Source: Pirellula staleyi DSM 6068
GTDB taxonomy: Bacteria; Planctomycetota; Planctomycetia; Pirellulales; Pirellulaceae
DNA length: 37,041 nt
Direction: 5' to 3'
Assembly (NCBI GenBank): GCA_945875845.1
Contig: CAMCMB010000073.1
Coordinates: 1-37,041, forward strand
Below, one piece after another: positions 1 to 37,041 of the stretch (within the stretch, counting starts at the first letter, position 1; each line of letters starts with the position of its first letter). The notes beneath the pieces were generated by a model. The model was not told where the DNA came from and searched no databases. It worked only from the letters and a program-made list of their open reading frames with translations. Both the position numbers and the translations under genes were made by a program.

Positions 1-430
1 GTTTCGTTTCGCCGTGCGCTGTCATTAAACCACAGTCGTCGCGTAAACCCAAATGATTTTCCGAGCTTATGCCTAAGAAAATCCCGGGGTTTGGGGCTGG
101 CCCCAAGTAAACGGCGCCGACAAATTAGCGACAACAAGGAAATCAAAAAACTCACAAGTTTTTGATTCGGTACTTGCCAAAATTATCACCGTCGCTCAAC
201 TGTTTCTGAAGCATGTACAAACTTGACTTCAGATAAACGATTGGGACAATCGTTCTACAATAGTTGTCCCAGGGCGGCGCTTCACTCAGCCCTGGGCTGC
301 AATATTTAAGCCCTTTGGGCTATCAGTCCTTTCGCCCCGCGGCAGCAATAAGGGGACGCGACCAGCAATAAGGGCGGCTGCAATAAGGGGACACAGGAAA
401 GTACCGGGATAAACCGGATTGGAGTTGGGA
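1..430. other. Non-coding left end with repeat and mobile-element debris
   Basis: No convincing gene is visible. The stretch holds one copy of a dispersed repeat (267-345, listed separately). From about 346 to 400 there are three near-copies of the phrase GCAATAAGGG(GAC), followed by GGGACACAGGAAAGTAC, the kind of short direct repeats often seen at the edge of planctomycete transposable elements. It leads directly into a small ORF that itself looks like mobile-element debris. No transposase or reverse transcriptase is present. Confidence 0.45.
267..345. repeat. Dispersed repeat, CCCAGGGCGGCGCTTC family, copy 1
   Basis: The block reads CCCAGGGCGGCGCTTC, a short spacer, then GCCCTGGGCTG, and further on TTTCGCCCCG. 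CCCAGGGC and GCCCTGGG form an inverted repeat. The same ordered blocks recur at 29042-29128 after the TIR-NACHT gene, where the last block is CCCCATTCGGGGCGAAAG. Two intergenic copies about 29 kb apart show that it is a dispersed element. Its function is unknown; the palindrome could fold as an RNA hairpin. Confidence 0.6.
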
Positions 431-748
431 ATGAAAGAGTCCACCAAAGAAGATTTAGCAAATCACTTTGGCCTCGAGTTATACGCCGAGGGCGGTAACG
501 TCATGGGTGTAGCCACAACAGAGGGTTTACGCAGGCAAGCTATTGAGCTCCGTTCCTCACCCGTACCGAGTGCCGACACTGTCGGTGTTGCGGGTGAGGC
601 TCCTGCCGAACCATTGCGTCGTAAGCTCGGCAGGAGCCTCGCCCTCCCATTGGTTTCCGATGGTTCGACATGGGAAAGATGTTTAGAGGGGTGGCCTCGC
701 CCTCCCAATTGGAAACGCGACGACCTCTGTCTCTCGGTCGATCGTTAG
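431..748 (+). pseudogene. Small mobile-element-associated ORF remnant
   Basis: An open frame of about 105 codons. The first 50 residues (beginning MKESTKEDLANHFG, with GGNVMGVATTEG and SSPVPSADTV further on) resemble the short, often annotated peptide found just upstream of group II intron reverse transcriptases or transposases, whose typical pattern is MKES..G.A.H.GPESC...G.AL...S.E....DAD.V. The second half is only the translation of a palindromic intergenic repeat (591-706), so the frame is not a natural protein. No reverse transcriptase or transposase follows; the next gene, speD, is on the other strand and the frames meet at 745-748. Best read as debris of an old insertion. The family assignment is from memory and weak. 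Confidence 0.3.
591..706. repeat. Palindromic GGCAGGAGCCTC repeat, long form, copy 1
   Basis: GTGAGGCTCCTGCCGAAC, a short spacer, then GCTCGGCAGGAGCCTCGCC form a large inverted repeat (591-649). It is followed by a non-palindromic extension (650-706) containing TTTCCGATGGTTCGACATGG and TTTAGAGGGGTG. The whole palindrome-plus-extension unit recurs at 7379-7502. It lies just beyond the 3' end of speD (minus strand), where the RNA hairpin could act as a terminator. Confidence 0.8.
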
Positions 749-1107
749 GCCGTTGCGTGGATCCCACGGGGCTCCATTCGGGTACGAACCTCAGCAGCGC
801 CGACTTTCTTTGAGATGAAATCGATGGCGGTTTGGGCGTCAATCTTGTTGCTGCAAGAGAACAAGTCGATGCACATCGCCTTGTGTTCCGGCCAAGTATG
901 GGCGGCCAGATGACTCTCTGCAATGACGACCACACCTGAGAGTCCCCACGGAGAAAAGCGATGAAAACAGGATTGCACCACGGTCGCACCTGCCAGTTCG
1001 GCCGCCGCAACCAAGATCGATTCAAGCACCTCCGGCTCGCTTGGCAAATTTTCGCACTGCATCAAATCCACTAGCCAATGCCAACCAAGGGCCGATTGGA
1101 GTGTCAT
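745..1107 (-). CDS. speD: S-adenosylmethionine decarboxylase proenzyme
   Basis: Decarboxylates S-adenosylmethionine to supply aminopropyl groups for spermidine synthesis. The 120-residue length matches the short bacterial/archaeal class of this pyruvoyl enzyme. The diagnostic segment GLSGVVVIAESHLAAHTWPE spans residues 55-74. By analogy with characterised short SpeD proteins, cleavage between Glu64 and Ser65 would turn Ser65 into the pyruvoyl cofactor; His70 and Cys85 match the processing and proton-donor positions. The start is an ATG four bases after the stop of the upstream antiporter gene on the same strand, so the two are probably co-transcribed and translationally coupled. No spermidine synthase is in the window. 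A palindromic repeat lies beyond the 3' end. The identification is firm. Confidence 0.93.
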   Translation of the reverse strand: MTLQSALGWHWLVDLMQCENLPSEPEVLESILVAAAELAGATVVQSCFHRFSPWGLSGVVVIAESHLAAHTWPEHKAMCIDLFSCSNKIDAQTAIDFISKKVGAAEVRTRMEPRGIHATA

Positions 1108-1111
1108 GGCT

Positions 1112-2371
1112 CTACCCGAAGCTTTCTAGGTTTTTCGTGTTGCGTTTCACAAGTAAAAAAAGTGGGCTGGCGGCAAACGTTGTCACAATGGCCATCACCA
1201 CCAAGATTGAAAACAACTTGGTATCGATGATGCCTTTTTCTTTGCCAATATTGAGCATGATGAGCTCCATTAACCCGCGTGCATTCATCAGTGCACCAAT
1301 AGCGAGGGCAGTAGCGTTCGACTCGCCCGCCCATCTGGCGGCACCCCAACACGCAACCCCCTTGCCAACCGTCGATATCAGTAAAACGATGAGCGTGATC
1401 GTCAATGCAGAAACGCCCGTTAAAAGGTCGAGTCGAGTATTGAGCCCTGAAAAGGTAAAGAACAACGGCAACAATAAGCATACCGTCAGTGGTTCCACTC
1501 GCGCCCGAACCTTTTCGCTAGTCGCTCCCCTCGGCATTGCGCAACCAAGAATGAAAGCGCCGAAGACCGCATATACGCCAATTTTGTCGGTGATGAATGA
1601 GCTTAGCATGACGAGGGCCAGAATCGACACCAGCACCGAGTCAGGCAACGGACTCGAAGCTTTCTCGTTGCCCAGCCATCGTTTGTCCAGCCATGCAAAC
1701 ACTGGACGAGCCAATCCAATGGTCACCGCCGCGAAAATGGCACCGCCACCGATCGCGAACAACGCCGCTTGCCAGGACTGATCCGTACTCGAAATAACGA
1801 TTGCTAATAGACACCAGGCGGCAACGTCATCGAGGGCACCGGCTGCTAATGCAAGCGTTCCGAGTGTCGTTCCAGCCAAACCATTCTCAACGATGATTCG
1901 CGCAAGCATCGGAAAAGCAGTGATACAAAGGGCTGCACCTAAAAACAACGACGCTTCAAACCATTTCACCTTCTCTGGAAAATATCCGCCTTGCGCATGT
2001 AGCCAAAGGGCCAGAGCCGCGCCTAGCACAAAAGGGGTGATCATGCCCGCAGCCGAGACCGCCAGGGCCGTCGAAGCTCGCGAACGAAATTGCTCAACTT
2101 TGAATTCGATGCCGACCAGGAACATATAGAGCGAAAGCCCGACTTGGCTGACCGCAAAGAGAATAGGGATAGACTCCTTCGGAAAGAGTCGACCATGCCA
2201 TTCTGGAGCGAGCAAGCCAAACAACGACGGGCCCAGCAAAACGCCAGCAATCATTTCGCCAACCACCTGAGGCTGGCCAAGAAACTTCACTGCCCAGCCG
2301 ACGACTCGGCAAGCCAGTAGGATCACAAAAAGTTGGAGAAAGAACAAAACGGAAAGGTCAAAAGTCTTCAT
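1112..2371 (-). CDS. Cation:proton antiporter, CPA2 family
   Basis: A 419-residue polytopic inner-membrane protein, predicted to exchange Na+ or K+ for protons. Hydrophobic helices cover most of its length. Family marks include the N-terminal QPQVVGEMIAGVLLGPS segment (residues about 33-49), the LDDVAAWCLLAI helix in mid-protein, and the late NARGLMELI segment, all typical of CPA2 (KefB/NapA-like) exchangers. The usual cytoplasmic regulatory TrkA-N domain is missing, so this is a membrane-domain-only form. The ion cannot be read from sequence. The ATG start places the first helix right at the N-terminus; no strong Shine-Dalgarno is visible. It is the first gene of a pair with speD (4-bp gap). 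Polyamine synthesis and ion homeostasis may be linked here, but that is inference. Confidence 0.88.
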   Translation of the reverse strand: MKTFDLSVLFFLQLFVILLACRVVGWAVKFLGQPQVVGEMIAGVLLGPSLFGLLAPEWHGRLFPKESIPILFAVSQVGLSLYMFLVGIEFKVEQFRSRASTALAVSAAGMITPFVLGAALALWLHAQGGYFPEKVKWFEASLFLGAALCITAFPMLARIIVENGLAGTTLGTLALAAGALDDVAAWCLLAIVISSTDQSWQAALFAIGGGAIFAAVTIGLARPVFAWLDKRWLGNEKASSPLPDSVLVSILALVMLSSFITDKIGVYAVFGAFILGCAMPRGATSEKVRARVEPLTVCLLLPLFFTFSGLNTRLDLLTGVSALTITLIVLLISTVGKGVACWGAARWAGESNATALAIGALMNARGLMELIMLNIGKEKGIIDTKLFSILVVMAIVTTFAASPLFLLVKRNTKNLESFG

Positions 2372-2882
2372 GGAACCAGCTTAACTTGTAAGCAACCGAG
2401 TGCAAGTACGACTAAGTTTCTCGGCATTCTTCGGCGAGTATCCTCTCGACAGACGTTGGTAATGGCGACATGCCCTTCCTCAAACCGTTCTTAGACATTC
2501 CGCCCACAAGCAGAGTGCCGCTTGCCCAAAAAAACAACAGGTGAATTAGTGGATGCTATTCCCTCTGTAATTGCGCAGCTCGGTCTAATCCTGACCGCCG
2601 CCGCCGGATCGGCGGTCGAATGGATTGTTGACGTTCCGATTGGATGCTAAGCAAATAGGCAGTGCAAGAAAAGCCAAAATTGCTCATGGTCGTGAGGATC
2701 ACCCATGGGCTGAATCTAATGTGGCTGTGCAATGCATTGCAATCTTCATTTGGGTTGGGCTCGTTTTGGCATGAATCAAGCTATAGAGCATTCTCTAGTA
2801 TTTCGGTGAAAACACTTCTCGATTGCACGAACGAAATGTTACACCAGAGCGATTCCGCTTGAACCATTGCAGGAGCATTCCA
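2372..2882. other. Intergenic region, no gene supported
   Basis: About 510 bases between the divergent antiporter gene and the small membrane protein. It must contain the promoters of both. Short open frames exist (for example 2662-2862 plus), but they have no ribosome binding site, no recognisable protein pattern, and the frame runs into the next gene's leader. No RNA gene or strong hairpin was recognised. Confidence 0.5.
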
Positions 2883-3341
2883 ATGAACGTACTTAACATC
2901 CCACTCCCTCAACAATGCGAATTAGGACAACTCCAGGGAGCTAGAGAGATAATGCGTGACATGAAACGAGCCGTTCTCGCAGAATTGGCTCGTTGGCAAT
3001 CCGTAAGGGTTTCGATATTCATCTATCTGCTGATCGTAGCAAGCGTTGCCGTCTACGACTTTGTATTGACAATCAAGTACTCCTCCATGTTGCAGTTCAT
3101 GGAGGAAAACCCAGTCGGACGGTGGCTGATGGGTCTCGACAAACTGAGTCGCGACTTTGGTGAAACGCCAGATTTGACGTTGTTCCTCACGTTAAAAACG
3201 ATCGGGACACTGACGGTGCTTGCAACGATGTATTTGCTGTTCCGGTGGCGTTCCAGGATCGGGCACCCTGTTGCGTTGGGGGTGTCAAGTTACCAGATTT
3301 ATTTGGCAGGCTATTTAACGTTTGCACTGCCGATGGAGTAG
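2883..3341 (+). CDS. Small two-helix membrane protein of unknown function
   Basis: A 152-residue protein starting at an ATG with AGGAG seven bases upstream (2871-2875); this decides the start over an in-frame upstream ATG at 2823 that lacks such a site. The first 40 residues are polar. A hydrophobic helix follows at about 41-60 (SIFIYLLIVASVAVYDFVL). The stretch MEENPVGRWLMG is a recognisable short feature of small planctomycete membrane proteins that I cannot tie to a function. A second hydrophobic segment is at about 99-115, and a Tyr/Leu-rich segment near the C-terminus may be a third helix. It stands alone, with a MITE-like element downstream. Confidence 0.7.
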   Translation: MNVLNIPLPQQCELGQLQGAREIMRDMKRAVLAELARWQSVRVSIFIYLLIVASVAVYDFVLTIKYSSMLQFMEENPVGRWLMGLDKLSRDFGETPDLTLFLTLKTIGTLTVLATMYLLFRWRSRIGHPVALGVSSYQIYLAGYLTFALPME

Positions 3342-3398
3342 CACCACCGCTGGATTCGATCGTTTGAACGCACATCCTCAAGGGCACCCAACGCTAGC

Positions 3399-3512
3399 AG
3401 CCTGTTGATTTAGTGAAGTCGTCTTGGGTAAGGGCGGTAAGATGGACTTCCAAGTCCGTCAATGGAAAATTCGACGGACTAGGAAGTCCGTCGTACCATT
3501 AAATCAACAGCC
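3399..3512. mobile_element. MITE-like 114-bp element, copy 1
   Basis: The element is bounded by imperfect terminal inverted repeats (CCTGTTGATTTAGT on the left, the complement of ATTAAATCAACAGCC on the right) and flanked by a direct repeat CGCTAGC (3392-3398 and 3513-3519). Inside are the facing palindromic arms GGACTTCCAAGTCC and GGACTAGGAAGTCC. A copy of identical length sits at 11236-11349 with different flanks. It has no coding capacity, which is typical of a miniature element mobilised in trans. Confidence 0.75.
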
Positions 3513-3630
3513 CGCTAGCCCCACTTCCGCTATAGACCGAAGAGCGCAACAATCTGGTTCAACTCTTGAACCGGGTCCATTATGCTAACGCCCGAGCTAT
3601 GGCAATGTCCGAGCGGGAAAAGGGTCACGG

Positions 3631-4743
3631 ATGGGTTTTCAAAAATCGAACGAAAAGAAACGGAACCAACGGATCATGAGAATTGCGGGAATTAACTTTG
3701 ATCATTTTCACATGGGCGATTTGCTGCGATACGCCTTCGATCATCCAACTGCGGAAATCGTCGGCATCAGCGACGAGCAACCGGAGCGAATGCAATCGGC
3801 TGCCTCGCTTTTTCGGATCCCTCAAAACCGAGTTTACACAGACTACCGCCAATGTTTGCAAGAGACAAAACCGGACATTGTCATTCTGTGTCCAGCAACT
3901 GCCAAGCACGCCGAATGGGTCGAAAAAGTGGCTCCGTACAACGTTCACATTCTGGTCGAAAAGCCGTTTGCGGCAACGTTGGCCGAATCGGATCGAATGA
4001 TCGCGGCCATTCAAGCCACCGGAAAAACGCTTGTCATCAATTGGCCGCTCGTATGGGTTCCCTCGCATCGAACGGCAAAGCGAGTGATTGACGAAGGCCA
4101 TATCGGGCGAGTGATCGAAGTCAAGCATTATGGCGGTAATCGCGGGCCGCTCTATCACCTCGCGGACAAGGTTGAAGTCACCGAAGCCGAAGTCCAAGCG
4201 AAAAAAGCGCACAGTTGGTTTTACAAAAAATCACATGGAGGCGGTTCGTTGATGGATTACATGGGCTACGGTTCGACGCTTGGGACATGGTATCTCAACG
4301 GCAGGGCACCCATCGAGGTCACGACAGTTGTCAACGAAACACCCGGCATCGAAGTGGACGAACATAGCATCACCATTGCGCGATACGATGTTGGCTTGTC
4401 CAAGATTGAAACGCGTTGGGGAACGTTTACCGATCCCTGGGTGACTCAGACACAACCGAAATGCGGATTTGAAATCATCGGTACCGATGGAACGATCAGC
4501 AGCTACGACTACGCAAAAACGATTTCGCTTCAAACACGCTCGCGACCTGAAGCGCACGCAATTCCGGTCGATGAACTGCATTCGCCGTATCAGAATCCTG
4601 TGCAGTATTTGATCCATTGTTTGGAAACGGGGGAAAAGATCACAGGCCCCTTGTCCTTGGAAATCAGTCGCATAGGACAACAGATTGTGGATACCGCTGT
4701 GGTGAGCGCTCGAGAGAAACGAACTGTCCAGCTCATTCCGTAG
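3631..4743 (+). CDS. Gfo/Idh/MocA family NAD(P)-dependent oxidoreductase
   Basis: A 370-residue putative sugar or inositol dehydrogenase. The N-terminal Rossmann domain begins at MRIAGINFDHFHMGDLL; the glycine-rich loop is less canonical than usual. VILCPATAKHAEWV and ILVEKPFAATLAESD (about residues 89-122) match the family's EKP motif, whose Lys is the usual catalytic residue. The C-terminal substrate domain includes GGGSLMDYMGYG at about 205-216, where the family has GGG.L.D.G.H; the His is replaced, so activity on a sugar is uncertain. The ATG at 3631 has AAAAGGG seven bases upstream; an alternative ATG at 3676 would put the Rossmann strand at the very N-terminus. It converges on the GH57 gene with a palindromic repeat between them. 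Confidence 0.85.
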   Translation: MGFQKSNEKKRNQRIMRIAGINFDHFHMGDLLRYAFDHPTAEIVGISDEQPERMQSAASLFRIPQNRVYTDYRQCLQETKPDIVILCPATAKHAEWVEKVAPYNVHILVEKPFAATLAESDRMIAAIQATGKTLVINWPLVWVPSHRTAKRVIDEGHIGRVIEVKHYGGNRGPLYHLADKVEVTEAEVQAKKAHSWFYKKSHGGGSLMDYMGYGSTLGTWYLNGRAPIEVTTVVNETPGIEVDEHSITIARYDVGLSKIETRWGTFTDPWVTQTQPKCGFEIIGTDGTISSYDYAKTISLQTRSRPEAHAIPVDELHSPYQNPVQYLIHCLETGEKITGPLSLEISRIGQQIVDTAVVSAREKRTVQLIP

Positions 4744-4806
4744 AAGGCCGTTTCCATGCCACGCCTGTCAAGAATCTTGGCAATGTGCCATGGATCGAAG
4801 CGCAAC

Positions 4807-4895
4807 GGGAGGGCGAGGCTCCTGCCGAGCTAATGACGCAATGGTTCGGCAGGAGCCTCACCCTCCCGAGCAATGGTTCGGCAGGAGCCTCACCC
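4807..4895. repeat. Palindromic GGCAGGAGCCTC repeat, copy 2 plus half copy
   Basis: GGGAGGGCGAGGCTCCTGCC and GGCAGGAGCCTCACCCTCCC form a long inverted repeat (4807-4867), followed immediately by a second right arm (AATGGTTCGGCAGGAGCCTC, to 4895). It lies exactly between two convergent genes, a place where a bidirectional terminator would be expected. Same family as 591-706, 7316-7502 and 9451-9507. Confidence 0.8.
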
Positions 4896-4913
4896 AGTTG
4901 TCCGGATCTGATC

Positions 4914-7091
4914 TCACTTTTCCAAGGAATGAGCAAGCAGCAACTTCGAGGAACTCGAATTCGGTTCGTGTTCGCATGTAACGATGAGTTCCATGGAGAC
5001 CGACCACCTGCCTTCGGAGTCTCCTTGCACACGCCAATGAGGCATTACGCATACGGATTGATGCACCAACTCAAAGCCACCCTCGCTTTGGCTCACTGTT
5101 TCGATTGGGAAACCCCACAGTCCCGTCGGTCGGTTGGATGTCCACTGAACATTGACTCCAAGCCATTGATCGATCAACCCGAGATAGTCTGCCGATTCGA
5201 CATTGAGAAAGGTCCCTAGATGGCCCATTCGCTCACGTTGCGAATTGTAAAAGAACCGATCCTCGGCATGCGATGGCATGCCTGCGAAATTGAACTCGAC
5301 ACCGAACTCAAATGGACGGCCAGGAGGCAAGCCCTCAATCAAGTAGGTCACTTCTAAAGCGTGACTGCCGGCGTATAGCGTCACTCCCTTGGTGATGGTA
5401 AGCGGAACACCCCACGCATTACCGTGACGGCATAGTTGGACCTGGATTTTGCCGGCGGCTCGCCGGAGCTTCGCGTCGTAGGGCAACGAGGCAAAATCAC
5501 CGCGCTCTACGGCTGTACCGCGTTGCACTTCTTCCGCGGAAATGTTTGGATCGAAGAAATGATCGACAAGCGACTTCCGAGGAAACAAATCATATTGCAA
5601 TCGCTTCTCAAGACCTTGTTGTTTGAATACAACCCGATCGTGAATGCTGGCCATTTCTCCTGTCGATTGACTTTCCCCGGCTCTCACTTTGGCATGATAG
5701 GGTTCCGGACGCCGCTGAAGCGTCGCGAGCAAATTGTGCTCGATGCCGCGAACGTCCAGTTCATACAAAATGCCACCTTTGGCAGGTGAAAAGTATCCGA
5801 TCAATTGATCGTTTGCCAATCGAATTTCCGGGTACAGATCCTTGTTGAAGTCTTCCGTGGTGACATCGACCCACTCGCCGTGTCGACCATTCGCCCGTTC
5901 AATCAGGTTGTCCGCTGCAATCAATTCGCGATAGTTCGCATTGCGCAAATGGGGCAAATAGATACCGCCGAATGCACCATGCCAATAAGGACAGTTGCAT
6001 TGAGCGCGATAGAGATGATCTTCGGCTTGTGGCAGCAACGATTTATCTCCGCTACCGCGTCGAGCGAACTCCAAACGGCGGCTCACCTCCAGCATGCGAC
6101 AGTACATTTCGTTGGCTTCCGAATACTTGATCCGAAAGTTCCTCCAGAATCCACCTCTCACGAACTGTTTGATCTTTGGCCAACGCTCGTCATTCTCGAA
6201 ATCATGAACGACAGACTCATAGCTCGCCTGACGCTCGACCGGCAAAGCCCATTCGGTCATTTCACGATAGGAGCAATCAGGCAGATATACGGAGCCAGAT
6301 GGAGGGGTTTCGGTGATGACTTCGGCAGGGGTCGACGTGCTCAGCCAATCGCGATTTTCCGTGAGGAGAGTAAAAAACTGACTTAGCCAACCTCGTTCGT
6401 AGACATGTTCTTTGGTGTTGGGCCACGTGCCAAATTTTTCGCCATCATCGCCAAAGAGGAGCACTGAACCCGGGGCTCGGTCCGCGACTTGCCTGCAATA
6501 TGCAATCGTTTCGGCGGCTGGCGCAAACGGAAGCAAGTATCGAAGTTTTTCACTGCCTGGAAAGACACGAAGGACATGCCCATCATCTTCGGTTAGAAAG
6601 TAGTTGGTTAGTTGTGCGTCGGTCCATCCCGCAGATCGAAAATGAAAGTCGTCGAGGATCGTGTACTGCATGCCAGCTGGAACAATATCGCGAGTCAGCT
6701 GACTTTCCCAAACACGCTCCGGCATCCACATGCCCGTGACGGCCGTATCAAAGCGAGTTTGAAGCCAACGCGTGTACTTGCTGATTTGTCCGATGCGATC
6801 ACGACTTGGTATCATCGTCAAAATCGGCTCGTAAAACGGACCACCCACGATTTCGATGCGTTCCGCGGCCACCAAGGCTCCCACTCGATCCAAGTACTCG
6901 GGATGTTGGTCCGCCAACCACAACATCAATGGCCCAGAAGTATGCAGTGCCAACTTCAAATGTTCGTATGGCTCGAATACCTCTAGAAAGGGAAGATAAC
7001 TGTCTTGATATGCCTGCTCGATGACTCCGTCGAAGTTTCCCACGGGTTGATGGTTGTGCAATACAATGCAAAGTCGAAGCGTATTTTTCAT
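4914..7091 (-). CDS. Glycoside hydrolase family 57 (alpha-amylase / 4-alpha-glucanotransferase)
   Basis: A 725-residue enzyme predicted to cleave or transfer alpha-1,4-glucan chains. It has the GH57 motifs in order: HNHQP (residues 12-16), IEIVGGPFYEP (79-89), WMPERVWE (122-129) with Glu125 in the nucleophile position, and GDDGEKFG (214-221) with the candidate acid/base Asp. The C-terminal half fits the DUF1925/DUF1926 beta-sandwich domains that accompany the Thermococcus litoralis glucanotransferase type, which is slightly shorter. No signal peptide is seen, so it should be cytoplasmic and act on glycogen or maltodextrins. The ATG at 7091 was chosen because the HQP motif then starts at the usual distance; ATGs at 7100 and 7106 are possible. 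The open frame extends to 7259, but that part is Arg/Gln-rich and does not look like the family. Confidence 0.9.
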   Translation of the reverse strand: MKNTLRLCIVLHNHQPVGNFDGVIEQAYQDSYLPFLEVFEPYEHLKLALHTSGPLMLWLADQHPEYLDRVGALVAAERIEIVGGPFYEPILTMIPSRDRIGQISKYTRWLQTRFDTAVTGMWMPERVWESQLTRDIVPAGMQYTILDDFHFRSAGWTDAQLTNYFLTEDDGHVLRVFPGSEKLRYLLPFAPAAETIAYCRQVADRAPGSVLLFGDDGEKFGTWPNTKEHVYERGWLSQFFTLLTENRDWLSTSTPAEVITETPPSGSVYLPDCSYREMTEWALPVERQASYESVVHDFENDERWPKIKQFVRGGFWRNFRIKYSEANEMYCRMLEVSRRLEFARRGSGDKSLLPQAEDHLYRAQCNCPYWHGAFGGIYLPHLRNANYRELIAADNLIERANGRHGEWVDVTTEDFNKDLYPEIRLANDQLIGYFSPAKGGILYELDVRGIEHNLLATLQRRPEPYHAKVRAGESQSTGEMASIHDRVVFKQQGLEKRLQYDLFPRKSLVDHFFDPNISAEEVQRGTAVERGDFASLPYDAKLRRAAGKIQVQLCRHGNAWGVPLTITKGVTLYAGSHALEVTYLIEGLPPGRPFEFGVEFNFAGMPSHAEDRFFYNSQRERMGHLGTFLNVESADYLGLIDQWLGVNVQWTSNRPTGLWGFPIETVSQSEGGFELVHQSVCVMPHWRVQGDSEGRWSVSMELIVTCEHEPNSSSSKLLLAHSLEK

Positions 7092-7315
7092 GGGATACAT
7101 TTTCATCGGGCGCACGGACTGTCGGAATCTAAACCTAGCATGCCCGCGTTCGGGCTGACTTTGGGACCGCATTTTCTTCCTGAAAAATCGGCAAAACTGT
7201 TTCTGACCGATCAAGAACATTCGGCGAGCTGGACCAGACCGCCCAAATCCTCCACTCAAACCCTGTTGTTAAACCTCAATAATGGGCATGCGATACTGAA
7301 ACCAATCGGTTACTC

Positions 7316-7502
7316 GGGAGGGCGAGGCTCCTGCTGTAAACATGTTTTCCTCGACTTTGCCCAATCCGTTCCTTGCTTGGGAGGGTGAGGCTCCTGCCGA
7401 ACCGTGGCGTAAATAGCTCGGCAGGAGCCTCGCCCTCCCATTCGTTTCCGATGGTTCGACATGGGGGAAAGATATTTAGAGGGGTGACCTCGCTCTCCCA
7501 TT
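7316..7502. repeat. Palindromic GGCAGGAGCCTC repeat cluster (half copy plus long form)
   Basis: A left arm alone is at 7316-7337 (GGGAGGGCGAGGCTCCTGC). A full palindrome is at 7379-7440, followed by the same 3' extension as at 650-706 (TTTCCGATGGTTCGACATGG, TTTAGAGGGGTG, TCTCCCA) to 7502. The region separates the start of the GH57 gene from the 3' end of the lipoprotein gene. Nothing else is recognised in 7092-7540. Confidence 0.8.
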
Positions 7503-7540
7503 TTCCCCAATGATTTGTTAGGTCCAAAAGTGACGTCAGC

Positions 7541-7840
7541 TCACTCGGTTGAGTCGATGATCACGGAGTCTTCCTCGATGACTTGCTCGAGAATCTGCTC
7601 GCCGTTCTCATCGATTCCACTTGACGGGTCTGAGTGAAAATTACCCATAAGTTGTGGATCGCTCAGAATCGAACCAACTCGGCCATGTTTCATGTCCATT
7701 CGCGGGGTTCTTGACCCAAAGGCAACGTAGTCCTCTGTGTAGGGTGAGCAGCAAAGGCTACAACCGCTCGAGGAAAACGCGAGCATCAAAACGAGAATTT
7801 CAATGCTCAGTATTTTTTTTGGACTCATGTCGAAACTCAT
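7541..7840 (-). CDS. Small Cys-rich lipoprotein
   Basis: A 99-residue predicted lipoprotein of unknown function. A short basic start (SPKK) and hydrophobic core (ILVLMLAF) lead to SSSGC at residues 23-27, which fits a lipobox with Cys27 as the lipidated residue. It continues SLCCSPYTEDYVAFGSRTPRMDMKHGRVGS, a pattern I associate with small planctomycete lipoproteins (GCS.C..P....Y..FGG...R.D..HGRVGS). The tail is acidic (EQVIEEDSVIIDSTE). The start is uncertain: ATG 7840 or ATG 7828 both give a good signal; the open frame continues to 7900 but that part is unlike a signal peptide. It stands alone between a repeat cluster and a divergent membrane-protein gene. Confidence 0.65.
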   Translation of the reverse strand: MSFDMSPKKILSIEILVLMLAFSSSGCSLCCSPYTEDYVAFGSRTPRMDMKHGRVGSILSDPQLMGNFHSDPSSGIDENGEQILEQVIEEDSVIIDSTE

Positions 7841-8089
7841 GCTCTTTATAAAAGAACCGCACCATTCAAATGCAAGCAAAACCAACGGCAGGTTTGTCAC
7901 CTGTTCTTGCGGTTGCTAAATATGCTATCGGACGCGTTGAGCGGTGCAGTTTAGGTAGAGTTTCGGCTTTGCGAGACATTTTCCGTTCGCGTTGACAAGG
8001 GGAATGGTTCAGGTTCTAGCGATTAAACGCCGAAGAACCACTGGGCGAGGAATCGAATACCAGGGCAACTTCCAGCAGCGAGACACGAA

Positions 8090-9451
8090 GTGAAAAAACG
8101 CGGCCAAGTGCAAAACTCAAAATCGAAGTCATCCCGAGAAAAAGCTTGGTGGGTTTGCCTCATCGCTACCCTTTCGTTTTGTCTTTGGATGTCCAACTTC
8201 TTGCCAGTGCAAAAGGTTGAATATCAGCTGACCACGAATGTTGCCATCTCGCAGCACCGTTTGCCTTACTTGGAACGGCTCAAAGCGAACGGAACCGCTC
8301 CCGATAGTTTGGCAATTCCGTTCTCGATCACTGAGATTAAGCTTTCCGAGTCGGAGTTGATATCGCGAACCAACTCCGAGCTTTGTTCGGCACGAATCAC
8401 GCTTAGGCTTCTAGAACGTAGCCAAGTAAAAAATGTGGAGCATATTCTCGATAAGTTAACGACACCCAATTCGGATACAGCCGAATGTGTTTCGTTCGCA
8501 AATCAATTGCGCAAGGAACGCTGGTTTCTTGAAGCGAGTCTACATAGCCTCAAGCGACTTGAACTTGATTTGGAGCGAGAAAAAAATGCGATCGAAACGG
8601 TGGCACTGGCGGACAGCCGTTCCTCTAAGCCCAAAGACGTCAAAGCTTCCAGGTCCGCCTCGGATTCGACCAGCAAACCCTTTCGGCTAATCTCGTTTGC
8701 ATCGAGAGGCCCGATCGAAGATTCGAGGGTTGAGCTAAAGGGCCAGCTACAAAGAATGTCTCAATCTCGGTCCGAAACCGTAGATTCGATGACGCTGTCT
8801 TTAGAACGCCTAAAAGCAAAGTCACGTGGTTTTCTTTGTTTGACAGGCTCGCCTCGCATTGTTCCGCTAGTCCATGCACTTACTTTGTTTCGTTTTTTCG
8901 TTTTGTGCGTGTTCTGTATTTGCGTGTGGTTGATCTCCATGTGGTGGATCCGCCCTTTGTCGATGAAGTCGAAAAAGCTACCTCGCATCGATAAGAAATT
9001 GGTTGTCCCTACACTCAGTCAATCTTCTCAACATCGACATGCCTCCTTAACGCTCAACAAAACGCTCGGATGGATGCAGTCCGTAGGCATTCCATACTTG
9101 GGAGCGGTGCAGATCATTCGCGATGAATCGAATGAGGCACTGACTGAGGAAGTCCTGGGTAGCAAGGTACGATTGATGGACGGGGATGGTAGCGGTGCGA
9201 ATATTGCGAGTCGCTCGAACATCCTGCGGTCATCGCACGAGCAAGGTCAAGAGATAAGTACTGATCCGATGAGACTGTCTAAAGGGTCGAAGTTCATCGC
9301 GATGCGGTTTTTGCGAAGTGCTGGTGAAGGCTCATTGGTTTTATGGATTGGACTCTTTACAGCTAGACTTGTCTTTGACCCTTCCTGGCGGGAATTGGCT
9401 TCGGTCGCCCCGTTGGCGGCCGTATCCAGAATGGTCGTCGGCATTCAATAG
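8090..9451 (+). CDS. Membrane protein of unknown function, Wzz-like layout
   Basis: A 453-residue protein starting at GTG 8090 (no in-frame ATG for the next 34 codons). A Lys-rich N-terminus precedes a transmembrane helix at about 21-39 (WVCLIATLSFCLWMSNFL). A long polar, probably helical, extracytoplasmic part with heptad-like leucines follows (about 60-250), then a second helix at about 265-290 (LFRFFVLCVFCICVWLISM) and a cytoplasmic tail of about 160 residues. Two helices flanking a coiled-coil domain recall polysaccharide chain-length regulators, but no family motif (such as the Pro-rich second helix) is clear, and no polysaccharide genes are nearby. The last part may carry a third hydrophobic stretch (LVLWIGLFTARLVF). 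The stop codon directly abuts a palindromic repeat. I do not recognise the family. Confidence 0.6.
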   Translation: MKKRGQVQNSKSKSSREKAWWVCLIATLSFCLWMSNFLPVQKVEYQLTTNVAISQHRLPYLERLKANGTAPDSLAIPFSITEIKLSESELISRTNSELCSARITLRLLERSQVKNVEHILDKLTTPNSDTAECVSFANQLRKERWFLEASLHSLKRLELDLEREKNAIETVALADSRSSKPKDVKASRSASDSTSKPFRLISFASRGPIEDSRVELKGQLQRMSQSRSETVDSMTLSLERLKAKSRGFLCLTGSPRIVPLVHALTLFRFFVLCVFCICVWLISMWWIRPLSMKSKKLPRIDKKLVVPTLSQSSQHRHASLTLNKTLGWMQSVGIPYLGAVQIIRDESNEALTEEVLGSKVRLMDGDGSGANIASRSNILRSSHEQGQEISTDPMRLSKGSKFIAMRFLRSAGEGSLVLWIGLFTARLVFDPSWRELASVAPLAAVSRMVVGIQ

Positions 9452-9507
9452 GGCGAGGATCCTGCCGAGCTTAATACGCAAAGGTTCGGCAGGAGCCTCA
9501 CCCTCCC
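9451..9507. repeat. Palindromic GGCAGGAGCCTC repeat, copy 5
   Basis: GGGCGAGGATCCTGCCGAGC and TTCGGCAGGAGCCTCACCC form the inverted repeat. Its first G is the last base of the TAG stop of the upstream gene, and 30 bases later the convergent cytochrome peroxidase gene ends. The placement between convergent genes repeats that of the 4807-4895 copy. Confidence 0.8.
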
Positions 9508-9537
9508 AGGCAATGAATGGATTGGGCAAAGGCGCTT

Positions 9538-10782
9538 TTACTCAGGCAGGCGGCCTGTTTCGATTGTTGGGAATGGACCCGTCAACGACTTCATAAACTC
9601 CACTAAGTCCTGCTTGTCTTGAGCCGTCAAGTCGAGCTTCTTGATCTTGTCGCTCAAGTATGGATTGGGATGACCACCTTTGGCATACCATTCGACCACT
9701 TCCTCAAGTGTCTTCTGACTTCCGTCGTGCATGTATGGTCCGCTCTGAACAATGTTTCGAAGCGTTGGTGTCTTAAACGCACCCTTATCTTTCTCGATCT
9801 TGGTTTCAGCGAAACGACCTAAATCTGGTTCTGCCGCTTGCATGCCAACACCCAAATTGTGATAAAGTTCGTCCGAGAAATTGGCTCCGACGTGACAAGC
9901 TGAGCAATTCGACTTTTGGCTAAAGAATAGAGTTCGCCCGCGTTTGGCTTCGTCGCTCATTGGATTCTTGTCAGCTACCGATTTGAAGTCCGTAAATTTT
10001 TTGAATAGGGCTGGATCTTCCGTTTTCAGATCATTGAGGTCCGAAAGTTCTTCCGGAAACGCTTCCATCAATCGTCGAAGTGGTTCGTTGTGGTCGTAGG
10101 GACTTGGACCAGTGACAATGGTTCGCTCGAAAGCAGCAATGGCTTTGCCGACCATTGCGATATCCGGTTTCCCGCCAAACACGCGTTCGAACTGGATTCG
10201 ATACCCCTCCTTGTCCGCCAACATCTTGACTACCGAATCGTGCTTGTATCCCATCTCAATGGGGTTAGCGATCGGTCCGATGGCTTGCGCCTCAAGGCTG
10301 CCGGCACGACCGTCCCAAAATTGGGCTTTGCTCAAGATGCGATTGAAAGAAACGGGCGAGTTTCGATTCCCCTTTTGGCCTCGAACGCCGACTCCAAATT
10401 GAGTATTCGCTCCAAAACCGGCCATCGGGCTATGGCAGTCTGCGCAGCTAACCGTATTATCCGAAGATAGGCGTCGATCGAAATACAGTTGACGACCAAG
10501 TTCGATCTTAGCACGTGTTAATGGATTGTCGCCGGGAATGTAAATGGCGTCTGCACCAGCGGCCAGTCCTTCCGGAAGTGAGACCTTTAGCTCGACATGA
10601 TTGGAAGGGTTATCTAGGAATTTCTTGATTTCCGTCAGAGTCAACTTATCGGATCCAGGAATTCCAGACGTCAGTGCGTCTTTTCCAAGTTGGACCGAAT
10701 CTATTGCGAGAGAAAATTGTCCAGTAGAGCAGACAACTGCGAGAGCAAGGCCAGCAGCGAATTGTAACTTCTTGGTTGCCAT
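9538..10782 (-). CDS. Cytochrome c peroxidase, di-haem (CCP/MauG family)
   Basis: A 414-residue periplasmic enzyme that would reduce hydrogen peroxide with electrons from small cytochromes. The signal peptide is residues 1-26 (KKLQFAAGLALAVVC core, cut after SLA). The two c-type haem sites are CADCH at 113-117 and CSACH at 293-297. The family features LGRQLYFDRRLSSD (95-108), FWDGRAGSLEAQA (155-167) and, late, GPYMHDGS, where Met would ligate the high-potential haem, are present. The ATG at 10782 has AGGA six bases upstream and a signal peptide right after it; the open frame reaches 10881 but that part lacks these. It is a single gene, convergent with the preceding one. MauG-like oxidation of a protein substrate cannot be excluded. 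Confidence 0.93.
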   Translation of the reverse strand: MATKKLQFAAGLALAVVCSTGQFSLAIDSVQLGKDALTSGIPGSDKLTLTEIKKFLDNPSNHVELKVSLPEGLAAGADAIYIPGDNPLTRAKIELGRQLYFDRRLSSDNTVSCADCHSPMAGFGANTQFGVGVRGQKGNRNSPVSFNRILSKAQFWDGRAGSLEAQAIGPIANPIEMGYKHDSVVKMLADKEGYRIQFERVFGGKPDIAMVGKAIAAFERTIVTGPSPYDHNEPLRRLMEAFPEELSDLNDLKTEDPALFKKFTDFKSVADKNPMSDEAKRGRTLFFSQKSNCSACHVGANFSDELYHNLGVGMQAAEPDLGRFAETKIEKDKGAFKTPTLRNIVQSGPYMHDGSQKTLEEVVEWYAKGGHPNPYLSDKIKKLDLTAQDKQDLVEFMKSLTGPFPTIETGRLPE

Positions 10783-11235
10783 GTGGAATCCTAAAGATGA
10801 TAGACGTTGATATTTGAAGGTGGTAACCGTAGGATCGAATACCGAATTAACGAACTGTTTTCGGGTTTGCTGAAATCCCAATACCGTCCAGTGATCGATT
10901 AAACGAACTATTTGGGGGGAGGGTTTGGAAGTATTCGAGATTATAACGTCGGGTCAATACCACAGCCACTCTGGCGGTCGACCCATTTGGAATATTCTGC
11001 AGTTGCCTGAACGGTTTCCCAAACAATTTGTGGCAATTCTTAGGGATGACGCAACTTCAAGAAATTAACAAGCTCGTTCAACCGAAGAACGCCAATTTTG
11101 ATTTTGAGGGAGTATTCGCTTTCAATCTTCACCGATTCTTCCCAATGATAGATGCTTTGAATCGGGCCGGTTATCTGGACACAGGCGGCCATTTTTTGTT
11201 CCACCAACTCGCACGCTATCCGCTCGGCGACAGCG
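10783..11235. other. Intergenic region with a doubtful 67-codon frame
   Basis: This holds the upstream region of the peroxidase gene (minus). An open plus-strand frame from ATG 11046 (TTAGGG just upstream) runs 67 codons (MTQLQEINKLVQ at the start, RYPLGDSG near the end) and stops at 11249, inside the MITE copy at 11236-11349. If the MITE were inserted into a gene, the reading frame would continue beyond it. The peptide has no recognisable family, so it is not called as a gene. Confidence 0.35.
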
Positions 11236-11349
11236 GTTTGTTGCTTTAGTGAAGTCGTTATTGGGTAAGGGCGGTAGGACGGACTTCCAAGTCCGTCAAT
11301 GGGGAATTCGACGGACTAGGAAGTCCGTCATACCATTAAATCAACAAGC
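11236..11349. mobile_element. MITE-like 114-bp element, copy 2, with 8-bp target duplication
   Basis: Ends GTTTGTTGCTTTAGT and (complement of) ATTAAATCAACAAGC are imperfect terminal inverted repeats. A perfect 8-bp direct repeat CGACAGCG abuts both ends (11228-11235 and 11350-11357), as expected of a target-site duplication. The interior is nearly identical to copy 1 at 3399-3512, including GGTAAGGGCGGTA and the facing arms GGACTTCCAAGTCC / GGACTAGGAAGTCC. Length 114 bp in both copies. Confidence 0.82.
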
Positions 11350-11406
11350 CGACAGCGTGCGTCGGCAAGGTTGTCGTAACCACGACAATCTTGGATGCGG
11401 TCTCGT

Positions 11407-11853
11407 TCAAGCCAATCCCCGTTCGACAAGCTGACGTTCTTGACATTCTTCTTCAAGAATGTCGCGATGCAAACGCTGGAATTGTTCAGCCATATCGGCA
11501 ATTTCGTCTCGCTGCGGATCGTAGTTTTGAACATGATGGATGGTCGAGTCGAGCTGGTCGATGAGTCGACACTGCAAACACTCGATATCGCGGAGTTCCG
11601 AATAGAGACCGGGCCGCTGGCATGCTACATTCTCAAGGTATCCCTCACCTGCCACTCGTGTAAAATGTTGATCGAGCACCCATCGAAAGCTAACCAAGTG
11701 CTCCATCAACTTGCTCCAAGTTGCACGCTGATGGGGATGCTCGATCCATGCGCGAAAGTCTTGCTCAAGTTCGGACAAGCCCTCCTCGATTCCAGACTGA
11801 CTGTGGTTGAGGCACATTTTCATGCCATTGAGTTCCCATACGTTTCGATTCAT
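11407..11853 (-). CDS. Hemerythrin-like helical protein (degenerate), unknown function
   Basis: A 148-residue, almost all-helical soluble protein. The start is ATG 11853 with GAGG nine bases upstream. The pattern LMEHLVSFRWVLDQHF (residues about 50-65) followed by GEGYLENV and a later IECLQCRLIDQLD resembles the HHE/hemerythrin-like family, in which H..HF..EE...GYLE and a second H..L helix bind metal. Several expected ligands are replaced (the Glu pair after HF is missing, the later His is Cys or Leu), so metal binding may be lost or altered. It is divergent from the apbE-like gene with about 110 bases between, so the two may share a regulatory region. The assignment is tentative; an unrelated four-helix protein is the alternative. 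Confidence 0.6.
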   Translation of the reverse strand: MNRNVWELNGMKMCLNHSQSGIEEGLSELEQDFRAWIEHPHQRATWSKLMEHLVSFRWVLDQHFTRVAGEGYLENVACQRPGLYSELRDIECLQCRLIDQLDSTIHHVQNYDPQRDEIADMAEQFQRLHRDILEEECQERQLVERGLA

Positions 11854-11963
11854 TATCAAGAACCTCAAACTGAGAAAGGACTACTGATGTCGACAAACTT
11901 CACCATACTAGTGTCCCAACTTTGGGATTCGCCCGTCAAGCATTTTTCGAAAATAGTTGTGCG

Positions 11964-13043
11964 ATGCGAATGAACCGTCGTTGGAGTATTCGATACCTTG
12001 CAGCTATGTTCGCCGGATGCAGTACGGCGATCGATCCTTTCAGGGGCCGCAACACGGCCGATGCATCCAACCACTTTATGCAAGGGTTCGAGGCAGAGTT
12101 CCCATCCATGGGGAGCAAAATAAACCTGCGGTGGTACGATGGTCGCTCGAACTCAACGCAAGTTGTTCTGTCAGCAGCGACAGCCGTGGCAGACAAATGG
12201 GTCAATATACTCAGCGATTATGAACCTAGCAGCGAAGCCATGATGGCTTCCCAACAAGCCGATGGGGGGGATTGGGTCCAGGTTTCCGAGGATCTTTGGA
12301 AAGTGATTCTCGCTTGCGATCAATGGAACCGTTGGAGCAACGGAGCTTTCGATGCCGCTCTCGGTGCTACAACTCGCCTTCGTCGGAAAAGAAAGCCTGC
12401 TACCCCCCAACAATGGGAGCAGGCTCACGCCTCATGCGGTTGGCATTTGATTGCACTCGACCCAGCGAAGCGATCGATTCGAACGACTCGCCCCGGCGTT
12501 CGTCTCGACTTCGGAGCGATAGGCAAAGGCCTCGTGGTCGACAAGATTTCCGAACAGCTTCTGCAGATGGGAATCGATCAGTTCATCGTCAATGCCTCTG
12601 GCAATATGCGGATGGGAAAAGCGCCAGACAACACACAAGGATGGCCCGTTTCCATCGACGTTCCAATCATGGACCCAAATCATGAAACGCTTGAATTGAT
12701 GAGGATGCGATTAAAGAATCGCGGAGTGGCCACGTCTGGAGATCGGTGGCAGAGATTTCCAGACCCGATCGATCCTAGAAACGAGACGGCCGATGGCAAA
12801 AAAAGTAGTCACATCATGGACCCGAAAACGTTGCGAGGGATTGCAGAGCACCATAGCGTGACCGTCCTCTCGGACAATGCAATGGATGCCGACGCCATGG
12901 CAACGGCAACCTCCGTCCGGACACAAAACGACCTTGCCGGTTGGCTGCAAACTGTTGGACGCTTGAAGCCGGGCACTCAAGTGCTCATCCTTTCCAAAGA
13001 CGAGGAGTCGCACGCCATTCGAAGTAGGTGGGCGGGAAGATGA
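11964..13043 (+). CDS. apbE: FAD:protein FMN transferase (ApbE family)
   Basis: A 359-residue enzyme that attaches FMN from FAD to a Thr or Ser of exported flavoproteins (Rnq/Nqr subunits, FMN-binding domains). N-terminus MNRRWSIRYLAAMFAGC looks like a lipoprotein signal ending at a possible lipobox Cys, as in many ApbE proteins. Family motifs: PSMGSKINLRW early, WSNGAFDAAL, VRLDFGAIGKGLVVDKI (the G(A)IAKGYAVD element), NASGNMRMGK, SHIMDPKT (HI.DP.TG) and late SDNAMDADAMATA, where Asp residues hold Mg2+. Starts at 11964 or 11970 (ATG) are equivalent; the frame opens further up with TTG 11922, which is less likely. No flavoprotein target is next to it. Small differences (SGNM for GGNI) are within family variation. 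Confidence 0.9.
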   Translation: MRMNRRWSIRYLAAMFAGCSTAIDPFRGRNTADASNHFMQGFEAEFPSMGSKINLRWYDGRSNSTQVVLSAATAVADKWVNILSDYEPSSEAMMASQQADGGDWVQVSEDLWKVILACDQWNRWSNGAFDAALGATTRLRRKRKPATPQQWEQAHASCGWHLIALDPAKRSIRTTRPGVRLDFGAIGKGLVVDKISEQLLQMGIDQFIVNASGNMRMGKAPDNTQGWPVSIDVPIMDPNHETLELMRMRLKNRGVATSGDRWQRFPDPIDPRNETADGKKSSHIMDPKTLRGIAEHHSVTVLSDNAMDADAMATATSVRTQNDLAGWLQTVGRLKPGTQVLILSKDEESHAIRSRWAGR

Positions 13044-13120
13044 TCGGTGTCATCCCGGTCTGTCGAACCACACGCACCAGCCAGCTTGAATCAACGCGAG
13101 CGGCAGCGAGCGTTGCTGCC

Positions 13121-13355
13121 CCAACGACCTTGTGCCGTTGGTCAGTCAGTTTGGTCAGCTAAACCGAGTCAAACCGCGAACGGTCCCGGCCCCCATGTGC
13201 TTGTCACATGGGTGAGGAAAGTTTCCTCGGCCCCGCGACGTTAGAAACTTCAGCGACCCACGACACAAGGTCGTGGGGGGCTCAAACCGCCTGACGGCGA
13301 TAGACTGTTAGCCGACCAAACTTTGCTTCTCATGACACAAGCATCATGAGGGGCG
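13121..13355. repeat. Cluster of four 21-nt hairpins with shared CTTGT/ACAAG loop
   Basis: Four hairpins of 8-bp stem and 5-nt loop: 13121-13141 (stem CCAACGAC, loop CTTGT), 13192-13212 (CCCATGTG, loop CTTGT, perfect), 13257-13277 (CCCACGAC, loop ACAAG, perfect) and 13329-13350 (CTCATGA, loop around ACAAG, slightly expanded). Stems differ but still pair. The last is followed on its other side by GCCTGACGGCGAT and GTTAGCCGACCAAACTTTGC, a block also found at 23628-23695 and 34260-34322. They fill the gap between two convergent genes (13044-13446), which contains no supported gene. Confidence 0.75.
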
Positions 13356-13446
13356 TAAAGCAGCCTGCTTCGCGGCATGATCCGTGTGCTGTTACATTCA
13401 TTGCAAACGCGGCGAGCGTTCCTGCACTCATTCCAGCACCGGAACG

Positions 13447-16400
13447 TTACGGCAACGCATGAATCGTCCAGTAGACCTCTTCGTCGAAACGCGTTCCATC
13501 CGCAGCGTTCAAATGCATGCGCAGTTGCAGTTGATGGACCGGTTGCAACTCGCGATATCGCAGTTTCACGCTGCGACGATCTAGTGCGAGTTCGACGCTT
13601 TCGAGCGTCATCGTATCTGGCCCGACGCGACCTGTTGACGGCGAATACATCTCCGAACCGTACGAGGCTTGCCACAAATAGTTCCAATGTTTTGCCTCAA
13701 ATGCCTCGGCCATTTCCAGCGAATTCGGGTCTACAGGGAAATTGAAATGGACTCTTAAACCATCATGCTCGACTTTGCAGTTGGTAACCATAAGCATGGG
13801 TTTGCCGGTATAGCGAAGTCGCTGCACACCTTGATCGAGCAGGCCGATTCGACCACCGCCATTCCAGCCTTGCAGGCCGGTCACGTAGACTTGGCCGTCC
13901 TTGGGATTGACTCTGCCACGCATGATTCCCGTCCGGAAATCGAAGGGCAATTTCACAATAGCAGCTTGATGAACTTCATCGACTTTTTGAATCATTAAGT
14001 ACGAAAGCCAGCCTTTGCCAAAACTCGTATGAAGCAGCCGGCCCGACAAGGGACCCCATCGATCATCATCGACCCAGATTTGACCACCGGACGAGTTGTC
14101 AAACTCTTGCGGCATCCAAAGGAGTGGTGGATCAAATGATTTTGGCGGCACCACTTTGGTGACGTCGATTCGGCCACCGTCGGGAGCCCATTTGCCTTTT
14201 CCGTCGTAGGTCTGGACCCAACCATAGAATCCGCCGGGCTTGAGCACCGAGATCTTGGAAGCCGGTATCCAGTGGCCTTGATTGTCGCTGCACGTGATAA
14301 GCCCTCCGGGCAATGCTCCCATCCCATTGGGTGCGCGAAATCCAGTGCTATAAGCGTCGCGTTTCGAACCGTCATGCGAGACGCGAATCACCGCGCCAGG
14401 CAATGCGATATCGGACCCGTTGCCCCCTTTGGCATAATAAAAATTGCCTTGCTCATCGGTTTGGAGGTCGAAGTTGAAGGCGTGGAAATTGAAGGAAACA
14501 TCCGTTTCGTCGCTAAAGTTCTCGTAGAAGTCCGCTTCACCGTTGGTGTCTCGGTCATGCAATCGAACGATGCGATCTTTGCAAGTCAAGAAAATCTGAT
14601 CGTCGACGACTTTGACTCCCATCGGCTCGTACAATCCCGCCGCAAATCGCTTCCATTTTAGGTCCAGCAACTTGTCATCGATGCCTGAAACGATCCAAAC
14701 ATCGCCGCCATGCGTGGCTAAAACCATTCGGCCATCCGACAGGAAATCGAGAGCTGTGGTGCGAAACCAAGTGTTCCATGGCGTTGCACCTGGGATGGTG
14801 AGCGTGTCCAGCGCGTAGGCTCCTGATTGGAGTCCCAGATGCCCGACCGTCGATAAAATCTCGGGCCAGAGCAATGAGCCACCGTGCGTCTGTTTTGACA
14901 GAAGTGACATTGGTGGCAGAATGGACTGGGCAAGGATTCGTTCTCGAAAGCGGGTTCGTTGCGTTTCCCCTTTGTCGCTGCAGACCGATATCTCAATGGA
15001 TTGAGTCTTCGTGTTTTCTGGAATGCTCAATACGAGCCGCTGTTGCGAATCGACTTCCCATGAAAACCCTTGTGTGTCTCCTTGGACCGATGCCGCGATG
15101 AATTCCGCGAGTTCCTCTCCGTTATACCTTTCAATCAAGAGCATCGCACCGGTAACAGATGCGTCCTTGTCAGCCAACGTTTCGTCCGCAATGGACCTGA
15201 TTCGAACGTTCGTCGGCTCGGTGAAGTTACTTTTAGCAACGGCGAGTAGGAGAGGTTTCCCGGGTCCGATCTCAAGGCGTCGACGGATTGTGTTCGCAGG
15301 CGAGTCGGGGATGGCAGACTCCAAGACATCGCGTCCATCGATCTGAAAGTTCATGATGACCTGCGAGCCGTATAAGTGATACCCGCGATACTTCATCCAA
15401 TGATCTGGCAAAGGTCCGCGAGGAAGCACTGCTTCACGGGAATACTCAAACGTGCCTGCGTGTCCCCATTCCCAGCCCTGCAGGCCGCCGATCTCCTTCC
15501 CGATCGGTTTCGGAGTTCCCTCGCCGCGATTGCGCATGTGTTGTGTTTCGCTAAGGTCCAGGAATCCCTCTTGCCAAAGCTCCGCCTGATTCATCGTATG
15601 TAAATCGGTTGCGAGCGATTTTGTCCCTAATCGCACCGTCAAAACGCTTCGAAACCTCCGTTCGAGCTGCGATGCTAGAGCGGGTCCGTAATCGCGGTCG
15701 ACGATAGGAGTGGATTTCCCGTCCCGCGTTCCCGTGGGTAAACCGTCTAAATACTTTCGATCGATGGGAACGTAGTCGGGATTCGTCGGCTTCATGAATT
15801 GTTCGCGAATATAGTGAACAACTTGATAACGTTCATAAGGCGATAGATGCGACATAGGTCCCATCAATCCGTTACCCTTCGTTAGGGTCATGAACAAGCG
15901 ATAGGGATCCGCCCCGAATTTCATCGACTGAGTTCCAAAAGCCCTCGCGGTTGATAGCGTTGCATGACTCCCGTCTGCCCCATGGCAATCGATGCAATAG
16001 CCTTGAAAGATCGCCTTGCCCGCTTCGAACTCTGTGGCTTTCAGACTTTTAAGAATTCCGGCATGATCGAGATTCACCCAATCTTCTTTGACAACCAGTT
16101 GTTCCGGAGTTGGCTTCAATTGCTCTGCCCGGGCAGGGCCACCCTCGACCACTGCGAACACGTAAGCGGCTAGATCCAAGAATTCGCCTTGATCTCGAAA
16201 CGCAGAGATCAGCCCCTCGGGCATTTGCGACTGTTTCGACGCGGTTCGCGCTTCGATCTCCGACTTCAAAATTGGGATGGGACGCGAAAGATCGGAGGTG
16301 GATTGCAGTAGGATTTGGGTGTCATCTTCGGCTTGGATAATTCCCGTAAAACCACTTCCGTCGGTGGTTCGAACGGAAACCGTCTCGAAGCCTTTTCGAA

Positions 16401-16749
16401 TCTCTTGCGACGGATAGAGCAGAGCCTGGATCAGGTATTCGCGAGATATCTCATTCGAATTGGATTCTCGCTTTACGTTTGCAAGATTTGGACCAAGCGA
16501 GAGCGTTCCAGTTGCGGTGGAATGGCATCGCACGCATGCGGCTGCTGACTTATGGAACAAGAGAGAGCCGCGGGATGGATCGCCGCGCAATAGGGTTTCC
16601 TCGATAAGTACGGAAACCGGTGCCTCTTTTAGCAACAGTTCGAGTGGGGTTGCCTGCCGTAGTGTCTCAGCCAATGCCGATGGACACAGAAGCGAACCGA
16701 CGATGCTGAGTATTTGGACTTGAATCAGAAAAGAAGATCTTGGAACCAT
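13447..16749 (-). CDS. Large PVC-type haem-binding protein with beta-propeller
   Basis: A 1100-residue exported protein. Signal peptide 1-27 (cut after PSALA). Two cytochrome c domains: CVRCH at 72-76 followed by LGPNL, and CIDCHGADGSH at 252-262. A middle region (about 330-520) contains GLQGWEWGHAGTFEYSR and a jelly-roll-like stretch seen in the planctomycete DUF6797 type. From about 690 to 970 there is an L-sorbosone-dehydrogenase-like beta-propeller (LDFLSDGRMVLATHGGDVW, FRAPNGMGALPGG, GFYGWVQTYDGKG). The C-terminal 100 residues are beta-rich. This layout is typical of planctomycete and verrucomicrobial periplasmic proteins thought to oxidise sugars or alcohols and pass electrons through their own haems; the substrate is unknown. 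ATG 16749 was chosen because it starts the signal peptide; the open frame extends to 16830. Single gene. Confidence 0.85.
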   Translation of the reverse strand: MVPRSSFLIQVQILSIVGSLLCPSALAETLRQATPLELLLKEAPVSVLIEETLLRGDPSRGSLLFHKSAAACVRCHSTATGTLSLGPNLANVKRESNSNEISREYLIQALLYPSQEIRKGFETVSVRTTDGSGFTGIIQAEDDTQILLQSTSDLSRPIPILKSEIEARTASKQSQMPEGLISAFRDQGEFLDLAAYVFAVVEGGPARAEQLKPTPEQLVVKEDWVNLDHAGILKSLKATEFEAGKAIFQGYCIDCHGADGSHATLSTARAFGTQSMKFGADPYRLFMTLTKGNGLMGPMSHLSPYERYQVVHYIREQFMKPTNPDYVPIDRKYLDGLPTGTRDGKSTPIVDRDYGPALASQLERRFRSVLTVRLGTKSLATDLHTMNQAELWQEGFLDLSETQHMRNRGEGTPKPIGKEIGGLQGWEWGHAGTFEYSREAVLPRGPLPDHWMKYRGYHLYGSQVIMNFQIDGRDVLESAIPDSPANTIRRRLEIGPGKPLLLAVAKSNFTEPTNVRIRSIADETLADKDASVTGAMLLIERYNGEELAEFIAASVQGDTQGFSWEVDSQQRLVLSIPENTKTQSIEISVCSDKGETQRTRFRERILAQSILPPMSLLSKQTHGGSLLWPEILSTVGHLGLQSGAYALDTLTIPGATPWNTWFRTTALDFLSDGRMVLATHGGDVWIVSGIDDKLLDLKWKRFAAGLYEPMGVKVVDDQIFLTCKDRIVRLHDRDTNGEADFYENFSDETDVSFNFHAFNFDLQTDEQGNFYYAKGGNGSDIALPGAVIRVSHDGSKRDAYSTGFRAPNGMGALPGGLITCSDNQGHWIPASKISVLKPGGFYGWVQTYDGKGKWAPDGGRIDVTKVVPPKSFDPPLLWMPQEFDNSSGGQIWVDDDRWGPLSGRLLHTSFGKGWLSYLMIQKVDEVHQAAIVKLPFDFRTGIMRGRVNPKDGQVYVTGLQGWNGGGRIGLLDQGVQRLRYTGKPMLMVTNCKVEHDGLRVHFNFPVDPNSLEMAEAFEAKHWNYLWQASYGSEMYSPSTGRVGPDTMTLESVELALDRRSVKLRYRELQPVHQLQLRMHLNAADGTRFDEEVYWTIHALP

Positions 16750-16883
16750 GTCGTTGTCAGACTTTGGCTTTAAGCGAGCAGCAGTCTGCAAATTACAAGA
16801 AATCTGCAAACCACAAGAGAACCATGGCACGCTCAGAGGCTGTGAAAAAATGCTTGGGTCATCACCGGAGGGCTCGCGCCCTG

Positions 16884-16903
16884 CCGCTATCGTTTGATAG
16901 CGG
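16884..16903. terminator. Hairpin between two tandem genes
   Basis: CCGCTATC (16884-16891), loop GTTT, GATAGCGG (16896-16903) make a perfect 8-bp stem just past the 3' end of the gene ending at 16958 (minus). There is no T-run, so rho-independent termination is unproven; it could equally be a repeat unit. Confidence 0.35.
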
Positions 16904-16957
16904 AACCGCGAGAATTGTCCAGTAAGTCTAACAGAATAAACTCACAGCGTGTCGAAA

Positions 16958-18310
16958 TCAAACGTCCAAATCGGATACGGGAACGCCTCTCATGTTGCTT
17001 AGCAGTTGACGATACCTAGATCGAAGATGGCCCATCCAGAGACCGAGATACACGTTCCCCACAATGGAGAACAAAAGCAAAAATGGTACCAGTTTATCTT
17101 TAGGTGCAGGCTCGACAGTTGTTGTGTCGGTGCTGAATGGAGGCTGTTGCGGTGGTCGCGGCAAGGCTACGCTCCCCCATGGAGCAGCGTTTGCGTTTGA
17201 ATAATAGGGCGCACTTGCGTATTGGTTTGACGCCGGTTGTTGCGATTGAGAGTATTGTTGCATCTGGGACAAGGACGGCGATGGATTCGCTTGATATCCC
17301 GACTGCTGCTGTGGAGGCATAATGGAATTGCCTTCGTTAAAAGTCAGTGGGCTATTCGGAGGATTGTTTGCTAACAGCGGAGTCGTTCCCCGATTGTTGA
17401 ATGCGGAGTTGGCCGGTTGGTAATTGGTTCCCGTCGCATATGGATTTGGATTGCTGGTGTTGCTGGTGTTGCCCGGATTATAAGTGCTAGCGGAAGGCTG
17501 GTAACTATTCCCGTTGGTTCCATATCCAGCGCCGGCAGCCCCACGCAAAAAATTGGTGGATGTGCGTGTTGCGGGCTGGAAACCGTCGTTGCTACTGTAG
17601 CTTTGAGTCGATCCCGTCGTACTGGGCAAGAATTCATTCGCATTATTCATGGTCGAGGGGAGAGCACTATTTCCTCGCGAAGCGTTTGTCGTCAGCCCGT
17701 TTCCGACGCTTCCTGGACTGGATACTGGGCTGGAATTGACGTAGTTTCCGAGCGCACCGTATCCGGAGTTAGGATCTGACCCGAAACTGTTTGTTGGAGG
17801 ATTGCCCAGTTGCTGCGAGCCTAACAGTCCGCCACCTCCAGTGGCTAGCACTTCCGTCGAACGTGGCGGCATGTCGATTGAAACCGGCGATCGGTTGTCG
17901 ATCGCGGTTTGGCTGTAAGCATTTGCCACAAAAGGGGCCGAATTGAGCGAATCTCTAGCGCTGCTCATAAGCTGCGGGTTGGGAGGATTTTTTTCGACCG
18001 GCCCCGTGCCGACTCGAACAATCACTCGTTGAATCTGTTGGCGAATTTCGGGCGGAATATCGACGGGAAGCTCTTGTCCCTTTTCGCCTTGAGCAAACTC
18101 TGCGATGGCTTCCGGCGAAATCTGGATGATCATGCAGAAAACACCATCTGGATCTTTGCCCCAACCGACCGTGCGGGAACTTCCCGTTGCGACGGGTGGG
18201 TAAACGGGTGCTGAGACCGAGATCGGAGGACCGGTTCGGTTGGGTTCGGGAAGTACTTCACCGGCTTGAGCAATCACCGAAACGATAAAAAATGTTAGAA
18301 GTCCGTTCAT
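16958..18310 (-). CDS. Secreted/anchored low-complexity protein, unknown function
   Basis: A 450-residue protein. The ATG at 18310 has AGAGG seven bases upstream and opens a signal peptide (LLTFFIVSVIAQAG), so this start is preferred over the long upstream frame. Residues about 20-130 form a compact part (GWGKDPDGVFCMIIQISPEAIAEFA, then PPEIRQQIQRVIVRVG). Residues 140-380 are Asn/Ser/Gln/Pro/Gly-rich with many NP, SN and YGTNG repeats and presumably disordered. A transmembrane helix at about 405-425 (LVPFLLLFSIVGNVYLGLWM) is followed by a short basic cytoplasmic end (RSRYRQLLSNMRG). It is divergent from the giant repeat protein. The head segment resembles small planctomycete proteins of unknown role; no enzymatic motif is seen. 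Confidence 0.75.
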   Translation of the reverse strand: MNGLLTFFIVSVIAQAGEVLPEPNRTGPPISVSAPVYPPVATGSSRTVGWGKDPDGVFCMIIQISPEAIAEFAQGEKGQELPVDIPPEIRQQIQRVIVRVGTGPVEKNPPNPQLMSSARDSLNSAPFVANAYSQTAIDNRSPVSIDMPPRSTEVLATGGGGLLGSQQLGNPPTNSFGSDPNSGYGALGNYVNSSPVSSPGSVGNGLTTNASRGNSALPSTMNNANEFLPSTTGSTQSYSSNDGFQPATRTSTNFLRGAAGAGYGTNGNSYQPSASTYNPGNTSNTSNPNPYATGTNYQPANSAFNNRGTTPLLANNPPNSPLTFNEGNSIMPPQQQSGYQANPSPSLSQMQQYSQSQQPASNQYASAPYYSNANAAPWGSVALPRPPQQPPFSTDTTTVEPAPKDKLVPFLLLFSIVGNVYLGLWMGHLRSRYRQLLSNMRGVPVSDLDV

Positions 18311-18810
18311 TCTCAGCCTCTTTGGCGGTGCTCCCGAAGTAATTCTTCCGGATTTCTTGCATTTTGATGCGTGGGGTGATTGCTGCGGAAGTACAGCCAC
18401 GTGGCAATGATAGAGGAACGAGAGGAACGGCGTAAATAGAAATCGATAAAAGTGGAGAACGACAGGCCCGGGGTTTTGGGCATTTGGGGGGGAGTGCGGT
18501 GTTGGTCGCAATGAAAAAGTCGCTTTTTTTGCCGATTGCGCGAGAAGATGGATAATTTCTTCCGCAGGTGGAACTTCTTTGACGATTGTTGCTCTAAAAG
18601 TACCCATGCGTAGAAAAACGGTTAAGGATGGCAAATTCACCCAGCAATCTAGGTCGCCTGAGTAATTTAGGCAGTCTAGGGAAGAAGTTGATTGAAATGT
18701 GGTCCTTTGCCAAGTAACCTCACTATACGGGATTCTGTAAGGACTACGTTTATCCCTCCAAATTTCAATCCCATTGCCATTCCTTTCTTGTCTCCACGGT
18801 GGATGAATCG
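18311..18810. other. Divergent intergenic region
   Basis: Five hundred bases between two divergent surface-protein genes. It should carry both promoters. No gene, RNA gene or strong repeat was recognised; an open minus frame across it (to 18877) lacks a plausible start and reads as arbitrary sequence. Confidence 0.45.
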
Positions 18811-21800
18811 ATGACCGTTTCGCCAAAACGCCAGGCTCGTAAGCCAGTTTCGCAAAATCGTGCACATAAAACTGCAAGGCAGAATTGGATGAAGCGAATG
18901 CTTCGTCTCGAAGCCCTTGAGCCCCGGCAATTAATGGCCGGCGATTTGCAATTCCATAATTTTGTGGTTCCTACCGATGTCAACGGCGATAGTGCGATAA
19001 CGCCGCTTGATGCATTGGTAGTCATCAATAAATTGAATACCCAGGGGTCGGGGCCTTTGAGCGGAAGCGAAGGTCCGAAAAACTTAAATTCCTTCGTCGA
19101 TGTCGACGGTGATAATAGCCTTTCACCTTTGGATGCCCTCCGCGTCATTAATGCGATCAATAACGGGGAGGGACTCGGCGAGAAAGCGGAGGTCAAGTAC
19201 GAATTTTATTCCGTCAAGGCGGATGGAACGGCAGACACGTTGTTGCCGGATCCGATTCCAGATAATTTGCAACCGGATGCAACTATTTCGCCGGGCCAGA
19301 AAGTCATCGTGCGAACACTGATGACGGACTTGAGGCGAGACACTCCGCCGCGTGGGGTTTTCAGCGCATATCACGACTTAATGTATCGAAATGCGGACGG
19401 GTCGACCTCCGAGAAACTGCTTTTCCAGTGGGGCGAATTCAATCAATTAGACATTGACGGCACGGCTCGTAGCGGCACATTCACTCTAAGGTATGGTCCA
19501 AGCCCAGCCGACCAAACCGCCCCGATTGCGATTGCCCTGTCTAGCGGTTTCCCCGATTCGGTTGCCACGGCTGCCAATATTCGTACTGCGCTGGAAGGAT
19601 TGAGTTCGGTTGGCCAAGGCAACGTGAAAGTGGTTGCCTTGAATGGTGGTACGCTTCAGTTCGGAATCAACTTCATCGGACGATTAGCCAGGACCGACTT
19701 TGTTGATCCCATGATTGGAAGCAATAACGTGGTCAATTCTCTGGGCGCTCCCGTCGCCATGACCATCACAGGACAAACCAACCCTGCTCCTACGCAAGAT
19801 TCCGTGGCCCGTGTGGCACGAAATCATGACTTGAACAACGATACTTTCCCGAATGAAGGCGTTACAAAATACATCAATGGTCCGTCCGGCGTGTTGATCC
19901 AACCAACAGATCCGGCAGCGCGAACAGTCACACTTTTGGGAGGATTTTCCAATTCGTCAACCTTCTTACCGACAGCGGTCGCAACTCGGTTTTTGAAGAT
20001 TGTCGATGTGTTGTTCGTCGGCGGTGGCACAGGCAAGATCGACCTCACAGGGGCTGTCTCGCCGCCCCCAACATCCGGCCAGGGTGGAAACAACCTTGGG
20101 ATCGCCCTTTTTGGAGAGGATGGCGGCAGAGCTTCTTACCTGACTTCCGCAGAAGTAATCTTGCCGAGGGGCTCCATCACGATTGTCGATAGGTTGAGTG
20201 CGGTAACTGACACGGCCACGATTGCCGAAGATGCTGCGACAACCTCGATCGATGTCCTTGCGAACGATGTCGATCTCACTGGCTCATCCCGCAGCATTAC
20301 CAGCGTGACCCAACCGAGCCAAGGTGGTACGGTTACCTTTAGCAGCCCGAATGTTTCGTTCACTCCAAGCAAAGATTTTAACGGAGTAGCGGTTTTCACT
20401 TACACGGTGACAAACAACGTCGGCGATACTGCGGTTGGCACAGTTTCAATTACTGTCACGCCCGTGAATGATCCGCCAGTTGTTATAGGTACCCAATATA
20501 CGGTTGCCGAGGATCCTGTCAGTCCATTGGTTATCACGCCAACACAGATTTTTTCGCCGGGACCTCCCGACGAGTCTTCGCAAACAATCACCCTTTCGAA
20601 CATCTTGGTTTCCTCGCAAACCAACGGAACCGTCACGCTCGTTGGTGGTAACATCAATTTCGTGCCTGCCGCGAACTTTTTTGGGACAGCAATTTTCCAA
20701 GTGACCGGAACGGACACTGGTACCCCTGCGGATCCAGCTAAATCAACGGTTGCGACTATCACCGTGAACGTGACTCCCGTCAACGATGCGCCTGTTCCAT
20801 TCAGTGGTACGCTAACGGTCGCCGAAGATTCTTCATTAATCTTGATCGGTGCCGGTGCCCCGACCGACTTGCTCACCAACTCCAACCCAGGTCCGGGTGA
20901 ATCCTCCACTCAAACCATCTCCTTCGTTTCTGCCCAAAGTCCGACAGCAGCAGGCGGAACCATTACGACCGTCGGAGGAATAACCACATACCGCCCAGCG
21001 CCGAATTTCTTTGGAACGGATACTTTCACTTACCGAATAACGGACGACGGCAATCCGCCTTTGACCGCCGACGGAACAGTTACAGTAAATGTTACTCCCG
21101 TCAATGATCCACCGGTTGCAGTGGACGATACTGGCGATGCGGCTCGATTTGTCGTGCTCGGGATCACTGCGCCGAATTCTTTGGATGTCATGCGAAATGA
21201 CAGTGCAGGACCGCTGGAACCCAAAGACATTACCGTTGTCTCGGTGACCGCCCCAACCATTGGAACGACTTCGGTTGCGCCCAATGGCGCGAGTGTCATC
21301 TTCACACCCCCAACCGGTGTGTTCAATGTAACTTCGACATTCTCCTACACCATTCGAGACGCGGGCGGTCTTCAGGCAACGGCCAACGTCGAAGTATTCA
21401 TTATCCCACCCGTTCTGCCTTTTGCTTTGACCGACTCGGAAAGTATTGCAGAAGACTCGGGTGCGTTCACCATCGATGTGCTTTCCAATGACTTCAGCAA
21501 CAACGGGGCGACTAAGAGACTTGTCTCCTTCGGGCAACCAGCTTCGGGAACGGGTGCGGTTGTCTTGGATGACCGAGGAACTGCCGGCGACCCGTCCGAC
21601 GATCGAGTGATCTACACTCCACCTGACGATTTCTTTGGCGAGGCAACCTTTGTCTACACGATGACCGACAGCGCTCCCGGTAGCGAAGTTTCGACCGCAA
21701 CCGTAACCGTTACTGTAACGCCCGTGAACGATCCGCCAGTGGCCGTCGATCGAAATGTTGCCGGTATCGAGGATACTGTTTTGACGGTTGCCTCTGCCAC

Positions 21801-23433
21801 AATCACAGATGGCTTGAGTAAAGGCCCCGGCGAAGATGCTCAAACGCTGACCATTACAGATGCAGTGCTTGTGTCACCTAGCAACAGCGGATCGATCGCC
21901 GTTGTAGCTGGCAACATCGTGTACACTCCAGCCAAAGATTTCAACGGCCTAGTGCTTGTTCGCTACACGGTCACGGATAACGGTTTCAATAACCTGACGC
22001 CTGCTCCACTGAGTGCATCGGCCACGCTGACCATTGATGTTGCCCCGGTCAATGATCCACCGATTGCAAATCCAGACCCCACGACCTTAACTGCTGAGAA
22101 CAGCGCCGTCACGATTTCAATTTCTAGCCTCCTAGCCAACGACACTCCTGGCCCCGACAATGAATCGTCGCAGACCGTGTCCTTTGTGGCTTTGGCCGGT
22201 GCGATTAACACAGTAAACGGCGGAACGGTGACGCAAGATGGAGGGAACCTGATCTATACACCGGCTCCTTCCTACAACGGGCCCGACACTTTCACCTATC
22301 AGATAAGCGATGGTCAAGCGTTGAATTCAACGACGACCGCTACCGCGACTCTGCGGGTTACGGAAGTGAATGATGCACCCTTGCCGACCACGTTAACACG
22401 CGATGTGTATGCAAGCGTTCCGACGACATTCAATTTGACTGCCGACTTGGCGGCCATGCCAAAGGGTCCTGCAAACGAAAGTGGTCAAACACTCCGAATT
22501 TTGAGCATTGGAACACCAACGATTGGAACCGCCGTACTCAATGCGAATGGAACGATCACATACACAGCACCTTTAGGGGCCAGCGGAAGCGATACGTTCA
22601 CATACGTAGTGATCGACAATGGAACAACCAACGGTGTGGCTGATCCCAAGACTGCAACCGGAACCTTCATTGTAGAAATTTCACCGTTCATCCCGAGCTC
22701 GGTACGCGGCGTCGTCTACATCGATGATAACGGCTCAGGCGTTGTCGATCCGCTAGAACTCAAGATCGGTGGTGTTGAAGTAACGCTGACCGTTGCAGCG
22801 ACTGCTACCACTCCGGCTACATCCATTACGGAGATGACACTTGCGGATGGCAGTTTTGTCTTCGATCTTTTGCCGCCTGGCTCGTACACGGTCAGTTACG
22901 CGGTCCCGGTGATGATGGATGACGCTCCCGGACCCAATAGTTACAGGACCGAAGTGATCGCACCTGGCGACATCAACGTCGTCCACAATTTTGCGGTTTC
23001 GGGTGTGAATTCCGTGTACGCGAATTTGCTAGAGTACATGTCGTCATCGTTCGACAGCTCCAACCCTCGCAATCGACATGCAGGCGTTTACGCAGCGATT
23101 GGAGCGAACGGCAGAACGGAATGGACTATCGCTCGCACAAGTTTCGAAGCGGATACGTTCCAGGAAGTTGTGATGAGCGACGACGGAACCCAAGCCTATT
23201 TGACCTCGGTGCGTGGTCCAGAGCGTTCGGTGTACACCGCAACGCTTACCAAAAAACAGTACGTTCAAGTCGTAGACCCTGCGTCTGGAGTTCGTCTGGT
23301 GCGAGTTTTGGCGAGATCCGAGGACTTGGTTTTCCAAGAGGTATCCTTGGCTGCTCCACCACCATCCATCAAAGCCAAGTGGTATCTTGATACAGTCGAC
23401 GATGTGTTTGCGGAACAAGGGTGGACGGTTTAA
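18811..23433 (+). CDS. Giant LEPR-motif protein with dockerin-like and tandem cadherin-like repeats
   Basis: A 1540-residue surface or secreted protein. Basic N-terminus then LEALEPRQLMAGD (33-45), the planctomycete LEPR-XLL signal. Two dockerin-like units follow at once: TDVNGDSAITPLDALVVINK (about 55-74) and FVDVDGDNSLSPLDALRVIN (about 95-114), each with the D-N-D calcium loop and F/LDAL helix. Residues about 450-1290 hold repeated Ig/cadherin-like modules; VND(P/A)P occurs six times, with FGTDTFTYRITD and FNGLVLVRYTVTD type signatures (tandem-95). An SdrD-B/carboxypeptidase-regulatory-like module is at about 1295-1370 (VRGVVYIDDNGSGVVDPLE). The last 170 residues are unique. GTG 18799 is an alternative start; ATG 18811 has GGTGG eight bases upstream. 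Probably an adhesin or extracellular matrix protein; no cohesin partner is nearby. Confidence 0.85.
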   Translation: MTVSPKRQARKPVSQNRAHKTARQNWMKRMLRLEALEPRQLMAGDLQFHNFVVPTDVNGDSAITPLDALVVINKLNTQGSGPLSGSEGPKNLNSFVDVDGDNSLSPLDALRVINAINNGEGLGEKAEVKYEFYSVKADGTADTLLPDPIPDNLQPDATISPGQKVIVRTLMTDLRRDTPPRGVFSAYHDLMYRNADGSTSEKLLFQWGEFNQLDIDGTARSGTFTLRYGPSPADQTAPIAIALSSGFPDSVATAANIRTALEGLSSVGQGNVKVVALNGGTLQFGINFIGRLARTDFVDPMIGSNNVVNSLGAPVAMTITGQTNPAPTQDSVARVARNHDLNNDTFPNEGVTKYINGPSGVLIQPTDPAARTVTLLGGFSNSSTFLPTAVATRFLKIVDVLFVGGGTGKIDLTGAVSPPPTSGQGGNNLGIALFGEDGGRASYLTSAEVILPRGSITIVDRLSAVTDTATIAEDAATTSIDVLANDVDLTGSSRSITSVTQPSQGGTVTFSSPNVSFTPSKDFNGVAVFTYTVTNNVGDTAVGTVSITVTPVNDPPVVIGTQYTVAEDPVSPLVITPTQIFSPGPPDESSQTITLSNILVSSQTNGTVTLVGGNINFVPAANFFGTAIFQVTGTDTGTPADPAKSTVATITVNVTPVNDAPVPFSGTLTVAEDSSLILIGAGAPTDLLTNSNPGPGESSTQTISFVSAQSPTAAGGTITTVGGITTYRPAPNFFGTDTFTYRITDDGNPPLTADGTVTVNVTPVNDPPVAVDDTGDAARFVVLGITAPNSLDVMRNDSAGPLEPKDITVVSVTAPTIGTTSVAPNGASVIFTPPTGVFNVTSTFSYTIRDAGGLQATANVEVFIIPPVLPFALTDSESIAEDSGAFTIDVLSNDFSNNGATKRLVSFGQPASGTGAVVLDDRGTAGDPSDDRVIYTPPDDFFGEATFVYTMTDSAPGSEVSTATVTVTVTPVNDPPVAVDRNVAGIEDTVLTVASATITDGLSKGPGEDAQTLTITDAVLVSPSNSGSIAVVAGNIVYTPAKDFNGLVLVRYTVTDNGFNNLTPAPLSASATLTIDVAPVNDPPIANPDPTTLTAENSAVTISISSLLANDTPGPDNESSQTVSFVALAGAINTVNGGTVTQDGGNLIYTPAPSYNGPDTFTYQISDGQALNSTTTATATLRVTEVNDAPLPTTLTRDVYASVPTTFNLTADLAAMPKGPANESGQTLRILSIGTPTIGTAVLNANGTITYTAPLGASGSDTFTYVVIDNGTTNGVADPKTATGTFIVEISPFIPSSVRGVVYIDDNGSGVVDPLELKIGGVEVTLTVAATATTPATSITEMTLADGSFVFDLLPPGSYTVSYAVPVMMDDAPGPNSYRTEVIAPGDINVVHNFAVSGVNSVYANLLEYMSSSFDSSNPRNRHAGVYAAIGANGRTEWTIARTSFEADTFQEVVMSDDGTQAYLTSVRGPERSVYTATLTKKQYVQVVDPASGVRLVRVLARSEDLVFQEVSLAAPPPSIKAKWYLDTVDDVFAEQGWTV

Positions 23434-23457
23434 GGGAAATTCCGACCTTAAGTTGCA

Positions 23458-23576
23458 CGACGCTCCGCGTCGTGATTCCTGCGTCGTGATTCCTGCGACG
23501 CGGAGCGTCGCTCAACGAAGCGATTCCTGCGTCGTGATTCCTGCGACGCGGAGCGTCGCTCAACGAAGCGATTCCT
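23458..23576. repeat. 48-bp tandem repeat with nested hairpins
   Basis: Two full 48-bp units (23474-23521 and 23522-23569) start GATTCCTGCGTCGTGATTCC and end CTCAACGAAGC; a third starts at 23570. Each contains the hairpin CGACGC-GGA-GCGTCG; a reverse version (CGACGC-TCC-GCGTCG) sits just ahead at 23458-23472. It starts 25 bases after the stop of the giant gene and may act in termination. Confidence 0.75.
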
Positions 23577-23627
23577 AGACAACGGCCTTGACCTCATTTT
23601 ATTCTCAAAATCAGACTTCTATTGCCC

Positions 23628-23695
23628 CTCATGACCTGGTGTCATGAGAGGCAAAGTCTGGACGGCCAAGCATGATCGCCGTCAGGCGGCACTGG
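23628..23695. repeat. Hairpin repeat (CTGGT loop), copy after giant gene
   Basis: CTCATGAC, loop CTGGT, GTCATGAG (23628-23648) is a perfect 8-bp hairpin, followed by AGGCAAAGTCTGGACGGCC and ATCGCCGTCAGGCGGC. It is the reverse-complement match of the block at 13289-13355, and closely matches 34260-34322. The rest of 23434-23902 holds no supported gene. Confidence 0.75.
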
Positions 23696-23902
23696 TGGTT
23701 ACTTCACATCCACGGTCACTTTTCCGCGACTTCGTTATTCATGCGTTGAACCATGATATGCTATAACGAAGAGGTGCATTGGAAAATAGCCGGAGACGAG
23801 ATCGATCCAGACAACCCTCGCGCGATCGCCGCGACAGGCCTTTCAACGCGGTGAGGCTGCTGATAACTTTTTGAAACCTGCTTCCTGAGGTTTACTTTCA
23901 CC

Positions 23903-25012
23903 GTGGCAATCGCTTTTCCGTTGTTCTTGTTGGCAGTATTTGCCACTGTGGCACTCTTTCTTTACCGCGACTGCGTTGTTAGGACCTACGCAGGAAAGGG
24001 TCGTTCTCCAGATGTCTTGACTCAGGATCAAGCGCGAAGATATGCCAATATCCCGTTTGCGGCGGAGCTACAACTGAAGACCAATCAGTTGAGCAATGAT
24101 GCGATTGACCGAAAGAACGCTTACCAGCGCGTCGGAGTTGCAGTGATGTGCGCTGCACCTAGTTTGGTTATCCTACGGGCGTTTTCCTATCAACTAAAAG
24201 ATTGGCATCTCGCATCCGATTTTGGTCTGGTTGTAGCGGAGGGACTAGTGTGTTTTGCCGTATTTTTTATGGCCCTGCTCTATCGTGCCCCCAATCGATA
24301 CCACGTTCAAACTCGTCTGCGGTCAGAATATCTGCGGTCGCACGTGCATTGTCTTTTGGCTAGAGTTGGCCCCTATCAATGGAACTCCGACGCGGCGGGT
24401 GCGATACTCAAGGACATCGAGGGATTGGATGTCGTAGAACTCAAGCGCAGGTTCATCGAACTCGAAGAACAATGCGCTCGTCAGTCGCACGAACAACCTC
24501 ACACGACAGCCACCCCCTTATCCGTGGGTGAAGCGGAGAGTTATGTGATTGAGAGGGTTGGTGAACAGGCGGGTAAGATTGGAAAAGGAGGTTTTTTCTC
24601 ACGTGCGGGAAGTCGTTCCCAAGAAGCAAAGCGTCGATCGGCTAACGTATTTTATACGGCAATCTTTCTTGCGTGCGTCGTCGCTTTCATTCGGATGTTT
24701 TTTTATAACTACGTGCATCAAGAGTTCGTTGACTTCCTGTACGCATTGTGCGGGGCTACCGCTGCGCTGTCGTTAGCGTTGCGTATGTTATTCAATTTGG
24801 ATTCTAAAGCGAGCCTTTATTTTCGACAAAAGGAGCGTCTTGAGGATCTCGCCGCAAAGTTGTACGCAGCACTCGGAGAAATGAGGAGCGGAATTCCGGG
24901 AGCCTCAGTTCGTTTTCAGCAATCGGCCGCAGCATTTGAGTCGTTAATGGCGCGCGAGGCTTGTGACTGGCAGTTGATGACGGATCGCGAATCCTTTGAC
25001 GTGACTTCTTGA
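23903..25012 (+). CDS. SLATT-like membrane protein, conflict-system component
   Basis: A 369-residue membrane protein, first gene of the five-gene cluster. Starts GTG 23903, GAGG 12 bases upstream. An N-terminal helix (3-20) is followed by a helix pair (about 76-98 and 106-128), then YHVQTRLRSEYLRSHVHCLL and GPYQW, which fits the helical signature after the two helices of SLATT/DUF4231 proteins (R..aE.LR..... gpY). A linker with an acidic helix precedes a second helix pair (about 248-268 and 276-298) followed by FRQKERLEDLAAKLYAAL and a final E..L..REACDWQL, again SLATT-like. SLATT proteins accompany nucleotide-signalling conflict systems, where they are thought to form membrane pores. Two tandem units in one chain would be unusual. 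It is followed after 76 bases by the TIR-NACHT gene. The family call rests on pattern only. Confidence 0.7.
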   Translation: MAIAFPLFLLAVFATVALFLYRDCVVRTYAGKGRSPDVLTQDQARRYANIPFAAELQLKTNQLSNDAIDRKNAYQRVGVAVMCAAPSLVILRAFSYQLKDWHLASDFGLVVAEGLVCFAVFFMALLYRAPNRYHVQTRLRSEYLRSHVHCLLARVGPYQWNSDAAGAILKDIEGLDVVELKRRFIELEEQCARQSHEQPHTTATPLSVGEAESYVIERVGEQAGKIGKGGFFSRAGSRSQEAKRRSANVFYTAIFLACVVAFIRMFFYNYVHQEFVDFLYALCGATAALSLALRMLFNLDSKASLYFRQKERLEDLAAKLYAALGEMRSGIPGASVRFQQSAAAFESLMAREACDWQLMTDRESFDVTS

Positions 25013-25020
25013 TCCTAAGA

Positions 25021-25087
25021 AGTGTCGTTAGCTCAACGGTAAAACCTGGCATCTAATCACCATCATTCTCGGGCGGGAGTTGCAACC
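25021..25087 (+). other. tRNA-like leader in front of the TIR-NACHT gene (uncertain)
   Basis: GTTAGCTCAACGGTAAAACC (25027-25046) is very like a tRNA D-arm, TCTAATC (25052-25058) resembles an arginine-type anticodon loop, and GGGAGTTGCAACC resembles a T-arm, in the right order and approximate spacing. However, the stems do not pair properly and no acceptor stem closes it. It is either a decayed tRNA remnant or chance. The GGGAG at 25075-25079 is the ribosome binding site of the next gene. Confidence 0.25.
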
Positions 25088-25088
25088 A

Positions 25089-28000
25089 ATGTCGAGATCA
25101 ACGCGTCGCAAGTCCGTATTCGTTTCCTTGAGCTTTTCTGCCGATCAACATACCGACGATTTCCTGGATGAGTTTGAAAAGTATTTGGACGCAAAGGGAA
25201 TAGATTTAGAACGAGGCATAACCAAAGGCAACAATTCGTCCGGAACCATACAGATCTGGAATGATCAGGTAAAAGAGGGAATCGACAAGGCCGCTTGTTA
25301 CGTGGCGCTGCTCGACAATTTTAATGCCAACGTCGGATGGGAAGCAGGCTATGCATTAGCGACTAAACCCGAAAAAGTGATTCTTGCTAAAGTCGGCCGG
25401 ACATCCAAGCAAATGATGGAATTTTCCATGAAAGGACATGCCATTCAATCAACATGGGACCGGACGCACTATGTAGTAAAGAAGGAATTTCTTGATTATG
25501 TGGATACGGTTTTGGCGCAACCAACGCAGCGGATAGTTCGATCTGCACCTAAAAAGTTGACAACAACCAAAGCCAAACCGTGTCGAGGCGTTAAAATTGC
25601 TTTAGTACCTCAAGAAAACAACGGCGAACACTATCGAAAACTCTTCGCAAATCCCCCCTGGCAATTAAAGGATGTTAATTTGCCATGGCAACAGGTTAAA
25701 AAATGGGCCGATGGATTTAAGCCGACTGCCAAAGATGCTGCGGTGTGGGTGTTTCTAGAGCCTCGCGGGGTGCAGGGCAACCAGGATGGCGTTCAGAACA
25801 TGAATTGTGCCTTGCTTGCTGGCTATTTATATGGTCAGAAGAAATTCTCTCCAACTTGTGTTTACCTTCCGCATGGAGGAACGCGATTCCTTGTCGATCA
25901 GGCCGAATGTCGAAAATACTATGACACGGATGATCTACAATTTAAGATCCAAAACAAAACCCATCAAGACATGCCCGCATCTGAGGTATGCCGACGCTTT
26001 GCGATTGAGAATTGGTGGGATAGCAACAGTCTTACGAAAGAGGAGAAGCATGTTGTGTTTCATCCGTTTCGCCGTTGCGATGCGACCGGTGAGTTAGTGC
26101 GATCCGTCCTGCACCCGTGGGGCGACTACGCGGGCACCGATGCCGAACTGGAAGAATACTATGATGTGGTGGTCAATCATGGCGATGTCAAACGGGGAAC
26201 AGCGATTCGCTGGAAGGACATCTCGAACGAAGAGTTACTCGACGCATTGGTTGTGGGAGCGGATCAGGCATCTGGAACCAAATCAAGTGCAGCGCGGTTT
26301 ATCCTCGCCGCCGACGCTGGAGTTGGTAAAACCATAAGCCTTCGATGGCTTTGGCGATGTCTCGCAGAACGAGGGCAAAAAAATCACTCAATGGACATCG
26401 TACCGCTGTATATCCAAGCCAATAGCCTGCTCCGAGGCGCGAAGAATGTTGGGGACATCGAGGAAAATATTAGTCTGGCGCTCGGAGTGGGCTTTAAGGA
26501 GGAACGCCGCCGCCGGGGTGGCTGCTTGCAGGCACAATCCGTTACACATTTACTAATTGATGGGCTGGATCAACTATCGCCAGCTCGCGATAAAGATAGT
26601 CACAAAGCGTTAAGGGAGTATCTAAAGTCGAACCGTCGTATATCGGTCATCCTTGCCGGACGCCGTTATGCGATTCGCGAGTTCGACGAATCGTTTGGAT
26701 ACAAGAGTTCGGAGTGGCACATTCTTCGGCTCAAAGAATTTAAGGATACCGAGATCAAACTTTTCCTTGGGTACTCGAACGAATATCTGAGCATTTACCA
26801 AAAGCTTCCAATGGCGGTGCAGCGAATTCTTTGCGTGCCGAGGCTGCTAGCTCTTTTTACGTCTCTGAAGATCTCTGACGCTCTCAAGGTGCAGAGTTCG
26901 AGTGACATCTTTGCGTGGGCAACGACCCAGCTCATTGCGACAGACGTCACGGAGGGGAAATTACGCGAGATTGGCAAGGGCTTGGGAATTGCTTCGCGCT
27001 ACAAGGTGCAGTTTGTAAGTAAGCTGCTGGCGAGACTTGCCTATTTGCAGTTACGTCGATTCCAGAATAATACCAGCGGCTGGATTGAGGCGCTGACCCC
27101 AAATTTTCATGAGCTGCCTATTCAAGACGACGTCATCAATGATGTCCATCGCACTATGTTGGATATCGCATCGAATTACACGCGTAGACAAGCCAAAATC
27201 GATTTGGAGCGGAATCTGCTTTCCATTGGTTGGGCGATCGAACACGAGCGCTCGCCCAGTGGAGATGTTGACTGTGTGCTTACTGCAATCGAGTGGTCTA
27301 ATAAATCGTTTCTCGAATATTTCGGTGCGCTTTGGTTGAGCCGGTACGCGTCCGAAGACGAATCGAGAGATTTTTTCCAGTGGGTTTTTTATCACGGTGA
27401 TAGAAAGACTGAGCTTTTTTATCATGTAAACTTGTTCATCGCCGAAATGCCCGAAACGGATGGGAGCAACTCGACGGACAATCGTATTAAAGAATCCACT
27501 TACCGGAACCCGCTTGTTTGGATGCGCACTGTCGAGCAATGGTACGTTCCCCTATCGTCGCGAGCTGAAGAATCCAGCGGTTTGCGTTCATGCGAGATGA
27601 TCTTTCGAACTTGGCAATGCTTGCATGCCTATGCAAAGTTGCAGTATGTCGACTGGTGGGATCGATCTTACCAAGACTTGTTTGAGGGGAAAGCAATTGT
27701 TTCACCCGCATCAATCGTTCCGCCAAATGTAGAATCCGAGGCCAAGCGAATACTAAGCGCCTACACTGGCGAGCTTCAAAATTTATTGACTTCATCGAGC
27801 CATGGGTCCGAAGTGGATGAGTTTGTATCGCAGGGATGGAACCAAGTGCCGTGCGGTGAATTCACGATGGGCTATCCAAAAAAGAGTCAAGGATTTCCTA
27901 GCAAAACGAAGGCATTTTGGGAAGCAAACCTCGCGAAGGTCGCAGGGAGGGATCGCAATGGAGTGTCAGTCAACCCAGCCTCGGACTTACTGGAATTCGC

Positions 28001-29021
28001 ACAAGATCTCAACAAGCGGTATTGGTTTACTGGACTACTTGGGCTTCGCGATTGGCATAAGGATGTCGATTGGTTGCACGATGTCTTTGTTGAATTGCGG
28101 AACCGTTGCTTGGCCGATGACTACGATCGAGCCATCGACGTTGCCTATAAGGCAATTGAGAAGAACTGGCGTCGAAAGGATGAGAACACTCACAAGGATG
28201 AACCGAAACAGAAAATCCGCTCGTTTGTCATGAGAGAAGTTCCAGTCCTAAACCGCCACTACTCGATTTTTGAGCCCGGACATGGCGAGCAAGTTGCGTT
28301 TTATATTGCCTCTTCACGATCGACCTCTGAAACGGCGACTCCGAGCTCAGTGGAATTGAAGGCTGCAAAACATCCTGAGGATCATCCTGCGATCTATATT
28401 TCCTGGTATTCCGCATGGGCTTTCTGCCAGTGGGCTCGATGGACAGATGAAGCCAGCGCGTTTCATTGGCTGCGACTACCACATGAGCCAGAGTGGGAGT
28501 TCGCAGCGCGGCACATGCCAGGTCCTGGCGGAAAGATTGCACCGAGAAAGCAACGATATTGGTGGGGAAGCGAAGTCTACGCCAACGAAGAAGGTGGTGA
28601 TGAAGAGGATATTTCGAACCAATACGCTCATGCCATACAAGGAGGCCCTGGATCCACATCGTCTCCCTACAAACGGTCCAATGGGATACAGGTCGAAGGA
28701 AACGGGCTTGGATTTCGTGATATCTTCGGGAATGTCTGGGAGTGGTGCGCTAATAGTTACAATGAAGTCACCGATCGCCGTGAGTCTCGGTACTCACGCC
28801 GTGAACCGACGGGAAAAAGAGACTCCTTTGGCAGACAACTGGATGTGGACGGCAGGATCTGGGAAGGTCGAAGTCGCGCGATGCGTGGCGGCGTCTGGTA
28901 CTTCCTTCACTTGCTCGCACGATTGTCACATCGTTATCGCCTGCCTCAGAACGACTGCGACTACAAAATTGGGTTCCGAGTGGTACGCGAGACAGTGCTG
29001 CCTCCCGATTGCAAAATCTGA
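25089..29021 (+). CDS. TIR-like / NACHT-type NTPase / FGE-sulfatase-fold fusion
   Basis: A 1310-residue STAND-type protein, probably the sensor-effector of a conflict system. Start ATG 25089, GGGAG nine bases upstream (TTG 25080 is weaker). Residues 8-125 are TIR-like: SVFVSLSFSAD first strand and VGWEAGYALA, with Glu85 where TIR NADases have the catalytic Glu. Residues about 150-395 are an unrecognised alpha/beta region. The NTPase has Walker A AADAGVGKT (407-415, Lys414), Walker B THLLIDGLDQL (about 486-496) and ILAGRRYAI, then helical winged-helix-like parts. From about 915, VPCGEFTMG starts an FGE-sulfatase fold, continued after a helical insert by HPAIYISWYSAWAFCQW, LRLPHEPEWEFAARH, GNVWEWC (1214-1220), RGGVW (1266-1270) and IGFRVV. 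The usual catalytic Cys is absent, so this domain should bind rather than catalyse. Confidence 0.85.
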   Translation: MSRSTRRKSVFVSLSFSADQHTDDFLDEFEKYLDAKGIDLERGITKGNNSSGTIQIWNDQVKEGIDKAACYVALLDNFNANVGWEAGYALATKPEKVILAKVGRTSKQMMEFSMKGHAIQSTWDRTHYVVKKEFLDYVDTVLAQPTQRIVRSAPKKLTTTKAKPCRGVKIALVPQENNGEHYRKLFANPPWQLKDVNLPWQQVKKWADGFKPTAKDAAVWVFLEPRGVQGNQDGVQNMNCALLAGYLYGQKKFSPTCVYLPHGGTRFLVDQAECRKYYDTDDLQFKIQNKTHQDMPASEVCRRFAIENWWDSNSLTKEEKHVVFHPFRRCDATGELVRSVLHPWGDYAGTDAELEEYYDVVVNHGDVKRGTAIRWKDISNEELLDALVVGADQASGTKSSAARFILAADAGVGKTISLRWLWRCLAERGQKNHSMDIVPLYIQANSLLRGAKNVGDIEENISLALGVGFKEERRRRGGCLQAQSVTHLLIDGLDQLSPARDKDSHKALREYLKSNRRISVILAGRRYAIREFDESFGYKSSEWHILRLKEFKDTEIKLFLGYSNEYLSIYQKLPMAVQRILCVPRLLALFTSLKISDALKVQSSSDIFAWATTQLIATDVTEGKLREIGKGLGIASRYKVQFVSKLLARLAYLQLRRFQNNTSGWIEALTPNFHELPIQDDVINDVHRTMLDIASNYTRRQAKIDLERNLLSIGWAIEHERSPSGDVDCVLTAIEWSNKSFLEYFGALWLSRYASEDESRDFFQWVFYHGDRKTELFYHVNLFIAEMPETDGSNSTDNRIKESTYRNPLVWMRTVEQWYVPLSSRAEESSGLRSCEMIFRTWQCLHAYAKLQYVDWWDRSYQDLFEGKAIVSPASIVPPNVESEAKRILSAYTGELQNLLTSSSHGSEVDEFVSQGWNQVPCGEFTMGYPKKSQGFPSKTKAFWEANLAKVAGRDRNGVSVNPASDLLEFAQDLNKRYWFTGLLGLRDWHKDVDWLHDVFVELRNRCLADDYDRAIDVAYKAIEKNWRRKDENTHKDEPKQKIRSFVMREVPVLNRHYSIFEPGHGEQVAFYIASSRSTSETATPSSVELKAAKHPEDHPAIYISWYSAWAFCQWARWTDEASAFHWLRLPHEPEWEFAARHMPGPGGKIAPRKQRYWWGSEVYANEEGGDEEDISNQYAHAIQGGPGSTSSPYKRSNGIQVEGNGLGFRDIFGNVWEWCANSYNEVTDRRESRYSRREPTGKRDSFGRQLDVDGRIWEGRSRAMRGGVWYFLHLLARLSHRYRLPQNDCDYKIGFRVVRETVLPPDCKI

Positions 29022-29041
29022 GATAAAAGCTCAAAGCAGTA

Positions 29042-29128
29042 CCCAGGGCGGCGCTTCGCGACGTTTCCGTCGCTGCGCACTGCCCTGGGCTAAGTTGTTG
29101 CTGCCCCATTCGGGGCGAAAGACGCACG
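29042..29128. repeat. Dispersed repeat, CCCAGGGCGGCGCTTC family, copy 2
   Basis: CCCAGGGCGGCGCTTCG, a spacer, GCCCTGGGCT, then CTGCCCCATTCGGGGCGAAAG. Matches 267-345. It lies in the 240-base gap between genes 2 and 3 of the conflict cluster, so it may split the cluster into two transcription units or may be a later insertion. Confidence 0.6.
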
Positions 29129-29261
29129 AAACATCCAGGGAGGCGGCGGGCGATACCTATACCCCCGCCGTATGAGTACAATCCAAAGTCTATCCAAGAG
29201 CCATTGACCGCGATTCCGTCGAAAACCACGCACGCAAAACGAATCATCCAAGAGTAAGAAA

Positions 29262-31304
29262 ATGTTAACCCTGATCCAATGGATTCTTCAGCCGAAACGT
29301 CTCCTTGGGCTCGCTTGCGGCCTGTTCGCTCTTTTTTGGCTGTTCAATGGGAGCGAAATCATATCGCGAACGCCAGATAAGTCCGAATCGAAGGCGATCG
29401 CGGAATTCAAACGCAACAACCCGAAGGCAGCGGATTGGTTAGCACAGCAGAAAGATAGGTATGGGCAGTTCAATACCTCCGTTGCAATGGAATCTCTGCG
29501 GGGGCGAGTTCTCAATCCAGAAGCTCTGAAACAAAACGTTGAAATCCGGGCACGCCTCATATCGCTTTACCAGAACGATGGAGCAGATCACGAAAGCGTC
29601 CTGTGGTCACATGGGACCGCGATGGACGCGATGAGTGAACTACCCGATGAAACGGACGCGTACCTAACTAACCTAGAAACTGCGAGAGTGGACCAAGACT
29701 ATTGGAGCCTCGTGCGAAGTGACCCCGTTGCATTATCAAGCAAGCTGCTCAAGTCGAACTTGGAACTCAGAAAACATTATCTGGACAATCGAGATTGGTA
29801 CGTTGAGATGACTGAGGTATTGGTGGCAATGATTGGAATCACACCGGCGGATGACGCCGACGAGGAAGATGCTGGATTCGTTCAGATTGACGACTTGCTG
29901 CAAGTAGCCAATGACGGCAAACCCTATTTGATGCAGCTCGTTCCAAAACCCAGCGAGTCCAGCGTAGAAGCGTGCATTTATTACGAGACTTTTCGCCAGT
30001 TTGGTCAAGTCATTTCGATGGCGGCTCAACAGGGAGTACCACCCAAAGAAGCAACCGAAGTCATCATACTGAATCGGGATGCGCTGCTTCAGGATGATGA
30101 GGTTGAAGGTGCAAAAGTTCAGGATCCGACGACTGTTGCTGCTCGACTGGTAACACTTTATCGGAGTCGACCTAGTGTTTGGGCCGCCGCGCAACGTGAT
30201 GGGTACGTATTATCCTTCGATCAACTTACACCGGGTCTTTCGCAGTCCGTCCTCGAGAAGCACGCCGATCTTGGGGTCGCTTCCTTGATCGCGACTCAGT
30301 ATCCGGACGTGGCGACGAAGGCTGCTGCAATCGTGGACAATTATGGAGAACTCGGTATTGCGGTGCTCGCCCAATACGACGGCTCAGAAAACTTCCGCGC
30401 GCTGCTTCGTAACGGCAGCGTCGATCACCGAATCGCAATGGTAGCAGTGCTCAAATCCGACGTGGGACTCGAGTCTGTGCTTGGCGACCCTGCCTACCTC
30501 GACAAGTGGATCGACAAAGAGGGCAAGCCGTTAGCGGACGAATGGTGGGTCAATGTGCCACTCGTAGGCGGTGTGGCAAAGGTCGCCAAAAATTACGGTA
30601 CCGGTGTTCCAAGTGATTGGAGCGAAATCGGCTGGGCGGCTTGGGATGTTGCCGACGTTGGGTTGATGATCGCGAGTTTTGGTACATCCAAAGTATTGAC
30701 CGAGGGCGCCAAGCAAGGCGCAAAACAAGCCGGTAAATCGGCGGCCAAGAAAATGGGAACAGCAGGCGTCGGACGCACTATCAAAGCACAGGCAAAGACG
30801 TCGGCTATGACAAGACTGGTAACCGCCGCAAAAGCATCCAAAGTCGCCGCGCCGATTCGCTGGACATCGCGCACCATCATCCATGTAACACGAGCGACAA
30901 AGACGATGGGTGGAAAACTGATCTCCGCCAGCAACCGGGTTATTCAGACGGCCAAAGCGATCCCACCGGGTGTTCGCAAGTGGGCCGCGCGTGGATTACT
31001 TGGTGCCAGCCTGTTTGTCCGAGGTCCCGAGCGAATCCAGGCACTCATCTCTTCCGTCAACAAGTATGCGACGGACGTAGTCAGCGACGCAATCAACGCG
31101 ATTCCAAAAGCGGTGGCCGAGGCTACAGAGAAGGTAAAGCAAGCCGCCGCAGAGGTCGCCCGCGGCAATGTTTCTTTGCTAATGAACTTGATGATCATTG
31201 GGATCTCTGCGCTGTTTGCTTTTGTGTTGCTTTTTGATGTCTGGCCCCGATGGAACCTCGCGGGTAAATCTGTTTCATCTGCCTCAGAAAGGCGAACGAA
31301 GTGA
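29262..31304 (+). CDS. Membrane protein with TM at each end and Lys/Ala-rich amphipathic segment
   Basis: A 680-residue protein of no recognised family. ATG 29262 has AGAG seven bases upstream. A transmembrane helix lies at about 13-30 (LLGLACGLFALFWLF) and another at about 638-660 (LLMNLMIIGISALFAFVLLFDVW). Between them, residues 35-430 look like a helical, weakly repetitive domain. Residues about 440-560 are rich in Lys, Ala and Gly with amphipathic periodicity (GAKQGAKQAGKSAAKKMG, then AKTSAMTRLVTAAKASKV), and residues about 600-635 again (INAIPKAVAEATEKVKQAAA). Such stretches may insert into or lie on membranes. The next gene starts one base after its stop, so they form an operon; the GTPase is likely its partner. 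A role as the membrane-disrupting part of the system is inference only. Confidence 0.7.
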   Translation: MLTLIQWILQPKRLLGLACGLFALFWLFNGSEIISRTPDKSESKAIAEFKRNNPKAADWLAQQKDRYGQFNTSVAMESLRGRVLNPEALKQNVEIRARLISLYQNDGADHESVLWSHGTAMDAMSELPDETDAYLTNLETARVDQDYWSLVRSDPVALSSKLLKSNLELRKHYLDNRDWYVEMTEVLVAMIGITPADDADEEDAGFVQIDDLLQVANDGKPYLMQLVPKPSESSVEACIYYETFRQFGQVISMAAQQGVPPKEATEVIILNRDALLQDDEVEGAKVQDPTTVAARLVTLYRSRPSVWAAAQRDGYVLSFDQLTPGLSQSVLEKHADLGVASLIATQYPDVATKAAAIVDNYGELGIAVLAQYDGSENFRALLRNGSVDHRIAMVAVLKSDVGLESVLGDPAYLDKWIDKEGKPLADEWWVNVPLVGGVAKVAKNYGTGVPSDWSEIGWAAWDVADVGLMIASFGTSKVLTEGAKQGAKQAGKSAAKKMGTAGVGRTIKAQAKTSAMTRLVTAAKASKVAAPIRWTSRTIIHVTRATKTMGGKLISASNRVIQTAKAIPPGVRKWAARGLLGASLFVRGPERIQALISSVNKYATDVVSDAINAIPKAVAEATEKVKQAAAEVARGNVSLLMNLMIIGISALFAFVLLFDVWPRWNLAGKSVSSASERRTK

Positions 31305-31305
31305 A

Positions 31306-33213
31306 ATGGCCGACCCTATCAAGGCTCCCATCGAAAGGTCGACAATCGTCGACAATCAAGACGACGTTCATCGTCATTCGGAGTCTACAACCCCAGAAAC
31401 GCTGGTGCAGCCAGTCCGAATTCAAATGCTTGGCGAAAGTGGAGTAGGTAAGACCTGTTTTCTCGCTGGTTTAGCGCTGTTAAACGAGCAGACTGGCGGA
31501 CGCAGTTTTGTTCTGCCAAAGGATGATAAAACCAAATCGATTTTTGACAAGTTACGTGAAACACTTATGCAAGGGCGTTGGCCAGCAAAGACATCGATTG
31601 TGGAAGAACTTTCGTTCGACGTTGTCCGAGGAGCGAGTCGCGTCGGTGTGCAACTGAACGACTTTGCGGGCGAAAGCTTCACCGACTCGATGAAACGAGG
31701 AAACGCGACCGAGGCGGCAGACAAAATCAAATCGCTCGTCAACGGAGCGGATGTGCTGATGGTCATGCTCGATGGTGCCGCGATCGATCGCGGCGAGGAG
31801 TTTGCAGGTGCACCGTTAATACAGGCCGTATTCGAGCGAATTCATCGCGGCGATCTAGACGTTGCCGTCGTTCTCACGAAGAGCGATTTGTGTACTAGCA
31901 TCCCGATGACGACTAGCCGTGACTTAAAAAACGCAGTCGCAAGCCGTGCACCCGACTTGGCTAGATTCCTCCAGGAACAAAGTATCCCAACGGAGTGGAT
32001 ACCGGTTAGTGTTTGCGGCCCCAATGCAATGGACGATTCGGGATCACCCATTTACCCGGCGCTATCGCCTCAAGGATACGAAACAATCTTTGAGCAATTG
32101 TTTCGTCGCAACCGACGTCCACGAAACCGCTTGATCAAACGGATCGCTGCCGCCACCCTATTGGTACTTTTCATGGGCTTTGCATGGACCATCCTGCATA
32201 GTCGGCAGGTTGCGAGCCAGGCAGACCAGATTAAGGATCGCACGGTACCGATCGCCAATGTCCCTGACGTTGTCGGAAAGGAGAATGAACCGCTTGTTCG
32301 CGAGAGGTATGCAGAAGACTTTGCGAAGGCGAAGAAAGACATTGAAGCAAGCGGAAATGTCGAATCGATCGCATTGGTACTAAAACGATTCGAAACGATA
32401 CCGCCCGCACACGATCCACTTGTTCGTGGCGGCCTGGAACAACTCAAGTCTCAGGCAAGTCTGCGCAAAGAAGAATTGCTTCATAAACTCGTCCTCGATT
32501 GTCAGCAACTTCGTACCGGAGATTGCGTTCCGTTGATTAGCAAGTATCTAAGTGAGTTTCCTGAGGGCCCGAATGCCGAAGAATTGCGAAAGATGCTCAA
32601 TGACATTAATCAAGCTCGATACCTAACGGCGCGAGGGTTTGTGAAAGCAGTTCCTGTAACCAGCACGGAAGCACTTCGTCAGAAGTGTGGTGCGATCACA
32701 AAATTCCTGGACGAAAATGAACAATTTCTGCCGGCCGGAGAAAAGGAATCGATCGCTTCCGCTCGCGATATGGCTCTCCAATTCGTCACGTCACGCCAGT
32801 ACCGATGCAAGCTTGTTCGGACGAGCGGCCTGGATGGACCAAGAGATCATGGTGTTGAGATTGAGGTTGGCGGAGTGCGAATTGCCAACTTCAACGACTC
32901 AGGCGATGTGACCGAGAAAAACTGGGATCGCAGTTTCACAGTCGCTTGGAAGTCAGGCCAAAGTATCAAAGTAAAATTGGTCAACTACGACGGCTTCGAT
33001 CACGACATCGCATACTTTGATGATAGCTCTCCAGTGGCCATCATTCTCCTAGCAAAAAAGAACGATCCAAATCGCTATTTTGAAGGTACGTTTTTTTCAG
33101 AGGACTTCACCAAGACGCGGCCTCCAGTCAAAGTTGCTTTTGAATGCCAAGAGCTGCCAACCGAAAAACTGAAGCTTATCTCGGATTATCTGTTGCCGGG
33201 GGACAAGTGGTGA
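31306..33213 (+). CDS. Membrane-anchored GTPase with C2-like extracytoplasmic tail
   Basis: A 635-residue P-loop GTPase. Start ATG 31306, one base after the upstream stop. Residues 37-50 RIQMLGESGVGKT give the G1 motif (Lys49); NDFAGE (118-123) gives the DxxG G3 motif; VVLTKSD (188-194) gives G4. WP..T between them and the GES/GE spacing recall the double-GTPase (DO-GTPase) clade known from conflict gene clusters, but that is a resemblance only. RNRLIKRIAAATLLVLFMGFAW leads into a transmembrane helix at about 281-301. The rest (about 305-635) should face the other side: helical to 490, then a beta-rich C2-like stretch (about 498-615, VEIEVGGVRIANFND, KNWDRSFTVAWKSGQSIKV, VNYDGFDHD). The stop TGA overlaps the GTG of the next gene. 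Confidence 0.75.
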   Translation: MADPIKAPIERSTIVDNQDDVHRHSESTTPETLVQPVRIQMLGESGVGKTCFLAGLALLNEQTGGRSFVLPKDDKTKSIFDKLRETLMQGRWPAKTSIVEELSFDVVRGASRVGVQLNDFAGESFTDSMKRGNATEAADKIKSLVNGADVLMVMLDGAAIDRGEEFAGAPLIQAVFERIHRGDLDVAVVLTKSDLCTSIPMTTSRDLKNAVASRAPDLARFLQEQSIPTEWIPVSVCGPNAMDDSGSPIYPALSPQGYETIFEQLFRRNRRPRNRLIKRIAAATLLVLFMGFAWTILHSRQVASQADQIKDRTVPIANVPDVVGKENEPLVRERYAEDFAKAKKDIEASGNVESIALVLKRFETIPPAHDPLVRGGLEQLKSQASLRKEELLHKLVLDCQQLRTGDCVPLISKYLSEFPEGPNAEELRKMLNDINQARYLTARGFVKAVPVTSTEALRQKCGAITKFLDENEQFLPAGEKESIASARDMALQFVTSRQYRCKLVRTSGLDGPRDHGVEIEVGGVRIANFNDSGDVTEKNWDRSFTVAWKSGQSIKVKLVNYDGFDHDIAYFDDSSPVAIILLAKKNDPNRYFEGTFFSEDFTKTRPPVKVAFECQELPTEKLKLISDYLLPGDKW

Positions 33214-34253
33214 GGCAAGCTGATTATGTCTATGGAATAGTTCCCGAACGAGGTGAGTACGGCTTTGAAGTCCAGCCGGATCAAGGCGATCAAGCTTTGC
33301 TCACGCGCGTTCAAACACTCGCATCCAGTTTTCAGTGGAACGCAACCAATGCAACAACCAACGAGGATGTCGTTGCCATTGCAGTCGATCGAAGTCATCC
33401 TCCGTTGATCGCACGTATCGGCACCGATCCCCGAGATCCCAATGGACGACTGAGCATTTGCATGCAAGTATGGATCACCTCTTCCGCCGAGCCACTGGAG
33501 CAGATGATTGCCGACGTTTGGCCAGCCTCGGTTCGACTGCCCACTACGCAAGCGGAGTTTCTTTCTGTTGCCCTACAGCAAAAGTCAGGACGCATAGTCG
33601 TTGGACCCAACAACTCGTTCAGTGCCGTCGGTTTTGATTCGAGTTGGGGAGTATCAAGGGTGATACCTGATGCTTCTCACGTTGGGGGTAATCCAAAATT
33701 CACTGCTCGACCGAGTTCATCGACAACGAATCGAGTCTCACAATCGCCGAGGAAATCATTCTCGCTGTTAAAAATGTTCTCAACGCTAATGGCTTTTGCA
33801 CTGCTATCGACCGTCGTTTTTGCGGTAATACAATACTCGGAAATTGAGAAACTGCGAGCGAATACAAGGAGCTTAGTCGAAGACAAGAGCGAAGCCCAGC
33901 GTAACGCTCTTGAGCTGCAAAGGCAGATCGATGAGGAGGCAAAAGCGAGACTACAAGGATCGATCGAAATCGAAGCGAAGACGCGAGAGTTGACCGAGTT
34001 GCGCAGCGAGTTGCAGCGGCTGAAGTCCCGTGTGGGCGAACTGGAAAGCGTGGTGGCTGCAAGTCCAGGAAAAGTGGACCAAGCAGAACTGTTGTCGCTG
34101 CGAACGTTCAAAGATGCCGTAGAAAGATATATCAATTCTCAAGGGCGTTCGCTCGAAGAACTAAAAAACGCATTTCCCCAATCGCTAACCCGACTTGAAG
34201 AACGAACGGACAAAGTCAAGGAAGTCATTCAAGGAAAGAACAACAATAAGTGA
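33210..34253 (+). CDS. Membrane-anchored coiled-coil protein, last gene of the cluster
   Basis: A 347-residue protein. The GTG at 33210 overlaps the preceding TGA stop (GTGA) and has GGGGGA about six bases upstream, so it is preferred over an ATG at 33144 buried in the previous gene. Residues 1-145 form a soluble domain (YVYGIVPERGEYGFEV, VVAIAVDRSHPPLIARIG), possibly alpha/beta, of no recognised family. Residues about 150-180 are Ser/Thr-rich linker. A transmembrane helix at about 188-208 (FSTLMAFALLSTVVFAVI) is followed by a long coiled coil (about 212-295, heptads in LRANTRSLVEDKSEAQRN and LTELRSELQRLKSRVGELE) and a short helical tail. Translational coupling to the GTPase suggests a fixed-ratio complex. 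The function is unknown; it could be a scaffold or regulator of the GTPase. Confidence 0.7.
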   Translation: MRQADYVYGIVPERGEYGFEVQPDQGDQALLTRVQTLASSFQWNATNATTNEDVVAIAVDRSHPPLIARIGTDPRDPNGRLSICMQVWITSSAEPLEQMIADVWPASVRLPTTQAEFLSVALQQKSGRIVVGPNNSFSAVGFDSSWGVSRVIPDASHVGGNPKFTARPSSSTTNRVSQSPRKSFSLLKMFSTLMAFALLSTVVFAVIQYSEIEKLRANTRSLVEDKSEAQRNALELQRQIDEEAKARLQGSIEIEAKTRELTELRSELQRLKSRVGELESVVAASPGKVDQAELLSLRTFKDAVERYINSQGRSLEELKNAFPQSLTRLEERTDKVKEVIQGKNNNK

Positions 34254-34259
34254 GCCCAT

Positions 34260-34322
34260 CGCAAGACCTTGTGTCATGAGAAGCAAAGTCTGGTCGGCTA
34301 ACAACCATCGCCGTCAGGCGAC
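34260..34322. repeat. Hairpin repeat (CTTGT loop), copy after conflict cluster
   Basis: CGCAAGAC, loop CTTGT, GTCATGAG (34260-34280) keeps the loop but has mismatches in the stem. It is followed by AAGCAAAGTCTGGTCGGC and ATCGCCGTCAGGCG, the same block as at 23628-23695 and, reversed, 13289-13355. It lies seven bases past the last gene's stop. Nothing more is recognised up to the tmRNA at 34486. Confidence 0.75.
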
Positions 34323-34485
34323 TCGAGACCATATCCAGGCCAATTCTGGTGAAAACAAGGCATCTGGATGAATCGAGACTAGTCAGAAGGGTTCATCGGG
34401 CGATAATAACGGTAGAAGTCAAATCTTCAAATCGGATGCGTGCTGAGTGCTCTTTCGGGGGTATTTGGCAGGTTGAAGGGGTATC

Positions 34486-34841
34486 GGGGGCGATCTGGAA
34501 TCGACCGGATAAATGAAGATCTTGGTGGCATGTCGTGGTTGATCGGTTGGCCACGTAAAAAGCCGGTTAAAAAATGTAACTGCAGAGGAAAACCTCGCAC
34601 TAGCAGCCTAGTTTAGGCAGCTCAGGTACCCAGGGCCCGCCGGAGGCGCTGGAATACCTGTCGCAATTCCGGACCGCATTGTCCCGTGTCTCGCACGGAT
34701 GATGTTAAAAAAGCTCGAGGCTGGCGCACCGCACCGAGGTCAACAACGAACGTGGTGGGCGAGACAAAGACTAGTTGACTAAACATGTAGAGGCCGGATT
34801 GGAAGTATCGCGGGACGGGGGTTCAATTCCCCCCGCCTCCA
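34486..34841 (+). ncRNA. ssrA: tmRNA (transfer-messenger RNA)
   Basis: Rescues stalled ribosomes with SmpB. The 5' GGGGGCG (34486-34492) pairs with 3' CGCCTCC (34834-34840) as the acceptor stem, one G-U pair; the discriminator is A34841. CCA is not encoded. The T-arm GGGGGTTCAATTCCCCC lies at about 34817-34833. The tag frame is 34582-34611: GCA GAG GAA AAC CTC GCA CTA GCA GCC TAG, giving, with the charged Ala, AAEENLALAA; the LAA end is the ClpXP degron. A rho-independent terminator follows, and a tyrosine recombinase gene comes next, which is a classic island insertion site. The 5' boundary is by pairing. Identification is firm. Confidence 0.93.
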
Positions 34842-34844
34842 TTT

Positions 34845-34881
34845 AAAGCCACTTTGCGATTCGTTGCAAAGTGGCTTTTTT
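34845..34881 (+). terminator. Rho-independent terminator of tmRNA
   Basis: AAAGCCACTTTGC (34845-34857), an 8-nt loop, GCAAAGTGGCTTT (34866-34878), then a T run. The stem is a near-perfect 13 bp with the poly-T expected of an intrinsic terminator. It lies four bases past the tmRNA. Confidence 0.9.
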
Positions 34882-34933
34882 CATGCACTTACGTCATTCT
34901 CAGCCCGCTCAAGAGTCTCGAAAACTGGCAAAA

Positions 34934-34998
34934 TATCCGATTTTGTATCCGATTATTGACCATCCAGTATCCGATTTTGTATAATCGGACATCGGACT
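34934..34998. promoter_or_regulatory. Direct and inverted repeats upstream of the recombinase
   Basis: TATCCGATTTTGTAT occurs at 34934-34948 and 34968-34982, with a third partial copy (TATCCGATTAT) at 34946-34956. The second copy makes an inverted repeat with AATCGG (CCGATT..AATCGG) before the recombinase start. Such a cluster could be binding sites of the recombinase itself (arm sites and/or autoregulation) or of a regulator. The function is inferred from position only. Confidence 0.5.
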
Positions 34999-35037
34999 CG
35001 AACCCGTGACGGAGTTCTTCCTGGTGTGGAAATACGG

Positions 35038-36738
35038 ATGGCTACCAACAAAAGCAAATTGGGCAAACCGGATAGCAAGGGGAATTACAAGCGTGACCTT
35101 GGGAAAAAGGTCAGCGGGTCACCCCATCGCTTCTACCTCGGAAAAGACCCGGAGCAGGCCGAGCAACGAAAGCAGCGGCTGGAAAGTGTCTGGGCGAGCA
35201 TCGAGGCGCAGGCTGAGAGTCCAGAAGCCGCATTCTGGACGGACACCTCGATCCAAATTGGCATCGCAATTGGCAAAGGCGAAAATTCTGTCCGGTTGGC
35301 ACCGCCTCTCCCGTTGACAGGCGATGAAGATTTTCGAGCCTACGTTCACCATGTCGATCTCATGGCCCGTAGGTTCGCAATGATTTCGATTTTGCCCGCC
35401 GACGTTGACGGATACAGACGGGGCCAGGAAATCATCTTAGGAATTAAGCGGGAGATTGCTCAGGTTGGCCAGAAAGCCTTCGGTGAACCAAATATCCTGG
35501 AGATGGAAACTGCCATGCTCCATGAGGCGATGGACGACTACATCCAGATGATGCGAACTGAGCATGTGGACCCTGAAACCCGGAAGCCCACAGCCTACGG
35601 CAACAACTCTGTAAGGCAAGTAGCGTTGTTGAAGGATCGTCACGAGAACGTGATGTTGGGCCAGCTAACCCTGGGGACAATCAAGAAGGCTTTTCAGTAT
35701 TGGGCTTCTAGGCCCCATAAAAAGGGAACAACCAAGCCGATTACCGTTCGGAGTGCAGAGAATTACATCAAGCGTTGGAAACACTTTCTTTGGTGGCTTC
35801 ACGATTCGGAAAAATATCGCTGGAAGGCTCCTTCGGATTTACTTCGACTCAAGGTGAAAGTTCGCAAGACAGAGAAAGAAACGCAGGCAACGATTAGCCC
35901 CATTCAGGTAAAATCATTCCGAGAGGAAGAGTTGGTCATTCTCTTCAAATACGCAACTCCATTAGAGCGTGTGTATATTCTGCTTGGACTCAACTGCGGA
36001 TTTGCAGTATCCGAGTTCGGAACACTGCGTCTCAACCAGATATTTCGGCATCAATTGCACGGGTTCGATAATCTCATCAACTACCAGAGCAACTCTGTTC
36101 AGTCGTGGATTAAAAGAGTTCGTTTGAAGAATAAGGTTTATGGTGAATGGTTGCTTTGGCCTGAAACCGTTGCTGCGATTGAGTGGGCGATTGAGCGTCG
36201 AAAAAAACAACCGGATTTTCGCCCCGATGCGCTGCTGGCCATGACCGATAGAAATCTCCCTTATTATGGCCAAACGGATGGGGGAAATAACGCATCTAGG
36301 ATTTCAAAGCTGTGGTATCGGGGCCTCATGGACCGCATTCAGAAAGACCTGCCTGAGTTTCCACGTCTTAGCCCAAAAAGTCTCAGAAAAACGGCTGGCA
36401 ACTTGATGCGGGATATTGCCGGTGGTGAGATCATGGGCGTATTTCTCGCTCATGGCCAACCCGTAAAAACGGATGACTTGGCAGAACAGTACAGCAACCG
36501 TCCTTTTGGGAAGGTATTTGAACACTTAGATGTTATGCGTAAACGCTTGCAGCCGTTGTGGGTAGCAGTACCGGACCCGTTTCCTCTCGACAAGGCAAAG
36601 ACACGAAATGGCGGTTCCAACATTAGCGTTAGCAAGATTGATGCAATCAAAGAACTTACTGCGGAGGGCAAAACGCCGGATGAGATTGCTGAAGCACTGA
36701 ATATTTCAGTCGCAACCGTATATCGTCGCCGAAAATAA
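35038..36738 (+). CDS. Tyrosine recombinase (integrase) with C-terminal HTH
   Basis: A 566-residue site-specific recombinase. ATG 35038 has GGA seven bases upstream; GTG 35026 is possible. The N-terminal 250 residues are a Lys-rich SAM-like core-binding part. The catalytic part shows GFAVSE (321-326) where the family has G.R.sE (the first Arg appears replaced by Ala323), SPKSLRKTAGN (445-455) with Arg450 in the HxLR position, FLAHG (468-472) with His471 as the box II His, and QYS with Tyr485 as the candidate nucleophile. Residues about 532-566 (KIDAIKELTAEGKTPDEIAE, ALNISVATVYRRRK) form a helix-turn-helix as in serine resolvases. Its position next to the tmRNA 3' end indicates that it integrated an island there. 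It may still be active; the missing Arg is puzzling but seems shared by long planctomycete integrases. Confidence 0.85.
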   Translation: MATNKSKLGKPDSKGNYKRDLGKKVSGSPHRFYLGKDPEQAEQRKQRLESVWASIEAQAESPEAAFWTDTSIQIGIAIGKGENSVRLAPPLPLTGDEDFRAYVHHVDLMARRFAMISILPADVDGYRRGQEIILGIKREIAQVGQKAFGEPNILEMETAMLHEAMDDYIQMMRTEHVDPETRKPTAYGNNSVRQVALLKDRHENVMLGQLTLGTIKKAFQYWASRPHKKGTTKPITVRSAENYIKRWKHFLWWLHDSEKYRWKAPSDLLRLKVKVRKTEKETQATISPIQVKSFREEELVILFKYATPLERVYILLGLNCGFAVSEFGTLRLNQIFRHQLHGFDNLINYQSNSVQSWIKRVRLKNKVYGEWLLWPETVAAIEWAIERRKKQPDFRPDALLAMTDRNLPYYGQTDGGNNASRISKLWYRGLMDRIQKDLPEFPRLSPKSLRKTAGNLMRDIAGGEIMGVFLAHGQPVKTDDLAEQYSNRPFGKVFEHLDVMRKRLQPLWVAVPDPFPLDKAKTRNGGSNISVSKIDAIKELTAEGKTPDEIAEALNISVATVYRRRK

Positions 36739-36813
36739 TCTTGATCGAAAGCGTTGGGACGATCTTGAAGCTGTTCCGACTTCACTCCGAACTAGGGATT
36801 TTCTTTTCAAAAA

Positions 36814-36960
36814 ATGGGATGGCGACAGATTGACATTCTTGCTGAAGAAGTGGTTCGTCGCAGTCCAGCATGGAAATGCACGATCACTGGCGGCGTATTG
36901 GAACAAGAGTGTGACGCACTTTTCGCAATGGCGATTTCACGAAGGAGTTATTCAAAATGA
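36814..36960 (+). CDS. Possible 48-residue ORF overlapping the next gene
   Basis: A short frame (MGWRQIDILAEEVVRRSPAW at the start) whose TGA stop overlaps the ATG of the next gene (ATGA at 36957-36960). The overlap resembles translational coupling, but there is no good ribosome binding site, no family match and the ORF is too short for statistics. Low confidence. Confidence 0.3.
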   Translation: MGWRQIDILAEEVVRRSPAWKCTITGGVLEQECDALFAMAISRRSYSK

Positions 36961-37041
36961 AGACTGTATTCTTGGTTGGCTTTTTAGCCCTATTGATGGT
37001 GACAACGGCGATGGCCGAAGAAAAACCGCTAACCCTGTTCG
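36957..37041 (+). CDS. Exported protein, 5' part only
   Basis: Begins at ATG 36957 with AAGGAG nine bases upstream and runs off the window. The 28 visible residues are a typical signal peptide: MKTVFLVGFLALLMVTTAMA, then EEKPLTLF, with cleavage likely after AMA. The mature protein is not visible, so the function cannot be told. As the gene lies behind the recombinase, it probably belongs to the integrated island. Confidence 0.8.
   Translation, partial: MKTVFLVGFLALLMVTTAMAEEKPLTLF

What the first reader, a model, noticed from the sequence alone, without database searches (positions are those of the whole stretch)
23903..34253. Five-gene TIR / NACHT / FGE-fold / GTPase / membrane cluster: candidate undescribed conflict system
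Seen: five same-strand genes encode, in order, a SLATT-like membrane protein, a TIR-NACHT-FGE fusion, a two-TM Lys/Ala-rich protein, a TM-anchored GTPase with a C2-like tail and a TM-anchored coiled-coil protein. Genes 3-5 are coupled (1-bp gap; GTGA overlap). Known: TIR, NACHT and SLATT domains all occur in nucleotide-using bacterial immunity. Inference: the FGE-fold end senses a ligand, NACHT oligomerises, TIR consumes a nucleotide, and the membrane genes execute envelope damage or remodelling. I do not recognise this combination as a named defence system. Four of five products are membrane proteins, which points to an envelope-acting effector arm.
Basis: partly seen in the sequence, partly recalled or inferred. 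Interest (0 to 1): 0.85.

Follow-up and report, generated by a model that had tools for sequence, protein, structure and literature searches.

The report
Two adjacent modules; one membrane GTPase cassette
The reported five-gene cluster in a planctomycete is two separate things side by side: a sensor-type immune gene pair of a described class, and an undescribed three-gene membrane GTPase cassette that in a related bacterium sits inside a phage-defence (BREX type 2) operon.

Summary
The five genes are real, but they are not one conserved system. Genes 3-5 (29262-34253) form an ordered cassette found in 25 genomes; a gene-2 relative accompanies it only in the window. Twelve regions (3-20 kb) around other gene-2-like NACHT matches hold no cassette. 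Genes 1-2 are a SLATT-like membrane protein plus a (TIR/DRHyd-like)-NACHT-FGE receptor, fitting the published STAND-FGS conflict class; the same genome has two more TIR-NACHT-FGE genes. Gene 4 belongs to the double-GTPase (DO-GTPase) superfamily: 16 of 16 homologues match and the Walker-B glutamate is invariant. The N-terminal domain of gene 5 is a probable divergent GAP1-N domain (profile E 7e-4; 0 of 300 column shuffles as good), although Pfam and HMMER see none. Gene 3 has no known family. Genes 3-5 are best read as a new membrane-built subtype of the predicted GTPase-centric conflict systems, patchy and under purifying selection. In Rhodopirellula sp. SM50 the cassette lies between pglW and pglX of a BREX type 2 operon, itself followed by FGE, DO-GTPase and GAP1-N2 genes. 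Defence is inferred, not shown: 13 of 17 scanned cassette neighbourhoods look unrelated to it. New variant of a known kind; interest about 0.5.

The parts
23903..25012 (+). gene 1: membrane protein, five hydrophobic segments; C-terminal half SLATT_1-like (about 24611-24973)
   Evidence: (NCBIfam SLATT_1 6.7e-8, below cut-off); 1 of 100 family genomes has it (own only)
25080..29021 (+). gene 2: TIR/DRHyd-like end (about 25125-25403), NACHT (26304-26762), C-terminal FGE / C-type-lectin-fold domain (28200-28988); better start ATG 25089
   Evidence: paralogues and relatives
29262..31304 (+). gene 3: cassette component 1, membrane segment at the C-terminal end and, by its homologues, at the N-terminal end; no known family
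31306..33213 (+). gene 4: cassette component 2, DO-GTPase (G domain about 31420-31962), membrane segment 32131-32187, C-terminal region after it
   Evidence: (16 of 16 members match DO-GTPase2)
33210..34253 (+). gene 5: cassette component 3, probable divergent GAP1-N domain (about 33243-33521), membrane segment 33774-33830, coiled coil
29036..29080 (+). dispersed repeat in the 240-bp gap that separates gene 2 from the cassette; 11 further matches in the genome
23630..23688 (+). left copy of a 59-bp direct repeat that flanks the five genes; its core is a genome-wide repeat, so not a mobile-element border
   Evidence: 29 sites in the genome, up to 2 mismatches in a 23-base core
34262..34320 (+). 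right copy of the same repeat

Best explanation
Two independent modules lie side by side. (A) Genes 1-2 are a STAND-type conflict receptor: the C-terminal FGE (C-type-lectin fold) senses an invader molecule, NACHT oligomerises, the N-terminal TIR/DRHyd-like domain makes or consumes a nucleotide signal, and the SLATT-like membrane protein answers to it. (B) Genes 3-5 are a planctomycete membrane GTPase switch of the GTPase-centric (DO-GTPase/GAP1) kind. Gene 4 carries the G domain in the cytoplasm and a large C-terminal region across the membrane. Gene 5 presents a GAP1-N-like domain to that G domain and a coiled coil across the membrane. Gene 3 supplies a large body anchored at its ends. GTP binding set by an upstream sensor changes the state of this trans-membrane complex, most likely to limit infection through the envelope. 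Shown: anatomy, gene order, family of gene 4, purifying selection, separateness of A and B in the loci examined, the BREX-2 placement in one species. Strongly suggested: GAP1-N in gene 5. Inferred: topology, signalling order, anti-invader role.
For: Gene order over 25 genomes: g4 follows g3 in 18 of the 20 that can be judged, g5 follows g4 in 12 of 16. Gene-2 relatives beside the cassette: 1 of 25, the window. Twelve regions around other gene-2-like NACHT matches: 0 with the cassette. DO-GTPase2 in 16 of 16 gene-4 homologues; D119, G122, E123 of the Walker-B region invariant. GAP1-N: A4 vs A5 E 7e-4, score 30.2, A4 vs A7 E 0.0012, score 28.6 (positive control 40.5, negatives about 15; best of 300 shuffles 20.3). 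Rhodopirellula SM50: cassette 3 bp after full-length PglW and upstream of PglX, with PglY-like, PglZ, BrxD downstream, then FGE, DO-GTPase and GAP1-N2 genes. A kinase-FGE gene is next to it in L016 and one gene away in L017.
Against: No function is tested. In 13 of the 17 cassette loci whose upstream neighbourhood was scanned, nothing recognised as conflict-type is there; the four with such genes are all in the window's family, and none of the 8 scanned loci outside it has any. No GAP1-M/C, FNIII or GASH partner was detected. Pfam finds no GAP1 in gene 5 among the families shown; an HMMER profile of its N-domain finds no GAP1 protein better than E 0.57, and that match lies outside the GAP1-N domain; the profile-profile probability is only 26%; a first, low-power comparison gave E 0.28 and 0.053. 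The G domains of the cassette and of canonical DO-GTPases are separated by very long branches and do not resolve as one clean split. No relative of gene 4 on plasmids, of genes 3 or 4 on viral contigs. The Nuc_deoxyrib_tr/TIR_2 matches of gene 2 and the SLATT match of gene 1 are below cut-off.
Confidence: 0.6

Rival explanations
1. Genes 3-5 are an envelope-stress or envelope-maintenance GTPase complex (in the manner of DO-GTPases beside psp operons) with no immune role; defence neighbours are coincidence.
For: Membrane build of all three products; none of the 8 scanned loci outside the window's family has a conflict-type neighbour; theirs include a FliH, a flagellin and an aminotransferase gene, others unrecognised; a DO-GTPase is reported in some gammaproteobacterial psp operons and predicted to act in membrane stress (PMC11237479, one passage).
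Against: Very patchy presence (16 of 396 order genomes, 9 of 241 family genomes, 4 of 392 phylum genomes, own genome included) is odd for housekeeping; position between pglW and pglX of a BREX-2 operon and kinase-FGE partners in two loci.
Confidence: 0.28
2. The five genes do act as one system in this lineage: the TIR-NACHT-FGE receptor was recruited to drive the GTPase cassette.
For: Same strand, 240-bp gap; gene 2 has a 96% relative, gene 3 an 87% and gene 4 a 95% relative, whose neighbours could not be read; FGE-bearing genes also lie by the cassette in L016 and L017, roughly 0.2 expected within 3 kb of some 20 loci at the FGE density; Kaur 2020 notes FGS effectors in some planctomycete GAP1-N2 systems.
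Against: 1 of 25 cassette loci; gene-2-like NACHT genes stand without it in 12 of 12 regions; a dispersed repeat lies between genes 2 and 3; L016 and L017 may share descent; the window was chosen for this very feature.
Confidence: 0.15
3. Genes 3-5 are passengers carried between genomic islands, with a role in neither defence nor envelope upkeep.
For: Varied neighbours.
Against: dN/dS 0.14-0.30 and held gene order.
Confidence: 0.05

Closest known systems
GTPase-centric conflict systems, DO-GTPase + GAP1-N2 (Kaur et al. 2020, PMC7159879; passages read)
   Same: DO-GTPase with the Walker-B glutamate; GAP1-N-like gene directly downstream; membrane emphasis; FGS partners reported in some planctomycete systems; extracytoplasmic beta-sandwich tails described for some GTPases (whether gene 4's tail is one was not testable)
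   Different: Gene 5 has only a GAP1-N-like domain, then a membrane segment and coiled coil; no GAP1-M/C, FNIII repeats or second GTPase found; gene 3 is a new component; gene-4 subfamily far from the canonical ones
STAND NTPase-FGS conflict proteins with N-terminal effector (Kaur et al. 2021, PMC8195603; DGR-linked forms in PMC10907252; passages read)
   Same: Gene 2 has a variable N-terminal domain, NACHT and C-terminal FGE; several copies per genome, as published
   Different: N-terminal domain only TIR/DRHyd-like; SLATT-like neighbour; no DGR template found for its FGE end
BREX type 2 (Pgl)
   Same: In Rhodopirellula SM50 the cassette lies inside such an operon
   Different: In 29 other stretches searched, window included, the SM50 BREX proteins match nothing but two short kinase-domain stretches of PglW
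Avs / bNACHT defence proteins
   Same: General plan effector-STAND-sensor of gene 2; NCBIfam shows a weak match to the NACHT antiphage protein EruA, E 0.0021, far under cut-off
   Different: No PADLOC match for genes 1-4 at E up to 1; gene 5 only weak matches through its coiled coil, best 0.0013

Membership tests
DO-GTPase (gene 4) | G domain matching the DO-GTPase family | tested here: met
   DO-GTPase2 43.5 bits, over the 27-bit cut-off; 16 of 16 homologues match at E up to 1
DO-GTPase (gene 4) | conserved glutamate in the Walker B region | tested here: met
   D119, G122, E123 invariant in 16 sequences
GTPase-centric system | GAP1 gene downstream of the GTPase (N, M and C domains) | tested here: inconclusive
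   gene 5 N-domain matches the GAP1-N2 profile; no Pfam GAP1 among the families shown; HMMER profiles of whole GAP1 proteins find only weak matches (best 0.017) to the membrane/coiled-coil end of gene 5
GTPase-centric system | GASH or FNIII component | tested here: not met
   none among Pfam matches of 34 gene-3 members at E up to 1 nor of the neighbours scanned; not all neighbours were scanned
STAND-FGS conflict protein (gene 2) | STAND NTPase fused to C-terminal FGS/FGE | tested here: met
   FGE far over cut-off, NACHT 25.8 of 26.7 bits; two paralogues over both cut-offs
STAND-FGS conflict protein (gene 2) | recognised N-terminal effector or EAD | tested here: inconclusive
   Nuc_deoxyrib_tr 0.0029, TIR_2 0.12; no PDB sequence match
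STAND-FGS conflict protein (gene 2) | NADase or signal-making activity | not testable with these tools
   needs biochemistry
SLATT (gene 1) | 2TM SLATT domain | tested here: inconclusive
   NCBIfam SLATT_1 6.7e-8, 32.6 of 41 bits
BREX type 2 | pglW, pglX, pglY, pglZ, brxD around the window's cassette | tested here: not met
   SM50 PglW, PglX, PglY-like, PglZ, BrxD and the helicase frame match nothing in the window at 1e-5; present only around the SM50 copy

The most novel reading that the evidence does not exclude
Genes 3-5 are an undescribed membrane-built DO-GTPase/GAP1-N defence module of planctomycetes that works alone or plugs into other immune systems: BREX type 2 in Rhodopirellula SM50, kinase-FGE switches in two other genomes, and a TIR-NACHT-FGE receptor here. 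Gene 3 would be a new trans-envelope effector or tether.
Probability: 0.3. Interest if true: 0.75.

Novelty: new variant of a known kind. Interest (0 to 1): 0.5.

Why it matters
DO-GTPase/GAP1 systems were predicted by sequence analysis. In the library searched, three papers held one of four such terms, one of them (PMC8998981) by its title an alignment-methods paper; the passages I read in the other two report no experiment on them. A compact three-gene version with one GTPase, a minimal GAP1-N-like protein and one new membrane partner would be easier to test than the larger canonical loci. The SM50 copy inside a BREX-2 operon gives a direct defence assay. It also warns against reading adjacency as system: the SLATT-like/TIR-NACHT-FGE pair and the cassette are separable.

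Tried and rejected
Mobile-element borders: the core of the 59-bp direct repeat flanking the five genes occurs at 29 genome sites with up to 2 mismatches, so rejected. Insertion next to tmRNA: 27 of 27 genus genomes have an Rfam tmRNA match (22 over cut-off); of 14 regions fetched 13 were examined (L130, 1 kb, left out); none has a gene matching a window protein at 1e-8, so no empty site could be shown. DGR diversification of the FGE end: no template-like copy in the genome; all 11 extra matches fall in the intergenic repeat. First GAP1 comparisons: searches failed on a format fault; one search gave E 0.28 and 0.053 with the positive control at only 0.10, so too weak to use; repeated with family alignments. 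HMMER gave no support for GAP1 in gene 5: the full-length gene-5 profile hit one GAP1 protein at 0.003, coiled coil not excluded, the N-domain profile none of weight. A5 holds 13 GAP1-N2 proteins from 18 PF20013 places (L129 dropped for a wrong frame start, four places not fetched as long loci) plus one from SM50. Tree of G domains: cassette rows do not form one clean side (one split in 7% of bootstrap trees), long branches, so I claim no sisterhood. Viral contigs: pattern-based scans, no relative of genes 3 or 4; plasmids: none of gene 4; gene 3 was not tried on plasmids. PDB sequence search with gene 3: only CERT lipid-transfer chains at E about 0.07, taken as chance. The pre-toxin-like look of gene 3's PLVGG...GWAAWD motif is recalled only; no Pfam support. 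Duplicates dropped before counts, identity checked: L053=L021, L054=L022, L018=L014, L019=L012. In the gene-5 alignment A2, L063 and L064 proved to be unrelated downstream genes and were left out of A4. Gene-2-like matches: 12 of the 16 genomes were fetched, in stretches of 3-20 kb.
Full report
WHAT IS THERE. Gene 4 begins at 31306 after a 1-bp gap, and gene 5 at GTG 33210 in a GTGA overlap. Genes 1 and 2 are 67 bp apart (76 from the better start of gene 2). Genes 2 and 3 are 240 bp apart, and that gap holds a repeat with 11 further matches in the genome. The window is a whole contig, C73 of a 7.0-Mb, 149-contig genome. Named relatives of gene 3 come from records titled Pirellula, Rhodopirellula and Planctomycetaceae (five loci).

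DOMAINS. Gene 1: SLATT_1 by NCBIfam, 6.7e-8, under its cut-off, with five hydrophobic segments. Gene 2: FGE 2e-27 and NACHT 1.1e-5; the N-terminal end matches Nuc_deoxyrib_tr (0.0029) better than TIR_2 (0.12), neither over cut-off, with no PDB sequence match. I therefore call it TIR/DRHyd-like. Gene 4: DO-GTPase2 at 43.5 bits (cut-off 27) and one membrane segment. Gene 5: soluble N-domain, membrane segment, coiled coil. Gene 3: no Pfam family in its 34 members beyond scattered weak matches.

THE CASSETTE. Gene-3 relatives were found in 4 of 392 phylum genomes, 9 of 241 family genomes and 16 of 396 order genomes; these samples overlap and include the window's own genome. Over 25 distinct genomes gene 4 follows gene 3 in 18 of the 20 that can be judged (in L037 and L052 only part of gene 4 is on the contig). 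The two exceptions are L057, with about 1.1 kb of downstream DNA, and L050, where gene 3 itself is a fragment. In five the contig ends too soon (L017, L058, L062, L065, L066). Gene 5 follows gene 4 in 12 of 16; L022, L055, L063 and L064 lack it. Selection is purifying in genes 3-5, dN/dS 0.14-0.30 in three pairwise comparisons per gene. I saw no cassette outside planctomycetes, but other phyla were covered only by one pattern scan for close relatives and by protein searches whose hits mostly bear no organism.

SEPARATENESS. Only the window has a gene-2 relative among the 25 cassette loci. Gene 2's first 907 residues match 16 of 240 family genomes; apart from the window itself, every match starts at residue 368 or later, so the N-terminal part is not shared. 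In the 12 regions fetched around such matches, 3-20 kb each, none carries the cassette. Nine of those proteins were scanned: all nine have NACHT and FGE matches, three have TIR_2 (two of them in the window's own genome, 1.3e-14 and 7.4e-15), one has DUF4062. The 1-400 region of gene 2 found one homologue, 96% identical, among 5138 candidates. Gene 1 was found in 1 of 100 genomes, its own. A published account describes STAND NTPase-FGS proteins with variable N-terminal effectors and several copies per organism (PMC8195603, passages); gene 2 fits it.

GENE 4. All 16 homologues match DO-GTPase2 and 15 match DO-GTPase1 at E up to 1. G48, K49, D119, G122, E123, K192 and D194 (P-loop, Walker-B region, TKxD) are invariant. 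The published trait is a conserved glutamate in Walker B (PMC7159879, passages).

GENE 5. Its N-domain profile (A4, 12 rows) against GAP1-N2 (A5, 14 rows) gives E 7e-4, score 30.2 over 99 columns, with the motif LvAR..D.G.D..gR lying on iSRt..aG.eYSgR; against the longer-protein subgroup alone E 0.0012. The positive control, two GAP1-N2 subgroups, gives 7.4e-6; negatives give 0.48 and 0.54. Reversed profiles give 0.17 and 0.07; 0 of 300 column shuffles reach the score, best 20.3. Against this: the reported probability is 26%; Pfam shows no GAP1 for the window protein nor among the 25 most shared of 153 families matched by the 14 proteins scanned; an HMMER profile of the N-domain recovers no GAP1-N; an earlier low-power comparison was inconclusive; and I chose the comparison after seeing the motif. 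I take GAP1-N as probable, not proven.

NEIGHBOURS. For 17 of the 25 cassette loci the upstream neighbourhood was scanned (L014 only through its orthologue in L012; in L022 and L055 not the very nearest frame). Four have conflict-type genes, all in the window's family: the window; L016 (sigma factor, then kinase-FGE 111 bp before gene 3, and 1.3 kb beyond gene 5 a 1374-residue frame whose middle resembles NACHT/AAA proteins); L017 (divergent sigma factor, then kinase-FGE); and L020. The other 13 have ordinary or unrecognised genes, 8 of them outside the family. Four loci were not scanned and four lack upstream DNA. FGE matches number 98 in 9 genomes of about 56 Mb, fragments included, so roughly 0.2 would be expected within 3 kb of some 20 loci; three are seen, one of them the window that prompted the search, and the other two may share descent.

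THE SM50 CASE. In Rhodopirellula sp. SM50 (L020; the adjoining stretches L171 and L172 overlap it exactly) the order is DruE-like, NERD-helicase, DruD-like, PglW (PADLOC E 0), then 3 bp later genes 3-4-5, a 141-residue gene, PglX (E 0), a 783-residue protein with a sub-cut-off DUF2868 match. Downstream (L172) come a 459-residue frame with a P-loop, a 256-residue frame, a PglY-like frame (46% to proteins beside annotated BREX-2 pglZ genes), PglZ (36% to annotated BREX-2 PglZ), BrxD (64% to annotated BrxD) and a helicase-like frame, then FGE-like, DO-GTPase and GAP1-N2 proteins (E 2e-8, 3e-34, 4e-4). The helicase's BREX name rests on position only. This places the cassette inside a BREX type 2 operon. 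It is one case: in 29 other stretches the SM50 BREX proteins match only two short kinase-domain stretches.

MECHANISM. Genes 1-2: receptor, oligomerising NTPase, nucleotide signal, membrane response; inferred from family knowledge. Genes 3-5: net positive charge on the N-side of the membrane segments of genes 4 (+5) and 5 (+4) suggests that the G domain and the GAP1-N-like domain share the cytoplasm and the C-terminal parts lie across the membrane. I infer a GTP-gated trans-membrane complex acting on the envelope. A purely envelope-stress role remains the main rival; a DO-GTPase is reported in some gammaproteobacterial psp operons (PMC11237479, one passage).

NOVELTY. Among held papers three contain any of 'DO-GTPase', 'double-GTPase', 'GAP1-N1', 'GAP1-N2'. 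A search for BREX, DO-GTPase, PglW and related terms listed four papers, none holding 'DO-GTPase' (listing only). Supplementary tables were not readable, so the cassette could be listed there. I rate it a new variant of a known kind.

Noticed in passing
window 34486-36738: A tmRNA gene (34486-34844, tag AEENLALAA) is followed directly by an ORF (35026-36738) that I read, from recall, as a tyrosine-recombinase-like integrase; Pfam shows only weak C-terminal HTH matches. It looks like an integrative element entering at the tmRNA 3' end, on the side away from the five genes; the contig ends at 37041.
   Followed up: partly
L020, L171 and L172 (Rhodopirellula sp. SM50, NZ_NTFY01000083.1): Dense defence island: Druantia-like genes, BREX type 2 with the cassette inside, another P-loop frame, then FGE + DO-GTPase + GAP1-N2.
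   Followed up: partly
G000:C17 (L155, 4882-9180 and 12938-16069): Two further TIR_2-NACHT-FGE genes in the window's own genome, one with an extra N-terminal AAA_35 domain.
   Followed up: partly
L016:2-4123: 1374-residue frame, open at the contig start, near a cassette; central part resembles NACHT/AAA proteins, N-terminal part looks nuclease-like by eye only; 32% full-length relative on an Isosphaeraceae plasmid.
   Followed up: partly
window 436-645: Group II intron D1-D4-6 match (Rfam, 70.6 bits); a reverse transcriptase was not searched for.
   Followed up: no
L050:9091-10173: Gene-3 fragment with an internal stop and no gene 4 in a single-contig genome (G479): a decayed cassette.
   Followed up: no
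G000:C112 (L116): A canonical GAP1-N2 / DO-GTPase locus exists elsewhere in the window's genome, followed by a row of genes of about 290-302 residues.
   Followed up: partly
window 23452-23564: Palindromic 48-bp tandem pair upstream of gene 1.
   Followed up: no
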